Shown here piece after piece: positions 1 to 60,634 of a stretch of DNA of 60,634 nucleotides. The first letter of the stretch is position 1; each line of letters starts with the position of its first letter. This DNA is from Candidatus Kapaibacterium sp. (GTDB taxonomy: Bacteria > Bacteroidota > Ignavibacteria > Kapaibacteriales > UBA2268), in contig JAPLFL010000112.1 in NCBI GenBank assembly GCA_026390695.1, positions 1-60,634 of the forward strand, read 5' to 3'. Made by a program: the position numbers and the translations under genes. Below the pieces are notes generated by a model, which saw nothing but the letters and a program-made list of their open reading frames with translations, ran no database searches and was not told the DNA's origin.

Positions 1-141
1 TCGTCTTATTTATTAACCAGAATCAATTATTTTTTATTTTTATAGAGAGGAATTATGAAAAGAGCTTTGTGGATTGTGGCTTTGTGGGGACTAAATGCAA
101 AGATACACACCCCCTAACCCCCTCTTTTTAGAGGGGGAACT
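1..141. repeat. 141-bp direct repeat, copy 1
   Basis: Positions 1-141 are identical to 841-981, an exact offset of 840 bp. The copy begins at the window edge, so its true left end is unknown. It contains an AT-rich part followed by the first arm of the G/C-rich palindromic repeat. Together the two copies bracket the DUF559 endonuclease gene. Confidence 0.9.
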
Positions 142-199
142 TGAAAACGTTCTTCATTCTTACTCCCCCTCTAAAAAGAGGGGGTTGGGGGGTGTGTAA
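107..199. repeat. G/C-rich palindromic intergenic repeat
   Basis: Two inverted arms, each about 35 nt and built from ACCCCCTAACCCCCTC and its complement, are joined by a short spacer. Each arm is itself a small hairpin around CCCCCTC/GAGGGGG. The same element lies at 693-785, and a half copy at 947-981. Such repeats are common dispersed elements in this group, and this one is strikingly G/C-rich against its AT-rich surroundings. Confidence 0.85.
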
Positions 200-293
200 A
201 AGAATAAGTACCAATGTCAATTAATAAAATATTCTTTATATCTCTTTCGTCATACACTTCAAATTATATGTTGCACAAATCAATAGTAATTTT

Positions 294-665
294 ATGATTA
301 TTCACTATGAACCGGAACTCATAGAATATGCCCGCCGGATGCGTAATCATCCAACAAATGGCGAGAAAGTTATGTGGAGTTTCCTCAAAGGTAAGCAAAT
401 GCTCGGATATGATTTCCACCGACAAAAGCCTATTGGATATTTTATTGCTGATTTTTATTGTAGCAAGCTTGATCTTGTAATTGAGGTTGATGGAATATCA
501 CATGAGGACGTGGAAGTTCAACAAAATGATAAGAATAAAGACAGATTCTTTGCTGAAATGGGATTATCTGTCCTACGATTCACGGATGAAGAAGTATTAG
601 GCAATCCGAATGCCGTAGAAAAGAAGATTAAGGAGTTTATTTTGAAGAAAAAGAGTGTGATATAA
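294..665 (+). CDS. DUF559 family endonuclease-like protein
   Basis: This 123-aa protein has the usual length and layout of the DUF559 family, whose fold is that of very-short-patch-repair and restriction endonucleases. It opens with a helix carrying RRMRNHPTNGEKVMW, followed by FHRQKPIGYFIADFYC and the acidic strand LVIEVDG, which holds the presumed catalytic acidic residues, and ends with SVLRFTDEEV and a helix. The substrate of the family is unproven. The gene stands alone between two copies of the G/C-rich palindromic repeat (107-199 and 693-785), inside the 141-bp direct repeats, which suggests it travels with or depends on these repeats. The start is the only in-frame ATG before the conserved region. 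Confidence 0.8.
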   Translation: MIIHYEPELIEYARRMRNHPTNGEKVMWSFLKGKQMLGYDFHRQKPIGYFIADFYCSKLDLVIEVDGISHEDVEVQQNDKNKDRFFAEMGLSVLRFTDEEVLGNPNAVEKKIKEFILKKKSVI

Positions 666-692
666 TGAAAGATACTACTTCAAAATAAGCAG

Positions 693-785
693 ACACACTC
701 CCTAACCCCCTCATTTTAGAGGGGGAACTGGAATGTGGATTTTGGATTTACTCCCCCTCTAAAAAGAGGGGGTCGGGGGGTGTGT
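693..785. repeat. G/C-rich palindromic intergenic repeat, second copy
   Basis: This element has the same two-arm architecture as 107-199, with minor substitutions (ACTCCCTAACCCCCTC in the left arm). It lies 28 bp after the DUF559 stop codon. A reading frame runs through it (735-971) but is only the translation of repeat sequence. Confidence 0.85.
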
Positions 786-840
786 AAAGATGAAGCAGAA
801 CAGTTATTTATTAAAAGAAAACACTATGTATCCAATTTTA

Positions 841-981
841 TCGTCTTATTTATTAACCAGAATCAATTATTTTTTATTTTTATAGAGAGGAATTATGAAA
901 AGAGCTTTGTGGATTGTGGCTTTGTGGGGACTAAATGCAAAGATACACACCCCCTAACCCCCTCTTTTTAGAGGGGGAACT
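841..981. repeat. 141-bp direct repeat, copy 2
   Basis: This stretch matches positions 1-141 exactly. It ends in a half copy of the G/C-rich palindrome and runs straight into a third, diverged copy. Perfect identity over 141 bp points to recent duplication or gene conversion. The whole gap 666-1144 is filled with these repeats, with no convincing gene. Confidence 0.9.
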
Positions 982-1060
982 ATATTAACCAGAACCAATT
1001 ATTTTTTATTTTTATAGAGGGGAATTATGAAAAGAACTTTGTGGATTGTGGCTTTGTGGG
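982..1060. repeat. Partial, diverged third copy of the direct repeat
   Basis: About 78 bp resemble positions 9-88 of the 141-bp repeat with a few substitutions (for example AGAACCAATT for AGAATCAATT). It lacks the palindromic part and abuts copy 2 directly. Confidence 0.8.
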
Positions 1061-1144
1061 CTTTGATTTTGCAGGAAAGCTTGTATATTAAACGATGATA
1101 ATGTTTTTTATAATAAATTTTTTTAACATTGATGAGGTATTATA

Positions 1145-2083
1145 ATGTATTTTAAACCAAGAATATTTGTTAGTTCTACTTTAGACATGCCAGATTTAAG
1201 AACTAAAATTGATTTACTTTTTAAGAGTGTAGGTGCTGAACCTTTAGTATATGAAATAGTGATGACTCCTTCATATCAAAAGGAAGTCTATTTAGATTAT
1301 ATGAAAATAGCCGATTTTGCTATTTTTATACTCGATCACAAATATGGAAAAATAACAGAAAAAGGTATTTCTGGTACACATGAAGAATTCAATCTTGCTA
1401 ATTCTTTAAATATACCCTTTCATATATATATTAATAAAGTAGATAAAATTAAAGATAATGAACATCGTAAATTTATTGAAGAAAATATATTTAAAAAGAA
1501 CTATTCATTCCATTATTATTCCTCTCAAAAGCAATTAATAAACAAAATAAAGGAAACAATTTTTATTATATCTAATGAAATATACTTGTCTAATTTAGAA
1601 AAAATTGAACTTGATTACTTTTATATAATTCGTAAATCTTTTATTCATGATTACAATAAATCATTAGAGTTTATTAAAATTATTGATGCAATACATAATC
1701 GATATAATAATAATGAGCTTATTAAATTTGATATAATATCTCAATTATTCTGGTTATTTAATGTATCATATGAAGAAAAAGAATTATTCGTAGATAGAAA
1801 TTTTCGTAATTTGTATGATGATTTATATAATACATCAAAGAATTTTCTAAAAATTCATTCATCATATACAGTAACCGATAGAAAATATACTTCAAATAAG
1901 CTTAAATTATTTGATATTGATTATGAATTTATTAAATTAGAACCATTTTATGATGATCCTAAATGGGAAGATATAGAAAAGCAATTAAATAATCTACTTG
2001 ATGAATTATTTAATTATTTTGATATATTTAAAAATGCGGTATTTGTAATGAAACAAGAGTTTGATTTAAAAGAATATATTTGA
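1145..2083 (+). CDS. DUF4062 domain protein
   Basis: The 312-aa protein begins with FKPRIFVSSTLDMPDLR, the signature of DUF4062, a Rossmann-like domain related to TIR/toll-like and nucleotide-binding folds. It is often found at the N-terminus of NTPases and in conflict or signalling proteins. Here the domain covers roughly residues 1-140 and includes FAIFILDHKYG and GISGTHEEF. The rest is helical, rich in Tyr, Asn and Lys, and I do not recognise it. No membrane segment is visible. The gene is very AT-rich compared with the fibronectin gene downstream. The role is unknown; a sensor or defence function is possible but not shown. Confidence 0.7.
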   Translation: MYFKPRIFVSSTLDMPDLRTKIDLLFKSVGAEPLVYEIVMTPSYQKEVYLDYMKIADFAIFILDHKYGKITEKGISGTHEEFNLANSLNIPFHIYINKVDKIKDNEHRKFIEENIFKKNYSFHYYSSQKQLINKIKETIFIISNEIYLSNLEKIELDYFYIIRKSFIHDYNKSLEFIKIIDAIHNRYNNNELIKFDIISQLFWLFNVSYEEKELFVDRNFRNLYDDLYNTSKNFLKIHSSYTVTDRKYTSNKLKLFDIDYEFIKLEPFYDDPKWEDIEKQLNNLLDELFNYFDIFKNAVFVMKQEFDLKEYI

Positions 2084-2118
2084 TTATTTGTCAATAATAA
2101 TTTAATATCCTATGATCA

Positions 2119-2390
2119 CTTATAAAAAGTACAATAAAATCATCTTCAACGACCTCGAAAACATCTTCGTCGAGGGAAAATGCTTAATCAAAGAGGTCGA
2201 AAACATCTTCGTCGAGGGAAAATACTTAATCAAAGAGGTCAAAAACATCTTCGTCGAGGGAAAATGCTTAATCAAGGAGTACATAAATATCTTCAACGTC
2301 GGAAAAATTATAATCAACGAGCACAAAATTAATTACAATAAGAATAAATACATCTTCGTCATTGGAAATCATGTAATCAACGTATATGGA
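2119..2390. repeat. 42-bp tandem repeat array
   Basis: The sequence ACATCTTCGT recurs at 2161, 2203 and 2245, exactly 42 bp apart, and degenerate copies continue to about 2390. Because 42 is a multiple of three, both strands stay open: 103 codons on plus (repeating NIFVEGKCLIKEV) and 68 on minus. I treat this as repeat DNA because neither frame has a recognisable domain or ribosome binding site. A short repetitive peptide cannot be excluded. Confidence 0.8.
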
Positions 2391-2449
2391 GCTATTAATT
2401 TGATGTTCATTCACTATTTATAAATAAAATATGTTCAAATGGAGGTTCT

Positions 2450-3667
2450 ATGGCTAATTATGATTCTTTAAGAGATTATCGTTTTGATGATCCAGATTTA
2501 ATCGAATTTACGCAACATGTCTGCGATTCTATGACTCGCGATATTACTAACTTCGGAGTATTCGGTATAACCGCTCTGGCTGTCACTAATCTTGAAACTT
2601 TGGTTAGTGCATTCGAAATATTTCCTACCGATGATTATATTATGCAGGATGTAAAGTCCGCCACGCTTAGTAAAGATCAGAAAATCGAGGAAATGAAAGT
2701 AATTATTCGTCAAATGGCTGCCAGAGTAGCGTTGCATTGGGGAAACAACTCGCCCAAATATAAATCTTTGGGGATCGCCGACATGTCGAAGCTGTCTGAC
2801 GCTGCATTTCTGTCGATGGCAAGGATGGTTTATGCGTTTATGTTTGAAAATAAGACGGAATTGGCGGCTGAAGGCTTAACTACAGGGATGTTAACGGATA
2901 TGGACACGAAAATTGATGCGTTGGACGACGCAAAACGTGAGCAGATCGAGAAATTGAGCTTTAGAGAAGAGAAAACAGAGGAGCGCGTCGGCAAAGGAAA
3001 CGAGGTCTATGGCTATGTAACGAAGTATTGCGACATTGGGAAGACGATATGGAATGGTGTGAACGCTGCGAAGTATGGAGATTACGTGATTTACGGCACG
3101 GGAGGCGGGGGAGCCGTGGTTGCGCCTACGAACTTCGCGTACAACTTTGCGGCGAACCTGTTTTCGTGGGATGCGCAAGCCGCTGCAACGAGCTACCAGC
3201 TTGAAGCAAGCGATAATGGCGTCGATTGGTCGGAGATATACGCCGGTGCAGATGCGACACACGTGTATATTCCTGCTTCCGGCGTGGTGAAACACTACCG
3301 CGTGCGCGCACGGAACGCGAGCGGCTTTGGTGCGTACGCAGCTGAACTTGTATTTGCTTATTATGATTCGCTTGCAGCCTCTGCGAACATTGCGGCAGGT
3401 TTATCCGGCAGTGATTTTCCACCGATTGTCAATGTTAATTGGGATGCCGTTGCCGGTGCGACTGAATACCGCGTGTATCGGAGCATAGTTCCCGCCACTC
3501 AACCTGCGGGCACATACATATTGATTACAACTACCGCCGATACTATGTTTGCCGAGCCGGGAGTAGAGCTGAAGCGCATGTATTATTACGTTGTCGGCAT
3601 TAATTCATACAGGACGGGCGCGGATTCTGCGGCAGCGTGGGTGGATGTTCCGGCGAATCCGGCGTGA
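2450..3667 (+). CDS. Protein with C-terminal fibronectin type III-like domains
   Basis: This is a 405-aa protein. Residues 1-200 form an unrecognised, largely helical domain with no signal peptide. Residues 220-310 and 315-405 look like two fibronectin type III-like beta-sandwiches, with the paired motifs LFSWDAQAAATSYQLEAS and VNWDAVAGATEYRVYRS and the usual YRVRA/YYVVG strands. The start follows a clear GGAGG. The 3' half is far richer in G+C than the 5' half and than its neighbours, suggesting a composite or transferred gene. The last 66 bp recur at 5185-5250, so a related gene end once stood there. It could be an adhesive or scaffold protein; the family is not named with certainty. Confidence 0.65.
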   Translation: MANYDSLRDYRFDDPDLIEFTQHVCDSMTRDITNFGVFGITALAVTNLETLVSAFEIFPTDDYIMQDVKSATLSKDQKIEEMKVIIRQMAARVALHWGNNSPKYKSLGIADMSKLSDAAFLSMARMVYAFMFENKTELAAEGLTTGMLTDMDTKIDALDDAKREQIEKLSFREEKTEERVGKGNEVYGYVTKYCDIGKTIWNGVNAAKYGDYVIYGTGGGGAVVAPTNFAYNFAANLFSWDAQAAATSYQLEASDNGVDWSEIYAGADATHVYIPASGVVKHYRVRARNASGFGAYAAELVFAYYDSLAASANIAAGLSGSDFPPIVNVNWDAVAGATEYRVYRSIVPATQPAGTYILITTTADTMFAEPGVELKRMYYYVVGINSYRTGADSAAAWVDVPANPA

Positions 3668-3709
3668 TATATTGCAATTAATATTAAATAAAGTAAGAAA
3701 GAAAAGGAT

Positions 3710-4099
3710 ATGTTTAAAAATATCGTGATTGCAGGAATAGGCGGATTCATAGGAACAGCTGCACGATATGTATTAAGTCAATACATACATAAAATATTTC
3801 TAACTAACTTTCCATTAGGTACATTGATTATTAATTTAATAGGATGCTTCTTAATAGGAATTATAATAGAATTATTTAATAAAGGGAATATCATGTCACC
3901 AGAGGTAAATATATTTCTTACAGTTGGAATCTGTGGCGGATTTACTACATTTTCCACGTTTTCTTATGATTCCATAAACATGATAAATGAATATGAATAT
4001 ATTAATCTTATAATATATTTGGGAATAAGTATATTCATCGGGCTTTCTTTAACATTAGCAGGCAAATATCTTGTAAATTATTTATGGAGTTTTAAATGA
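3710..4099 (+). CDS. crcB: Fluoride ion channel CrcB/Fluc
   Basis: This 129-aa protein has four membrane segments, the normal CrcB/Fluc size. It shows the family hallmarks GGFIGTAARY near the N-terminus, FPLGTLIINLIGCFLIG, and GICGGFTTFSTFSYD, which contains the pore threonine, serine and phenylalanine residues. The family forms dual-topology dimeric channels that let fluoride leave the cell. It overlaps the following DUF190 gene by 4 bp (ATGA), the usual fluoride-resistance pairing. AAAGAAAAGGAT lies just before the start. I saw no fluoride riboswitch in the short 42-bp upstream gap. Confidence 0.93.
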   Translation: MFKNIVIAGIGGFIGTAARYVLSQYIHKIFLTNFPLGTLIINLIGCFLIGIIIELFNKGNIMSPEVNIFLTVGICGGFTTFSTFSYDSINMINEYEYINLIIYLGISIFIGLSLTLAGKYLVNYLWSFK

Positions 4100-4485
4100 A
4101 AACTGGTAGCAAAGCTCAAGTATTAAGAATTTATATTGGTACATACGATAAACATGGTCATCAACCTATGTATGAACATATTGTATTTGAAGCAAAGAAA
4201 TATGGAATTGCAGGAGCATCTGTATTTCGTGGAGTATTATCTTATGGAGCAAATAGTATTGTTCATTCAGCTAAAATATTGGAATTATCAGCAGATTTAC
4301 CTTTAATTATAGAAATGGTAGATACAAAAGAAAAGATAGAATCCTTTATTGAACATCTATCAGATATTCATGAACATGATAATTTTGGTGGATTAATTAC
4401 AACTTATGAAGTAGAAATAGTAAAATATAAAGCTCATAAGAATGGGAAAGTCAGAGATATGGAAAATATTAATAATGGAGAGTAA
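4096..4485 (+). CDS. DUF190 domain protein, fluoride operon partner
   Basis: The 129-aa protein has the DUF190 pattern: AQVLRIYIGTYDKHGHQPMYEHIV, then KKYGIAGASVFRGVLSYG and LPLIIEMVDTKEKIESF, a ferredoxin-like PII-related fold. Genes of this family commonly sit beside crcB and are thought to help fluoride export, but the mechanism is unknown. The start overlaps the crcB stop, so the two are translationally coupled. The pair lies between the two copies of the fibronectin 3' end, consistent with arrival as a unit. Confidence 0.88.
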   Translation: MKTGSKAQVLRIYIGTYDKHGHQPMYEHIVFEAKKYGIAGASVFRGVLSYGANSIVHSAKILELSADLPLIIEMVDTKEKIESFIEHLSDIHEHDNFGGLITTYEVEIVKYKAHKNGKVRDMENINNGE

Positions 4486-4540
4486 AAAAATAATATATAT
4501 CTGAGAAAGGTAATAATGTACAATCATAAACATATATTCC

Positions 4541-4582
4541 ATCCCCTTCTCTCTTCAATTGACGAGGCGGGAGAAGGGGTTC
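4541..4582. repeat. Short hairpin repeat (CCCCTTCTC type)
   Basis: CCCCTTCTC and GAGAAGGGG form a stem around CTTCAATTGACGAGGCGG. A second copy is at 5761-5796. It lies in the 190-bp gap between the fluoride pair and the BrnT-like toxin and may end transcription of the former, although no T-run follows. Confidence 0.7.
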
Positions 4583-4677
4583 ATTAATGTAAAATGTAAA
4601 ATGAAGAATGCAAAATGGAAGACAATAAGAAATATATTAAATCGTTTTTATATAATTTATGAAAATAAGGGGAAAAT

Positions 4678-4959
4678 ATGAAAAATAGATTTGAATGGGA
4701 TAATGAGAAAGCTGCATCGAATCTAATTAAACATAAAGTTAGTTTCGAGGAAGCCGCTACTGTCTTTGACGATGCGCTTTCTGTTACTTTTCCCGACCCA
4801 GATCATTCAATTAAAGAGTTAAGAGAAATAACTATCGGCTATTCATTGAAAAACAGAGTCTTACTTGTCTTCTCTACTGAGAGAAATAATAAAATCAGAA
4901 TATTTTCGGCTCGTGAAGCCAGCAAAAAAGAAAGGAAATTGTATGAAGAATCTATCTAA
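4678..4959 (+). CDS. brnT: BrnT-family toxin (type II toxin-antitoxin)
   Basis: This 93-aa protein matches BrnT, a RelE-fold ribonuclease toxin. It opens with FEWDNEKAASNLIKHKVSFEEAATVF, carries the central REITIGYSLKNRVLLVFSTE strands, and ends with IRIFSAREASKKERKLYE, in which the conserved Arg and Glu/Lys residues belong to the active region. Length is normal. The start follows AAGGGGAAAAT. It overlaps the next gene by 17 bp, in the toxin-first order typical of BrnTA. Confidence 0.88.
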   Translation: MKNRFEWDNEKAASNLIKHKVSFEEAATVFDDALSVTFPDPDHSIKELREITIGYSLKNRVLLVFSTERNNKIRIFSAREASKKERKLYEESI

Positions 4960-5182
4960 TAAGGAAATTCCCGAAGATTTCATGCGGGAAGAATATCAAT
5001 TCGATTACTCAAAAGGGGTGCGTGGCAAGTATGCCCGTAAAACTACGGAGGAAAACGGGTATATTATGTTGTCCCCCGAACTTCAGAAGATATTTAAGAC
5101 ATCTGAGGATGTAAATAATGCATTGAATGCGGTGGTACATGCATTGCCAAAGTCCATGAAGAGAACTTCGCCGACAGTTTAA
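4943..5182 (+). CDS. Putative antitoxin of the BrnT module
   Basis: I chose the ATG at 4943 (79 aa, MKNLSNKE), because it follows AAAGGAAATTGT and gives the usual toxin/antitoxin overlap; an upstream start would overlap much more. The sequence EEYQFDYSKGVRGKYARK followed by IMLSPELQKIFKTSEDVNNAL matches a widespread small protein found after RelE/BrnT-like toxins. It lacks the RDP-type ribbon of classical BrnA, so the assignment to BrnA is by position. GCCGACA/TGTCGGC just after the stop can form a hairpin (5170-5192). Confidence 0.7.
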   Translation: MKNLSNKEIPEDFMREEYQFDYSKGVRGKYARKTTEENGYIMLSPELQKIFKTSEDVNNALNAVVHALPKSMKRTSPTV

Positions 5183-5184
5183 TT

Positions 5185-5262
5185 GTTGTCGGCATTAATT
5201 CATACAGGACGGGCGCGGATTCTGCGGCAGCGTGGGTGGATGTACCGGCGTCGCCGCTGTAG
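5185..5262 (+). pseudogene. Orphan 3' end of a fibronectin-type gene
   Basis: Positions 5185-5250 repeat 3590-3655 with one mismatch in 66 bp. The reading frame NSYRTGADSAAAWVDV is preserved and ends with its own TAG (5260-5262). No start or upstream domain is present, so this is the tail of a second, lost fibronectin-type gene or a recombination scar. It begins 3 bp after the antitoxin stop. Confidence 0.8.
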
Positions 5263-5312
5263 AGTTATGAGTTATAAGTTATTAGGTATGAGTTTTAAGA
5301 GGGAAAAGAGAT

Positions 5313-5720
5313 ATGAAAATAGTAATTGCTTGTATAATAGGGCTATTTATTTATAGTGGATGCTGTATAATAAATGGATTATCCTATGATTGGTATGATA
5401 ATCATATTCGTTGTGGTAATATAAGTATAGGAAATATAAGAGGACATGGATTTACTTATATTATAGATAGTAATAATCTACCATGCAGGTCATTCAAATT
5501 TGATAATCGGAATTTTAAATGTGTTTCTCATGATGAATATGAAAAAATAAAGCAGGAATATTTAGGAATAGATACTATTAAAGGAATTAAAGATAGCTGT
5601 ATAAATATGGGATTTTATGTAAGAGAAAATGGAAAAGGTATTGTTAAAAGATGGTATATTTATACTTATCAATTAGATAGTATAAGAAATATATTTATTA
5701 GACATAAACTATATGAATAA
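5313..5720 (+). CDS. Hypothetical small lipoprotein
   Basis: The 135-aa protein starts with MKIVIACIIGLFIYSGCC, a hydrophobic segment ending in a Cys-containing stretch that could be a lipobox (IYSGC). The rest is rich in Asn, Tyr, Gly and Ile, with four more cysteines, and I do not recognise it. GGGAAAAGAG precedes the start. Base composition is low in G+C like the nearby small genes. It is probably an envelope protein; the function is unknown. Confidence 0.5.
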   Translation: MKIVIACIIGLFIYSGCCIINGLSYDWYDNHIRCGNISIGNIRGHGFTYIIDSNNLPCRSFKFDNRNFKCVSHDEYEKIKQEYLGIDTIKGIKDSCINMGFYVRENGKGIVKRWYIYTYQLDSIRNIFIRHKLYE

Positions 5721-5760
5721 ATATGAATAGGTAATAGATTTTGGAAATATAATATTCTAT

Positions 5761-5883
5761 CCCCTTCTCTCTTCAATTGACGTGGTGGGAGAAGAGAAGA
5801 ACCTCACCCCGCCCCTCTCCGAAGGAGAGGGAGTTGGAACGTTCTTGTTCCCTCTCCTTTAGAGAGGGTTAGGGTGAGGTTCT
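5761..5883. repeat. Two adjacent palindromic repeats
   Basis: 5761-5796 is a copy of the CCCCTTCTC hairpin. 5799-5883 is a larger palindrome opening with GAACCTCACCCC and closing with GGGTGAGGTTC, with inner CTCTCCGAAGGAGAG and CCCTCTCC/AGAGAGGG parts. The second element recurs at 6911-6996, so the two copies bracket the ParE-like module. Confidence 0.85.
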
Positions 5884-5898
5884 TAAGAGGGAAAATGG

Positions 5899-6036
5899 GT
5901 GATTGATGGAGATAATTTTATAGATAAACTTACAATAAAGATGATTTATGGCAGTCAATATATAGTTAATAATGATTATAATAATTTTAATGAATATTTA
6001 CATTTATATAAAATAGATAAATATTTAATTAAATAA
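5899..6036 (+). other. Possible 45-codon gene remnant
   Basis: A GTG-initiated frame of 45 codons with a GAGGGAAAA sequence ahead reads VIDGDNFIDKLTIKMIYGSQ and continues in Asn/Tyr-rich sequence to a TAA 19 bp before the antitoxin. Composition resembles the neighbouring small genes. It has no known domain and may be a broken gene end. Confidence 0.25.
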
Positions 6037-6055
6037 TAATTCAAGGAGAATTACA

Positions 6056-6238
6056 ATGCTAACTAAAGAATCCGTGGATACAACAATGGAGCAAATGTCG
6101 GAAACCTTTTCTATTGATGAATTAATTGATAAATTAATCTTCGTTGAAAAGGTAAATAATGGTTTGAATCAGTCTGAGCAGGATATGGTTTTGTCATCGG
6201 AGGAGGTAAAAGAGGAATTAAGCAGATGGCTAAAGTAA
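6056..6238 (+). CDS. Antitoxin of ParE/RelE-like module
   Basis: This 60-aa acidic, helical protein (SIDELIDKLIFVEKVNNGL and SSEEVKEELSRWLK) has the layout of short antitoxins that precede ParE/RelE toxins: an N-terminal helical part and a C-terminal EELSRWL tail. A strong CAAGGAG precedes the start. The gene overlaps the toxin by 13 bp. The function is inferred mainly from that arrangement. Confidence 0.75.
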   Translation: MLTKESVDTTMEQMSETFSIDELIDKLIFVEKVNNGLNQSEQDMVLSSEEVKEELSRWLK

Positions 6239-6537
6239 AATGGACTAAAGATGCTGTTTCTGATTTGCGAAGAATTGCAGAATATATTGAAGTTGATTCA
6301 TATAAATATTCTATTATAACAATTAAATTTCTATTTGATTCAACTAAGATTCTTGAACATAGTCCGAACGCCGGAAGAGTGGTTCCTGAATTCCGAAATG
6401 AAACGATCAGAGAACTTATTCGTGGGAATTATCGGGTAGTTTATAAGATTACCAATAAAGAACGTATAGATATTCTAACTGTTCATCATAGCAAAAGGCT
6501 TTTATCGAATAATCCTCTATTGGAAGAGTATTATTAA
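6226..6537 (+). CDS. ParE/RelE-family toxin
   Basis: The 103-aa protein shows the plasmid-stabilisation ParE/RelE pattern: VKWTKDAVSDLRRIAEYI at the start, ILEHSPNAGRVVPEF in the middle, then IRELIRGNYRVVYKI and a final DILTVHHSKRLL. Length and motif order are normal. ParE-type members poison gyrase and RelE-type members cut mRNA; YRVVYKI with VHHSKRLL fits the ParE side better. It is translationally coupled to the upstream antitoxin. Confidence 0.88.
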   Translation: MAKVKWTKDAVSDLRRIAEYIEVDSYKYSIITIKFLFDSTKILEHSPNAGRVVPEFRNETIRELIRGNYRVVYKITNKERIDILTVHHSKRLLSNNPLLEEYY

Positions 6538-6575
6538 GAAGGAAAACAAGTATTGTTATATAGGAATAATAAAAT

Positions 6576-6797
6576 ATGATTACAAATCCAGATGTTTTAA
6601 AGAAATTCGAGCTTGAATTAGAGCAGAAAATTAATAATTCATATTCGGATAAGCTCAGAATATATGAATCTATGGCTATTTTACGTAATGAAATTAGTCC
6701 CGCAGCTTCATTATTAGATGGTCTTGATGAGAAAATAGAATTTGTAAGGAGATTACATCAAACAGATAAGAAAACTAAAATTAAATTAAAAGTATAA
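6576..6797 (+). CDS. Hypothetical 73-aa protein
   Basis: A short helical, charged protein (VLKKFELELEQKINNSYSDK and IYESMAILRNEISPAASLL). It lies 38 bp after the toxin and may belong to the same transcript. No family is recognised and no strong ribosome binding site is seen. It may be a degraded regulatory or antitoxin-type gene, since a coding-like fragment follows it directly. Confidence 0.4.
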   Translation: MITNPDVLKKFELELEQKINNSYSDKLRIYESMAILRNEISPAASLLDGLDEKIEFVRRLHQTDKKTKIKLKV

Positions 6798-6798
6798 C

Positions 6799-6909
6799 AA
6801 GACGTTGATCTATGATGCGCTTAAGATATTGGGCGAAGCAATAGATACTGATTTGATTGGAAGAATGAAAGAAGTGGAGAAAGAGGCATTGAATATAAAA
6901 ATGAAATAG
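6799..6909 (+). pseudogene. Coding-like fragment after the TA module
   Basis: An open frame of 36 codons without a start reads KTLIYDALKILGEAIDTDLI and then GRMKEVEKEALNIKMK before a TAG. Its amphipathic, codon-like composition suggests the tail of a lost gene. It overlaps nothing else on this strand and directly precedes a palindromic repeat. Confidence 0.35.
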
Positions 6910-6910
6910 A

Positions 6911-6996
6911 AGAACCTCACCCCGTCTTTCTCCGAAGGAGAGGGAGTTGGAACGTTCTTGTTCCTTTTCTTATTGAGAGGGAAAGGGTGAGGTTCT
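6911..6996. repeat. Palindromic repeat, second copy of the GAACCTCACCCC type
   Basis: The same element as 5799-5883, with matching ends (GAACCTCACC / GGTGAGGTTC) and the shared inner TCTCCGAAGGAGAGGGAG and GGAACGTTCTTGTTCC. The right inner arm is more diverged. It lies between the plus-strand TA region and the minus-strand bat operon. Confidence 0.85.
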
Positions 6997-7017
6997 AAAG
7001 AAGAAACAGAGAAGAAA

Positions 7018-7199
7018 ATCCCCCTAACCCCCTTTTTCAAAGGGGGGACAAGAATGGAGAACGTGGATTACGGATTTTTCCCCCTTTGCAAAAGGGGGAT
7101 TGAGGGGGATTTTCTTCATTTCCCCCTTTGCAAAAGGGGGATTGAGGGGGATTTTCTTCATTTCCCCCTTTGTAAAAGGGGGATTGAGGGGGATTTTCC
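7018..7199. repeat. G/C-rich palindrome with a 42-bp tandem triplication
   Basis: A hairpin at 7018-7048 (CCCCCTAACCCCC / GGGGGG) is followed by three tandem units whose CCCCC runs begin at 7080, 7122 and 7164, exactly 42 bp apart. Each unit is itself a hairpin (CCCCCTTTGC and GCAAAAGGGGG). The array lies just beyond the end of batE and may help terminate the bat transcript. Confidence 0.85.
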
Positions 7200-7239
7200 A
7201 GAGATTGAAAGATATTCTTTTGTAATATAATCGGGAAAC

Positions 7240-8124
7240 TTAGATGATTACTAATGCTTCTTGTTGTAGCCAGCCTACATTTCCGTTTGCTAATCTGATT
7301 TTCTTCCATACACCGACTTCATCTAAGATTATTACTTTGGTTCCTTCGTGAAGTACGAATATATCCGTTCCATTATCTTCGGGCGATGCTTTTACGTTGA
7401 TGTTTGTTGCGAATATTATGGCAGTATTTTGAGTATTTTCGGCTGTAGATTGCTGATTAGCGAATATGTAAGAACATATTAGGATGAAAATTGAGCAAAT
7501 ACCGGCTACAAAGATTAATTTTTTGATGACAGGTTGCCAAACAAAGAGAAAAACTATGATTAATCCGAAGCTAAGGAAGGAAAATACGATGGAAATTTCA
7601 GCCCAACCGTCGCCTGAGAAGAAATTACGGACGATTCCGATCCATTCGTAAAGGAAAAATACAGGTAATGGCTCGATTTTATCAATAACTTTGAGATTTG
7701 ATATTTTAAGATTGAAGTTTATGTCTTCATCATTGGGGGAAAGTCGTTTTGCGCGCTCAAAGAAAAGAATTGCGGAGGATATTTTGTTGAGTTTGTAATA
7801 GGAATTTCCGAGATTGAAGTAAATTTGTGAAGATTCTTTGCCGGAAGAAACAATTTCTTCGTAACTTTTTATAGCATTAAGGAAATCTCCTTTGATATAG
7901 AAATCGTTTGCTTGTTTAAAAAGTTCCTCACTGCTTTTTCCCTGAGCAAAAGAGTTGTTATTACTTAGGAAGATTAAAATAAGAATGATAATAGCTGAGT
8001 TTATATTCCGAAATCTATTGAATACATTATGATTGATTTTAATATTATTTAGAAATGATTTAAGAAGATATTGGAACATGCTCAATCTATAAGAAATTGT
8101 ATTATATGTATTTATATTTATCAT
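7240..8124 (-). CDS. batE: BatE-like TPR/SH3 protein, aerotolerance operon
   Basis: The 294-aa protein carries a signal/membrane segment at about residues 40-60, then TPR units (EELFKQANDFYIKGDFLNAI and QIYFNLGNSYYKLNKISSAI), two membrane segments around 175-225, and a C-terminal SH3-like domain ending VGWLQQEALVII. This is the BatE layout. The family belongs to the Bat set linked to oxygen tolerance and envelope integrity in Bacteroidota and relatives. The start overlaps the batD stop by 4 bp. The annotated N-terminus is longer than needed for a signal peptide, so the true start may be further in. Confidence 0.8.
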   Translation of the reverse strand: MININTYNTISYRLSMFQYLLKSFLNNIKINHNVFNRFRNINSAIIILILIFLSNNNSFAQGKSSEELFKQANDFYIKGDFLNAIKSYEEIVSSGKESSQIYFNLGNSYYKLNKISSAILFFERAKRLSPNDEDINFNLKISNLKVIDKIEPLPVFFLYEWIGIVRNFFSGDGWAEISIVFSFLSFGLIIVFLFVWQPVIKKLIFVAGICSIFILICSYIFANQQSTAENTQNTAIIFATNINVKASPEDNGTDIFVLHEGTKVIILDEVGVWKKIRLANGNVGWLQQEALVII

Positions 8125-9977
8125 GATTTTAATACTCCTTCCAGGTTTACGATAATCTTTGCTGTTTTGTCATAAATGTCGGACATAGAAACATCGTATC
8201 CGGCGGGAGCAAATCTGGCAAATTCACACTCATCTAAAATGGACAAGACATCATTAATCATATTTCCGTCAACTAATTTATGTTCTAATTTGGTTCGGGC
8301 ATTGTCTTTTGTTAATTCGGCGAATGGAATTGATAATTTATCGCTCATATAAGTCCAAAGAGCATGGGAAAGTTCTTCATGGAAGTGAATATTGTCATTT
8401 TTCTTCATAAATTCTGCAGCTTTGGCTAAACGGCGTCTAATAACTTTGTTAGCGCGTCGATTTTTAAGCAATGCCTGATTGCGATTTTCTTCAATTTGTT
8501 TTCTTCGATAGAATATTATGAAGATAAATAATGCCGGAGCTGTAAAACTAAGGAGATAAAACAGCCAGTTACCGAAGAAGAATTCGCCTTTATGTTTGAA
8601 TGAATTGCTTGATATTTTAATAAATTGAATATCTTTGCCAAGGTATTTGACTTCTTCTTTGCGGACTCCGGAAAAAAATGTGGAAGAGCTGTTAGCGGAG
8701 CCCTGATCTACTTTAATAACGAACTTTTCTGAGCTTAGAGTAATGTATCGCTTTTTATCATAATCGAAATAAGCAAATTTAACAGGTTCAATTTCATATT
8801 TGCCAACATTTCTTGGATTAATGAGGTACTCAAACGTCTTATTACCGCTGATTCCTGCACTTGAAACATTGAGATTGTCAACAATTTTGGGATCATAGAG
8901 TTCAAAATCTGGTGGAACTTTAATATTAATGGGATCAAGAAGTTTAAGATTGCCTTTTCCAGAGATTTGAACTTTCAATGTTACGGGTTCATTAGTCTTT
9001 GTTTCGGTTTTATCGAACCAAGCCCTAAGTTGCATATCACCGACCGAACCATGAAACTCGGAAGGAGCAGATTCGGGAAGTGGAATTACGTTAATCGTAA
9101 CAGCATTAGATTTAGTAATGTGTTTAAAATCGCGATAGCCTCCACCCATAAAAGGATCATTGAAAAAGTCTTCAAAAGGATCGCGACTCCGTTGTTGTTG
9201 ACGCTGCACCCGCAAGCGAACCGTGCAATTTACTTCAATATTATCAAGTGGAAGCCTGCCATTTTGCTGTGGGAAAAGGACAACTTTCTTAATATCGGCA
9301 ACGCGAAAGCGAACTCCGTTTACATTTTCTACTTTCCATTCAAGGCTTTTGATAGTTTCGGCATCTTGAGCCCAAAAACCATTGAAAGCAGGCATCTTGG
9401 GGAAATCAAGTCCAACAATTTGCAAATCGGGATGAGCATATAATTTGTATGTGGCAATAAATTGTTCACCTTGATATACAGAATTTTTGGATGTTATTAA
9501 TTTCAAGTAAAAATTCTTTTTAATAATCTCATCAGCTTGAGCATTTTCATTCTTTTGACCTTGATTTGCACCTTGCTGATTATTAGTTGCTCCTTTTTCT
9601 ACTGTAATTGTTACAGGATTTGTTTTCAAAACCTTGCCATTTGCGGCAATTGTCGCTTCACCAATGGTTAATTTACCGGGACTATCGGCTTGTAAAATAT
9701 AAGAAATAGCCAAAGAGCTATTTGTCTGACCATTTGAAAATGACATGTTTTGGGATTGATTAGGTCCGCTGAGAACTGAAAAGCCTTTAAATGATGGCGC
9801 TTTAAAATTAGAACCATTAGCATTGGACAAAGTGAACGAAACTTGAATTCGCTCGCCTACGGAAACAGGATTTTTGCTCACCGACGATGTAAACGAAGCA
9901 TTTTGAGCCAACGAAGCGGCTATGAAAAAAATATTTAACAGAAATACTACTGCAAATTTATTAATTATATTTTTCAT
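8121..9977 (-). CDS. batD: BatD-like protein with oxygen-tolerance domain
   Basis: The 618-aa protein starts with a signal peptide (KFAVVFLLNIFFIAASLAQ) and continues with the BatD beta-rich region: SVSKNPVSVGERIQVSFTLS, the NFYLKLITSKNSVYQGEQF repeat, and later VTLKVQISGKGNLKLLDP. A single membrane segment at about 470-490 precedes a cytoplasmic helical tail with RRRLAKAAEFMKK. Length is normal. BatD is a periplasmic membrane-anchored partner of the VWA proteins BatA/B. It is coupled to batE and follows batC by 25 bp. Confidence 0.88.
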   Translation of the reverse strand: MKNIINKFAVVFLLNIFFIAASLAQNASFTSSVSKNPVSVGERIQVSFTLSNANGSNFKAPSFKGFSVLSGPNQSQNMSFSNGQTNSSLAISYILQADSPGKLTIGEATIAANGKVLKTNPVTITVEKGATNNQQGANQGQKNENAQADEIIKKNFYLKLITSKNSVYQGEQFIATYKLYAHPDLQIVGLDFPKMPAFNGFWAQDAETIKSLEWKVENVNGVRFRVADIKKVVLFPQQNGRLPLDNIEVNCTVRLRVQRQQQRSRDPFEDFFNDPFMGGGYRDFKHITKSNAVTINVIPLPESAPSEFHGSVGDMQLRAWFDKTETKTNEPVTLKVQISGKGNLKLLDPINIKVPPDFELYDPKIVDNLNVSSAGISGNKTFEYLINPRNVGKYEIEPVKFAYFDYDKKRYITLSSEKFVIKVDQGSANSSSTFFSGVRKEEVKYLGKDIQFIKISSNSFKHKGEFFFGNWLFYLLSFTAPALFIFIIFYRRKQIEENRNQALLKNRRANKVIRRRLAKAAEFMKKNDNIHFHEELSHALWTYMSDKLSIPFAELTKDNARTKLEHKLVDGNMINDVLSILDECEFARFAPAGYDVSMSDIYDKTAKIIVNLEGVLKS

Positions 9978-10002
9978 CTTAAAATATTATCTCCCTTAAT
10001 AA

Positions 10003-10824
10003 TTACCATTGCTTTTCAATTGTTACATGAGCAGCTTTAGGACGCTTCTGCATTTTTTTCTGCAGATTTTTTTCATCCTGATTCAAAGCTTGTAAAATTC
10101 GTTCAGCATTTTCCTTGGAAACTTTTGGTTGCTGCTGCTGTTGTTTATCTTTTTTATCCTTTTTATCATCGTTTTTTTGATCTTGCTGATGTTGTTGCTG
10201 ATCTTTATTATCTTTTTTGTCATCATTTTTCTGTTGCTGTTTATCTTGCTTCTGGTCTTGCTTTTGCTGCTGTTGTTTTTGTTGTTGCTGCTGAACGGCA
10301 AGCATACGACGAGCATATTCATAATTATATTTGGTGTCAATATCATTAGGATTATTACGCAAGGAATTTTTAAAAGCAGTTACGGCATCCTCGTATTTTT
10401 TTTCACCTAATAAGGATGTTCCCAAATTATGATAGGCTTTGGCTTTAACTTCAGGATCAGCGTTTTTTGAAATAATATTCTGAAATTCTTCGGCTGATTT
10501 GCTGTACTGATTTTGTTTATAAAGCGAGGCACCGAGATTATAGTTGCCTTTAATATTATTTTTATTCTTTTCTAAAGATTTACGATAACTTATTTCAGCT
10601 TCATTATATTTTTTATTATCATAGAGATAATTCCCTTGCTTTATGTAATCACGGTCGGACTGAGCTGAAAGTTTGCTTATTGTGATTGTAAAAAATAAAG
10701 TAAGTATCGCAGATAAACCAAATGATTTTGCGTTGAATACATTCTTTGCAAATTTTCTCAAAGTAATAATGTTTAATTCAAATATTTTAATTATTAACAA
10801 TTGAAAATTAATAATTATTCTCAT
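10003..10824 (-). CDS. batC: BatC-like TPR protein
   Basis: The 273-aa protein has a hydrophobic segment (LSAILTLFFTITISKLSAQ) that ends in a plausible signal peptidase site, so the first ~35 residues may be an over-extended start. Residues 60-170 contain three TPR units (YIKQGNYLYDNKKYNEAEIS, GNYNLGASLYKQNQYSKSAE, AKAYHNLGTSLLGEKKYEDA). The C-terminal third is a low-complexity Gln/Lys/Asp stretch (QQQQQKQQQQKQDQKQDK), a usual feature of BatC. The start overlaps the batB stop by 4 bp. The protein probably acts at the periplasmic face with BatB and BatD. Confidence 0.82.
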   Translation of the reverse strand: MRIIINFQLLIIKIFELNIITLRKFAKNVFNAKSFGLSAILTLFFTITISKLSAQSDRDYIKQGNYLYDNKKYNEAEISYRKSLEKNKNNIKGNYNLGASLYKQNQYSKSAEEFQNIISKNADPEVKAKAYHNLGTSLLGEKKYEDAVTAFKNSLRNNPNDIDTKYNYEYARRMLAVQQQQQKQQQQKQDQKQDKQQQKNDDKKDNKDQQQHQQDQKNDDKKDKKDKQQQQQPKVSKENAERILQALNQDEKNLQKKMQKRPKAAHVTIEKQW

Positions 10825-11870
10825 AGTTGTTTCCCTTTAAATAAATTCCAAGAAGCAATATATTTATTTTTCCGCTCTGAAAGCAGAAATTCGGTAATGA
10901 ATAAAAAAACCGCTGCAATGAAAAAATAATAAAACCGATCATCATAATCAGTAAAAAGTTGAGATTCTGTCTCAGTTTTATCTAATTTTGCAAGATCATC
11001 CAAAATCTGAGAAAGTTCTGTTCCAGAAGGGTCAAAGCGAATAAACCGACCATTACCCGCAGCAGCAATTTGCTGGAGCATCATCGGATCAAGTTTTGTG
11101 ATAACAGGATTCCCCTGATCATCCTTCATATATCCGGCTTTATTTCCATTCTGAAACACGGGAATAGGAGCTCCTTCCACAGAACCCATACCAATCGTGC
11201 TGATCTGAATATTTTTCTTGGCTGCTTGCTGAGCCGCACCCAAAGCATCGTCCTCATGATTCTCGCCATCGGTAATAACAATCAGGGCACGTCTTTTGCC
11301 ATCTTCAGTCTTGACATAAGATTCTACCGATAAGTCTATAGCCTTACCAATAGCAGTACCCTGCTGGCCAATTGCGTCGCAATCAATGGTGTTAAGGAAG
11401 AGTTTGGCAGCGGAATAATCAGTTGTAATCGGTAATTGCAGAAATGCGTCACCTGCAAAAATCACAATCCCGATTTTATCTCCCATTAATTTGTCAATCA
11501 GACGGGAAATAGCCATTTTTGCCTGATCAAGACGATTAGGTTTAATATCTTCTGCTTTCATACTATTTGAAATATCAAGAGCAATAATTACATCGACTCC
11601 TTCGCGGTGAACTTTCTCCACTCTCGTCCCAATCTGAGGATTGACAATACCGATAATTACCAGAGCCAGAGCCGTTAAAGCAATTGAAAACTTTACAACT
11701 GGCTTATAAGGAGAAACATTTGGGTGTAATTGTTCGATTAAGTTTGAATCACCGAAATCAGCTAAGAGTTTCTTTCTTTTTGCTCTGAAATAAATATACA
11801 AAAGGATGAAAAATGGCACTAATAGCAGAAAGTAAGCGAACCATGCGTTTTCCATTCTCAAAAAAGACAT
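10821..11870 (-). CDS. batB: BatB-like VWA-domain membrane protein
   Basis: The 349-aa protein has two N-terminal membrane segments (about 10-30 and 60-80), a von Willebrand factor A domain with an intact MIDAS (DISNSMKAEDIKPNRLDQAK, then GTAIG and VITDGENHEDD), and a C-terminal membrane segment near 315-335. This is the standard BatA/BatB architecture. It is the first gene of the minus-strand run batB-batC-batD-batE. The usual upstream moxR, DUF58 and batA genes are absent here, so they are elsewhere or this operon has been split. Confidence 0.88.
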   Translation of the reverse strand: MSFLRMENAWFAYFLLLVPFFILLYIYFRAKRKKLLADFGDSNLIEQLHPNVSPYKPVVKFSIALTALALVIIGIVNPQIGTRVEKVHREGVDVIIALDISNSMKAEDIKPNRLDQAKMAISRLIDKLMGDKIGIVIFAGDAFLQLPITTDYSAAKLFLNTIDCDAIGQQGTAIGKAIDLSVESYVKTEDGKRRALIVITDGENHEDDALGAAQQAAKKNIQISTIGMGSVEGAPIPVFQNGNKAGYMKDDQGNPVITKLDPMMLQQIAAAGNGRFIRFDPSGTELSQILDDLAKLDKTETESQLFTDYDDRFYYFFIAAVFLFITEFLLSERKNKYIASWNLFKGKQL

Positions 11871-12335
11871 TCTATTTTTACTCTAATTTATCCAACATTC
11901 AACATTACAACATTTACAAAGTATAAAACGATTGAATTTGACTTTTATTGAAAGAAAATGTTTAAATTTTTCATTTTTTTTAATAATTTTACACAGCCGG
12001 TTATAGCAGGTATTTTCATGCCAATTATACTGAACAGACAAGAACGTCTATTCTACCGCAGTAGTAGTACAGACGTCCTCGTCTGTAACCGCCATCGTAA
12101 GGTTTATGACAGTAGATGGATGTTAATAATCAACCATTATTCTAATTCACGCCACTATCAAGAGGTAGTTAGGGTGGGGCCAAAAGGATTAATGGGAATC
12201 TCCACATTACCAACCACCAGACTGGCATCCAGTGCTACCAATATTTATTCTCTACGTGAAATTAAATCTGAACCTTTCGAAGTTTTAAAACCTTCGGAAG
12301 GTTTATTGCATTATAATAAAATTTTTTCTAACTTG
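11871..12335. other. Intergenic region with dispersed hairpins
   Basis: This gap holds the batB upstream region and dispersed repeats: a broken palindrome around AGACGTCCTCGTCTGT (about 12070) and a hairpin AACCTTTCGAAG / CTTCGGAAGGTT (about 12270-12305), which may terminate the minus-strand lipoprotein gene. A plus-strand frame (11958-12470) crosses it but runs into the opposite gene and has no coding features. Confidence 0.6.
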
Positions 12336-14042
12336 CTATTTCATGTAAATATATGCATCTTCGGCTGTCCATCGTGCTCTAACGGAATATTCTTTCTCAA
12401 TTGCCCGAAATCGTTCACTGAATTGCACGGGAAATGGAGTACCGAAATCATATTTTCCGTTATTGTTTGAATCTTGAAATACTTCAATAGTGTAAGTACC
12501 GGGCTCAAGCTCTTCAAATTTCCATTTCTTTTCGTTATTTACTTTGCAAGTATATGATATTCGTTTTTCTTTGTTGGTTATTTTTATAATATATGGCGGT
12601 TTGTAGGATGTTGAATCATCAAAAAATCCGCTTAAAACGCCGGTTTCACGCAAATCTGAGGTTTTAAATCGTAGTTTGACTATTGTATCTTTCATCTTGA
12701 TACCAGAGTATGATTTCAAACCTTCTGCATTGAAACGGAGTTCATACCAAGAATCATTTTCAAGATTACGAACTGGATTTATTGAAATAATTAAGGGATT
12801 TATCTCCTTTGAAGAATAATCGGCACTATCTTTTTTGCTAACATTATAGATTTTAACTTTGTCCGAGATGTTAAATGATTGCATTGGAGTATTGAAACGA
12901 AAGCGGAAATTCAAATGTGGATTGATTCCCATGACTGAATCACGAAATGGAACGAAACTAAATTTTGGAACTAATGTATCTTTATCAGCAGTTCCTTTAA
13001 ATATTCTTGTTCTGAGAGTATCATTTATCGGATTACCAATTGAATCTGTAATCATCTTTTCTGAATCATTCTTTGCTTTCAGAATATACTTTTTGGCGGA
13101 ATCCAAATCATCTTTCAAAAGAATTGTAACTTTTCGACCCGAAAGTGAAGAAATGAAAGCATCGGTTATTTCATGCTCTTTATTCGTTAAGGAATCTTTT
13201 AGAATAAATGAACCGGCGTTTACAGTTAAACTATCAATTGATTTATTAAACACAGCTTCGATTTTACGAGAATAATTCGCTTCAACTTCAAAAAGGGAAG
13301 GTTTGACTTTATCAATTGGCAATCCGATTTTTAATTCCACGAAAGCCAAAGAATCATTTTTCACCTCAATATCTTTATGAGCCAGTCCAATTCCGTCTAT
13401 GCCCTCATCATAAATTTCGTCTTTAAATTGATCTCTCACTGCAAACACACGGTACTTACCAAATTTTAAAGCATTGATCTCAAAATGTCCCGAACTCCCA
13501 ACTTGTGTCCGATATTTAGGTGGCAGCTTGCGAATATCTAATGTATCGGGATTAATATTATCTAAATAATAAGCGAAAATATAGACTCCCGACGGATCAT
13601 TATCGTTTAGCTTGCCACGCATGAATCCACTATCAAGGTTATTACCAGTTGAAAAGATTAATGAAAAAGATTTCTCAGGTTTATTTTTACCATAATAATC
13701 CGTATAATCGGTACCTAAAACAACGCAATAAGTTGTGTTTGAATCAAAAGGCTGAAGAAAATTTACTGTTAATTCTTTTCCGCTCCATGAAAGCCTGTTC
13801 TTAATTTTCGGGCTAATAAAAATATTGTCATTTATCGAGGTGCGATTAATATATTTAGAAAAATAAAAGACTACTTTATCATTTTTATAATTCAAAGTTT
13901 TATTGAGAGGATAATTCTCAAGAACTTTAGGTGGTATTTTATTAGGTAAACCGCCGCTCGGAGCCTGATTATTTGCGCACGATGCAATTAAAATTATTAA
14001 AAGTGCGGATAATTTGTTAATTTGCTTTTTTAGAAAGTTCAT
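12336..14042 (-). CDS. Lipoprotein with SbsA-like Ig domains
   Basis: The 568-aa protein begins with a lipoprotein signal (LSALLIILIASC, lipobox IASC near residue 22). It then has an Ig-like domain of the SbsA/Big_5 type with PPKVLENYPLNKTLNYKNDK and VVFYFSKYINR, which matches the family's 'structures that use force' motif. Further beta-rich domains follow (around 360-470 and 480-565), the last containing EDSNNNGKYDFG-like and GTYTIEVFQDSNNNGKYDFG sequence. Proteins of this kind in FCB bacteria are outer-membrane lipoproteins of unknown role. Its start lies only 11 bp from the divergent yihY-type gene, and neither start has a Shine-Dalgarno sequence. Confidence 0.8.
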   Translation of the reverse strand: MNFLKKQINKLSALLIILIASCANNQAPSGGLPNKIPPKVLENYPLNKTLNYKNDKVVFYFSKYINRTSINDNIFISPKIKNRLSWSGKELTVNFLQPFDSNTTYCVVLGTDYTDYYGKNKPEKSFSLIFSTGNNLDSGFMRGKLNDNDPSGVYIFAYYLDNINPDTLDIRKLPPKYRTQVGSSGHFEINALKFGKYRVFAVRDQFKDEIYDEGIDGIGLAHKDIEVKNDSLAFVELKIGLPIDKVKPSLFEVEANYSRKIEAVFNKSIDSLTVNAGSFILKDSLTNKEHEITDAFISSLSGRKVTILLKDDLDSAKKYILKAKNDSEKMITDSIGNPINDTLRTRIFKGTADKDTLVPKFSFVPFRDSVMGINPHLNFRFRFNTPMQSFNISDKVKIYNVSKKDSADYSSKEINPLIISINPVRNLENDSWYELRFNAEGLKSYSGIKMKDTIVKLRFKTSDLRETGVLSGFFDDSTSYKPPYIIKITNKEKRISYTCKVNNEKKWKFEELEPGTYTIEVFQDSNNNGKYDFGTPFPVQFSERFRAIEKEYSVRARWTAEDAYIYMK

Positions 14043-14053
14043 TTGCGTTTATT

Positions 14054-14953
14054 ATGTCAAAAATAGTTAAAAAGACCAAATCAAAATTTAAAAAGTATTT
14101 CAAAGAATTTACAAGTTTTATAGACGAAATAGATAGCCATCATATTTTCTTATTATCAGCAGGAATTGCATTTAATATGATTCTTTATATTATTCCCATG
14201 TTTCTGCTGGCAACCTACATTATGAATAAAGCCTTCGATATCAATTCAGTGTCGATTGCAATCGAACGTGTTCTAACCGATTATCTTCCGCCCGTTGATT
14301 CCACAAGAAAAGTCTTAGCATCAACCCTTGAAGAATTAGCCACTATTTCAAGAAACAGTTCTTATGCCGGCTGGCTCGGACTTGCAACCATTATCTGGTT
14401 TTCATCAACATTATTCAGCTCAGTAAGAACCGGTCTGAATGCAGTTTACAGCATTGAAACACCAAACATATTCCTTTTCTACCGAATCAAAGATATTTTA
14501 TTTACAATTATTCTCTCTATACTGCTGATTTTTACAACTTATGCCATTCCAATGACATCATTCGTCGAATCCGTGGCTCAATCTGTGATCCCGGGCGACG
14601 CCGGAAAGCTATTCTCACAATTCACATACACATTATTAACCCTCATTTCCTCATTTGCCTTCTTTTATTTCATTTATACATTCGTTCCAAACAAATCTAT
14701 ACCAAATCGAGCACGAACCATCAGCACAATCTTCTGTGTTGTCTCAATTGAAGTGTCACGCAGACTCTTTGCATGGTATTTAAGCAGCGTCAGCAACTAC
14801 GGAAAAGTCTATGGAACGTATGCGGTCATAGTTTCACTGGCAATCTGGGTCTATTATTCCGCAATACTCATCCTTTTAAGCGCAGAGTTAGGTCGTTTCT
14901 TCGATTCAAGACGAAAAAAATTCATACGCACAAGGTTAGCAAAGCGAATTTAA
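14054..14953 (+). CDS. YihY/BrkB-family inner membrane protein
   Basis: The 299-aa protein has the YihY/virulence factor BrkB pattern: HHIFLLSAGIAFNMILYIIP near the start, six membrane segments, YAGWLGLATIIWFSSTLFSS, and the C-terminal YGTYAVIVSLAIWVYYSAIL followed by LLSAELGRFFDSRRKK. Length is normal. The family was once misassigned as RNase BN; its transport role remains unproven. It is transcribed away from the Ig-like lipoprotein. Confidence 0.88.
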   Translation: MSKIVKKTKSKFKKYFKEFTSFIDEIDSHHIFLLSAGIAFNMILYIIPMFLLATYIMNKAFDINSVSIAIERVLTDYLPPVDSTRKVLASTLEELATISRNSSYAGWLGLATIIWFSSTLFSSVRTGLNAVYSIETPNIFLFYRIKDILFTIILSILLIFTTYAIPMTSFVESVAQSVIPGDAGKLFSQFTYTLLTLISSFAFFYFIYTFVPNKSIPNRARTISTIFCVVSIEVSRRLFAWYLSSVSNYGKVYGTYAVIVSLAIWVYYSAILILLSAELGRFFDSRRKKFIRTRLAKRI

Positions 14954-15310
14954 GAGTTTATAAAGTTATCTAAATTCAAAATGTTTATAAAGTAAATCAA
15001 TCGAACTGAAACAAAAAAATAATTTCTTCCATTCAAAGACTATTCTGTTTGATTTATTTTCAATAAATTCCTCTCTTTTAACAAATTCTTCCTAACAGAT
15101 TTATTTCTGTCATTTATGCGAATACAAAAATCCCCAACTGGCACCACGGAAGGAGATTCCTACATTCGCAAAATTGACAATTATAGCAAATATTGGATGA
15201 ATGAAACATTATCATTCATTTCTAACTAAAAAATATTTACTTCTATCACTCGTCAATACCTATCAATATTCACAAACTCACTATTTTTCACTTATTTATA
15301 GGTTTCTATA
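14954..15310. other. AT-rich intergenic region
   Basis: I see no gene, strong hairpin or repeat in these ~350 bp. The promoter of the following VOC gene should lie here. Only a weak GGTTTCTATA precedes that gene's ATG. Confidence 0.5.
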
Positions 15311-15754
15311 ATGTCTAAAGTTAATATATATCTCAATTTCTCCGGAAATACCGAAGATGCTTTCAAGTTCTATCAATCAGCATTTGCAACTGAAATCAAT
15401 TTCTTGCAAAGATTCAAAGATATTCCCAATCTTCCCGGCGCTGAAACGATGAATGAAGAAGATTTAAATAAAATTATGCACATTTCATTGCCAATTACCG
15501 AAAATTGTTTCCTCATGGGAACCGATGCATTGGAAAAATTAGGACATAAAGTGGTATTTGGAAATAATTTTCACATATCAGTTGACGCAAACAGCAAATC
15601 CCATGCCGATGAATTATTTTCCAAACTTTCAAACGACGGAACAATAACTCAATCATTAGCAGATATGTTCTGGGGAGCTTATTTCGGATCGCTCACAGAC
15701 AAATTCGGAGTGCAATGGATGATAAATTATCATAATAAATTATCAAACAAATAA
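15311..15754 (+). CDS. VOC-family (PhnB-like) protein
   Basis: The 147-aa protein matches PhnB/3-demethylubiquinone methyltransferase-like members of the vicinal oxygen chelate superfamily: VNIYLNFSGNTEDAFKFYQS at the start, HISLPITENCFLMGTDA in the middle, FHISVDANSKSHADELFSKL, and the end FWGAYFGSLTDKFGVQWMIN. Length is typical. Many members bind small ligands without a proven reaction, so no substrate is assigned. It is single and followed by a good terminator. Confidence 0.88.
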   Translation: MSKVNIYLNFSGNTEDAFKFYQSAFATEINFLQRFKDIPNLPGAETMNEEDLNKIMHISLPITENCFLMGTDALEKLGHKVVFGNNFHISVDANSKSHADELFSKLSNDGTITQSLADMFWGAYFGSLTDKFGVQWMINYHNKLSNK

Positions 15755-15770
15755 AAAAAATTAACAACCT

Positions 15771-15807
15771 AATCCTTCAGTCAGTATTCTGAGCTAACTG
15801 AAGGATT
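15771..15807 (+). terminator. Rho-independent terminator after the VOC gene
   Basis: AATCCTTCAGT and ACTGAAGGATT form a perfect 11-bp stem with a 15-nt loop, followed by ATTTTATTA. It lies 17 bp after the stop codon. Confidence 0.9.
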
Positions 15808-16021
15808 ATTTTATTATATATATCCATTAATAAATTGATATTTTTTATCATCTGATTGATAATAGATTTCAACATAAATCAAATTATTATGATTTAATTT
15901 ATATTAATTATTTACTGAATAATATTTAGATAAATCATAATCATAAACATTTATATCTAACATGAAATATTCATAATCCTAATTCAATGGAATATTAACC
16001 AATGATTATAAACTGAAATCT

Positions 16022-16177
16022 AACGCCTTTAAATCGTCAACCAACGACTTAAAATCGTTAACCAACGCCTTTAAATCGTCAACCAACGACTTAAAATCGT
16101 TAACCAACGCCTTTAAATCGTCAACCAACGACTTAAAATCGTTAACCAACGCCTTTAAATCGTCAACCAACGACTAA
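16022..16177. repeat. 42-bp tandem repeat array
   Basis: AACGCCTTTAAATCGTC starts at 16022, 16064, 16106 and 16148, exactly 42 bp apart, with near-perfect identity and a trailing partial copy. Each unit consists of two related 21-bp halves (AACGCCTTTAAATCGTCAACC and CAACGACTTAAAATCGTTAAC). The array lies in a gene-free, very AT-rich gap (15808-16587) that otherwise shows nothing recognisable. Several stop codons make it non-coding. Confidence 0.92.
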
Positions 16178-16587
16178 TTTCTTTTAACCAACGACTAAAA
16201 ATCATTATCGTAACCTTTCGATGAATCAAAAAACAATTTGGATGAGTCAAAATTTGATTTAGATGAGCATTTATGGCTATTGTTTGAGGTAATTTTTAAT
16301 TTAGTTAAAATGAATAATGATTATGATATAATAAAATTCAATCCAGTTGAATCAGAATTTGATTTAGATAAATCGATTAAGATTTTTGATGAATTATATT
16401 AATATATTGATGAATTTTTAAATTTCATAGTTTACTTTTAATTTAAACCATATTTAAGATATTTTATTATATTATGAAGATTTTATTTGGCTATTATCTC
16501 AAAATTTGTTATTTTTGTAACCGGAAATTGTTATTTTGTAATTTAGTATAATTATTAATGATTTAAAATGACTTTAAAAATAGAATT

Positions 16588-18105
16588 ATGAACAAGATAA
16601 AACAAAGAATTCCCTTATTTTACAAATTAATTAGCGTTATTCTTGTTTTATTTACATTTAGCGGTTGCCCAACAACCTTCGTTCGTGAAGTTGAAAAGCA
16701 AAAAATCAGATCAGGGCAAATAAATCTAAGTCCTATTTATATAAAATCATTAATTACCGAAGCCAAATTAAATGAATTATACAAAAGTCAGCGAAAAGAT
16801 TCCTCCGGACAAGGAACTATTTTGTATAGAAATGATTCTTTGCCAAAAATTTGTCCCTTGAATCTCGAAATTCGCTCGGTTAATGCCAAAAATTTCCCCG
16901 AAGAAGTTGTTTTAAAAGCCTATTTGTTTGATAGTTCAGGACATTATATAACTGGTTTGGCTCCACCATTCCTTGATAAGAACCGAAACTTTCGGGAATT
17001 CTGGAAATTGCTTTACGATTCCTGTAATGGTGTGTCAAATGAGATTAAAAACTTTTCCGTCACCGAAGTTCGGGAGGACAAAGACATTAAACACGCTATT
17101 TCCTTTGTTTTAGATCATTCACCTTCCATGGGATCGACTTCTATTAAGAAATTACAGGAAACCGTTAGGAAAATGTTGGGTTCCACTAAGAACGGCGACT
17201 ATATTTCTGTGATTAAATTTACTTCAAAAGTATATGATGAGATTCCATTAACCGATTCAATCGATTATTATTACAAACATTTTTATGATTCTGTGCCTAA
17301 AAAGTATGGGGATGGAACTGCAATATATGACGCTGTTGTTAAAAGTGTTATGGAATTGAAAAAAGCGCCTTCCGGTTATAACAGAATAATGATATTATTC
17401 ACTGATGGAGGTGATAATCGTTCTAAAACTAAGATAGATAGCGCTTTAAAGCTGGCAAAAAGCAATGATGTGATTATTCATTCGATTGCATTGAATAGTA
17501 TTTTCATTAATTTTGATCACATGATCAAGTTTGCTGAGTTTACTGGCGGTAAGTTCTATAATATTAGGTCTGATAAGGAATTTCCTTATGTTTTTGCGGA
17601 TATTTATCTTTCTATTTATAATTATTATCGCATAACATTTAAGCCAGACGACTGTAAAAACTATCATTCTGTCAATGCAAAGCTCTATATTCCTGCAATT
17701 TCTGATACAATTAACGCTTTGGCAAATTACGACATGTCCGTTTTTACGAAAAATGATCCTGTAGGAACGATTATTTTGAAAAATATTGAATTTGATTTTA
17801 ATAAATCGACAATAAAAGAGGAATCTTTGCCGATTATTGCGGAGATAGCAGAGGCATTGAAGAAGAATGAGAATTATAAAATAGAGATTCGAGGTCACAC
17901 TGATGATATTGGGGCTGAAGAATTTAATTTAAAATTGTCAGAACGAAGGGCGCTTGCTGTGAAGGAGGAATTAATTAAGTTAGGAATAGCGGGAAAGCGA
18001 TTGAAAACCCTTAATTATGGTAAAAGTCGTCCTTTAGTACCCAACGATAACGATGAAAACCGGAAAAAGAACAGAAGAATTGAGTTTGTAATAATTGAGA
18101 AATAG
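16588..18105 (+). CDS. OmpA-type lipoprotein with VWA domain
   Basis: The 505-aa protein has a lipoprotein signal (VILVLFTFSGC, lipobox near residue 28). A von Willebrand factor A domain at about 170-330 carries the MIDAS motif FVLDHSPSMGS and later ILFTDGGDNRS. A C-terminal OmpA peptidoglycan-binding domain at about 395-505 shows IEFDFNKSTIKEES, IEIRGHTDDIGAEEFNLKLS and ERRALAVKEEL, then GKSRP and ENRKKNRRIEF. It probably anchors an outer-membrane complex to peptidoglycan, with the VWA domain binding a partner. It is the first gene of a three-gene plus-strand run. Confidence 0.9.
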   Translation: MNKIKQRIPLFYKLISVILVLFTFSGCPTTFVREVEKQKIRSGQINLSPIYIKSLITEAKLNELYKSQRKDSSGQGTILYRNDSLPKICPLNLEIRSVNAKNFPEEVVLKAYLFDSSGHYITGLAPPFLDKNRNFREFWKLLYDSCNGVSNEIKNFSVTEVREDKDIKHAISFVLDHSPSMGSTSIKKLQETVRKMLGSTKNGDYISVIKFTSKVYDEIPLTDSIDYYYKHFYDSVPKKYGDGTAIYDAVVKSVMELKKAPSGYNRIMILFTDGGDNRSKTKIDSALKLAKSNDVIIHSIALNSIFINFDHMIKFAEFTGGKFYNIRSDKEFPYVFADIYLSIYNYYRITFKPDDCKNYHSVNAKLYIPAISDTINALANYDMSVFTKNDPVGTIILKNIEFDFNKSTIKEESLPIIAEIAEALKKNENYKIEIRGHTDDIGAEEFNLKLSERRALAVKEELIKLGIAGKRLKTLNYGKSRPLVPNDNDENRKKNRRIEFVIIEK

Positions 18106-18210
18106 AAGAATATGAATGAATTAGCAGAATATTATGAGAAATTAGCATCAGTTATTAAGAAAACTATGTTAGAGAAAACTGTTTATTACATAGAAATAAA
18201 TAAATTAACC

Positions 18211-18939
18211 ATGGAAGTGAAGATAGCGGTATTAGTTATGATTTTATTTCCTTATTTCATATTTGCACAAATAACAGTAAGCTCATCAACAGCATTAGTT
18301 GGCGATGAAATTGTTATAAATATGAATATAAAACTTCCAGTTAGCGGAACATTAACGATTGATGGTCAGTTAAAATTAAGTAATCCGACTGTAATATATC
18401 CCGATAGCTTTAATATCAATAAAAATTACAAGTTAATCAATTCACTTAAAAGATTAAATGATTCGGTTTATTCTTTTTCAATTCTTATTTCGGGTTATCC
18501 AGCGACAGAGAAGGAAGTTGATATTAAATTAAATGTTGAAGCACTGGCCGGAAGCGATACATTTTGTATGATTAAATTTTCAAAATTATCATATAACACT
18601 ATAACATTATCGGATATTGACGTTGATATTATTATTAACTCTTTTGGCAGTCCCGTTCCGTATATTCGGAATATAAAATTGGAGCAAAATTATCCTAATC
18701 CAATTTTATTAGATAATGTTACGACTTGGAATTATTATCTTGACGTTGAAACGAATGTAGAATTCATTTATTACAATTTTAATGCCGATCAAATACATTC
18801 AATTAATCTCGGAAAGCAAAAAAAAGGGGCTCATTCATATATTTGGAAGCCTGATAATGCTTTAGCTTCAGGTGCTTATAAGATGAAAATAAAAACAGAG
18901 TATAGCGTTGATTCTAAAAACTTTATATATATCAAATGA
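18211..18939 (+). CDS. Secreted protein with T9SS-type C-terminal domain
   Basis: I place the start at 18211 because MEVKIAVLVMILFPYFIFAQ is a clean signal peptide; the open frame extends to 18112 but adds an unlikely charged leader. The mature part begins with a beta-sandwich-like region (VSSSTALVGDEIVINMNIKL). The C-terminus carries a T9SS type A-like sorting domain with LEQNYPNPILLDNVTTWNYY and ends SKNFIYIK. It follows the OmpA/VWA gene and overlaps the next gene by 4 bp. The function is unknown; it is probably exported across the outer membrane or surface attached. Confidence 0.72.
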   Translation: MEVKIAVLVMILFPYFIFAQITVSSSTALVGDEIVINMNIKLPVSGTLTIDGQLKLSNPTVIYPDSFNINKNYKLINSLKRLNDSVYSFSILISGYPATEKEVDIKLNVEALAGSDTFCMIKFSKLSYNTITLSDIDVDIIINSFGSPVPYIRNIKLEQNYPNPILLDNVTTWNYYLDVETNVEFIYYNFNADQIHSINLGKQKKGAHSYIWKPDNALASGAYKMKIKTEYSVDSKNFIYIK

Positions 18940-20060
18940 TAGAATCCGGATATAAAAAAATTTCTATAAGGAAAGAGTTATTAAGTGTAAGATTAGTATA
19001 TATTTCCTTTATTATTCATCGGATAACTTCAAGACATCGGATTAATTGTACTTTTTCAAGAAAAAATGAGTTTTGTAAGCAAAGATTATCATATATCTTT
19101 GCTTTTATTATATATTTCTTTCTTTATTTTTCTTCTGAAGTGAACTGTCAAAATGATATTTCACGTGATTCAGTATGGAAATTAGATGATTTAAATCCAA
19201 CTGATTCTGTATTTGATAAGAAACCGTCTTATTATGCATCATTAGGCTGGTTTCCGAGTCCAATTCCGGATATTTACTTTTGGAATGGATCTATTAACAT
19301 GGGTGATGTGTATGATATTACTAACGGATTGCGTTCAAAAGCATTTACTCCCACTAAATTTCCTTTTACCGGAAATACTAATCTCTCAAAAGATGATAGG
19401 AAAATAAAAAAAGCTCTTTCAAAGAGTTTTGAAAGTAATTATCCTGTTACTAAATTTTATGAATTTGAATTTTCACATAACCAAAGTGCTTCTAAGTTCA
19501 TTTTTAAAACAGCAGCATCAATCGGAGTTTTAACAAGCATCCTTTTTTCCGAAGATAATACAAAGGCTTATCTTGGTTATGACGGATTAAAAAAGTCTTT
19601 CAAAGAAGTTTCGATAATTGAAACACATGAATTGTACGGGAAATTAAGTTTGGGGCCGGAATTACCAATTTATGGTGGATTTTTAGAGTTTGATAGTAGT
19701 TATCATTCTTCTTATTATACAATTTCAGCTAATTTGTTCGGGATTTATACGTTTTCGAGCAGTACAAATCAATTTTTTCAGATTTCTAATGCTAAAGATG
19801 AATTAAGATACTCAACAAATACCGATACTTTAAGGACTCAAACCGAAGTTAAACTCTATGGATTAAATAGATTAAGATATGGAGTTGATATAAATCTCTC
19901 ATGGGTGTTCAATATTATGGGAAATGGAATTAATTTAGGTTTTGGAGCAAGCATTCCCTTTAATTCAGTTTTGGAAGATGGTTTGTGGAAGCAATATAAG
20001 TTCTGTTTAAGATTAGGAATAATTTCCGGGATGGATAAAAAGAAGCATTTATTCTGGTAA
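18936..20060 (+). CDS. Hypothetical outer-membrane beta-barrel-like protein
   Basis: The 374-aa reading has a hydrophobic segment (YIFAFIIYFFLYFSSEVNCQ) at about 50-70, likely the real signal peptide, so initiation may be at a non-ATG codon inside the annotated N-terminus. The C-terminal half has alternating polar/aromatic strands (LSLGPELPIYGGFLEFD, TEVKLYGLNRLRYGVDINLS, GINLGFGASIPFN) typical of a barrel. No family is recognised. It overlaps the T9SS protein by ATGA and probably forms an envelope operon with it and the OmpA/VWA lipoprotein. Confidence 0.6.
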   Translation: MIESGYKKISIRKELLSVRLVYISFIIHRITSRHRINCTFSRKNEFCKQRLSYIFAFIIYFFLYFSSEVNCQNDISRDSVWKLDDLNPTDSVFDKKPSYYASLGWFPSPIPDIYFWNGSINMGDVYDITNGLRSKAFTPTKFPFTGNTNLSKDDRKIKKALSKSFESNYPVTKFYEFEFSHNQSASKFIFKTAASIGVLTSILFSEDNTKAYLGYDGLKKSFKEVSIIETHELYGKLSLGPELPIYGGFLEFDSSYHSSYYTISANLFGIYTFSSSTNQFFQISNAKDELRYSTNTDTLRTQTEVKLYGLNRLRYGVDINLSWVFNIMGNGINLGFGASIPFNSVLEDGLWKQYKFCLRLGIISGMDKKKHLFW

Positions 20061-20161
20061 AAGCAAAAAAAATTTAATTAAGTCTTTTTTCAAATAATTT
20101 CCATTCTCATTCGATCTTATTCTATTCGTTTTTCACATTAAAATAAAACTTAAAATAACTT

Positions 20162-21805
20162 ATGAGTAAAAAATCCAGAACAATCGCTGCTATCGACATA
20201 GGAACTAATTCAATACATATGGTTATCGCTTCGGTAAATCAACGTAAAATGCTAAGTTTTATAAGCCGAGATAAGGAAATGGTTCGTCTCGGATGTTCAG
20301 GCAAGGATATGAAACACTTAGAAAGCGATGCAATCGAGCGAGGCGTCAGAACTTTAAAACACTTTGCAGAAATCGCAAAATCAGAAAATGCAATGGTTCG
20401 GGCAGTTGCAACAAGTGCAGTTCGGGAAGCACTTAATAGTCATGAATTTATTGAAATGGTTAGTCAGGAAGCTGGAATAGAAGCAGAAATTGTTTCTGGT
20501 ATTGAAGAAGGAAGATTGATTTATTTAGGTGCAATTAATGCGATTAGCTGCAACGGCAAGAAAACATTAGTCATCGATATTGGCGGAGGCTCGACAGAAA
20601 CAATCATTGGAACAGGAAATGAAATTATTTACGTGGATAGTCATAAACTTGGGGCAATCAGACTTTCAAACCGCTTCTTCCCAAATGGAATTATTGATAA
20701 AAAATCTGTGGACGACTGCCGTGAATATATTGTCGGTGAATGGACTCCAATTCTTGATCGCTTAAAAAGTACAGGATTTGAAATTGTACTTGGCTGCTCT
20801 GGTACTATAACAAATCTTGCTCTAATTTCGCTTGCTATGAAAGGAGAACGGATTCCGGAAAACATCAATGGATTAGTCCTTACAAAAGAAGATTTGATGA
20901 AAGTTATAAAAAAGATTATAAGTTCCAAAAATCTAAAGCAAAGACTGAATATACCCGGAATTGATCCAACACGTGCTGATATTATCACAGGAGGCGCCTT
21001 GATTTTTGAGCAAATAATGCGGGCACTTGACATCAAACAGATAATAATTTCAGCTTATGCCCTTAGGGAAGGGATATTATTTGACACAATAGAAAAATTT
21101 GAGGCTGATCTTCAGCACACTCATCCTTCGCATCTAAAATTAGAGTCTCTGAATCATATTATTGAGCTTTATCAAGTCGATATTGTTCATGCAAATCATA
21201 TATTAAAATTAGCCATAAAACTATATGATTCTCTTCTTGATCTACATAAACTTCCCGATCTGGACATCGAATATCTTGAAGCCTCAGCTTTACTGCATGA
21301 TGTGGGCTATCACATTTCGCGGGATCAACACCACAAACATTCCTATTACCTTATTAAAAATTCTGTAATGCCCGGATATACAAATGATGAACTCGAACTT
21401 ATCGCAAATGTAGCTCGTTATCATAGGAAGAGTCATCCAAAGAAAAAACATGAAGAATTTTCATTATTAAATGAAAACAGACAGTATCTTGTAATGATTT
21501 TAGCAGGAATATTGAGAATTGCCGAAGGATTAGACCGTCGTCAGTTGCGTAATGTGGCGGATTTGGAAATTTATCCTTCATGGCAGAAATCAAGCACAGG
21601 ATATCTTGAAAACAGGAAGCCCAAAACGCACATTTCATTCCACGCTAATCCAAATGACGAAATGAATGCCAAGAGAACATTATACGTTGAAATTATACCT
21701 GAACCCGATACAACTTATCCCGATATTGAATTATGGGGTGCAGAGCGCAGAAAATTATTATTGGAAGAGGTCTTTGATATAAATATTGAATTTTCGATAA
21801 AATAG
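20162..21805 (+). CDS. ppx: Ppx/GppA-family exopolyphosphatase
   Basis: The 547-aa protein has the ASKHA phosphate-1 motif AAIDIGTNSIHMVIA, the phosphate-2 motif VIDIGGGSTETIIG, and a SGIEEGRLIYLG segment. A C-terminal HD-type region shows LEASALLHDVGYHIS and HHKHSYYLI, as in long exopolyphosphatase/pppGpp phosphohydrolase proteins. The family hydrolyses polyphosphate ends or pppGpp; sequence alone does not decide between them. It is monocistronic and converges with the aminotransferase gene. Confidence 0.92.
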   Translation: MSKKSRTIAAIDIGTNSIHMVIASVNQRKMLSFISRDKEMVRLGCSGKDMKHLESDAIERGVRTLKHFAEIAKSENAMVRAVATSAVREALNSHEFIEMVSQEAGIEAEIVSGIEEGRLIYLGAINAISCNGKKTLVIDIGGGSTETIIGTGNEIIYVDSHKLGAIRLSNRFFPNGIIDKKSVDDCREYIVGEWTPILDRLKSTGFEIVLGCSGTITNLALISLAMKGERIPENINGLVLTKEDLMKVIKKIISSKNLKQRLNIPGIDPTRADIITGGALIFEQIMRALDIKQIIISAYALREGILFDTIEKFEADLQHTHPSHLKLESLNHIIELYQVDIVHANHILKLAIKLYDSLLDLHKLPDLDIEYLEASALLHDVGYHISRDQHHKHSYYLIKNSVMPGYTNDELELIANVARYHRKSHPKKKHEEFSLLNENRQYLVMILAGILRIAEGLDRRQLRNVADLEIYPSWQKSSTGYLENRKPKTHISFHANPNDEMNAKRTLYVEIIPEPDTTYPDIELWGAERRKLLLEEVFDINIEFSIK

Positions 21806-21817
21806 ATTGAGGCTCTC

Positions 21818-23170
21818 TCAATACGATTTTATCACATTTTCCAGTATATCAAGTCCTTCATCCACTTGTCTGCAATTTATATTCAAAGCCGGACGAAAGC
21901 GAATGGAACGATCTCCGCATGCAATAATAAATAATCCGTCTTTGAATGCTTTATCACGAATAGTGTTTCTTATATCCTTAGATGGAAAATCGAATGCACA
22001 AAGTAAACCTAAGCCACGTGGATTGGAAATTAATGTAGGGTATTTGGCAGCTAAATTATTGAGTTTATCAATGAAGTAATCTCCAACCTGATTAGCATTT
22101 TCAATTAATTGTTCTTCTTCAATTATTTCAAGATAGCGTGTGGCTCTTGCCATATCGGTCAGATTTCCGCCCCAAGTGGAATTTATGCGGCTCGGAGTAT
22201 GGAAAACATTTTCGGGTACTTCATCAAGTTTTTTTCCGGCTAATAATCCACAAACCTGCATTTTTTTGCCGAAACTCATAATGTCGGGCATGACATCAAA
22301 ATTCTGATGTGCCCACCATTTTCCGCTTAATCCGACTCCGGTTTGTACTTCGTCGAAGATCAATAGAGCTTCATTTTCGTCAGCCAATTGCCGAAGCGCC
22401 TGTAAAAATTCTTTACGGAAATGCCGATCGCCGCCTTCAGCCTGTACTGGTTCGATGATAATTGCGGCAATATCGTCTTTATTTTGCTGGAATGCCGTTT
22501 TTATTTGATCGATTGAAAATTTTTCTTCGGCTTGAATTCTTAATAATTCATTTTCGTTTAACGGAAAATGCAGGAATGGAGAATTTATTCGTGGCCAATT
22601 GAATTTTGGGAAATAATTTATTTTAATCGGATCTGTATTGGTTAAGGACATAGTGTAGCCGCTCCGTCCGTGGAAAGCTCCTTCAAAATGTATGATCTGT
22701 GAGCCTTTTTCATATTTATAACCTTTAGCAAAATTCTTTCGCACTTTCCAATCAAATGCAGCTTTCAGTGTGTTTTCAACTGCAAGCGCACCACCTTCGA
22801 TAAAAAATGAATATTTGAAATACTCTGGCACAGCAATTTCAAAGAAAGTTTTAACGAAACTTGCCATGACTTCGGAATAGATATCTGAGTTTGATAGTTT
22901 ATTGATAGAAACCTGACCGAGATATTGGACGAAATCGTCAGCCATCATTTTAGGGTGATTGATTCCAATGGGCATTGAAGCAAAGCATGTGAAAAAGTCG
23001 AAATATTTTTTGCCATCGCGAATATCGACGAAATAAGGTACTTGGCTGTGGAATAAATCGGGGACATAATCGAAACCATCGATCAGCATATATTTTTTTA
23101 ATTCGGCAATTACGTCGTTAGCTTCGACATAGTTTCTTGGTTTATAATTAGAACAAGTTTTCATAATCAA
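21818..23170 (-). CDS. lat: L-lysine 6-aminotransferase
   Basis: The 450-aa class III aminotransferase has the length and motifs of L-lysine epsilon-aminotransferase. It shows FFTCFASMPIGINHPKM near residue 60, the cofactor-region FIEGGALAVENTLKAAFDWK, AIIIEPVQAEGGDRHF, LLIFDEVQTGVGLSGKWWAH, and the PLP lysine in MSFGKKMQVCG near residue 300. The reaction moves the epsilon-amino group of lysine to 2-oxoglutarate, giving 2-aminoadipate semialdehyde and glutamate, in lysine catabolism. It ends 12 bp from the convergent ppx stop. It is the last complete chromosomal gene before the tRNA-Lys fragment. Confidence 0.9.
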   Translation of the reverse strand: MIMKTCSNYKPRNYVEANDVIAELKKYMLIDGFDYVPDLFHSQVPYFVDIRDGKKYFDFFTCFASMPIGINHPKMMADDFVQYLGQVSINKLSNSDIYSEVMASFVKTFFEIAVPEYFKYSFFIEGGALAVENTLKAAFDWKVRKNFAKGYKYEKGSQIIHFEGAFHGRSGYTMSLTNTDPIKINYFPKFNWPRINSPFLHFPLNENELLRIQAEEKFSIDQIKTAFQQNKDDIAAIIIEPVQAEGGDRHFRKEFLQALRQLADENEALLIFDEVQTGVGLSGKWWAHQNFDVMPDIMSFGKKMQVCGLLAGKKLDEVPENVFHTPSRINSTWGGNLTDMARATRYLEIIEEEQLIENANQVGDYFIDKLNNLAAKYPTLISNPRGLGLLCAFDFPSKDIRNTIRDKAFKDGLFIIACGDRSIRFRPALNINCRQVDEGLDILENVIKSY

Positions 23171-23728
23171 GCCTTGAGATTAAATAAATGAAAAAAATTA
23201 AATCTGTAAAGTTTGATTTAGAGAGGTATTGATCCGGAGAAATGAAGGCAATTGATAAGGAAATGTTTGATTTTTAGGCAGGAAATAAATGATCCGCCAC
23301 GAATGGTTCCGCTGTGGCATAAACAGAGTGCTGCGTTTATTGTCATCTTTTTCATATACAAAATTACGAAAATTTCTTCACATAACCAAGGGAGGAGTGG
23401 AATAAGGGCTGAAAGTTTATAAAGATAGTTTACTTTAATTGAATTATAAGTGCGTTGTCATACCTGCATTTGTTTTTTTGACAGAATAATGTGCTTTTCA
23501 TTACCATAATGGCTTTGGGTGAGGTCATTAGAAATAATACAGTATCTATTATTAATCAGGGTTTAAAGTAAAGATTTATTTAAAATCATTTCCTATTGAA
23601 ATCGATATATGGATCATTTTAATATCGCTCATTGAACAGTCCAGCTCATTGAGCCAAGTTAAAATTAGAATAAAATTATTCTTAATTAAAGTAAGATTTG
23701 ATAAAACTACGATTAAAGTCTACAAAAA
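23171..23728. other. Intergenic region between lat and the tRNA terminator
   Basis: This region holds the lat promoter but no convincing gene. A 46-codon minus-strand frame starting at 23355 is open, but it lacks a ribosome binding site and any recognisable domain. Confidence 0.5.
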
Positions 23729-23765
23729 TAAAAAAACCGCTTCAGTTGCTATTGAGGCGGTTTTC
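23729..23765 (-). terminator. Rho-independent terminator of the original tRNA-Lys gene
   Basis: On the minus strand, AACCGCCTCA and TGAAGCGGTT form a stem with a short loop and are followed by a run of seven T. It lies only 7 bp past the 3' end of the tRNA-Lys fragment, where the terminator of an intact gene would be. It marks the chromosome side of the insertion. Confidence 0.88.
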
Positions 23766-23771
23766 TTTGTG

Positions 23772-23820
23772 TGATCCAGGTAGGATTTGAACCTACGACC
23801 CTTTGATTAAAAGTCAAATG
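23772..23820 (-). tRNA. 3' part of tRNA-Lys(UUU): attachment-site remnant
   Basis: On the minus strand the segment contains a complete anticodon arm (TTTGA-CTTTTAA-TCAAA, anticodon TTT), a 5-nt variable loop, an intact T arm (GTAGG-TTCAAAT-CCTAC), the 3' acceptor strand CTGGATC and discriminator A. The 5' acceptor strand (expected GATCCAG) and the D arm are absent: the sequence beyond 23820 has no match to them. A tRNA 3' end without its 5' half, but with its terminator, is the classic product of integration by a tyrosine recombinase. It cannot be a functional tRNA. Confidence 0.9.
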
Positions 23821-24110
23821 AGGCAGAATTGGAGCGGTTATTAGCTTTCAATAACTTACTGATTTTCAATAAACAAGGCCGCAGCGCTATTTTACATAGA
23901 ATACCATATTTTCTAATGGTTTTACTATAATGTGTCACGAAAACGTCACCAGATTGAATATTGATATAAAAATAAATGATATTTCTTATAAAGTTTTTGA
24001 AATATCAATTTTTTATTTTTTGAATCATTCAATGTTTGTAAAGTAACGTCTGATGCCATTTCCTTTGATTTTTTCAAAATTTCTGTTAAAACCATTCCTT
24101 TTATCCATTT
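23821..24110. other. Element-side flank of the attachment site
   Basis: An AT-rich stretch with a GTGACG-TTTTC-GTGACA direct repeat (minus strand, about 23932-23949) near the junction, which may be a recombinase or excisionase site. No gene is visible, and the expected integrase is absent. Confidence 0.35.
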
Positions 24111-24566
24111 TTGTTCGATGGTGGCGCTGGCAGCAATTTAAGGACGCTTATCTTTGATTTACATAAAAGATTTATCTTTAAGGGCTACGAGCCGCAAAGA
24201 GAGCTGCCAGAGCTTAAATTGCACTACTGTGAGTTTTTAGAGAATTGGAAAATTACCAAAGAGATTGCTGAAAACTACGGAGTAGGACTGGTTAAACAAA
24301 GAAGCATAGTATCAGAGAAGATAGCTTTTAAAATGCTTGACCCAGATGGCAATTTGACAGGTTACTTCTCTTTTAATCACAAAGAAAAGGAAGCTGGAAA
24401 GAACAAATGGTTTTTCCCAAGAAATTTTAAACGCACTCTGTGGAATGCAGCCGCAGTTAAGGGTTTTAAGAGTCTGGTTGTGGTTTGTAATCCATTTGAA
24501 GCTTTGTGTTTAATTCAAAAAGGATTATTAAATACCGTTTGTCTAATTGGCAAATCATTAGGTTGA
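24111..24566 (+). pseudogene. DNA primase-like (Toprim) fragment
   Basis: The 151-codon frame contains LPELKLHYCEFLENWKITKE, the Toprim-entry motif KWFFPRNFKRTLWNAAAVKG and LVVVCNPFEALCLIQKG, as in plasmid and ICE primases with a CHC2 zinc finger followed by a Toprim domain. The N-terminal zinc finger is missing (only FDGGAGSNLRT is left) and the frame stops early inside the Toprim domain. Higher G+C than the surroundings resembles the genes at 58-60 kb, so both are probably backbone of the same element. Confidence 0.65.
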
Positions 24567-24875
24567 AGGGTAAATGCTTTGTCAAGGTTCCTACTCTTTA
24601 CAACTGATTGAATATTTTATTGAAAGGATTTGGAAAATAGTAATTGTTGATACCAATAACTATTTTACCACTCTTCTCTATTTTAGACCCCTTACAGGGG
24701 CATTTTTTGTAAGAAATGGGTGTTGACTTACCATCCCTTGACATAAGTTTAAAAATCTGAAATAGTTAGGTCAAGTTCTTATTCGAGGTGAATTAAAGTC
24801 TCAGGTTCCCCATGTTTTTCCATCTGAAAATTGACCCATAATTCCCGCTAAAAACTGACCGCCTGAATAATACCG
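24567..24875. other. Degraded mobile-element DNA with an IS21-type end
   Basis: No gene is seen. At 24842-24864 TTCCCGCTAAAAACTGACC resembles 25816-25838 (TTCCCGTTAAAAACTGTCC), consistent with two ends of an IS21-like element around the istA remnant. Confidence 0.45.
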
Positions 24876-25130
24876 ATTATAATCATATGGACAGATAATC
24901 AGGACGTTTTGCCATATCTTGGGGTTATTAAAAAGAAATTATTCGACCAGCATCTAATCGGAAGCCGGATATTAGAAGTTTTAAAAACCATGAGCTGTAA
25001 AGGCTCTAAGAGTGCATTATAACGTTATCTTGATCTTGGCATGATACGAATTTCCATCAAACAAACTGATGAATCTTGTAAAACAGCACCCGGTGAACAA
25101 GCTCAGTTCGATAATTATTCCGATTATTAG
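24876..25130 (+). pseudogene. IS21-family istA transposase remnant
   Basis: An 85-codon frame with one internal TAA reads DNQDVLPYLGVIKKKLFDQH, LIGSRILEVLKTMSCKGSKS, then after the stop RYLDLGMIRISIKQTDES and TAPGEQAQFDNYSDY. The last motif is the start of the IstA catalytic core (PGEQAQxDW) and the block before it is the IstA GYxGSxxxxxRY region. The N-terminal HTH, the rest of the catalytic domain and istB are missing. Confidence 0.7.
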
Positions 25131-25377
25131 CAACTTTCTTACTTAGCAATGAATGGTTTTTCTAAAAAATTCGATGATTTTTCTGAATGAATAACCTTTT
25201 TTCAGTAGTATTGAGAGTCCCAACCTTTCTGCCTTTTAAATATCCGCTTATATAGTTTTATTGATTGGTCTTGAAACTTATTATACTTCAATGCGGTACA
25301 TTTAAAAAGTGAATTTGTATCAACTACATTATAATAAATAAATAGTTCTTTTTAATAATTTTAAAGGAAGTTGTTCA
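25131..25377. other. Intergenic region before the small membrane protein
   Basis: AT-rich sequence with no visible gene. The promoter of the following gene is expected here; its ribosome binding site is AAAGGAAG at about 25362. Confidence 0.4.
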
Positions 25378-25725
25378 ATGGACGCTTATTTTGTCGATTG
25401 GGGTTGGGGCATAATACCTTGGTATGAAATACTTTGGAATGGCGCATCCCAACCAGTTGTTTATATTTCTCTGCTTTTAGCTGTCTGTTCATTTGTTCTT
25501 TCAATTTTTACATCTAAAATCAGTCGTTTTAAAGAGAAGGTTGACGAATGCGGGATTCCCACCAACCTATTAACTATTTGCTATATTAGCTCAGCGACAT
25601 CAATTGTGTCATTTCTTATAATAACTGGTATTTTGCAGATGATAATGGCAGTTGCATTTATCGTTATGTTTTTTGCATTAATTTCATTAGGAGCAGGAGA
25701 TGACCCCGGTTCCATCGATTATTAA
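25378..25725 (+). CDS. Small membrane protein of unknown function
   Basis: The 115-aa protein has three predicted membrane segments (about 25-45, 62-85 and 88-108), and a short N-terminus MDAYFVDWGWGIIPWYEILW rich in Trp. AAAGGAAG sits seven bases before the ATG and a good terminator follows, so it is a self-contained transcription unit. No family is recognised. Confidence 0.6.
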   Translation: MDAYFVDWGWGIIPWYEILWNGASQPVVYISLLLAVCSFVLSIFTSKISRFKEKVDECGIPTNLLTICYISSATSIVSFLIITGILQMIMAVAFIVMFFALISLGAGDDPGSIDY

Positions 25726-25763
25726 TATTAGAGATTCAAAGCATATAGCTAATAGAATTCGCC

Positions 25764-25790
25764 TAAAACCATCTTAATGATGGTTTTTTT
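25764..25790 (+). terminator. Rho-independent terminator
   Basis: AAAACCATC and GATGGTTTT form a 9-bp stem with a short loop and a run of T at the end, 39 bp after the small membrane protein gene. Confidence 0.88.
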
Positions 25791-26467
25791 ACTGAAAACT
25801 TTCAATTTGTATTTTTTCCCGTTAAAAACTGTCCACTTGTAATACAAATGACCGATAAAATTGTCAAAGTAATTTGATAAAAATCGGGAGAAAAAACAGT
25901 TGATTACATGGGCTGACTGGGTTACAGAAAGTAATATAAAGTAAAAATCCTGAAATTAGCAACAGGGAAATTGATCGAATACTAAAAATTAGCCTTACAA
26001 CCCTTATAAACAAAACTATAACTAGGGATTTTACATTGGAATATAAGCGTGCTGTTTCAATAAACGAGAAGATAGAACAGCTTTTATGATTAATAGATAT
26101 ATTAATTAATCAAATAATTTAAAGCAATCAAGTTTTTATCAACCATTATATCAAAAGCTATGGGATATCTAAATTTGACTTCTATCTATACATTGCAAAA
26201 ACCGAAACATCCAGACAAACGGATATTTCAACCATTCAATCTCATGAATTTTTCCAAGCAAGCTCAGAACGATTGAAGTCATTATGCTGATCTTTTAGAT
26301 GGAATAATGACACAGATTTATCTATAGAAATATCCATAGTTTCAGCCGCTGACTAGTTTATAAAATATTTTTATCTCAAATTCTTGGCGGCATGATTTAT
26401 TAGCTCGTAAAATCATTTTTATCAAACGATGCACGATATTAGTCTTTTACCTTTTTAGGGTTGAGGG
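25791..26467. other. Degraded mobile-element DNA
   Basis: Includes the second IS21-type end (25816-25838) and short coding-like scraps without intact frames. I see no gene. Everything from 23.8 to 26.5 kb except the small membrane protein appears to be decay. Confidence 0.45.
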
Positions 26468-29400
26468 TTATAATTCATTTTTGTCTGAACTTTTAGGTGT
26501 ATAAAAATCAGGATTATATAAACGTGTCTCTTTAACAATTTCTTTTAATTCATTTATCTTCTTTTTTATTTGCCCATTATTGATCTTAAATCTTTCAGTT
26601 GCGATTGCAAAATGATAAACTCTATCATCCAAATCATCATTTAAGAAATATAGTTTTTCTATAAAATTATAGTATTCAAGCCCTTCCGTATGAGTTTCAA
26701 TTGTCATGTGATAATGTTGAATTGCTCGTTCGTAGTGATAGTACTCTGTCAATGAATTATCATCATCTATTTCGCAAAGTTGTTTCAGTTTATCAATCAG
26801 ATCATTTTTAATGTCCAATTCAATCGAGGTGTCATTATTTTCTTTTATCCACTTTTCAATTTCAACAATAACAATCTTATTAATTTCAAAAAAATCAAAT
26901 AAATACTTCCTTTCGTCTCCTTTTAAAAATATTAGCGCTAAAATTATTTGTATATTAATTTCTAACTCATTGTTCCTATTGGTCAAATAAACTTCGGCTG
27001 ATTTTAAACATTTATTATAATCATTAATTATTTTTGTATTACCTCTAAAGCCAATTGTTATTTTATAATCCAAATATAATTTCACTGAATTATAAATCAT
27101 AAGCCAATCGGCCAATTTTTCATGTGCCCATGCTATAAAACTGTGGTTTATAAGATAGGTAAAACCATAAAGATTTGTTAATTTTATTAATTCTTGAAGA
27201 CAAAAAATAGAATCTGTAATTAAGTGAAATATAAATTCTCTTCCAGTAAATACTATTTCTTCGGATTTTCTTTTAGCTGAATCCAAAAATATAAACTCTT
27301 TTGATTCTAAGTTCTTGAATAATTTGTAAATCAATCTTTCGTATATTCTTTCTTCTGATTTTTCAGTATCATCAAAACAACTTATTAAAGTAACTAATAA
27401 TTTAAAATTTAACTTTGCTTTATATTTCAATGACAGTATGCGATTAAACATACTATCCATTTCGTTAAATGGGGAGACTATGTTCAATTTATATTCATTA
27501 ATTAGAGTTTTCATTAGGTCTAATTTATTTTGAACTTTAGATTTCATCTTGAGCGTAAGGTCCCGATAAATATATACAACTTCATCAATTTCAACTAAAG
27601 AAATACTTCTCAAGTCTATATCGTTGATAGCATCACTTTCTTTTAATAAAATTCCTTTTATTTTTTCTATCTCAATTCTATGAACATTTTGATAAGCACT
27701 ATACAAACCTGAAATAACTTTAGACGCAACAGACCTAATCGATTTTATGAGCGCTTCATTATTTTCAAAAGAGTTGTCAAAATCTACTAAATCTCTAATA
27801 AAATATAAAATTTTTCTGTTTTGATGAGCATATTCTTTGTAATCATTAGACTTTTTAAAAAATACAGCAGATAACCAATAAAGAAGTAAAATGGCCCTAG
27901 ATTTATCATATATATTTTTCCCATTTTTTACTACTTTTTCACTTATAATTTTATATTTATTGTTATCGTGTTCACTATTTGATGGTTCATCTTGAAATAA
28001 TGCTATTAACAGATCCTTGAATGAATTTATTTCTTTAATAAGTTCTTTTTTAACCTGATCGTTAATTTCATTTGTATTTATATCTTTAAAATCTACTAAA
28101 CAATTTAAAAATACATCTCCTATATTAGATAAATTTATTGCCAAAGATCGATAATTATAAACGTTGAAGTCCTCAAAAGACTTTTCGCTTAAAGTATTTA
28201 ATAAACTATATAATATTTCATTTATTCCAACGATGTCGCTATTAACATTCGGTTTATTTTTTCCTTTCTTATCTTTTATGTCCTTTCTAATTCTGATAAA
28301 TTTATCTAATAATATTCTTAAAGTTTTGTGGTAAAAGAAGCAAGCAGTACAAGGGGCGTTTGAACCTTGTTTTTTGATTATCTCACGTGTTTTATCACAA
28401 TAAGTTTCTTCGTTATTTGTATCTACAAAACAAGTTGAGCAGAATACATTTTGATTGGGTTGTTGGCAAAAGTAATTACATTTATTACTACATTGAATTT
28501 TACTTTTATTGTACTTTTTATCACTTAAATTCTTCTTTTCGTGGCATCCTGATTTAATAATTTTCGAAATATCCAAACTCCCGTTTTTAAAATAAAGAAT
28601 ATCCCCTACCTTTGACCAAAAATCGCATTCTATATAGAATTTTTCACTTGTATTAAAGACTTTTGTAAGATATAAAAATTCCTGATAAACAGTATTCAGA
28701 TTATGAGCCGTAATACCGCCCATATTTGGTTTTTCTAAAATCATTAATTTAGCTAGAAATGGCTGATATACATGGCTAATTGAAGCAAATAACGTTGCTT
28801 TTGAAATAACTTTAGCTTTCTCAGGTGATAATTGGTTAATTAACTTTTTAACTAACTCTTTTTCATTATCATTATCCCATTTATCCATTTCAGATGCAGG
28901 TGCAATATTTTTAACGAAATTAACTTCTTTTTCTTTTTCTCTATTTGCAACTACCTTGCTTTCACCATCCTCAAATATTTCCTTCAAGCCTAATTCAGGA
29001 AGATCAATATATCTGAATTCAATAATTTTTTGGGCAATTTCGGAATAAGTTTTCAGCGCACTCGGATAATTTTTCCTTTTTTCATTTGCAATTCCGAGTT
29101 TTAGCATATTTCTTATAAAAGTCAACATCCTCGCTGATTCAAATTTATTTACTTTTTTATTTCGTAAGCCATAAACAGATGCCTTATAGAAGTTGATTGC
29201 CTCCTGATACTCTTCCTCATAAAAATAAATATCACCTAAAATCATTTTTAAAGCATGAATATTATTATTAGTATCTTCGATTTGGTTATTTTCATTTCTT
29301 TTATTATCACTATTAATTTCTATCCTAAGTCTTTTATCATAATAATTCTTTACTGCAAGCGATTCATCAAGAGTAAAATTAAAAATTGCTCCTGCATCTT

Positions 29401-32400
29401 CTTTAACTCTTGATAACATTGAAATTTCCTGCGAAATCATTCTCGGAAATTTGTATGTATGTAATCCGGTATTAACCCTTTGTAAATGAGTTTTTGTAAG
29501 AAAATGAAGAATTGTTCCGATAAAATCTCGTAATTCAGTTGTCTTGTTTATATCAAGAAGTTCAGGTGTAGTCTCAATATTATTCCATGAGAAAGAGCTC
29601 TTATGGAATTTGAAAATATGGTCGATAAGAAAGGAAGCTGAAACAAGCAGTTTGTCACCATACTCGACCAAATTATTATTTATTTCAAGTATTATCGGAT
29701 ACGCCAGATAATTTACCATTCCTATAGAATATTGAGAAAAATAATCAAAGCCCAAATAAAATTCAGAAGTAATGTTTTTATCAAGATTTACAAATTGATT
29801 ATCGAATGAGGTTAAACTTTCAGAGAATTCTTTGCTTTCTATGAATTTTTCAAAGAATATTGTTGTTTTCTTTGGAGAGCCGTTACTAATATGAGTTAAA
29901 TACACAATGAAGTGTTGCAATGTCATAATTATTTTTTCTCGCTTTTTTCTGAGTATTTCATTTTGAATAAACTTTTCTTTTGATTGATCTTCATCATTTA
30001 GTTTATGAGATTCAAAATTATCAATTATATATTTATTGTAATTTCTAAGATTTGGTTCAAACCCATCTTTTCGTTGTTCCTTTTCCTGTTCTATGTACCA
30101 CGAAGGAAAAAGATAGTTACAAACATACCTTTCGGTCATTTTCGTTATATCTTTTGATTTCTGATATTTAAAATTGTCTGTGTTATTTCTTTCTTTCTTG
30201 TCGTTTATCAAATTATCATTAAAAAAGCTATCAACATAAATAACATCATTGAAAATATTTCCAATATAAAAGTTTCTATCCGATACATCAGCAAGATACG
30301 CATCATAAAGCTCTCGCCCGGCAATAAAAATGAATTTGGCTTTGGCTGTAGTTAAAAAATATTTCAAATTACTTAATAATTGTAAAATTGCTTGCTGTCG
30401 TTCACGTGTTCTTTCTGGAGAAAACAAAGTCGTTGTACGTGTATTATAAGTAATTTCTTGCTCATCTATTTCTTTTGCAGGTTCAATTTTATCTAATTCA
30501 TCAAATATAAAGATGAATTGTGGCCTGAATGTCATTCGAGGATGTTGGTGCATCTCATCAAGAAAATTAATTAGTTCTCGTTCAATAAAACGCTCATCCG
30601 CTTGAGGATAATGTTTGCTTTTTGAAATTTTCATTCCAAAGAATTTTCCATAGTTTTTTCCTACACCAGCATCAAAGCCACTTGAGTAACTGATCTGAGC
30701 ATCTATCATCTCATTTATTCTTTTTAAATCCCTGAATAATAAGAAATTCGATTTGAATTTTAAAAAATTTATCCTTTTTAATAATGAAAAACCTATAATT
30801 GAATTTATAATAAAAATTAATCCGAAATAGTCGATACGATAAGGTATGATATTAGAGTGTATTACGCTAATGATACCTGACCTGATTGGTAATGGATTTA
30901 AACATTCAAAAATATGAATAAAAAGTCCTTCACTTATAATAGGTCTTATTCTTTTATATAAGTTATAAACAATAAAATCAATATTTGAGCTATATGACAT
31001 TAAAAATTTTTGCCATTTTGATAATTTGGAATAGTAAATTAAGGATTTGAAAAATATATTTACATCTAATATCTTTAGACTTTGGTTATCTTTTAATTTC
31101 TCAGGAAGATTTATTTTAAACTCGCTAAATAAATTTAGATATAATATCTCTTCTCTGCAAATATTGCCCTTTAAAAAACCTGAATTCGATTTAATACTTG
31201 ATCCACTACTGTTCTTTATCCAAGCGATTGTGTTTTTATTTGAATCATTAGCTCGTGTATGGGAAAGTATATGAGTTCCAATGAAATTATTTTTATTGAA
31301 AACCATTATTGAATCATTAAGTAAATTTGCTTTGAATAAACTATCGGGAGTAATTTGACCACTCTTTTTAAAACAAACAATTGTATCTATAACTATCTTA
31401 TTTGCAGTTCCTGCAACTTTTTTTCTTACATAAAATAAGGTATCTCTCTGAAAGGAACTTGTTGTATCCTTTTGGCTTTCTTCAATTTCGAATAATAAAC
31501 TATCATATTTGATTTTCTTTTCAACAAACTTTAATCCACAGTCAATTAAAGAGTAAAAATTGCTATCGAGTAATAGCATATTAATTGTATTCAATTTGTA
31601 ATCAATATAGGAATTTTCGATAAACGAAGTGAAAAGTGGTAAATTATTTCTATTATGAATAGATTCAAGACAATTATTAATACTTTCAAATCTACAAGAT
31701 TCTTTAGAATCCTCAATAAAAAATGAGCCTTGTGAAGGAAAATAAAAATAGAAATCTGACAATTGTTTTATTGCATAACTTGCCCTATAAATCGAATTAA
31801 AATAGAAAAAATATGAGAAAAATGAGATACCAAATACTGTTGAATAGACTAATGGAAAAAATACTATTCTAAAGCTCCTGTGCCAATCTCGATATTTTGT
31901 TAATAATCCGCTTGAGATCAATTTTAAAACATCAATTTCTTTTAAGTTGTCATAGCTCAGGTTTATTTTAATGTAAATTGTTCTAACATTGTGCAAAAAT
32001 TTTTTTGTAGAGTCAAAAATCGAAAATTTATTATTATCTGGATTTTTTAATAGGTATTTCCAAACAAAATATATAAAAAATAACAGAAGCGTTATTGAAA
32101 TTATACTCATCTGCCGCTGATACCATATTAAAGCTACTGAATAACTATAGAAATTTACTAAATAATTAACTGATACCAAAAAAAATGAAAATTTTATATT
32201 TTTTGTTAAATGTTTGGCAGTTTGGAAATAATCATTAAAAATTGATAAAACAAAAATTTTAAAATTCTTTTTTTGCCTGTAAGTCTTAACAGTTAAATTA
32301 TTAATTTCTAAATGCTTTTTCCTAAATTTATATAAAATATATGAAACATAGATTATTGGGAAAACAAAAATAGTGTTAGTGTTAGTGTTCATTAAAATTA

Positions 32401-32983
32401 TTGATAAGATAATACCAATTATCGATATACCTATTTGTCGTAATTCAATTTCGTATTTTCTAAGTACCTCTGATTGATTATTTGAATTAGTACTTTTTTG
32501 AAAGATCGTGGATGCCTCACTACTTGTGAAGGGGCTCTTCGTTTCGTTCCCTTTTTTGTTAATTTTATAAAAAATTCGAATTATATAAATTGGAAATATT
32601 ATCACCAGAAGTTTATTAGAATAATTATTAAATAACATAAAACTGATTATTGACAAAATAACCGTAAAAAATACTAATTGCAAGAACTTCATAGGAAACT
32701 TCAGAGGCACATGTGCTTTGCTTATCTCACTAATCGTCTTAGCTACAAAGCTGGTTTTGCCCATACCACGGAAACCACTAACTAAATATGCACCGGATAT
32801 TGTTGCTCCGCCAGTCAATATCGCTTTTAATCGTTCAATTATTTTCCTTCTTCCTATGAAACGATCATCAATATCGCTTAAATCCGAAGGGCCATGGAAA
32901 AATTTAAATCCATAAAGTGGAATATAAACTTTTTTGATTCTTGACGAAAAATCGTCTAATGTACTTTGTTCTTTTTCTTCCAC
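26468..32983 (-). CDS. Giant KAP/STAND-like P-loop NTPase with membrane insert and TPR-like C-terminus
   Basis: This 2171-aa protein starts at a GTG preceded by GGAGAAAAA. Residues 40-52 (DRFIGRRKIIERL) and 70-78 (GFRGMGKTS, Walker A) begin an AAA+/KAP-type domain. Walker B (FIFIFDELDKIE) appears only near residue 825, so about 740 residues are inserted, with several membrane segments (about 95-135, 185-220, 255-310, 360-395, 660-740) and a probable extracytoplasmic region near 400-640. Insertion of membrane helices between the Walker motifs is the hallmark of KAP NTPases, but the insert here is exceptionally large. Residues 920-1200 look like the ATPase lid. A TPR-like segment follows (DIYFYEEEYQEAINFYKASV). 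Residues 1475-1550 hold a Cys-rich putative zinc cluster (CSNKCNYFC, FCSTCF, APCTACFF), then about 600 helical residues. It may be a membrane-anchored defence or signalling NTPase. Confidence 0.75.
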   Translation of the reverse strand: MEEKEQSTLDDFSSRIKKVYIPLYGFKFFHGPSDLSDIDDRFIGRRKIIERLKAILTGGATISGAYLVSGFRGMGKTSFVAKTISEISKAHVPLKFPMKFLQLVFFTVILSIISFMLFNNYSNKLLVIIFPIYIIRIFYKINKKGNETKSPFTSSEASTIFQKSTNSNNQSEVLRKYEIELRQIGISIIGIILSIILMNTNTNTIFVFPIIYVSYILYKFRKKHLEINNLTVKTYRQKKNFKIFVLSIFNDYFQTAKHLTKNIKFSFFLVSVNYLVNFYSYSVALIWYQRQMSIISITLLLFFIYFVWKYLLKNPDNNKFSIFDSTKKFLHNVRTIYIKINLSYDNLKEIDVLKLISSGLLTKYRDWHRSFRIVFFPLVYSTVFGISFFSYFFYFNSIYRASYAIKQLSDFYFYFPSQGSFFIEDSKESCRFESINNCLESIHNRNNLPLFTSFIENSYIDYKLNTINMLLLDSNFYSLIDCGLKFVEKKIKYDSLLFEIEESQKDTTSSFQRDTLFYVRKKVAGTANKIVIDTIVCFKKSGQITPDSLFKANLLNDSIMVFNKNNFIGTHILSHTRANDSNKNTIAWIKNSSGSSIKSNSGFLKGNICREEILYLNLFSEFKINLPEKLKDNQSLKILDVNIFFKSLIYYSKLSKWQKFLMSYSSNIDFIVYNLYKRIRPIISEGLFIHIFECLNPLPIRSGIISVIHSNIIPYRIDYFGLIFIINSIIGFSLLKRINFLKFKSNFLLFRDLKRINEMIDAQISYSSGFDAGVGKNYGKFFGMKISKSKHYPQADERFIERELINFLDEMHQHPRMTFRPQFIFIFDELDKIEPAKEIDEQEITYNTRTTTLFSPERTRERQQAILQLLSNLKYFLTTAKAKFIFIAGRELYDAYLADVSDRNFYIGNIFNDVIYVDSFFNDNLINDKKERNNTDNFKYQKSKDITKMTERYVCNYLFPSWYIEQEKEQRKDGFEPNLRNYNKYIIDNFESHKLNDEDQSKEKFIQNEILRKKREKIIMTLQHFIVYLTHISNGSPKKTTIFFEKFIESKEFSESLTSFDNQFVNLDKNITSEFYLGFDYFSQYSIGMVNYLAYPIILEINNNLVEYGDKLLVSASFLIDHIFKFHKSSFSWNNIETTPELLDINKTTELRDFIGTILHFLTKTHLQRVNTGLHTYKFPRMISQEISMLSRVKEDAGAIFNFTLDESLAVKNYYDKRLRIEINSDNKRNENNQIEDTNNNIHALKMILGDIYFYEEEYQEAINFYKASVYGLRNKKVNKFESARMLTFIRNMLKLGIANEKRKNYPSALKTYSEIAQKIIEFRYIDLPELGLKEIFEDGESKVVANREKEKEVNFVKNIAPASEMDKWDNDNEKELVKKLINQLSPEKAKVISKATLFASISHVYQPFLAKLMILEKPNMGGITAHNLNTVYQEFLYLTKVFNTSEKFYIECDFWSKVGDILYFKNGSLDISKIIKSGCHEKKNLSDKKYNKSKIQCSNKCNYFCQQPNQNVFCSTCFVDTNNEETYCDKTREIIKKQGSNAPCTACFFYHKTLRILLDKFIRIRKDIKDKKGKNKPNVNSDIVGINEILYSLLNTLSEKSFEDFNVYNYRSLAINLSNIGDVFLNCLVDFKDINTNEINDQVKKELIKEINSFKDLLIALFQDEPSNSEHDNNKYKIISEKVVKNGKNIYDKSRAILLLYWLSAVFFKKSNDYKEYAHQNRKILYFIRDLVDFDNSFENNEALIKSIRSVASKVISGLYSAYQNVHRIEIEKIKGILLKESDAINDIDLRSISLVEIDEVVYIYRDLTLKMKSKVQNKLDLMKTLINEYKLNIVSPFNEMDSMFNRILSLKYKAKLNFKLLVTLISCFDDTEKSEERIYERLIYKLFKNLESKEFIFLDSAKRKSEEIVFTGREFIFHLITDSIFCLQELIKLTNLYGFTYLINHSFIAWAHEKLADWLMIYNSVKLYLDYKITIGFRGNTKIINDYNKCLKSAEVYLTNRNNELEINIQIILALIFLKGDERKYLFDFFEINKIVIVEIEKWIKENNDTSIELDIKNDLIDKLKQLCEIDDDNSLTEYYHYERAIQHYHMTIETHTEGLEYYNFIEKLYFLNDDLDDRVYHFAIATERFKINNGQIKKKINELKEIVKETRLYNPDFYTPKSSDKNEL

Positions 32984-33377
32984 TTTTTCTCCATTATTTA
33001 TATGAATTCTTATTAAACTACTTACTAATTTAGTTTAATTTTTATAGACGATTTTATTGATAGTCAATGCTATATCTATATACAACTGATTATTAATGCT
33101 CAATACAAATTGGCACTTCTACTTCAAATATTAGAGCACTAAAGAATAATTTTTAACATAAACAAATTTAATAGTTCAACAAGTCGCTTACCTAAATTAC
33201 AAAAATATTTTCATATAACAAATAAGAAATATCGTCTTTGAAAAATAAATTATTAAAATAAAAAATCAAACTTTTCCTTAAAACCTGAATTATCTACTTT
33301 ACTTTACGAATTCTTACTAATTAATCAACAGCTACTATACTGTCTTTTGACCGAAAATTCGGCAAAAAACTAATTGT
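32984..33377. other. Upstream region of the giant NTPase gene
   Basis: AT-rich, with no gene visible. It should carry the minus-strand promoter of the NTPase gene. No inverted repeat stands out in this part. Confidence 0.4.
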
Positions 33378-33514
33378 GTTCAATTTATCGTCCGTTTGAT
33401 TGTGGCTCTGAGAGCACAGAATCAAAAACGGACAGCAAATGCCATTTCCTACGTTGCTAACGCGGACACTTCGATAAAAGTCATTTGCTGCCCGTTCCGG
33501 GACAAAAATTGAAC
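33378..33514. other. Structured G/C-rich element with three-arm folding potential
   Basis: An outer stem pairs GTTCAATTTATCGTCC (33378-33393) with CGGGACAAAAATTGAAC (33498-33514). Inside are an arm CCGTTTGATT / AATCAAAAACGG (33392-33431) capped by GTGGCTCTGAGAGCAC, and an arm CGGACAGCAAATG / CATTTGCTGCCCG (33429-33494) containing CGTTGCTAACG. The element is much richer in G+C than its surroundings. It could be a structured RNA or a miniature mobile element. Confidence 0.6.
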
Positions 33515-33807
33515 TTAATAAATAAAAAAATCCTTCTTGTTGTCAAATTATCTCTTTTCACTACGCCAGAAGCTGTCTTTACAATTTAAAGAAAAATAAT
33601 TGTAATATATTTTGTGATAGATATTATCTCAAAGTTAGAACTGATGCCACGATTCAGCGAACAGTGAATTTATGTATTTGTTCTAGTCATTCACTAAGAA
33701 TTGAACCTATATTAATTAAATAAGAATGAGTCTGATCAAATCTAATATCTTTTTTGAATCATTAATAATCTTCATAATCCTGCCACTATACTCAATTAAA
33801 TGAGTAT

Positions 33808-33849
33808 AAAAAATAACCTCAGTTTGATTACCAACTGAGGTTATTTTTT
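33808..33849. terminator. Bidirectional rho-independent terminator
   Basis: AAATAACCTCAGTTT and its near-perfect complement AACTGAGGTTATTT enclose a short loop with A-rich and T-rich flanks on both sides, so it can act in both directions. It ends the minus-strand gene at 33888. Confidence 0.88.
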
Positions 33850-33887
33850 CATAAATTTTATGAAGGAATCTATTTTATCCAAATTGC

Positions 33888-34226
33888 CTAAAACTCGAAA
33901 TCATTTATCATGTTGATAATGTTAAACATCTCTTTCGGTGCTGTGTTCAACAATAATTTCTCCAAATTTCGATTATCATCAATTAAAGAATACTGCTTGT
34001 AAATTTTATGAGTCAAGTTGATTGATCCATTGTAAATTTCCCAAATATTCTCCTTTGATTGTAAGCGAATACTTCTATATCCGGGTTTTAGGGTGTCAAA
34101 TGGAGCCCATTCTTTAATCATGCAATGATCTAATAAATTGGTAATATTAACTAATTCTTCTTGGTCATTTATAAACCAATAATTGTATTCAATTCCAGTC
34201 AATATTTGGATAGTACATTTTAGCAT
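33888..34226 (-). CDS. Hypothetical 112-aa protein
   Basis: This soluble, mildly acidic protein is not recognised. It contains GIEYNYWFINDQEELVNITN, a Trp-rich middle (IKEWAPFDTLKPGYRSIRLQ) and a helical end. There is no clear ribosome binding site and no signal peptide. The terminator downstream supports a real transcript. It could be a small immunity or accessory protein. Confidence 0.5.
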   Translation of the reverse strand: MLKCTIQILTGIEYNYWFINDQEELVNITNLLDHCMIKEWAPFDTLKPGYRSIRLQSKENIWEIYNGSINLTHKIYKQYSLIDDNRNLEKLLLNTAPKEMFNIINMINDFEF

Positions 34227-34341
34227 AATTATTTCAGTTAATATTGTTAAATACTTGCATAAAATTTAGACTAAGTACTCAGAAATTAAGTAATATACTC
34301 ACTTTTCGGCTACCGATTATATCCCTCATTTCAGATATTAC

Positions 34342-35140
34342 TTAAATATTATTCATAACACCCCATCCAGTGCATGCATCCCAACCCGACCCAGCTTTGT
34401 AACCTAAATGGTTTTTTGTAGTTATATTGTTTCCTGAAGTTATATCACGACAATTCTGGCCTTTATTTGCATAAAGTTTTGGATTAATAAATCCAGCTCG
34501 GTTACCATTCCTCTGATTACATAAAGCTATTAAACCAGCCATTAACGGTGCTACTGCGCTTGTACCTCCATAAACTAACGCTTGACCATCTACGACCACT
34601 TTATATCCCGTTACAGGGTCTGCATCACCTGAAATATCCGGAACACATCTACCTTAAATTTTGTACTTACAGATAAAGGCACATTTGCATTTTGTTGGTA
34701 AGCGGGAAGTGGGAAGAATTCACTAACACTCCGCCTGTTGCCGATGTCGGATCATCATTCCAAACTGTTTCATCACTCACTTTATTATCTTTTGCAATAA
34801 GATGAGTTCCTCCGCATGATAAAGCCTAAGGACTGGATGACGGGAAATCAACGTGGACTTTTCCATCATCTAAGCCATCACTCGAACCTTGATCACCAGT
34901 CGAAATACAAATTGTGATTCCAAGTAATGAAGCTGCTTGGAATGCTTGATTAAAGGCATTCAATGACTGTTTTGTCCAATTAGCTTCAGGAGAACCCCAG
35001 CTTATAGAAATAACCGTTGGATTATTGATCTTAACGTGAATAGCTGTAGTTAATGCATCTAAGAATCCATGGTTGGTGTTTGGTGCAAAATATACAATTA
35101 GTCTAGCGCCTGGAGCTACTGCTCCTGCACCTACTTTCTT
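34342..35140 (-). pseudogene. Degraded S53 (sedolisin/kumamolisin-like) peptidase
   Basis: On the minus strand, reading from 35137, the frame gives VGAGAVAPGARLIVYFAP, ISISWGSPEANWTKQSLNAF and CISTGDQGSSDGLDDG, then meets a TAG. It resumes with ALSCGGTHLIAKDNKV and TVWNDDPTSATGGV, shifts frame, and ends (34342-34599) with GGTSAVAPLMAGLIALCNQR, which holds the catalytic serine, and SGWDACTGWG. These are S53 motifs in order. The propeptide and the catalytic Glu/Asp helix are missing, so the gene is dead. Confidence 0.82.
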
Positions 35141-35221
35141 TTTGTAATTTATTTGTTTTTTGTTTTAATTATTTTGTTTTGAAATAAGCCACCCAAAATT
35201 TGTTGAAAGGCCATTCCCTTA

Positions 35222-36640
35222 TTATTTTAATAGGATTATAGGGTTATTATTAAAAATACTGTATTTAATACCAGCTGAAAAATAAAATGGGGTTTTATTT
35301 ATAAATTGAGTTGATATATTCGTTTTAGATAGTTCTTCATTAAATAAATATGAAGCTGAAATAAATATATCAGGATAACCCTTATTGGATTTGATGTTAG
35401 AAGATAAACCAAGAGTTATTTTATTAGAATTCCCAACAAATGATGTATTTTCACTATTAACTACTCTTCCAAATTTCCAAAATTTGCCAAGACTAAAATC
35501 TATATCAAAGGATTGAAACATATAACTAAAAGTAAAACCACATCCCATATAATTTAAACTCCAATTTAGATTATACTGAATTGAATCACTTTTTATTTCA
35601 GTTTGAAAAAATGGGTATGAATATTCACCATAAACACCAATGTGTTTAAGTAATTTTAAGTCAGGCTGAATCATTCCAAGGCTAATATTTAGACTTGCGC
35701 CTGGTGAAAATACATTGTAATTATTATAAGAATCGTTATTTCCGCCTAAGAAAGAATTGAATAGAGATATAGAATATATCCGATTCTGTTTAACAGAATC
35801 AACTAACAATTTTTCCAAAGTATCGCTTAATCTATTAACGCCATATATTTTCTCTTTTGTTACTTCTAAAATCTTACTTTTAAGGTTTTCAATTATACTG
35901 CTATCATTTTTAACGATACTATCTAAATTTCTATTAAATAATTTAACTGCCTCTCTTCTAAAAAGTATTTCCTGAACAATATTAATTGAATCCTTTTGAC
36001 TTAATTGTCTTTGAATAGCAGACAAGGCTAATGAATTATTTAACAAATTTTTATTATCCAAATTAGTTTGCCGAATAAGTTCATTAATAAATTGGAATTG
36101 AGTTGATTTTAATGAGTCTTGAAGTTCGTTTATACTTTTGAGTGAACTTTGGGTAAATTCGGAGAATTGTTTATTTGAGGATTGGTAAACTTTATTTATA
36201 ATTGAGAAATAATAATTTCTTAAAGAATCAATATCATCTTTATAATTAGTAAAATCCGTTTTCATGACTTCAAGATTCTTAGAATTTGAACTTGAATGAT
36301 CTATCATTCCTCTACTAGTCTCAACTAAATTATCTTGATCAGATTCGGACCAATTTTGAATTTCATCACTTAACTTTTTTTTAACTTTTGAAATTTTATC
36401 CTTTTCTTCAGATAATATAATCTCATTAATTACTTTTTGAGTATTTTTAGGGAGTTTCTCTTTAATCCTCTTTGGTACATCACCAAAAATATCTTCATTT
36501 GGATCATGTTGAATTATTGATTCCACAATAACGTCTATTACAGTTTCAACTCCTGGACGGAGTTTCTTCGCATAAGTATTATTTAAAAATGTAAGATTGA
36601 AAAATAATAAAAGAATAAATATATAATTTGATTTCTTCAA
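35222..36640 (-). CDS. Exported coiled-coil protein with outer-membrane barrel-like C-terminus
   Basis: The 472-aa protein starts with a signal peptide (YIFILLLFFNLTFLNNTYA). Residues 30-290 are highly charged and helical, probably coiled coil (SKVKKKLSDEIQNWSESDQD). Residues 300-472 contain alternating strands (GASLNISLGMIQPDLKLLKH, HIGVYGEYSYPFFQTEIKSD, NWSLNYMGCGFTFSYMFQSF, AGIKYSIF) that look like a small outer-membrane barrel. No family is recognised. It is separated by only 40 bp from the upstream inner-membrane protein gene, suggesting an envelope-spanning pair. Confidence 0.6.
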   Translation of the reverse strand: MKKSNYIFILLLFFNLTFLNNTYAKKLRPGVETVIDVIVESIIQHDPNEDIFGDVPKRIKEKLPKNTQKVINEIILSEEKDKISKVKKKLSDEIQNWSESDQDNLVETSRGMIDHSSSNSKNLEVMKTDFTNYKDDIDSLRNYYFSIINKVYQSSNKQFSEFTQSSLKSINELQDSLKSTQFQFINELIRQTNLDNKNLLNNSLALSAIQRQLSQKDSINIVQEILFRREAVKLFNRNLDSIVKNDSSIIENLKSKILEVTKEKIYGVNRLSDTLEKLLVDSVKQNRIYSISLFNSFLGGNNDSYNNYNVFSPGASLNISLGMIQPDLKLLKHIGVYGEYSYPFFQTEIKSDSIQYNLNWSLNYMGCGFTFSYMFQSFDIDFSLGKFWKFGRVVNSENTSFVGNSNKITLGLSSNIKSNKGYPDIFISASYLFNEELSKTNISTQFINKTPFYFSAGIKYSIFNNNPIILLK

Positions 36641-36680
36641 AGTTGTGCCAATATTTAGTTTGACTTGATTTTGAATAAGA

Positions 36681-37457
36681 TTAAAAAATTGAATATATAA
36701 AATTGTCAGGTCTATAATCTTTTATATAATTATGAATGATAAGGAGCTCGCTTAAAACTTTACTTGAATCAATGTCTTTATTATAAATTAAAGCATATTT
36801 TATTAGATCATTAATATTTTTAATATTTCTATTTATCGATTTTATTCTTACTCTTCCTGTCAAGTCTATACTTTTAATTATGTTTGAAAATGCTTTATAC
36901 TCAATACTATCCAATTGCCCATCTTGTTCTGAATTTTTACTGAGAAAAAAAACAGCACTAAGATATTTTCCAAGATTATAATAATCTACAAAAGAATATT
37001 TAAACTTCTTTATCATTGCCTGATTCATTATCTTTTGATTTATTTCGAAATATTGATCAACAAAATTAGAAGAATCAACATTTTTTATCCCTGTAAAGTT
37101 ATTATTAAATCCGCTTTCATCCAATTGCATGACAGCTAAATCTACTAAATTCTTGTGATATATATTGTTATTAAATTTATCCAAAATAACTAAGTTTAAT
37201 TCAAAGCCAATTAAATATGCATTTTGAACATTTTTATCATAAATTTCTCCATCTATACATTCAATAACCTTTTCCCTCGGAATAAAACATAAAGCTAATA
37301 TTATAAATAGAACCACTATGCCAGTTGAAATAATTAGAATTCGTTTCCAAATCTTTAATGCTTTTAGAAATTCTAAAATTTTCTTTAGAACCTCATTAAT
37401 TCCTTTTAAATTATTTAGAATAAATCCAATAATTGCTTTCAAGATTGCAGTTAACAT
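36681..37457 (-). CDS. Single-pass membrane protein of unknown function
   Basis: This 258-aa protein has an amphipathic N-terminal helix (residues 1-37), one strong membrane segment (RILIISTGIVVLFIILALCF, about 39-58) and a mostly helical domain of ~195 residues, presumably periplasmic. AGGAG lies six bases before the ATG. It heads the two-gene run with the exported coiled-coil/barrel protein. Not recognised. Confidence 0.58.
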   Translation of the reverse strand: MLTAILKAIIGFILNNLKGINEVLKKILEFLKALKIWKRILIISTGIVVLFIILALCFIPREKVIECIDGEIYDKNVQNAYLIGFELNLVILDKFNNNIYHKNLVDLAVMQLDESGFNNNFTGIKNVDSSNFVDQYFEINQKIMNQAMIKKFKYSFVDYYNLGKYLSAVFFLSKNSEQDGQLDSIEYKAFSNIIKSIDLTGRVRIKSINRNIKNINDLIKYALIYNKDIDSSKVLSELLIIHNYIKDYRPDNFIYSIF

Positions 37458-38045
37458 TTTTAGCTCCTTTAAAATTAATGATAATTTATAAAACCCAACA
37501 TCGGGACAATCGATATATTAAAATGAGCCACACTTGCTATACTTTCAGAAAAAGAATCAACGCAAGTACCTAAAAATTGTACCCTTTGTTATCAACTGTC
37601 AGATCAGAATATGTATTCGTGCTAAAAAACTGCAATTTGAATTTATACTCCACGCTGAAGCAGCAGTAAAAGAGAGGGGATCCACTACGTATTCACTTTG
37701 GCACAAGCAAGTCCGGTTCAAACATTCATCATAAGTCTTGGAATATTTTTAAGTAATCATCACAAACTCCGTAAATAGCAAAAATAATTGTAATCGGTTT
37801 AAAATATATAAGTGAAACAACGTGAGAAACCTCAAATACAGCCTTAGAAACGACGGAACATCGCCGGAACGAGCAAAAGGAACACCGGAACAAGCTCGTG
37901 AAACTCAGAAAAACTCTTCATAAACATCTTTTTTGTTGTTTCGGTCGTTTAGTATGACCAATATTTTCTCTTTAAACATAAAAAACACTAAATCCTTTTC
38001 CGCAATTACAGCAATGGTTTTGACAATTGAAGGAAGAACATGTTT
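37458..38045. other. Intergenic region
   Basis: Promoter region of the minus-strand pair. A 66-codon plus-strand frame (37534-37734) is present but lacks a ribosome binding site and a recognisable domain. The sequence around 37620-37735 is richer in G+C and may be a scrap of a lost gene. No strong hairpins. Confidence 0.4.
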
Positions 38046-38846
38046 TTAATTCTCATCAAGATTTATAATGGAGTTACAAAAGTAAGATCCATGGATCCTG
38101 CACCATTTTGAATTTAATTTCCAAGCTTTGTTAAATTTGAATTTATTATTATACGATAAATCGACTTCTTCCCATAACATAGTTTCATTTGAACAATCAC
38201 AGGATAATCTTACTAAGTTATTAGTGATTTTCTCATAAAACCTATCAGACACTATTAATTCCATTGGCTCGCATAATGTACATAATTTAGCGGCAGCATT
38301 GATTGTTTGACCAGCCCAAATTTCATTCTGCCGATCTGTTCTTCCTCCAATTCTCTTGAGACCGACTTTTTTAACAAATACTGTTTTTCTATCAATCCCA
38401 ATATGAGCACCAATAACATCATCTTTGGATTGAATTGTTTCTTCAAAATATTCCTCAGAGAATGTTTTGAAAGTGATTGCCGATGCAATTGCATGATATG
38501 GTTGATTTTGATTATATAGTGCAAATACGCCATCACCTCTAACGTCAATATACTTTGCATCAAATTCATGAAACAATTTTACTGCTGTACCGGTAAATAA
38601 TTCATATATTTTTGCCATTGAAGGTAAATATTTTTCATTACTTAATTTAGTGGAATTTCTCATATCGACATAGACACAAATAATATCTTTTATTTTAAGC
38701 CACTTTTTTGAATTATTGGCGATTAAGGGAATATCACTTGTATCAGGTATATAATTCAACTCCTCAGTAATTATTGTCTCATAATAGTTATTAATTTGAT
38801 CCTCAATTATTGACTGAAACTTTTCTGGAATTTGTGTTTTATACAT
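38046..38846 (-). CDS. pycC: Pycsar-type nucleotidyl cyclase (PycC-like)
   Basis: The 266-aa soluble protein has one class III cyclase domain. The first metal-binding motif is IICVYVDMRNSTKLS (Asp near 61), the second YIDVRGDGVFALY (Asp near 105), and the nucleotide-binding side shows GGRTDRQNEIWAGQTINAAAKL. A short Cys-containing tail ends the protein. PycC enzymes of Pycsar defence make cCMP or cUMP on phage infection. Assignment to Pycsar, not a generic guanylate cyclase, rests on the adjacent PycTM-like effector. The start follows AAAGG. An IS30 copy now separates the two genes, and may supply or remove the promoter. Confidence 0.78.
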   Translation of the reverse strand: MYKTQIPEKFQSIIEDQINNYYETIITEELNYIPDTSDIPLIANNSKKWLKIKDIICVYVDMRNSTKLSNEKYLPSMAKIYELFTGTAVKLFHEFDAKYIDVRGDGVFALYNQNQPYHAIASAITFKTFSEEYFEETIQSKDDVIGAHIGIDRKTVFVKKVGLKRIGGRTDRQNEIWAGQTINAAAKLCTLCEPMELIVSDRFYEKITNNLVRLSCDCSNETMLWEEVDLSYNNKFKFNKAWKLNSKWCRIHGSYFCNSIINLDEN

Positions 38847-38881
38847 GTCATACCTTTAAAAATTGTGAATAATGTTGGTGA

Positions 38882-39962
38882 CTAGAATCTAACGCAACAC
38901 TTTTGGCTTTTTAGCCAAAGATGCTAGGGTTGGATTCTATGTCAAAATTATATAAAAGATTAAGTGATAATGAAAGGGAAGAAATCAGCCGTTTGCTGGT
39001 TCAGAAATATTCTTTTCGGGAAATAGCCAGACAGTTGAATAGAAATGTCAGTACCATTAGTCGTGAGGTTAGCGCCGGAGGCGCTAACAAATATGTTTAC
39101 CGAGCTGTCAGAGCACAGAATAGAGCTAGAAGAAATGCGGCTAAAAGAAAAAAGGGTAAACGACTAATTGATAACAATTTGAGGTTAAAACGGTACATCT
39201 ACAAAAAGCTAAGAAAACGGTGGTCACCTAAACAGATTGCAAAAGAATTGGAAACGGATTATCCTCTGGATATGACTATGCGAATATCATCAGATACAAT
39301 TTACAGCTACCTCTATGTTTTGCCCAAAGGAGCTCTTAAAAAGGAATTACTGGCCTGTTTAAGACGTAATCATCAGCACCGCTACAAATACGCTAAAGGG
39401 ACTAGAAATGTGCGTAAAATAGAGGATATGCTCAGCATCGAAGAACGACCGAAAGAAGTGGAAAACAGAATAATACCGGGGCACTGGGAAGGCGATCTAG
39501 TGATGGGCAAGTACAATCGTTCTCAGTTGGGCACATTGGTTGAACGCACCACGAGAACAACTATACTCGTCCCGCTAAAAAGCAAACGGTCGGAAGAGGT
39601 AGTTAAATCTTTTGCTAAAGAAGCTAAAAAATTACCAAAGCAGATGAAGCTATCAATGACCTATGACCAAGGACGAGAAATGGCGGCACATAAATTATTT
39701 ACCAAAGAAACAGAAATGAAAGTATATTTTGCTCATCCGAGAAGTCCTTGGGAACGAGGTACTAATGAAAATACCAACGGTTTAATCAGACAATTTTTTC
39801 CCAAAGGGACAGACTTTAACAAAGTAAGCCGTACAGAAATCAAGAAAGTTCAAGACCTGTTAAATGGACGGCCAAGAGCTACTCTGAATTACCGAAAACC
39901 TTATCAAGTTTTTAATGAATTAATTAACACCCGATAGCTAACGCCGTTGCGTTAGATTCTAG
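38882..39962. mobile_element. IS30-family insertion sequence
   Basis: The 1081-bp element has perfect 17-bp terminal inverted repeats: CTAGAATCTAACGCAAC at 38882-38898 and its complement at 39946-39962. It contains one intact transposase gene. No clear target duplication is seen in the flanks (...GTTGGTGA and GGACTACC...). It cuts the 3' end of the PycTM-like gene, and the stop codon of that gene's present frame lies inside the right inverted repeat. Confidence 0.92.
38921..39937 (+). CDS. IS30-family transposase
   Basis: The 338-aa transposase has an N-terminal helix-turn-helix (LSDNEREEISRLLVQKYSFR, then EIARQLNRNVSTISREV). The DDE catalytic triad is complete: Asp192 in GHWEGDLVMGKYN, Asp249 in SMTYDQGREMA and Glu283 in SPWERGTNENTNGLIRQFFP. 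Length is normal and the frame is intact, so the element may be active. A second possible start is ATG at 38939. Confidence 0.95.
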   Translation: MLGLDSMSKLYKRLSDNEREEISRLLVQKYSFREIARQLNRNVSTISREVSAGGANKYVYRAVRAQNRARRNAAKRKKGKRLIDNNLRLKRYIYKKLRKRWSPKQIAKELETDYPLDMTMRISSDTIYSYLYVLPKGALKKELLACLRRNHQHRYKYAKGTRNVRKIEDMLSIEERPKEVENRIIPGHWEGDLVMGKYNRSQLGTLVERTTRTTILVPLKSKRSEEVVKSFAKEAKKLPKQMKLSMTYDQGREMAAHKLFTKETEMKVYFAHPRSPWERGTNENTNGLIRQFFPKGTDFNKVSRTEIKKVQDLLNGRPRATLNYRKPYQVFNELINTR

Positions 39963-40489
39963 GGACTACCAATGTTTATAGTAATTAAAATTATAATTGA
40001 AATAAGTGTAAATAAAATCGAAATGTTGAAGCATTTAAATTTTTTTAATGTGATCCGTGAATTATTTGAAATCTGGTTTATAAGATCATGGATATAAGGC
40101 GAAAATTTTTCGTTATCAATTTCCAATTTATTCAGCAAAATTCGATGATACTCATTATATTTTTTATTAGATGCAATTAAAGCAAGATCTTTAAAATAAA
40201 TACTATTCATTTTTTCGTCTAATTCAGTATTTTTTGATATTCTAAAATTAGTAATCTTCGGTATGAAAGCTATTAAACTTGAAAGAATTGATAATCCAAG
40301 GATAATAATCGAAATTTTATAAAAACAGAGAAACCAGCAAGGCAAAAGACAAAATTGGTTTTCAAATAATTTAAATAATCCAAATATCAAAGCACTATTG
40401 AAACTGATTATTACTCCATTTTTTGTCTCAGCAAATTTTAACAAGTCATTAACGATTGTTAGAATATATTTTAATTCTGTAAGTACCAC
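39959..40489 (-). CDS. Pycsar membrane effector (PycTM-like), 3' end cut by IS30
   Basis: This 176-aa protein has membrane segments at about 24-42, 51-76 and 154-172. The N-terminal FAETKNGVIISFNSALIFG and the following SIYFKDLALIASNKKYNEY match the PycTM effector pattern (a helix with F-A-D/E-T-K before the first membrane segment, then a cytosolic part). PycTM proteins disrupt the inner membrane when cyclic pyrimidine nucleotides are made. The stop TAG comes from the IS30 right end. Without the insertion the frame would run only some 8-14 codons further, into the sequence just before pycC, so only the extreme C-terminus is altered and the protein may still work. Confidence 0.72.
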   Translation of the reverse strand: MVLTELKYILTIVNDLLKFAETKNGVIISFNSALIFGLFKLFENQFCLLPCWFLCFYKISIIILGLSILSSLIAFIPKITNFRISKNTELDEKMNSIYFKDLALIASNKKYNEYHRILLNKLEIDNEKFSPYIHDLINQISNNSRITLKKFKCFNISILFTLISIIILITINIGSP

Positions 40490-40597
40490 AAAAGTCCTTT
40501 CTATTTATTTACTTAACCTTAAATAGTTGTATTTTCCCAATTAAACAAACATCCCAATCAAAAAAAGTCTTAAATTAAAAGTATTTATTAAAAATAA

Positions 40598-40888
40598 TTA
40601 TAATTGCTTGTAAATACTTTTCATGCCTTTGTCATTCCTCTTATAACCAGCCCTTGGTACAGAAAAAGTCTTATCCAAAGCTATTATCGAAGAGGCCTTA
40701 GATACATCAAACATTTTCCATCCTAAACTCCCACTTTCACTAAAACCTGAAACCTGAAAAGCCCTTAGTCCTGGATTGCCAGCTGTTGTAATTCCATAGC
40801 AATGTGGTTCAACTATTCTGGATCCACTGTTATAATAAAAACTTAATAATTGATAATTATTAATCGCCTCTACAATAATTGAATTCAT
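40598..40888 (-). CDS. Small WYL-like domain protein
   Basis: The 96-aa protein reads like a stand-alone WYL domain: IVEAINNYQLLSFYYNSGSR, IVEPHCYGITTAGNPGLRAF and QVSGFSESGSLGWKMFDVSK. WYL domains bind nucleic acids or nucleotides and often regulate defence systems. There is no HTH in this protein, so it may sense a ligand for a partner. It is next to the amidase and the Pycsar genes on the same strand. Confidence 0.65.
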   Translation of the reverse strand: MNSIIVEAINNYQLLSFYYNSGSRIVEPHCYGITTAGNPGLRAFQVSGFSESGSLGWKMFDVSKASSIIALDKTFSVPRAGYKRNDKGMKSIYKQL

Positions 40889-40980
40889 GCTTAATTCCCA
40901 AAAATTGATAAAATTGTTAATTTGAAACTTTTGAAGCTATAGTTTTTGCTTCCTCCGCAGGCACACCATTATCGAAAATC

Positions 40981-41808
40981 TCACCCATCCACAAACTCCT
41001 TCTTCACCCAACCCTTAACTCCTGCATCCACGCTGTACCAGCCATCCTTTTCTGATAGAATTGTTAGTACAGTTCCATTTGGCAGAGGAGTGGCCACTCT
41101 CGAAGCGTTAATAATCGCATCTACCCTTATATTCAGACTTGAGGCCGTCACAACACCAGACTTTGGAAATTGTTCGGCAGGAGCATCAGAACTTCTGTCT
41201 GAGTTAAATAATTTATCTCTCAGTTTATCAAGAGGGAAGGCGGGGCCCGGATCAATCTTTCTGCTAGGAGCAATTTCTTCATGTCCAAGAATACATTTTA
41301 TTCCATATTCTGCAATTAGAAGCCTGCAAATTTCCTCAACAGTTTGAATCTGCCATCTTGTATAACGAAGCCAGTATTCGTACTTTACTTGTGGATTTCG
41401 ATGTTTACCTTCAAAAGCATCTGATAACCTGTAAGCTCCACCAAACCATGATAAAAAGTCATCACCTTGCTTGATTAAATATCCGCAATTATCTATTTCA
41501 ATGCCGATAGAATATTGGTTAAATCCGTCTCTACCTCCATAAGAACTTTGTCCGGCGTGCCAAGCCACAGTATTGAAATTAACGAGCTGTGTAATAGAAT
41601 TGTCCCGACCGATTACAACGTGTGCAGAAGCCTGATGTGCAGGATTGCACAAAGTGCTCACAGATTCTTTTGCATTGCGTCCGGCAGTATAATGAATGAT
41701 AATTGTGTCCGGAAAATTTGCTTTGAAAGAACTGCCATGATTCGGACTTGGCTTCTGTTCAACATTGATGATGCTTTCACCATCAAGTTTAGAATTAACA
41801 ATTTTCAT
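40981..41808 (-). CDS. N-acetylmuramoyl-L-alanine amidase with SH3 domain
   Basis: The 275-aa protein has an amidase_2 (PGRP-like) domain at about 25-190: TIIIHYTAGRNAKESVSTLC (first zinc His), HVVIGRDNSITQLVNFNTVA, WHAGQSSYGGRDGFNQYSIG, IEIDNCG, and ILGHEEIAPSRKIDPGPAFP (second His and final Asp). A bacterial SH3 domain follows at about 210-275 (ASSLNIRVD to VKGWVKKEFVDG). No signal peptide is seen, as in phage endolysins. Its start is 4 bp from the stop of the membrane protein gene, so the two are coupled. It may act on peptidoglycan after membrane damage or via a holin-like partner. Confidence 0.88.
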   Translation of the reverse strand: MKIVNSKLDGESIINVEQKPSPNHGSSFKANFPDTIIIHYTAGRNAKESVSTLCNPAHQASAHVVIGRDNSITQLVNFNTVAWHAGQSSYGGRDGFNQYSIGIEIDNCGYLIKQGDDFLSWFGGAYRLSDAFEGKHRNPQVKYEYWLRYTRWQIQTVEEICRLLIAEYGIKCILGHEEIAPSRKIDPGPAFPLDKLRDKLFNSDRSSDAPAEQFPKSGVVTASSLNIRVDAIINASRVATPLPNGTVLTILSEKDGWYSVDAGVKGWVKKEFVDG

Positions 41809-41812
41809 TTCA

Positions 41813-42439
41813 TCATCCTTTCACTTCCGGTTTAGTCGTGTTTTCAGTTGCTTTTAGTCCAATGTATGTCCCAGAACTAATGCCCATCAAAGTCAGTTGA
41901 ATTTCAGAAAAGTCAGGCATTTTCTTTGAATTCAGAACTAAAAAGATAAAGATAAGTCCGAAAATAATATTAAAAATCACGCTCTGGAAGCGGTGGATAC
42001 TAATGCCATTCTCATCAGAAAGAATATCTGTTAGAAAACCATCAGAGTTCTGATTTTGATGTCTTTCTGAATCTTTGTTTTCTTGGCCAATATCAATAAT
42101 TCGACCTACGCCTAATGTTCCGGCACTAATGCCAAGAAGAATCAGAGCGGTATTACTTAACAAGTCTTTCATTAGAATATTTTTCGCTTCTACAGTGTAT
42201 TGATTAATTTCTTGATTAACATATTTGCATGGATCAATAGAGAAAATATATAGAAATGAACCGATAATAATTACAGTCCACCAAGCCAACTGAACACGAG
42301 AGAAGCTGTAGGGCTTCTTTTCGGCTGTGCTTTGATCTTGAAGCAAGCCTTTTTTAGCAAGAAAAACAATGCAGACCAACATTAATAAAAATATTAGAAC
42401 TGCGAAGATGTCAATTAGAATTTGGGTACAATTTTGCAT
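41813..42439 (-). CDS. Four-helix membrane protein of unknown function
   Basis: The 208-aa protein has membrane segments at about 10-28, 50-66, 90-112 and 155-172, with cytosolic loops. PYSFSRVQLAWWTVIIIGSF and ISAGTLGVGRIIDIG and the end LMGISSGTYIGLKATEN recall an uncharacterised family I have seen beside stress and conflict genes, but I cannot name it. It lies between a metallophosphoesterase and an endolysin-like amidase, all close on one strand. A holin-like or effector role is possible but not shown. Confidence 0.6.
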   Translation of the reverse strand: MQNCTQILIDIFAVLIFLLMLVCIVFLAKKGLLQDQSTAEKKPYSFSRVQLAWWTVIIIGSFLYIFSIDPCKYVNQEINQYTVEAKNILMKDLLSNTALILLGISAGTLGVGRIIDIGQENKDSERHQNQNSDGFLTDILSDENGISIHRFQSVIFNIIFGLIFIFLVLNSKKMPDFSEIQLTLMGISSGTYIGLKATENTTKPEVKG

Positions 42440-42466
42440 GAGTATTCCATTTTAAAAATTTAACAA

Positions 42467-43822
42467 TTATTTAACTTCATTTCTGAGTCCATTCCATAAA
42501 TCCATTGAAGGAAAACTTGAGCCACTCTCGTCTGTTCTATAAAATAATCCAAAAGTTATGTGCTTTAAGGCATAAAAGTCCGCAGCGTTTCTGGCCTGTA
42601 AAATTGCCGGTAGGAATGTTCCGGTATTAATATACATATTGATTTTTCCATTAGCATTAGCTTTAAAAACATCGTTTCTGGAAAAATGGGTGTGTCCATA
42701 AACAATATATTGAAAATCTTTAAATTCTTCAGTTTGAAATTCATTCTCAGCCTTTTTCAAATAGATGTCATCATTACTTTCAAAAATCGATAAAATATCG
42801 TTCAGAGTGTCAATAAAACTTTCAATTGTATCGTAGCTTACATCCCTAATTGCATCGTAAACTCCATTGACTAATGTTCTCAAAAATGCGCTTCTTGTTT
42901 TGACTTCAATCCATCTTTGGATAAGGGCACTATTCACAAATGAGTCCATAGCTTTTTTCAAAGAATTAGTAATAATTTCTTTTTTTGTATCGTCCTGATT
43001 CAAACTGAGCCATGCCAGCCATTTAAAGACATTCATCATCGGCCTGATATTACTTATGGCTTTTATTGATTGAAGAAAATCTTGATTTTCATTAAGAATA
43101 TTTTTACTAATTAGCTCTGATTTAATATAATAAACAATACCCGACATCAATTCGATTGTTGAAACTTCACCGAATGTTTGAACATTAAGTGATCTCGTAT
43201 CCAGCTCACCAATTGGGGGATTATTGCCATTAACATAATTATAAATTTCCCAGCCATTATTTAAATCATCCCATTCATGGCCATGTCTAGCGAGAAGGCT
43301 GTAATTCTCATCTTTCAGATTATCAATTATTTCAATCTCTTTAAAGTCTTGAAATAGACTTTTGATTTTATCTTGAAGCGAAGAGTAAATCCTCACAGCT
43401 CTGTCATGGTTACCAATAATATATGTAAGTTTTGTATATAAGCCATTGGAATTATTTTTTCTGGCAAGCTCATTCATACATCTGACAAAAGTTTTGATAC
43501 CGCCTTCACAAGCTATTATCCTGTTTAAAACATCTGTATAGTATCTCTCGTTCTGATCTTTGCCACCATTCATAGAGAATTCATTGTCAAGATTGCCTTC
43601 CCAGGGAAGATATCCTTTTAAAGCATCTAGAAAATTAGTAAACCAGTAATCAGCTCTTAAGAAGTCGATTGTATCTCCAAGAAGAACAATCCTTAATTCC
43701 TTAACGCTGTTCTTTTCTATGGATGAGGAAATTTGACTGGCAAGGATTGGCCAGGCGTAAGAAGAAATATTATCAGCAGTTGTACTGTCTGAAAAATGTA
43801 AATCACTTAAAATTATTATCAT
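42467..43822 (-). CDS. Calcineurin-like metallophosphoesterase
   Basis: The 451-aa protein has all metallophosphoesterase motifs: ILSDLHFSD at 4-12, LLGDTIDFLRADYW near 48-60, YIIGNHDRA near 137, LLARHGHEWDD near 180 and YIVYGHTHFSRND near 375. These bind two metal ions. It is longer than most members because of a helical insert between the HGHEW and GHTH motifs. Substrate unknown; nucleotides, nucleic acid or phospholipid intermediates are possible. It heads the minus-strand run with the membrane protein (27-bp gap) and the amidase. Confidence 0.85.
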   Translation of the reverse strand: MIIILSDLHFSDSTTADNISSYAWPILASQISSSIEKNSVKELRIVLLGDTIDFLRADYWFTNFLDALKGYLPWEGNLDNEFSMNGGKDQNERYYTDVLNRIIACEGGIKTFVRCMNELARKNNSNGLYTKLTYIIGNHDRAVRIYSSLQDKIKSLFQDFKEIEIIDNLKDENYSLLARHGHEWDDLNNGWEIYNYVNGNNPPIGELDTRSLNVQTFGEVSTIELMSGIVYYIKSELISKNILNENQDFLQSIKAISNIRPMMNVFKWLAWLSLNQDDTKKEIITNSLKKAMDSFVNSALIQRWIEVKTRSAFLRTLVNGVYDAIRDVSYDTIESFIDTLNDILSIFESNDDIYLKKAENEFQTEEFKDFQYIVYGHTHFSRNDVFKANANGKINMYINTGTFLPAILQARNAADFYALKHITFGLFYRTDESGSSFPSMDLWNGLRNEVK

Positions 43823-44163
43823 AAATACCTCAAAGATATATAATTTGTTGAATTTTAATCAAATTATTTGTATTAAACTCACAAATGTCGATATTGTAAT
43901 GTTTTGAACGATAACCCGGAATAGCCCTTGAAGCAGGAATGGTACAGTCTTGAACGATAATTTCTCTACCCAGTTGTATTTATCTAATCCAATTATATTG
44001 GTACAATTAAAACACATGATTAGTCCTTAAAAGTAGTTTTTAAATTTTTATATAATTAACTAACTGATTTTAAATTCTCGTTTGTCTCTATATACTTACT
44101 CATAGCCATTTTCTTCCACTTAAAATAAGTTATTGACAAACTTTCTGCATCTTAGTCATAACC
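43823..44163. other. Intergenic region
   Basis: Upstream region of the metallophosphoesterase operon. TTGAACGATAA occurs twice (about 43904 and 43953), but no clear palindrome or gene is visible. Confidence 0.4.
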
Positions 44164-44394
44164 TTAGTAAATATTCTTTTTAAACCAATTCTCAAATTCA
44201 TTCAAATTTCTCAATTCAATTCTTTTGAAATTAGACAATTGACTATTTCCATTATAATTGGAATCATTATCCTCAATAATTACCATTCCGCCTTTTTTTA
44301 TGGTTTCCCTCATGCTCTTTTTTATTTTCATAACCGCTTTCAGATTTGTTCGAACATTGTTCTGCAAATCTGACTTTTCTGCAATTAATTCCAT
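44164..44394 (-). CDS. Hypothetical 76-aa protein, likely under the HTH regulator
   Basis: A strong AGGAGAG precedes the ATG, so the gene is likely real. The product is charged and soluble, with KAVMKIKKSMRETIKKGGMV and a C-terminal LNEFENWFKKNIY; it is not recognised. Upstream on its own strand lie the hairpin at 44548 and the paired palindromes at 44608-44655, so the repressor encoded at 45680 probably controls it. An antirepressor or Cro-like role would fit the layout but no HTH is seen. Confidence 0.5.
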   Translation of the reverse strand: MELIAEKSDLQNNVRTNLKAVMKIKKSMRETIKKGGMVIIEDNDSNYNGNSQLSNFKRIELRNLNEFENWFKKNIY

Positions 44395-44547
44395 TTTCTC
44401 TCCTCTTAAAAAATTATACTGATTTACATTTTTTTCACCTTTCTATACAATAAATAAAAATTAAACTCGTTTGTATCCCTGAATAAATTCCCTTTATTCT
44501 TCAGCGCCCGCTGAGTGGAAAGAAAGAGTTTATTTAGTCGAATGACG

Positions 44548-44593
44548 ACGCCGGTACTCAACAAGTCGCAAACTCAGATAGCCGGCGTTTTTT
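44548..44593 (+). ncRNA. Hairpin with conserved ACTCAACAAGTCGCA loop and T-run, copy 1
   Basis: The stem ACGCCGG (44548-44554) / CCGGCGT (44582-44588) encloses a 27-nt loop that contains ACTCAACAAGTCGCA (44556-44570), and a run of six T follows. The same loop sits in a compensatory-changed stem at 57038-57079. It is not behind any plus-strand gene, so it may be the 3' end of a small RNA or a terminator within an untranslated transcript. Confidence 0.6.
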
Positions 44594-44607
44594 ATTTCTT
44601 TTTTAAA

Positions 44608-44655
44608 TATACGTTCCGCGTATAATCTCTCCCAAATTTATACGTGCCACGTATG
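44608..44655. promoter_or_regulatory. Paired operator-like palindromes (pair 1)
   Basis: TATACG-TTCCG-CGTATA at 44608-44624 and TATACG-TGCCA-CGTATG at 44639-44655, centres 31 bp apart (about three helical turns). The same arrangement with the same spacing lies in front of the HTH gene at 45601. They are probably binding sites of that regulator, controlling leftward transcription to the 76-aa gene. Confidence 0.75.
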
Positions 44656-45600
44656 TAAGTGTTTTAATATCAATGAACTAAAGAAACCAAAGCAAATTTA
44701 GTGTTTCTATAAATACAATGCAAATCTTTTTTTCAAATACTTAATATTTTCTTCTTTTTTACATCAGCCTCTGTTTTAAAAGGTTGAGAAATGGCTCTGA
44801 GCCTGTGTTAATGAATTCGCAAAAAATAATTAATTTTGTCCTTGAAAAATAAATAATTGAACTGTATATAAAATACTGGAAGTGATTACTATTATAGATC
44901 ACTCCGATCTCCTGATCTGGTCAGCTTTTTAAGAAAGCATATACATTAATTTTAATTAAAATAATTTTCCAAATACGTAAATATATTTCTTGATATTTCT
45001 CTATAAGTGGCATTCATGGCTATGTTGTGAATCTCGATTTCTTATTATTGTTCAAAATTTATTTCGCTGTCTTTCAAAAATAAGCAATGGAATTCTGCAC
45101 TAACTGCGATTCAGAGCCATTATCTTAATAATTGAGTTAATTGATAGCTTCATGCCAAGCCGCTACTCTATGTTATTAATTATGGACTGACGAGTAAATT
45201 GTCTAATAGCATATTATATGGCTATCAGAGCTACTCTAAAAGTTGATAAAATTTGATTGATTGAGGGGATATAATCTTTGAATCTGCAAGGTGGCAGTTA
45301 GTGCGACTTTTAAGCAATTGAGGCTAATTGTTGAGGCTAACTTTTTAAAGTACAGCCAAAAACTCTGTTGCTTTATGGCTATAGCTGCTATTTATAGTGA
45401 ATTCTAAAATATTTGAGTTCTCGACTACTAAGTAATTTTTCTTTCTAACATTCGATGAATACTGGATTTTATCTGATCTTCAAATACTAATTTCCAACTT
45501 TTTTTCAAAAAAGAAAAAATTATTTGGTTATTAATTAAATAAACCATAATTTGCATTTGGTTTAATTGTATGATTTTTGAAATAGTTATGAGGATTTTTT
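44656..45600. other. Gene-free kilobase between the two operator pairs
   Basis: No coding frame with domain or ribosome binding site is visible in either direction. The sequence is AT-rich with scattered short repeats such as GAGCCATTATC-type and TGGCTAT words, none forming a clear array. It may contain the leftward promoter and untranslated RNA. Confidence 0.4.
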
Positions 45601-45648
45601 TATACGTACTACGTATAAAATAACTAAAAATTATACGTGCGGCGTATA
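45601..45648. promoter_or_regulatory. Paired operator-like palindromes (pair 2) upstream of the HTH gene
   Basis: TATACG-TACTA-CGTATA (45601-45617) and TATACG-TGCGG-CGTATA (45632-45648), both perfect 6-5-6 dyads with centres 31 bp apart. They end 31 bp before the preferred start of the HTH gene, so autoregulation is likely. Confidence 0.82.
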
Positions 45649-45679
45649 ATTATTTTTATTGATTCTTTGAGGAATGCTT

Positions 45680-46315
45680 ATGGATAAGTCAAAAAGATTG
45701 ATAAAATTTTTGATTACTTTAGATAAGGATCAAGCTGCTTTGTCTAGTATTCTTGATGTCAGACAAGCAAGTGTAAGCAGATACTTAACCGGGAAAATGA
45801 AGCCAAAGTATGAAACACTTTTTAAACTTCATGATTTAGGATTAAGCTTAGACTGGCTGGCAACTGGTACTGGGAGCATGTTTGCACTTAATGAAGAAGG
45901 AAAAAAACTAAGAGATGTTGATGTGGCAAAATCAGCAGTCAGTACTAATGTCAACATTAAACCTTTTGATAGATTTAAAATCTGGATCGACAATAATTAT
46001 GAATCGTTAGATAAGTTCGCTCTAATTATGAATATCAAATATGATTATATTTATAATGTGCTTTATAAGGACATTATTGAACCGGAATTGTTCAAGATAG
46101 TGGAAAATGCCGGATGTAGTATTCTCTGGATATTGAATGGAGAGGGTTCACAATATGCCGATAATTTTATGGGCAAATCATTACAAATTAGAAATGGTTT
46201 AATTGTTGAAGATGATTCCTTCTTTAATGAGGATGTAAAAAATGCAAGCAATGAAGAAATTGTAAAAGTTTTTAAATTAAATTTTTCAAACAAAAAACAA
46301 GGGAATGGAACATGA
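45680..46315 (+). CDS. Repressor with two CI-like HTH domains
   Basis: I prefer the ATG at 45680, since TGAGGA (45668-45673) is seven bases away from it but touches the ATG at 45674. The 211-aa protein has two similar DNA-binding domains. The first (about 8-70) has LDKDQAALSSILDVRQASVS and ends WLATGTGSMF; the second (about 98-160) has WIDNNYESLDKFALIMNIKY and ends LWILNGEGSQY. The W-L-x-x-G-x-G ending is typical of Bacteroidota CI/Cro-type phage regulators. There is no peptidase domain. The gene overlaps the TPR gene by ATGA and is preceded by paired palindromes, which suits a double-headed or dimeric repressor. Confidence 0.78.
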   Translation: MDKSKRLIKFLITLDKDQAALSSILDVRQASVSRYLTGKMKPKYETLFKLHDLGLSLDWLATGTGSMFALNEEGKKLRDVDVAKSAVSTNVNIKPFDRFKIWIDNNYESLDKFALIMNIKYDYIYNVLYKDIIEPELFKIVENAGCSILWILNGEGSQYADNFMGKSLQIRNGLIVEDDSFFNEDVKNASNEEIVKVFKLNFSNKKQGNGT

Positions 46316-47910
46316 AACTAATTTCCGTCGCAATTGTACTTTTTTGTATAATTGCATCAGACTGCCTCTCTGAAGAAAAAATAAATACAGATAGCTTATT
46401 TTCACTGCAAAAATCACAGACAGGCCCTGAAAGAGTCTGGACATTGCTTGAACTCGGTACTGAGTTAAGCAATTCGAATCCTGATTCAGCTATAGTTTTG
46501 TATAATATTGGAATAATCGAAGCTCAAAATAATAAATACACTCTTGGCATAGTGGACTGTTTTGTAAAAATAGCTTCAGCTTTAAATATTAAGAATGATT
46601 ACAATCAAGTGATCGACTATTGTAATCTCGCCCTTAAAACTTTAGGGAATAAAAATGAGAAGAAAAAGTCAGCGGATATATTCTGCAATCTTGGAGTTGC
46701 TTATGAAAATTTAGGACAATTTGATTCAGCAATCGTTTATGATAATAAATCAAATTATCTTTATAATTCTATTGGTTATAAAAAAGGAATAATGGATTCC
46801 CAGATAAATATAGGTAATTCATTTTTGCATCTAGGAGAGTATACAACGGCTTTAGATTATTTTTTAAAAGTTCAACAGAAAATTGAAGGTGACCAAAATA
46901 ATATAATCTATTTATCTCGTATTTACCATAATATTTCTAATGTTTATTCTAAGCTTGGATTGCATGTAGAATCACTCGATAACCTTTACAAGTCCTATAC
47001 CATAGAAAAAAAATTGAATTTTCAAGGGTTTTTATGTGAAACAATGATTAATATTGCCGACACTTATTTAAAAATGAAAGATTTTAGTAGAGCTAAGTTA
47101 ATAATTGACACAGCTTTTATTTTAGCCAAAAAAATAAATGATCCTTATTTAATTAGTATTTTATATTTAAATCTTGGATCAGTAAACTTTGAAGAAGGTG
47201 ATCTATCAAAAGCAGAGCGGTTATATAATGTTGCTTATTCTATTTCTGATTCATTAAAGGATGATTTAGGAATAGCTTTATCTCAAAAAAACCTAGCCCA
47301 ATTATATGCTAAAAGAGGAGAGTTCAGTAATAGTCTTAATCTTTTAAGAGAAGCTTTAACATATTTTATCTCTATGAAAATGCTTGATGAAATTAAAGAA
47401 AGTTACCTAATTAAATCAGAGATTTATAAGTTAAAAGGTGATAATAAAAAAGCGCTTGAATCATATTCAAATTATATGAATTTTAGTGATTCAATTAGAA
47501 TGAAAGATAGCAAATATTTGGCTTCAGTGGCAATTCTTAAGTCAAATTCTGAAAGAGAAATTGAAAAATTAAAACAACAGAATGAATTATCCGAATCTAA
47601 TTCAATTATACTGAAATATATAATACTGTCTTTAGTTACTGTCATAATTTCTATTATATTACTTATTGTGGTAAATCTTCGAAAGAATAGAGTTATCAAA
47701 AAAACTAAAAACGACGTTTATTTAAGGGATGAAAGAATTGATAAATTGCATGAAAAAATTTTAGAAAACGTTAGCAAATCACTAACAACAGTATCAGCAT
47801 ATATCTATTTAAAAAAAGATGAAGATGATATCAAATATTTAGAATCATCATTCAATACAATTTCAAATTTTGTTACAGAATCAATTAGTCTTATCAGAAC
47901 AAGGTTCTGA
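46312..47910 (+). CDS. TPR membrane protein with histidine-kinase-like helical tail but no ATPase domain
   Basis: The 532-aa protein has an N-terminal signal-like segment (ISVAIVLFCIIASDCLS), then about nine TPR units over residues 60-400 (FCNLGVAYENLGQFDSAIVY, SQINIGNSFLHLGEYTTALD, LSQKNLAQLYAKRGEFSNSL). One membrane segment lies at about 438-457. The cytosolic tail of ~75 residues (DERIDKLHEKILENVSKSLT) resembles the dimerisation helix of TPR-type histidine kinases of this phylum, but the catalytic domain is absent. It is coupled to the upstream repressor by 4-bp overlap, so it may sense an envelope signal for it. Confidence 0.72.
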   Translation: MKLISVAIVLFCIIASDCLSEEKINTDSLFSLQKSQTGPERVWTLLELGTELSNSNPDSAIVLYNIGIIEAQNNKYTLGIVDCFVKIASALNIKNDYNQVIDYCNLALKTLGNKNEKKKSADIFCNLGVAYENLGQFDSAIVYDNKSNYLYNSIGYKKGIMDSQINIGNSFLHLGEYTTALDYFLKVQQKIEGDQNNIIYLSRIYHNISNVYSKLGLHVESLDNLYKSYTIEKKLNFQGFLCETMINIADTYLKMKDFSRAKLIIDTAFILAKKINDPYLISILYLNLGSVNFEEGDLSKAERLYNVAYSISDSLKDDLGIALSQKNLAQLYAKRGEFSNSLNLLREALTYFISMKMLDEIKESYLIKSEIYKLKGDNKKALESYSNYMNFSDSIRMKDSKYLASVAILKSNSEREIEKLKQQNELSESNSIILKYIILSLVTVIISIILLIVVNLRKNRVIKKTKNDVYLRDERIDKLHEKILENVSKSLTTVSAYIYLKKDEDDIKYLESSFNTISNFVTESISLIRTRF

Positions 47911-47944
47911 TTATTTTTTTATCAATATTTATTAAGGATTACAA

Positions 47945-48199
47945 ATGGATTACCCAAGCAATTTTATTTACAATTCAGATGATAAAACTCTATCATGGGA
48001 TGCCTGCTATGAAGGCGATAGCTACGAAATACGTTATTCAATTAATGTGCCTCAACCCGTTTGGCATATAATTTATAATGGACCAGACACATCTTGTTCT
48101 TTTGATGTTGGATCTGGTTCTTTTGTGGCTTCTGGGAGAAGAACAACAAAACCCGGTCTTCCCGTCTGGAGCCCACCGGAAGTAGTAGTTGTTTCATAA
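47945..48199 (+). CDS. Small beta-sandwich (fibronectin-like) protein
   Basis: AAGGA lies seven bases before the ATG. The 84-aa product shows the core of a fibronectin type III-like fold: NSDDKTLSWDACYEGDSYEI, RYSINVPQPVWHIIYNGP and SCSFDVGSGSFVASG. There is no signal peptide. It is 34 bp after the TPR gene and probably in the same transcript. Function unknown. Confidence 0.6.
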   Translation: MDYPSNFIYNSDDKTLSWDACYEGDSYEIRYSINVPQPVWHIIYNGPDTSCSFDVGSGSFVASGRRTTKPGLPVWSPPEVVVVS

Positions 48200-48238
48200 A
48201 ACAAAGATCAATTTGTTTGAAATTGCTGGTTAATCTTA

Positions 48239-48269
48239 AGTTTGCGACTTGTTGAGTAGCTGCGTCGTT
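48239..48269 (-). repeat. Partial inverted copy of the ACTCAACAAGTCGCA element
   Basis: On the minus strand, 20 nt (TACTCAACAAGTCGCAAACT) are identical to 44555-44574, and the adjacent GACGC is shared too, but the second stem half is missing. With copy 1 it forms an inverted pair around the repressor/TPR operon. On the plus strand it lies 40 bp after the last gene, so the mRNA 3' region would be complementary to the loop of copy 1. Confidence 0.85.
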
Positions 48270-48636
48270 CGGAAGACAGGAAAAAAAATTAGAAAATAAG
48301 CATGGATGCTCTTTTTGTGGAATTATGATGAATTTTTAGAAGAATAGATGTAAATTGATTGCAGAATATAAATAATTATTTATTTTTGAAATGACGACAT
48401 TAAAAAAGTTGTTTTTTCGTTTGATAAATGATAGTAAGAAAAAGTCGAAATTGGTGGAAGCTATCTATAGTAGCGCTGAATGGAGTTTTTGAAAATAAAG
48501 CAGAATAAAAAATAAACTATTTAGGTAACATTAAATTAAAATTTTAAGGTATATTATTATTAAAATCCTTTAATGGGATATATCTACATTTATCAGGTAG
48601 AAAGATAAAATCATGAACTCAGGTTAAAACAAAAAA

Positions 48637-48730
48637 GGCACTCCAACATATCCTGACAACCACCGCAAGAAAGCGCTACCTTTTCACAACGGCGCTCTCT
48701 TCGGGCTACACTCGTCATTGCCGAAGTGCC
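48637..48730. other. G/C-rich intergenic element with folding potential
   Basis: GGCACT (48637) and AGTGCC (48725-48730) form an outer stem around AGCGCT...GGCGCT. It is markedly richer in G+C than its surroundings and lies about 90 bp before the SBBP protein gene. No gene is visible in 48200-48823. It may be a dispersed repeat or RNA element. Confidence 0.4.
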
Positions 48731-48823
48731 ACGGTATATGACGGGTTAATTATTAGCAAATTGTAAAAGAATTTGCACTCAAATTTTAATTAATCGGTTA
48801 TTAACATTTTCAAGGTCAATTGT

Positions 48824-51800
48824 ATGTATTACAAAAAAGTAATTAGCACAGTAATTATTGCTGCGCTTACGATGCTCGGAGCAATAAGCCTATTTGCTCA
48901 AGCAAACCAAAACAATAAGTTAAGTAAAGATCAAGCACAACAGATGCTGCAAAACACTGGACTACATTTCATTGAAAACAAAGGACAAGTAAAAGATGCT
49001 CGTGGAAACAAACAGAATGATGTACTTTATCTTGCTGAAACTAACGGTATGAAGATATATTTTAGAAGAAACAGCATATCTTATGTACTTCATCAAACTG
49101 AACAACAAGATACTACTATTGCAACCGACAATAAAAAACAAGATAAGCCGTCCTTACCAAAAGTGAATTTATTTAGGTACGATATGGAATTTGTTGGAGC
49201 AAATTCACAAACAAAAATAACTCCTTTTAATGAACAAGAGGGATATTTCAATTATCTGATTGGCAATGAATCTGATCATATAAAAGGTACCAAATCTTAT
49301 AAGAAACTTGTTTATCATGAAATTTATCCTAAGATTGATATTGCCTTTTATGAGGGGGCACAATGACTAAAATACGACATCATTTTAAATGCCGGAGCAG
49401 ATCCTAATTTAGTGAGAATGCTTTATAAAGGCGCACAGAATCTATTCATTTCGAATAATATTTTGAATATCGAAACCCCATTCGGAGTAGTTGCTGAGAA
49501 CATTCCGTCATCTTATCAATATGTAGCTGATAATTCTAACCAGAATGGCTCAATTGCAATTGGAACAAAAAAAGAAATTAATTGCAACTATTCCTTAAAA
49601 GGGGATGAAATCAGTTTCGTTCTCGGTGATTACGATAAAACTCTTCCTGTTGTGATAGACCCATCAACAGTTCATTGGGCACAATATTTCGGTGGTGCTG
49701 GTGATGAGTGTGTAGGGAAAAATATACCTTTTACTATGGGGACTAACTTCGACAATAACACAGTTATTCGTGGTGGAGTTTACCGAGATAGTATAATAAA
49801 TGAAAATACAGGTTATATAATCCTCGTTGGATCAACTATAAGCAATACTTTACCCCCTATATGTAGCTCATGCACCCCACTCGGTAATTATGATGGGTTT
49901 ATTTGTAAATATAGTTATAGCGGAATTCCTATTTGGGCAACCAGATTTGGTGGTTATGATGATGATTATGCAACTGATGTCTCTGGCGATACTCTTGAAA
50001 ATTATTATGTTTGTGGTTCAACAAACAGCGCTAATTTTCCTGCCAGCGGGCCACAAGGGCCATTAGTAAGCCAATACTACTATGGGACTAATACCGATGC
50101 TTTTATTATTAAATTTGACCAAAATGGTAATAGAGTATTTGCTACATTTTGGGGTGGAACTGGTACGGACATTGCTCAGGGCATTTGCGTTAAAGGTAAT
50201 ACTGTTGCTGTAATTGGCTCTTCAAACAGTCAAGCATTTCGTAACCAACTTATGCCTTACTACCCACAACCAATAGATACATCTAAATCTTCGGGATTAT
50301 ATTCTCCACCTGATGCTTGGGTTTTATGTTGTTCAACTGATTTTAATACTATGTTCTTCTATACATTTATCGGAGGAACAACGGATGATTTCGGAGCCGG
50401 AATTTGTCTTAATTCAGATGCTTCCAAAGTTTTTGCTATCGGTTCAACAAATAGCGTTGACTTCCCAGTCAATACATTGCCACCAACTCAATTAAATCTT
50501 GGTAATAACGCAGTTAATTATGATGCTTTTGTAAGAGTTTATACTAAAACTCCTGCTGCACTTCTATATTCAACTTATTATGGTGGTTCTGATAACGATT
50601 ATGGTTATTCTATTGTTAGTAGCCCTATTCCGATGTTAGAACCCTTTTTAATCTGTGGTAAGACAAGAAGTTCCGATTTGGGTGTTTCACCTAATTCCGA
50701 TCCCTTTAATCAAGGACTATCATCAAGTTTAGATGGATTTTTAGCTAATTTTATATCAATGCCTGCACCACTAAACTATAACATGACATATGCAGTTTAT
50801 CTTGGAGGTGAAGGTGTTGATTATGCTTCAAATCTTTTTGTACAATCAACACCGGATAATGATGGTCATAATCGGGTGTTTGTTACTGGAAGTACAAATA
50901 GTCAGTATTTGGGAACAAAATATGCTCAAATTGATAAGCTGAATCTAACTGGAATCCCTGGTTATACAGATGCTTTTTTAGGTGAATTTGACGCTGTTAC
51001 CGGAGATAAAAAAATGATGACTTATTACGGGGGGTCTCAAAATGATTATGGATCCGGAGTTTGTGCTTATGATGACCACTTTATTTATATCGGAGGTGTT
51101 GCACAATCAGGATTATTTGAAGCAACCAATACTTATGCTGGTAATAATGATGCTTTCTTAGCTTTTTTTGATGAAAGGTCTTGTTTGCCCACATACTACG
51201 GCGGTACAGGAGATGATATAGTCCAAGATATGTTCATTGATAATGATGGCAATATCTATATGACCGGCTACTCTTCAAGTGGAAGTTTGCCGGGTTTAGG
51301 CTTAACTTCCTATCAACAATATAATTATGCTAATTACGATGCATTTGTTGTGAAATTCAATAATATCGGACATTTTATATGGGGCACCTTTTATGGTGGC
51401 GCTAATAATGGAATTTATACTTATGGAACTTTTGGTAAAGCTATTGCTAAAGTATATAACAGCACTGACCCTAATTCCGATGTGTATATCACTGGCTGGA
51501 CAAGTTGCATTACAGGAATTGCTGGAGCACAAACTGGTAATTATATTTACCAAAATACACGAACCGGCGGATTCGATGCTTTTGTATTAAAGCTCAGTGG
51601 AGATGGAACAACTCGCCGTTGGGGTACTTATTTAGGTAGCACAAACAATGATTATGGCAACAGTATCGTTGTACTTCCTGATGGTTTGAATGATAAAGTA
51701 TTTGTTGGTGGTACAGCAGGATTAGATGATTTCCCTGTTACAACCACCACCGCACCTTATGGTCAACCCTATGGCGGTAATAATGCAAATGATGGTTTTA

Positions 51801-53065
51801 TGGCTCGCTTTAATGGCGATGGAAGTATTATTTGGTGCCGTTTTATCGGGGGTGAGTGGGACGACCAAATTCGTGATATGGCCTATCTTGAAGCTAAAGG
51901 AACTCTTGGGATTGTCGGATGTACAAGTTCTGATAATTTCCCAACTACTGTAGATGCTTATCAATTCACAACCACAAAAAACTATGGTTACTATACAGGT
52001 ATCTTCGGTGAAATAAATCAAGATGGTTCAATCAATTACGCAACTTATTACGGTTCATCAAATGCGCTATCTTCAGATACACTTAATGCGATTGCAACGG
52101 ATTATCATACAGTAGTATCAAATTATTCTTATGCATATTGTATTGGAAATACTAATGAATTTCACAACAATGTCAATTTGACTACAACAGGAATTTACCA
52201 AAATATCGTTTTTCAACCAGCACCTCCCCAATACGATTTATCAAATGGATTTGTAGTAAGTTTTGAATGGGGAACTGGAATGGGCTGGATTAGAAATTGG
52301 GGAACATATATTGGTGGTTCAGGTAATGATTACCTCAATGATATTGCTGTTAGGCATTCAGATGGAATATTAAGTATTGTAGGCGCTTCAAAAAGTGATT
52401 ATTTGTATTGGGCTGGAACTCCATCAACTTTCCCATATTCTTTTGGTTTAACAAATTCTCATAACCCAACAGGTAATTATTCAGGATTTTTAATACAATT
52501 AACAGGAGCTGGAAGATCAGCTGGAGGTTTTGGATCTTTCTTCAGTCCTGCTATCGGGAATAATTTTTATGGCACTTCATCTCAAGCAGTTAAAATGGAT
52601 CCAACAATTTATGATGATTATCAACCAGTAATTGCAGGATTTACATCCAGTGTAATTACTGAAATAAACAATGAATTCCATTATCCATATCAAAGTACAA
52701 TTAATGGTGGTAGAGAAGTGTATTTACTCAAAGCTAATTACAGGTTAGGTCTTTTAAATAAAACAAATGGACAATCTGACACAACGATACTAAACACCAC
52801 AAGTGCAATAAATGATTTTTCATATTCAATTTATCCTAACCCAAGTACAAATAATTTGATTATAAAATCTAATTTATTGAACGAAACAAATCTTCAATTT
52901 TCAATTACTGATCTGTCTGGTGCCGAATTAATGTCATGTTCTGAGGCAGCACCAAAAGGAGATTTTGTAAAGAATATTGATGTTAGCAAACTCGTTGCTG
53001 GTGTTTATTTCATTACAGTTAAATCAAGCACTACAGTTACTTCCAAGAATTTTATTAAATATTAA
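48824..53065 (+). pseudogene. SBBP beta-propeller T9SS cargo protein with one in-frame stop
   Basis: Two frames in the same register (48824-49366 and on to 53065) are separated by a single TGA at 49364-49366, in YEGAQ*LKYDIILNAGADPN. Reading through gives a protein of about 1413 residues: signal peptide (VIIAALTMLGAISLFAQ), a DUF7948-like N-terminal domain (FIENKGQV, VLYLAETNGMKIYFRRNSIS), then many SBBP repeats with WGTYYGG/YIGGSGNDY and D-A-F-V motifs, and a T9SS type A sorting domain (SIYPNPSTNNLIIKS ... KNFIKY). The stop is probably a recent nonsense mutation or a sequencing error; the 3' part has no other damage. It would be a large secreted surface protein. Confidence 0.85.
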
Positions 53066-53074
53066 AATCAATAT

Positions 53075-53106
53075 GGGCTGCCCCAAAAACGGGCAGCCCG
53101 ATTTTT
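53075..53106 (+). terminator. Rho-independent terminator
   Basis: GGGCTGCCC and GGGCAGCCC form a strong 9-bp stem with a 7-nt loop, followed by GATTTTT, 9 bp after the SBBP gene stop. Confidence 0.92.
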
Positions 53107-53241
53107 AGAGGCAAAAAAATGAAAACAACTGATCCTAAATTTGCTGAATCTATTTCAATAAATATATTTAAATTTTCTCTACTTATTAAGGTGCTTCAAA
53201 GGTTCGTCTTCAAATTCTCCCTACTTACCAAGGAGGGGTTA

Positions 53242-56200
53242 ATGGTGGGTTCTATTCTTCTATTCTTTGTTTTCTTTTCAACCACACCTTCCTTTTCCTT
53301 CAAAAACAATGAATACAATATTTGGTATTTCGGAGATGAACAATTAGGAATGAGTTGGAATACTCCTGATGGCTCACCAAAAATTATCAAAGACAATCAA
53401 CTGCCTTCAAACGTCTGTGGTACAATTTGTGATAGTTTGGGAAATTTATTGTTTTATAATAATAGCATGTTTGTTAAAGATAAAAATCAAAATCTAATGC
53501 CGGGCTCTTATGATTTATTAGGTTGTAATGGTTCTAATTGTAATATGGTTGTACACATTCCCAATTCTTCTATTTACTATATTTTTTATATTTTAGCGAA
53601 CGGGGTAATCAATTCCAGTTGTTTCCGTCAAGGATTGAAGTATAGTACCATCGATTTAAGTCAAAACAATGGCTTAGGATTAATTATAAATTCCGGAATT
53701 ATTTTAAATCCCGATGCATTTTATTCCTTTGATATTGCAAGGCATAAAAATGGTAAAGATTTTTGGGTCGTTTGTGCAAATGACAATTTATCATCTAAAA
53801 GCTTAAGCGCTTTCCTTGTAACAGAAACAGGTGTTTCTATAAATCCTATTAAAACAGTGATTGATGATAATTATTTAATTCCACCTATACAACCAGGTTG
53901 GTGTAGGTTTACACAAGATAATAGAAAATTTTGTTTAGATGTTGGCCAATCAAGTAATTTTTATAATATATACATATTCGATTTTGATAATTCAACCGGT
54001 TCTTTCTCAAATATTATCAGATTAGAAGATACATTATATGCTGAAAGATTTGAATTTTCTCCCGATTGTTCTAAGCTATATACATCTGCTAATGGTGGTA
54101 TTCATCAATATGATTTAAGCAGTAATAATCAAACAATAATACAACATTCTGTTAAAAATATAGTTCCTCGTGATCCATTATTACCAAGATTTACAGGAAT
54201 GTCATTAGGACCTGATGGGAAAATATATCTTTCAGAATTGTATATAGGAGTTATTAACAAGCCAAATGAAATTGGAGATAGCTGTGATTTTTATTATAAT
54301 AATCAATTAATCCAAAATCAATTAATTAAGGTTGCTGATTTACCCAAATCTCTCTCAGGTACAAACTATATTGAAGCCCACGGCAAGAGCGATGAAAAAG
54401 AATATTGTGAAGGAGATACGGTGCGTTTCTTTGGAGATTGTGCTCCTGATGCTACTTACCGCTGGACTGGCCCCAATAATTATATTTCAAGACAGCAGAA
54501 TGCAACCATACCAAATGCAAAACCCGAAAACAGCGGACTATACTACCTCTCTGCTTCTTCAAAGAATCTTAGTGGCTGGGACACCGTTTCTGTTATTATA
54601 CATCCCAAACCAAAACTTAATGTTCAAGGCTGTGATCCTTTTTGTGTCGGCCAAAGCAGCGTTTTAAGTTTAATATTCCCTGACCCTACAATTAAATATA
54701 AATGGTCAACTGGTGACAGCATCCAAAGCATTACAGTTACTAAAGCAGGAAGATATTACGTGTATGAACAAAGTCAGTATGGTTGCACTCACACAGACAG
54801 TATTGATGTCCAAACCTTAGATTTACCAAAACCAATTATTGAGGGCAAAAGTGGCTTCTGTCCAGGTGATAGCGTTATTTTAAGTTTCAGTTCTACATTT
54901 AGTGAATATCTGTGGTCAACGGGAGCCCGCACTTACAGCATCATAGTAAAAACACCCGGCAGATACTGGTTATATGTTAAAAATGAGAATAACTGCGAGG
55001 ACAGCAGCTATTTTGATGTCAAACAATATACTCCACCTCAACCCTCAATAACAGGTAAAACAGTAGTCTGTAGCGGCAGGCCCGAAACACTCACTGCTGA
55101 TAAAGATTATAAATCGTATTTGTGGAATGATGGAACTACAAAAAAACAACTTCAGACAGACAAACCCGGAACATACTCTCTTCTTGTTACAGACTCCAAC
55201 GGCTGCACCGGAGCCACCAGCATAGAAGTAAAAGCCGGAACAGCTCCAACACTAATCATAACAGGTGACAGCACCCTCTGCCAAGGCAGCAGCAGCCAGC
55301 TAACAGCCATTTCCAGCGATCCAACTGTAAAATATCAGTGGTCAGGCCCAAACACCACAAAAAATGATACCTTAAAACAATATACAGCCGTCGTCCCAGG
55401 CTTCTATGTCGTCACAGTCACCGACCTTAACGGCTGCACTGCCACTGCACAAATTTCTATTCTAGAAACAAATACTAACCTACTTTTCACCAACAGCTAT
55501 AATTTCGGAAAAACTGAAATATTCAAAGAAAAAGATGCAATAATTAATTTCATCAATAATTCTTCCGACACAGCAATACTAAAATCATTCAAACTAAAGA
55601 ATAATCTTCAATTCAAAATAAAATCAACTCTTAATCAAATAAATCAAACAAGCCACAGTTCAGAAATTTCATTCATTCCTGATGACTACTATACATTTTA
55701 CGATACATTACAAATCGAAGTTGATAAACCGTGCCCTGCATCATACTCAATAACTCTTTCAGGTACGGGAACCGGTAAAATGCAAGTCTGGTTGCCCGAT
55801 GTTGTCGATGGAAGAATTAATCAAGGCACAACATTCCCACTCAGTGCCCGGATGTTGACAAATAAAGCTCTGACTACAGACTTCAATTCAGAAATTAGCT
55901 TAGATTATTCCTATCTCCGCACTGACGCTATTTCTAACCAAGTTATCAGCTATGTAAACAATGATATAAAAATAAATTATTCTAATAAAAATCAGAAATT
56001 TGAAACTAATCCAACTATTTTAACAAATTATAGTGGTTTGGTATTACTTGCTCCAACTTCTCAAACTCCGCTCTCCATCACTAAATTTGAAATTACTAAT
56101 CCAAACATTGAAATAGTAACTAAAGGTGGAATATTGATTGACAGTGGTATTTGTGCTGGTGATTTAAGGCGCGTATTAATCACAACTCCTACAACAATGA

Positions 56201-56460
56201 TAATCAATCCAAATCCTTCAAATGACAATGACCTTGAAATTGGCATTGAAAGCGGAGCAAGTGGTAATTTCACTCTTGAACTATATTCGATTGAAGGAGT
56301 GAAAGTCTATTCTCAGGGATGGAATCAAGAATTAATAGGAAACAATGCACAAAAGAGGAATTTTACAATAAATCACTTTCTTTTATCAAACGGAGTGTAT
56401 TTTGTGAGACTGAATGCAGGATCAGAGCAATTGATTGAAAAGATATTTGTTATAAAGTGA
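53242..56460 (+). CDS. Large Ig-like repeat protein with T9SS sorting domain
   Basis: I place the start at 53242 (1072 aa), because AAGGAGGGG is directly upstream and MVGSILLFFVFFSTTPSFSF is a clean signal peptide; the frame extends 41 codons further up. Residues 20-370 look like a beta-propeller (WYFGDEQLGMSWNTPDGSP, LGPDGKIYLSELYIG). Residues 380-770 hold Ig/PKD-like units with repeated YxWSTG and GxYxVxV motifs (KYKWSTGDSIQSITVTKAGR, PGTYSLLVTDSNGCTG, GFYVVTVTDLNGCTA). A C-terminal T9SS domain reads INPNPSNDNDLEIGIESG ... YFVRLNAGSEQLIEKIFVIK. It is a secreted surface protein, perhaps adhesive. Confidence 0.85.
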   Translation: MVGSILLFFVFFSTTPSFSFKNNEYNIWYFGDEQLGMSWNTPDGSPKIIKDNQLPSNVCGTICDSLGNLLFYNNSMFVKDKNQNLMPGSYDLLGCNGSNCNMVVHIPNSSIYYIFYILANGVINSSCFRQGLKYSTIDLSQNNGLGLIINSGIILNPDAFYSFDIARHKNGKDFWVVCANDNLSSKSLSAFLVTETGVSINPIKTVIDDNYLIPPIQPGWCRFTQDNRKFCLDVGQSSNFYNIYIFDFDNSTGSFSNIIRLEDTLYAERFEFSPDCSKLYTSANGGIHQYDLSSNNQTIIQHSVKNIVPRDPLLPRFTGMSLGPDGKIYLSELYIGVINKPNEIGDSCDFYYNNQLIQNQLIKVADLPKSLSGTNYIEAHGKSDEKEYCEGDTVRFFGDCAPDATYRWTGPNNYISRQQNATIPNAKPENSGLYYLSASSKNLSGWDTVSVIIHPKPKLNVQGCDPFCVGQSSVLSLIFPDPTIKYKWSTGDSIQSITVTKAGRYYVYEQSQYGCTHTDSIDVQTLDLPKPIIEGKSGFCPGDSVILSFSSTFSEYLWSTGARTYSIIVKTPGRYWLYVKNENNCEDSSYFDVKQYTPPQPSITGKTVVCSGRPETLTADKDYKSYLWNDGTTKKQLQTDKPGTYSLLVTDSNGCTGATSIEVKAGTAPTLIITGDSTLCQGSSSQLTAISSDPTVKYQWSGPNTTKNDTLKQYTAVVPGFYVVTVTDLNGCTATAQISILETNTNLLFTNSYNFGKTEIFKEKDAIINFINNSSDTAILKSFKLKNNLQFKIKSTLNQINQTSHSSEISFIPDDYYTFYDTLQIEVDKPCPASYSITLSGTGTGKMQVWLPDVVDGRINQGTTFPLSARMLTNKALTTDFNSEISLDYSYLRTDAISNQVISYVNNDIKINYSNKNQKFETNPTILTNYSGLVLLAPTSQTPLSITKFEITNPNIEIVTKGGILIDSGICAGDLRRVLITTPTTMIINPNPSNDNDLEIGIESGASGNFTLELYSIEGVKVYSQGWNQELIGNNAQKRNFTINHFLLSNGVYFVRLNAGSEQLIEKIFVIK

Positions 56461-56483
56461 TATAATTTTGAAGGATTTTATTG

Positions 56484-56518
56484 TTAATTCAGGTGTCAAT
56501 TTTTGATGCCTGAATTAA
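56484..56518 (+). terminator. Probable terminator
   Basis: TTAATTCAGG and CCTGAATTAA form a perfect 10-bp stem with an inner TGTCAA/TTGATG pairing. The tail is only weakly T-rich. It lies 24 bp after the stop of the large Ig-like protein. Confidence 0.7.
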
Positions 56519-56719
56519 TATTTGACAAGTTTTTTATCAAATATTTAAATTTGAAATCCTTTTTCATAATAGACACAATAAACATTGCTTCTTCTCCCTT
56601 TTTCATTTTTATAATTGGTCTCTTCTATGATTACTATCCCTCATTAAACAGCCAACATCATATTCGATAATCCAAATATTAATTAGGATAATCCGTTGTT
56701 TACCCTATGCTCACAATTA

Positions 56720-56902
56720 TTAATTTGAATTTTTAATCCTTTGTTTAATCTCAATCAGTGCCCTTATATCAAATAATCTCTGATTTGATCTGCGGAGCAA
56801 TTTCTCAATCCTAAAAGCAAAATAGACAAGAATAGCCACACTGAAAGTTACAAGAATTGCAGCTATAGCTAAAATAAAATATAAATATTCATAATTTTCC
56901 AT
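56720..56902 (-). CDS. Small single-pass membrane protein
   Basis: The 60-aa product has one membrane segment (YLYFILAIAAILVTFSVAIL, about 6-30) and a basic cytosolic tail (RIEKLLRRSNQRLFDIRALI). Only a weak GGGTAAAATT precedes the ATG. Like the 76-aa gene at 44164, it is transcribed leftwards from a region holding a copy of the ACTCAACAAGTCGCA hairpin. Not recognised; possibly a real small gene. Confidence 0.45.
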   Translation of the reverse strand: MENYEYLYFILAIAAILVTFSVAILVYFAFRIEKLLRRSNQRLFDIRALIEIKQRIKNSN

Positions 56903-57037
56903 AATTTTACCCTAAATTATATGAGTGAATTTTAATAATCAACAGAGCGAAATTATGACTTGGCGCTGGTGCAAATAGGATTCTTTTATCTTTATCTCTT
57001 TGGAATGAGTAAAAAATTGGCTTTATTTAGTCAAATT

Positions 57038-57084
57038 ACACCGGCACTCAACAAGTCGCATTTCTCTGACAGCCGGTGTTTTTA
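57038..57084 (+). ncRNA. Hairpin with conserved ACTCAACAAGTCGCA loop and T-run, copy 2
   Basis: The stem ACACCGG (57038-57044) / CCGGTGT (57073-57079) has an A-T pair where copy 1 has G-C, a compensatory change that supports a folded RNA. The loop contains ACTCAACAAGTCGCA (57046-57060), and TTTTT follows. The TTTATTTAGTC upstream of the stem is also shared with copy 1. Confidence 0.62.
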
Positions 57085-57172
57085 TTGTGTATTTCTTAAT
57101 TTCATTTTTTTACTCTTTTCATTGTGATGAATAGTTTTAGCAAATAATAAGGGCGATATTCCTAAAGGTCTC

Positions 57173-57271
57173 TATCCGAAGGCTTTGGCAACCTGTAATA
57201 AAAGACCAAGAATACGCCCAGGTGGGCGTAAGCTAAGGTTCTTTATTACTAAAAATGCCAAATTTCGGATA
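57173..57271. other. 99-nt nested palindrome
   Basis: Nested pairings in order: TATCCGAA / TTCGGATA, TTTGGCA / TGCCAAA, GTAATAAAAGACC / GGTTCTTTATTAC, and an inner perfect dyad TACGCCCA-GG-TGGGCGTA (57213-57230). The long rod with small bulges suggests a structured RNA, a recombination site or an origin-type hairpin. It lies between the small membrane protein and the replication-relaxation gene. Confidence 0.7.
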
Positions 57272-58050
57272 AGAACGCTTTGCTTTCGCAAATCTATTTA
57301 TAATTTCTTTATTTTATAACCAAAATCATCCTTTTAAATTGATCATTTTGCAATTTACGATTATTTATTTTTCTTACAAAATAATTCCGAATCTTTCAAT
57401 AAAAGTACTAATTTTCAAGTAGTCAATTACATTTATTATAATTGGAAACTTAATAAAAACTGGCTGTGGTACTTATTTAATTGAAATATCAAAAAAAACT
57501 TTCAATAATTCAGTTTTATAGATCGCTCAAAACCTTGAACAGATGCAAGGTATAAAGAAATTTTTGATTTTTTAAACAAAGTTAAAATAAAACACAGAGC
57601 TAATTAATCTGTCAATTATACCACCCACTCTGATTTTTTCCCTTCTTGCCTGTAAAAAACATCATATTTATAATAAATTATCATCTTTTCTATAACCGCT
57701 CTGCAAGCCATTTCTCCCAAATAAATGATGCAATTTGTTATATATGTATTATTCATAAATTAAGACCTATTGCGAATTGTCAGCGAAAAATCTGTAATAA
57801 AACTCCCTTGACAAAGATTTAAAGATGCGAGAAAATACTAATAGAGTTACAATTGAAGCCACCAGACTACCTAAATTACAATTACTGATTATTAATCAAA
57901 GACTATTAACTAATATTCGGATAACTTCGAAAAAGTTAATATCATTGGATATAATCAGTTTTTTTGTATTTAAATTCGTTTTCTTGTTTGCCATAGTAAA
58001 ACGCTCTGCTGTAGCCGCTTTTGTTCATTAATAATTAACATTCAAGATAT
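57272..58050. other. AT-rich region before the replication-relaxation gene
   Basis: No convincing gene. A 68-codon frame (57825-58031) lacks a good ribosome binding site and domain. The high A+T content next to a replication-type gene and the nested palindrome would suit an origin region, but no iterons were found by eye. Confidence 0.4.
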
Positions 58051-58836
58051 ATGCACACTGCCAAACAAATTTTAAACGATCTAATGACCATCAAAGCTGG
58101 TTCCATCAATAATTTCTACTCACCGCAAGCCAAAAGCTATGATGGTTCTGTGCAGTGGCCGACAGTGTGCTTTAAAGACTTGGAAAAGCAAGGATTGATC
58201 AAAAGAATTCCCTTCAATGTCAAAGTAATTAACAAAAGACGAGAAGTCTTTTACTTTGTAACCAAGAAAGGCTCAGACTATATCGACCGGAGATGCGAAC
58301 AGCGAGATAAGGAGCCAAAGAGCTATAACAACGCTATTCATGAGAGTATGAAGTATGACATTGCCTTAGCCTTTGTCCGGTCATTTCGAGAGTTTGACAT
58401 TGAATTTAATTACAAAGCCGACATCAACGGCATCAGACCGGACATCTTAATTAAAATGACCAATAAATACACCATCAAAAGATACATCTTTTTGGTGGAA
58501 ATCGAGCGTAAACGAGAGCCACTCAGGACTTACAAAGAAAAGCTACTGCAATATGAAGAAAAGATTCATGATCCCTCAAAACATGGCTTACCGCACCAGA
58601 CGAAGATTCTCGTAGTTTACACGACCTTAAATTATAATGTGTATATTAGGCCACAGGAGTATAAAGCCAACGAAGTAAGTTTCAGTCAAGTTAATACCTT
58701 TTACAAACGCCTGCTCAACGTCAGCTATACGCTCCCAGCCGGCAGATACAGGTTTCTCCCATTTCACTTTTTCCCGTATGTCGCAAGAGCAGTCTGGCAG
58801 ACGCCAAAGGGAGAATATGTAAAATTAATTATTTAA
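58051..58836 (+). CDS. Replication-relaxation-like protein
   Basis: The 261-aa protein begins with a winged-helix-like part (TAKQILNDLMTIKAGSINNF, LEKQGLIKRI, FYFVTKKGSDYI). A nuclease-like core follows, with YKADINGIRPDILIKM and IFLVEIERKREPLRTYKEKL (acidic residues and Lys in the PD-(D/E)XK order). This fits the replication-relaxation family found on plasmids and ICEs. Its G+C is higher than that of the neighbouring T9SS genes. It probably belongs to the backbone of the integrated element. Confidence 0.6.
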   Translation: MHTAKQILNDLMTIKAGSINNFYSPQAKSYDGSVQWPTVCFKDLEKQGLIKRIPFNVKVINKRREVFYFVTKKGSDYIDRRCEQRDKEPKSYNNAIHESMKYDIALAFVRSFREFDIEFNYKADINGIRPDILIKMTNKYTIKRYIFLVEIERKREPLRTYKEKLLQYEEKIHDPSKHGLPHQTKILVVYTTLNYNVYIRPQEYKANEVSFSQVNTFYKRLLNVSYTLPAGRYRFLPFHFFPYVARAVWQTPKGEYVKLII

Positions 58837-59134
58837 AAATTATAATTACTAAAATTACCAAAATCTGCTGCTAAGGCAGAAGTATATAAATCTAAAAAAT
58901 ATGTAGGAATTAACAAGCCAATGCTACTTTTAACCGCTTTTTTAGTTATTCTGTTCCCGAATCCAATGACAATATGTTGGAGAATTAGGAACCAGAGCCA
59001 TTAAGCAAGTCAAGAACTGAAATTACCATTAGTAAAAATGATCATTAGAAAAATTACAATTAGATAGATTTTACTATTTTTTACTAATAACTCAGTTCTT
59101 TTGTCTGCTACCAGTCAAGAGAATAACTAAAATT
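58837..59134. other. Intergenic region with a long imperfect dyad
   Basis: AAGAACTGA (about 59014) and TCAGTTCTT (about 59094) with inner TTAGTAAAAA / TTTTTACTAA form a long imperfect inverted repeat just before the small frame at 59135. No gene is visible. Confidence 0.4.
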
Positions 59135-59227
59135 ATGAAAAAAGTTTATTCCTTTGAAGAAGCGGAGTTTTTATTTAAACAAGACCCGCATAGACACGTA
59201 ATTTGCATTAACAAGGGTAGGCGATGA
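59135..59227 (+). CDS. Possible 30-aa small protein
   Basis: ATG-started frame MKKVYSFEEAEFLFKQDPHR ending in CINKGRR and TGA. The codon use looks like the flanking backbone genes. A hairpin (GGCGAT/ATCGCC, 59219-59236) overlaps its stop. There is no strong ribosome binding site and it may be a fragment. Confidence 0.3.
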   Translation: MKKVYSFEEAEFLFKQDPHRHVICINKGRR

Positions 59228-59356
59228 CCAATCGCCTCTTTATGTTGCGCAAATTGTATATCATTATGAATTTCCGCTATTTAAGCGGATAGGGGCAAAA
59301 ATTACTATACATCAAAATTAATTAACTGTTCTTTCAATAATTAGGAGCTTATTTTT

Positions 59357-59632
59357 ATGAATAAGATTATAGGCGCTCTTTGGAAAAGGGATAAAGACGG
59401 CTTAGAGTATCTGTCCGGTGTCCTATCTGACATTCGCGGCGAATTTAATATCGCTGTTTTTCCCAACAATTTTAAGAATGCGGACAATCAACCTGACTAC
59501 AACATCATCATTAATGTTGCAGACAGACCAGTCAAGGAGATTGCACCGACCAAATCCACAACTACCACTCCCAAAAAGAATGGTAAAAAGCCACTGCCGG
59601 AGCCTGACTTTGACGAAGAGTCTAAATTTTAG
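59357..59632 (+). CDS. DUF736-like small protein of mobile elements
   Basis: The 91-aa protein starts IIGALWKRDKDGLEYLSGVL and continues FNIAVFPNNFKNADNQPDYN, the pattern of short DUF736-type proteins common on plasmids and ICEs. The tail is low complexity with Thr/Lys/Pro and acidic residues (PDFDEESKF). TAGGAG precedes the start by 9 bases, and a good terminator follows. The function of the family is unknown. Confidence 0.65.
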   Translation: MNKIIGALWKRDKDGLEYLSGVLSDIRGEFNIAVFPNNFKNADNQPDYNIIINVADRPVKEIAPTKSTTTTPKKNGKKPLPEPDFDEESKF

Positions 59633-59640
59633 GAATTAAC

Positions 59641-59667
59641 AAAAGCCTCGTAAAATATGAGGCTTTT
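59641..59667 (+). terminator. Rho-independent terminator
   Basis: AAAAGCCTC and GAGGCTTTT form a 9-bp stem with a 9-nt loop, starting 8 bp after the DUF736-like gene. Confidence 0.92.
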
Positions 59668-59882
59668 AATTCACAAAATTTAAATTCTAATAAGCTCACA
59701 AAATAACCTGATAATGGATAGAGCATATCCCATAACAATCGGTAATTATTAACTCCGTGATCGAAGTTCCTCCAGCTTCGAGAAATGGGCAAGTTTCATG
59801 GAATTGTCGTGCCTAGATTTTCTGTGAATAGTCTGCCGGTGCAAACTCCGGCTTTCAGGACTAATGTTCTTTAACAATTTAA

Positions 59883-59977
59883 TTAAGTGTGGCAGTAGTT
59901 CACGCATATTTACCTACCTGTCTTTTCCAGTTAAGTGTGGCAGTAGTTCACGCATATTTACCTACCTGTCTTTTCCA
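59883..59977. repeat. 48-bp tandem duplication
   Basis: TTAAGTGTGGCAGTAGTTCA starts at 59883 and again at 59931; 47 of 48 positions continue identically. The second copy merges into the left arm of the large inverted repeat (59955-60107). Only two units exist, with no spacer. Confidence 0.9.
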
Positions 59978-60107
59978 TTGTAACCGCAGCCCTTCCCTTG
60001 TCAATATCGTATTTTTTGTTGATTTATTCCTTTTTTTCTAAGGTAAATCTCCATATTGACAAGGGCGGGCTCCCAGCGGTTCATCTGCCAAAGACGGCAG
60101 GTAAATA
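59955..60107. repeat. Large imperfect inverted repeat, possible origin or transfer site
   Basis: A 53-nt left arm (59955-60007) and a 55-nt right arm (60053-60107) pair imperfectly: TATTTACC / GGTAAATA at the ends, AACCGC / GCGGTT in the middle, and CCCTTGTCAATAT / ATATTGACAAGGG next to the 45-nt loop. It sits 45 bp before the ArdC-like gene in a 520-bp gap without genes (59633-60152). This is a plausible oriT, replication origin or structured leader. Confidence 0.72.
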
Positions 60108-60152
60108 AGGCTGTTTTACCCCGTTATCAATTCATTACAGCCCATAAATAAT

Positions 60153-60634
60153 ATGTTTTACTATCATGAGGCAAGCATGAAGCTCAAAGTCCGAGGAGTC
60201 ATGGAGTCGCTGTTAGAGCGGTTTCAGACTTCCAACATCCCACAGGCAATTGCCATTACTAAGTTCCCTATTCCTGAAGTGCCCATGTCTAATTGGTCAT
60301 ATTTCAACCAATTGATTTGTGTTTTAGACGGTTCACAGGACTTTAGGGGTTACAAGCAGTGGCGTGAAGTTAATAGGCACGTCGTTAAAGGCGCCAAAGC
60401 TACATTCATCCTTGTTCCTTGGATGAAGAAAAAAGAAGAAGACAAAGAAAACAGTGATGTTAAAGAACAGTCAGAGTTCTTATGAGGTTTTCTTGCTAAA
60501 CCGGTTTACAAAGTTGAAGAAACAGACGGCGAGCCATTAGCTTACCAGCAAGTTAAACTGCCGGAACTGCCTTTGATGGATAAAGCCAAGAAGTGGGGCT
60601 TAGATGTCAAAGTCAATGCCTTTCAAACGATTAG
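60153..60634 (+). pseudogene. ArdC-like antirestriction gene with in-frame stop, cut by the window edge
   Basis: The reading includes SLLERFQTSNIPQAIAITKF, MSNWSYFNQLICVL, DFRGYKQWREVNRHVVKGAK and ATFILVPWMKK, the N-terminal ssDNA-binding domain of ArdC (DUF1738). A TGA at 60483-60485 interrupts it, and the same frame then continues with GFLAKPVYKVEETDGEPLAY, which is the expected next ArdC block. The stop sits where relatives often have Arg or Thr, as a CGA-to-TGA change would give. The gene continues beyond the window. ArdC proteins protect incoming conjugative DNA. Confidence 0.78.

What the first reader, a model, noticed from the sequence alone, without database searches (positions are those of the whole stretch)
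45601..46315. Double-headed CI-like repressor with paired, equally spaced palindromic operators
Four copies of TATACG-N5-CGTATA (one with a single mismatch) occur as two pairs, 44608-44655 and 45601-45648. In each pair the centres are exactly 31 bp apart, about three helical turns, while the central 5 bp vary. The adjacent regulator carries two similar CI-like HTH domains in one chain, each ending in a W-[LI]-x-x-G-x-G motif. The simplest model is that one protein, or a dimer, binds both palindromes on the same DNA face and loops the 1-kb gap between the pairs. It would control itself and the leftward 76-aa gene, like a phage genetic switch without a peptidase domain.
Basis: partly seen in the sequence, partly recalled or inferred. 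Interest (0 to 1): 0.82.

Follow-up and report, generated by a model that had tools for sequence, protein, structure and literature searches.

The report
Membrane-linked repressor with twin operators
A bacterial gene switch in a little-studied lineage: a repressor built from a duplicated phage-repressor-like domain sits beside paired DNA sites that probably control its own genes and a small neighbour, and it travels with a membrane protein that may tell it when to let go.

Summary
Four TATACG-N5-CGTATA dyads (one with a mismatch) form two pairs, each 31 bp centre to centre; all three exact copies in the 4.63-Mb genome are here. The regulator is a true internal duplication of one HTH unit (profile-profile P 2e-20). 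Relatives support the operator reading: of 16 full-length copies in 11 of 54 family genomes, 6 have matching paired sites and 6 a single palindrome at their own promoter, and several have a second site nearby; four lack a convincing own-promoter site.

The second domain is acidic or neutral and matches no HTH family in Pfam, so I expect a domain-1 dimer on each palindrome, with domain 2 for pairing or signal input, not two DNA-binding heads. Looping is untested. A phage switch is not indicated: 16 of 16 copies precede a TPR-membrane protein gene and 13 have an FN3-like small gene. In two related genera the site also precedes T9SS-type secreted proteins and a hybrid kinase. Best model: an autoregulated, probably membrane-signalled CI-like repressor with a small regulon. 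Binding, signal and contact with the TPR protein are inferred. New variant of a known kind.

The parts
44608..44624 (.). Operator-like dyad 1 of the distal pair, exact
44639..44655 (.). Operator-like dyad 2 of the distal pair, one mismatch, 31 bp from dyad 1
45601..45617 (.). Operator-like dyad 1 of the regulator's own pair, exact; palindrome extends to TTTTATACGTACTACGTATAAAA (0 of 200 shuffles of the 160-bp upstream region score as high)
45632..45648 (.). Operator-like dyad 2 of the regulator's own pair, exact, 31 bp from dyad 1 (2 of 200 shuffles score as high)
45680..46315 (+). Regulator, 211 aa (ORF opens at 45674): domain 1 (about residues 1-72) CI/434-like HTH, domain 2 (about 93-172) a degenerate copy, then a predicted C-terminal helix
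46312..47910 (+). TPR protein, 532 aa; ORF overlaps the regulator's stop by 4 nt; hydrophobic N-terminus, TPR region, one hydrophobic segment (both read by eye) and a short tail without a kinase domain
47945..48199 (+). 84-aa FN3-like beta-sandwich protein, no signal peptide seen by eye; third gene of the operon
44164..44394 (-). 76-aa protein of unknown function, presumed target of the distal pair; its only relative in 54 family genomes lies beside the paralogous regulator
44656..45600 (.). 945-bp stretch between the two pairs; no ORF of 50 aa or more and no Rfam match at gathering threshold

Best explanation
The protein is an autoregulated transcriptional repressor. Domain 1 binds each 17-bp palindrome as a dimer. 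Two dimers sit side by side on each pair, about three helical turns apart, and shut off the operon regulator / TPR-membrane protein / FN3-like protein on one side and the 76-aa gene on the other. Domain 2 is a duplicated HTH unit that has lost its DNA surface and now serves dimer-dimer contact or signal reception. The neighbouring TPR protein, with TPRs presumed outside the cytoplasm and a short cytoplasmic tail, is the likely signal input that releases or modulates the repressor. In related genera the same kind of repressor also governs a small dispersed regulon that includes T9SS-secreted proteins. Shown here: the sites, their restriction to these loci in this genome, the domain duplication, the conserved operon, conservation of sites against their flanks in three pairs of relatives, and a partial agreement of site with domain-1 helix. 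Inferred: binding, repression rather than activation, co-transcription, the role of domain 2, membrane topology, and contact between TPR tail and regulator.
For: Dyads exact only here in the genome and above chance. 16 full-length copies in 11 of 54 family genomes; 16 of 16 are followed by the TPR gene and 13 of 16 have the FN3-like gene. Matching paired sites at the own promoter in 6 of 16: window (31 bp), L045 (33), L049, L050 and L059 (50), L055 (51). Single palindromes at L047, L048, L051, L053, L052 and L058 (0-5 of 200 shuffles). Footprint: site identity 24/26, 22/22 and 50/50 between relatives, against 0.67, 0.67 and 0.82 outside. A second site or pair in the locus for L043, L045, L047, L048, L051, L053 and the window, plus a two-mismatch one for L054. 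Whole-genome counts at up to one mismatch, regulator sites included, against the backwards control: TTTACATATATGTAAA 8, 8 and 3 against 0, 1 and 1 in G020, G035 and G044; TTRCGGGCWGACCGTAA 3, 4 and 2 against 0 in G045, G051 and G023. Helix/site agreement: LNRIIN with TTTACATATATGTAAA-type sites in L047, L048, L051, L053; SLNDY with TTRCGG in L049, L050, L052; SLNLY with TTGAATC (L059); ALNRY with TTGAACC (L055). Domain 1 matches 186 CI (2fjr, E 4.2e-7).
Against: L046 and L054 show no convincing site at their own promoter although their helices (LNRIIH, LNRIIN) predict one; L043 has only a half-site there. L044 and L045, with other helices, also have TTACAT-like half-sites, which weakens the helix rule. 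L044's site is weak (8 of 200) and L058's is an uncorroborated single palindrome. By palindrome score alone L049, L050 and L059 are unremarkable; there the evidence is repetition. The pair scan also lists pairs that look like chance in 5 other loci, none of them a tandem pair at the own promoter. G050 has 0 TTTACA sites (control 2), G018 1 (control 1), G004 0 (control 0); G037 has none of the second pattern. G023 holds two sites but no full-length regulator at E 1e-15, so a related regulator may use the same site. Helix/site agreement partly follows phylogeny. The distal pair lies 214 bp from the 76-aa start, far for a classical operator. A phage family profile (phrog_8, E 8.9e-14) aligns over residues 4-197, domain 2 included. 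Outside the 16, L057's domain 2 is basic. Nothing shows the TPR tail touching the regulator.
Confidence: 0.7

Rival explanations
1. One reading: one chain (or dimer) uses both HTH domains to hold both palindromes of a pair and loops the 1-kb gap between pairs.
For: Two homologous HTH units in one chain; equal 31-bp spacing in both pairs; a two-site layout recurs in relatives at about 0.25 and 3 kb, which would suit looping.
Against: Domain 2 is neutral or acidic in its helix 2-3 segment and alone matches no HTH family in Pfam (4 of 4 copies); its best phage-family matches are weak. Relatives with the same two-domain protein have a single palindrome at their own promoter (L047, L048, L051, L053) or 50-51-bp spacing (L049, L050, L055, L059), so the two domains are not matched to two palindromes.
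Confidence: 0.12
2. The dyads are operators of some other regulator (or activator sites) and their position beside this gene is incidental.
For: No binding data; G023 has two such sites without a full-length relative of this regulator at E 1e-15.
Against: Sites recur beside the same regulator in several genera with changing sequence that partly tracks domain 1's helix. In G000 the exact dyads occur nowhere else. The paralogue's different pair is also beside it: 2 of 3 genome matches.
Confidence: 0.08
3. The dyads act as RNA hairpins or terminators, not protein sites.
For: They are inverted repeats in an AT-rich tract with T runs nearby. No folding was computed.
Against: The own pair sits just upstream of a start codon, and the arms are nearly identical across four copies while the loop varies. 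Some relatives use repeated imperfect dyads (L045, L049) that would make poor hairpins.
Confidence: 0.04
4. Remnant of a prophage immunity region.
For: Domain 1 resembles phage repressors, and the PHROGs phage family phrog_8 aligns over residues 4-197 (E 8.9e-14), so the two-domain layout itself may occur in phages.
Against: No relative in viral contigs by tblastn (close relatives only); conserved operon with TPR and FN3-like genes across the 11 genomes; sites before secreted proteins in relatives.
Confidence: 0.06

Closest known systems
Coliphage 186 CI repressor (PDB 2fjr; Pfam PF07022 Phage_CI_repr)
   Same: Best PDB sequence match of the family profile, positions 18-78, E 4.2e-7. Domain 1 passes Pfam's cut-off (26.2 against 22 bits). 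Multiple operators (recalled).
   Different: No Phage_CI_C domain reported; instead a second, degenerate copy of the HTH unit. Chromosomal operon with TPR and FN3-like genes.
P22 c2 / 434 repressors
   Same: Fold of domain 1 (P22 c2, 2r1j: Z 8.0, rmsd 1.8, 64 residues aligned); palindromic operators in tandem (recalled).
   Different: Those repressors carry a peptidase-type C-terminal domain (recalled), not a second HTH unit. Z near 8 is middling by that call's own note.
PHROGs family phrog_8 (phage transcriptional regulators)
   Same: Profile aligns over residues 4-197, E 8.9e-14, so phage relatives with a similar long layout may exist.
   Different: Domain 2 alone matches it only at E 0.011; members were not inspected.
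FimS- and SusR-type TPR membrane regulators (NCBIfam NF053520, NF058541)
   Same: The TPR part of the second gene matches both models (E 8.4e-18 and 4.3e-7, far below their cut-offs).
   Different: No kinase or DNA-binding domain reported in the TPR protein; regulation would pass to a separate repressor.
Wmk of Wolbachia (double-HTH protein)
   Same: Two HTH domains in one chain (search listing of PMC12889037, plus recall).
   Different: Different lineage and context; no tandem-operator locus known to me.
BlaR1/BlaI-type membrane receptor and repressor pairs (recalled)
   Same: Membrane sensor encoded with a cytoplasmic dimeric repressor that controls its own operon.
   Different: Unrelated folds; no protease domain in the TPR protein by Pfam.

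Membership tests
Phage_CI_repr HTH domain family (PF07022) | Domain match at curated cut-off | tested here: met
   26.2 bits against 22, residues 16-68; paralogue L043 35.6 bits. Relatives L047, L049 and L058 fall below the cut-off.
186 CI-type full-length repressor | C-terminal oligomerisation domain Phage_CI_C | tested here: not met
   Pfam reported no such domain up to E 1; the C-terminal part is a second HTH-like unit.
Lambda/LexA-type repressor | Autocleaving S24 peptidase domain | tested here: not met
   No peptidase match in Pfam or NCBIfam.
Temperate-phage genetic switch | Carried by a phage or prophage | tested here: inconclusive
   No relative in viral contigs with the window protein, but that scan finds close relatives only; phrog_8 and phrog_4 match; neighbours do not look phage-like by eye.
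Temperate-phage genetic switch | Tandem palindromic operators shared by the repressor promoter and a second promoter | tested here: inconclusive
   Two pairs in the window and second sites in L045, L047, L048, L051 and L053, but no promoter was mapped.
Protein with two DNA-binding heads | Both HTH units able to bind DNA | tested here: inconclusive
   Domain 2 is less basic and lacks a Pfam HTH match; weak phage-family matches remain; binding itself cannot be tested here.
Sensor histidine kinase (FimS type), for the TPR gene | HATPase_c kinase domain | tested here: not met
   No kinase domain in Pfam up to E 1; the NCBIfam FimS match has its best stretch in the TPR region (residues 201-312) and is far below cut-off.
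FN3 fold, for the third gene | FN3 beta-sandwich | tested here: met
   AlphaFold2 model pLDDT 90.5, seven strands; the 50 Foldseek PDB rows shown are mostly FN3 or receptor domains of that kind (probability up to 1.00, best E 4.1e-3, none below 0.001). No Pfam match by sequence.

The most novel reading that the evidence does not exclude
A so far undescribed transmembrane signalling class: a kinase-less TPR membrane receptor passes an outside signal by direct contact to the HTH-derived second domain of a CI-like repressor, which thereby leaves tandem operators on its own operon and on genes for T9SS-exported surface proteins, with the FN3-like small protein as ligand or adaptor. The second domain would be an HTH turned into a receiver.
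Probability: 0.35. Interest if true: 0.75.

Novelty: new variant of a known kind. Interest (0 to 1): 0.5.

Why it matters
If true, it shows a phage-type repressor put to use in a bacterial cell by duplicating its HTH unit and wiring the copy to a membrane protein, in a lineage (Ignavibacteria/Bacteroidetes-type metagenome genomes) with little known regulation. Many of the operators are short, near-exact and linked to the gene, so regulator-site pairs can be read from sequence across paralogues, which makes rules linking recognition helix and half-site directly testable.

Tried and rejected
Motif-agnostic chance test on the window: only suggestive (5 of 100 shuffles). Generic palindrome scoring of own promoters: 8 of the 16 family regulators are among the 15 best of 98 upstream regions; the other 8 are not, nor are L056 and L057. 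Search for a conserved RNA in the 945-bp gap: no Rfam match and no nucleotide similarity to the paralogue's region there (part that ran before the script stopped). The hairpin-like repeat at 44529-44592 was first suspected as part of the system; it is a dispersed element and was set aside. One search (viral contigs) found no relative. Structure comparison of the whole regulator gave no match below E 0.001; VIA-align rows cover almost only residues 1-71, so domain 2's fold has not been compared on its own. Six further genomes of the family have only partial or weaker matches at E 1e-15 (17 of 54 have any); those spanning both domains (G006:C57, G010:C311, G039:C25) were not examined for operon or sites. 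L056 and L057 (another family) have the two-domain protein without the TPR gene and were left out of the 16. The name DUF3892 for the small ~90-aa genes of L045, L051, L053 and L054 was my recall and is not confirmed (first 70 of 86 letters of the L053 protein; whole protein in NCBIfam and PHROGs). Paper searches gave search listings only; no paper was opened.

Full report
What is there. The window belongs to a 4.63-Mb genome in 129 contigs. Named relatives that carry the regulator are Ignavibacteria/Bacteroidetes-type metagenome genomes such as Ignavibacteria bacterium RIFOXYC2_FULL_35_21 and FW215_bin.12. The four dyads are at 44608, 44639, 45601 and 45632, in two pairs with centres exactly 31 bp apart. 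At up to one mismatch, 100 shuffles of the window give a mean of 0.04. In the whole genome the exact dyad occurs three times, all here; one-mismatch places elsewhere are no more than the control predicts, and 4 of those 5 are inside long ORFs. All four sites read TATACG-T-N-C-N-R-CGTATA or one change from it, so the centre is not free. A test that allows any arm sequence is milder (5 of 100 shuffles).

The regulator. The ORF is 45674-46315; a GAGGA motif favours the ATG at 45680. Domain 1 passes the Pfam cut-off for Phage_CI_repr and HTH_3, and the family profile finds 186 CI first in the PDB (2fjr, E 4.2e-7, positions 18-78). Domains 1 and 2 of the family align end to end (99% probability, P 2e-20). 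The AlphaFold2 model (mean pLDDT 82, pTM 0.45) shows six helices twice over and a C-terminal helix; the mutual placement of domains is uncertain. Domain 2's helix 2-3 segment has a net charge of 0 to -6 in the 16 family copies and is lower than domain 1's in each. For whole domains, domain 2 is negative in 14 of 16 and zero in 2 (L058, L059), and domain 1 is the more positive in 15 of 16, L043 being the exception; outside the 16, L056 agrees and L057 does not. Domain 2 alone has no HTH match in Pfam in 4 of 4 copies tested; in PHROGs its best matches are at E 0.004-0.006 in three copies, with a weak HTH family at 0.049 in one. Against this, the phage family phrog_8 aligns over residues 4-197 of the whole protein (E 8.9e-14). 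I take domain 2 as a former HTH, not a second DNA-binding head.

The operon. In all 16 full-length copies found in 11 of 54 genomes of the family, the next gene downstream is a TPR protein of 457-544 aa. By eye it has a hydrophobic N-terminus, one hydrophobic segment near the C-terminus and a short tail. The tail reminds me of a histidine-kinase DHp hairpin without a conserved histidine, a reading that was not tested. The TPR part matches the FimS and SusR models far below their cut-offs. In 13 of 16 a small FN3-like gene is found (84-94 aa in the 11 with a clean ORF; in L051 it appears in two frames). It is predicted as a confident sandwich of seven strands (pLDDT 90.5) though no Pfam model matches it. 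L054, L055 and L058 had none by tblastn. In the window the regulator and TPR ORFs overlap by 4 nt.

Sites in relatives. Paired sites at the own promoter: window; L049 and L050 (TTGCGGGCTGACCGTAA twice, 50 bp); L055 (TTGAACCACTGGTTCA twice, 51 bp); L059 (TTGAATCCTAGATTCAA and TTGAATCCTCAATTCAA, 50 bp); and L045 (two pairs of GTTTACATTTGAGCTACTT-type repeats at 33 bp, the second pair inverted just before a divergent small gene, the two forming 58-nt inverted arms, 84% complementary). The same scan lists chance-like pairs in 5 other loci. Single palindromes: L047, L048, L051, L053, L052, L058 (0-5 of 200 shuffles); L044 is weak (8 of 200). L046 and L054 have none convincing at their own promoter; L054 has a two-mismatch TTTACA-type site about 2.4 kb downstream, before a small gene that resembles by eye the one with a site in L051 and L053. 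The paralogue L043 has no site at its own start beyond a half-site, but a pair TATGCAGTAACGCATA / TATGCTTGAAACGCATA about 30 bp apart on the side of its divergent small genes (0 of 300 shuffles give such a pair, with test settings chosen after seeing it). 2 of 3 genome matches to that pattern are this pair.

Conservation and specificity. In three pairs of related loci the sites are kept (24/26, 22/22, 50/50) while the rest of the 150 bp is 0.67, 0.67 and 0.82 identical. Copies with the domain-1 helix LNRIIN (L047, L048, L051, L053) have TTTACATATATGTAAA-type sites; SLNDY (L049, L050, L052) TTRCGG; SLNLY (L059) TTGAATC; ALNRY (L055) TTGAACC. L049 and L059 are paralogues in one genome (G045) with different helices and different sites. 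Exceptions: L046 and L054 share the LNRII helix without such a site at their own promoter, and L044 and L045 have TTACAT-like half-sites with other helices. Part of the agreement is phylogeny.

Regulon. The TTTACATATATGTAAA site at up to one mismatch occurs 8, 8 and 3 times in G020, G035 and G044 against 0, 1 and 1 for the backwards control, but not above control in G050 (0 against 2), G018 (1 against 1) and G004 (0 against 0). TTRCGGGCWGACCGTAA occurs 3, 4 and 2 times in G045, G051 and G023 and 0 in G037, control 0. Besides the regulators, some of these sites precede small genes, a PAS hybrid kinase (L122, 73 bp) and large proteins; for the two sites near the contig end in L047/L118 no target could be named, and the sites on G035:C60, G035:C84 and G018:C10 were not looked at. 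Of six large non-kinase proteins scanned, L119 (G020), L124 and L125 (both G023) pass a Por_Secre_tail cut-off, L123 (G045) is just below, and L048 (1214 aa) and L120 (1197 aa) have no such match. G023 has no full-length regulator at E 1e-15, so its two sites do not speak for this regulator directly. For the window's own genome only the two pairs are known.

The leftward gene. The 76-aa protein has one relative, 40% identical, in the 54 family genomes and none in the 24 further order genomes; it lies beside the paralogous regulator in the same genome. So the unit small gene / regulator / TPR / FN3-like seems to have been duplicated as a whole.

Mechanism and doubts. I favour domain-1 dimers on each palindrome, autorepression, and control of a second unit. 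Single-palindrome relatives and 50-bp pairs argue against a design in which two heads hold two palindromes. Looping over 1 kb cannot be judged here. The role of the TPR protein as signal input rests on operon conservation and topology read by eye.

Known and new. The DNA-binding part and the tandem operators are of a well-known kind. The duplication with a degenerate second unit, the constant pairing with a kinase-less TPR membrane protein and the FN3-like third gene were not met in six paper searches (listings of 0 or 1 paper each, none opened), which is a thin basis. I rate it a new variant of a known kind.

Noticed in passing
window 38046-40489: Pycsar anti-phage pair: cyclase PycC (38046-38846, E 4.8e-108) and membrane effector PycTM (39959-40489; Pfam PF18967 above cut-off), both on the minus strand, with a transposase gene (HTH_38 + rve, 38921-39937, plus strand) lying between them.
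   Followed up: partly
window 44529-44592, 48239-48268, 57022-57083: Dispersed element around ACTCAACAAGTCGCA, in two of these copies inside a CCGG...CCGG stem followed by a T run (by eye); 4 exact and 2 one-mismatch copies in the genome, 3 of the exact ones in this window.
   Followed up: partly
window 7077-7198: 42-bp tandem repeat, 2.9 copies, each unit with a CCCCCTTTGCAAAAGGGGG dyad.
   Followed up: no
window 26468-32983: 2171-aa protein with a weak AAA_16 match (below cut-off) and several hydrophobic stretches by eye; no PADLOC match at E 0.01.
   Followed up: no
L056 7649-8278; L057 9022-9786 and the next ORF: Two-domain relatives of the regulator in another family of the order, without the TPR operon, next to a gene that looks by eye like a sigma-54-dependent activator; L057 appears to carry two in tandem.
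   Followed up: no
L048 10588-10914; L119 5489-5813; L118 408-734: Operator-like sites 309-311 bp apart recur in three places in two genomes, before large secreted-type genes in L048 and L119, a second and longer fixed spacing that is unexplained.
   Followed up: no
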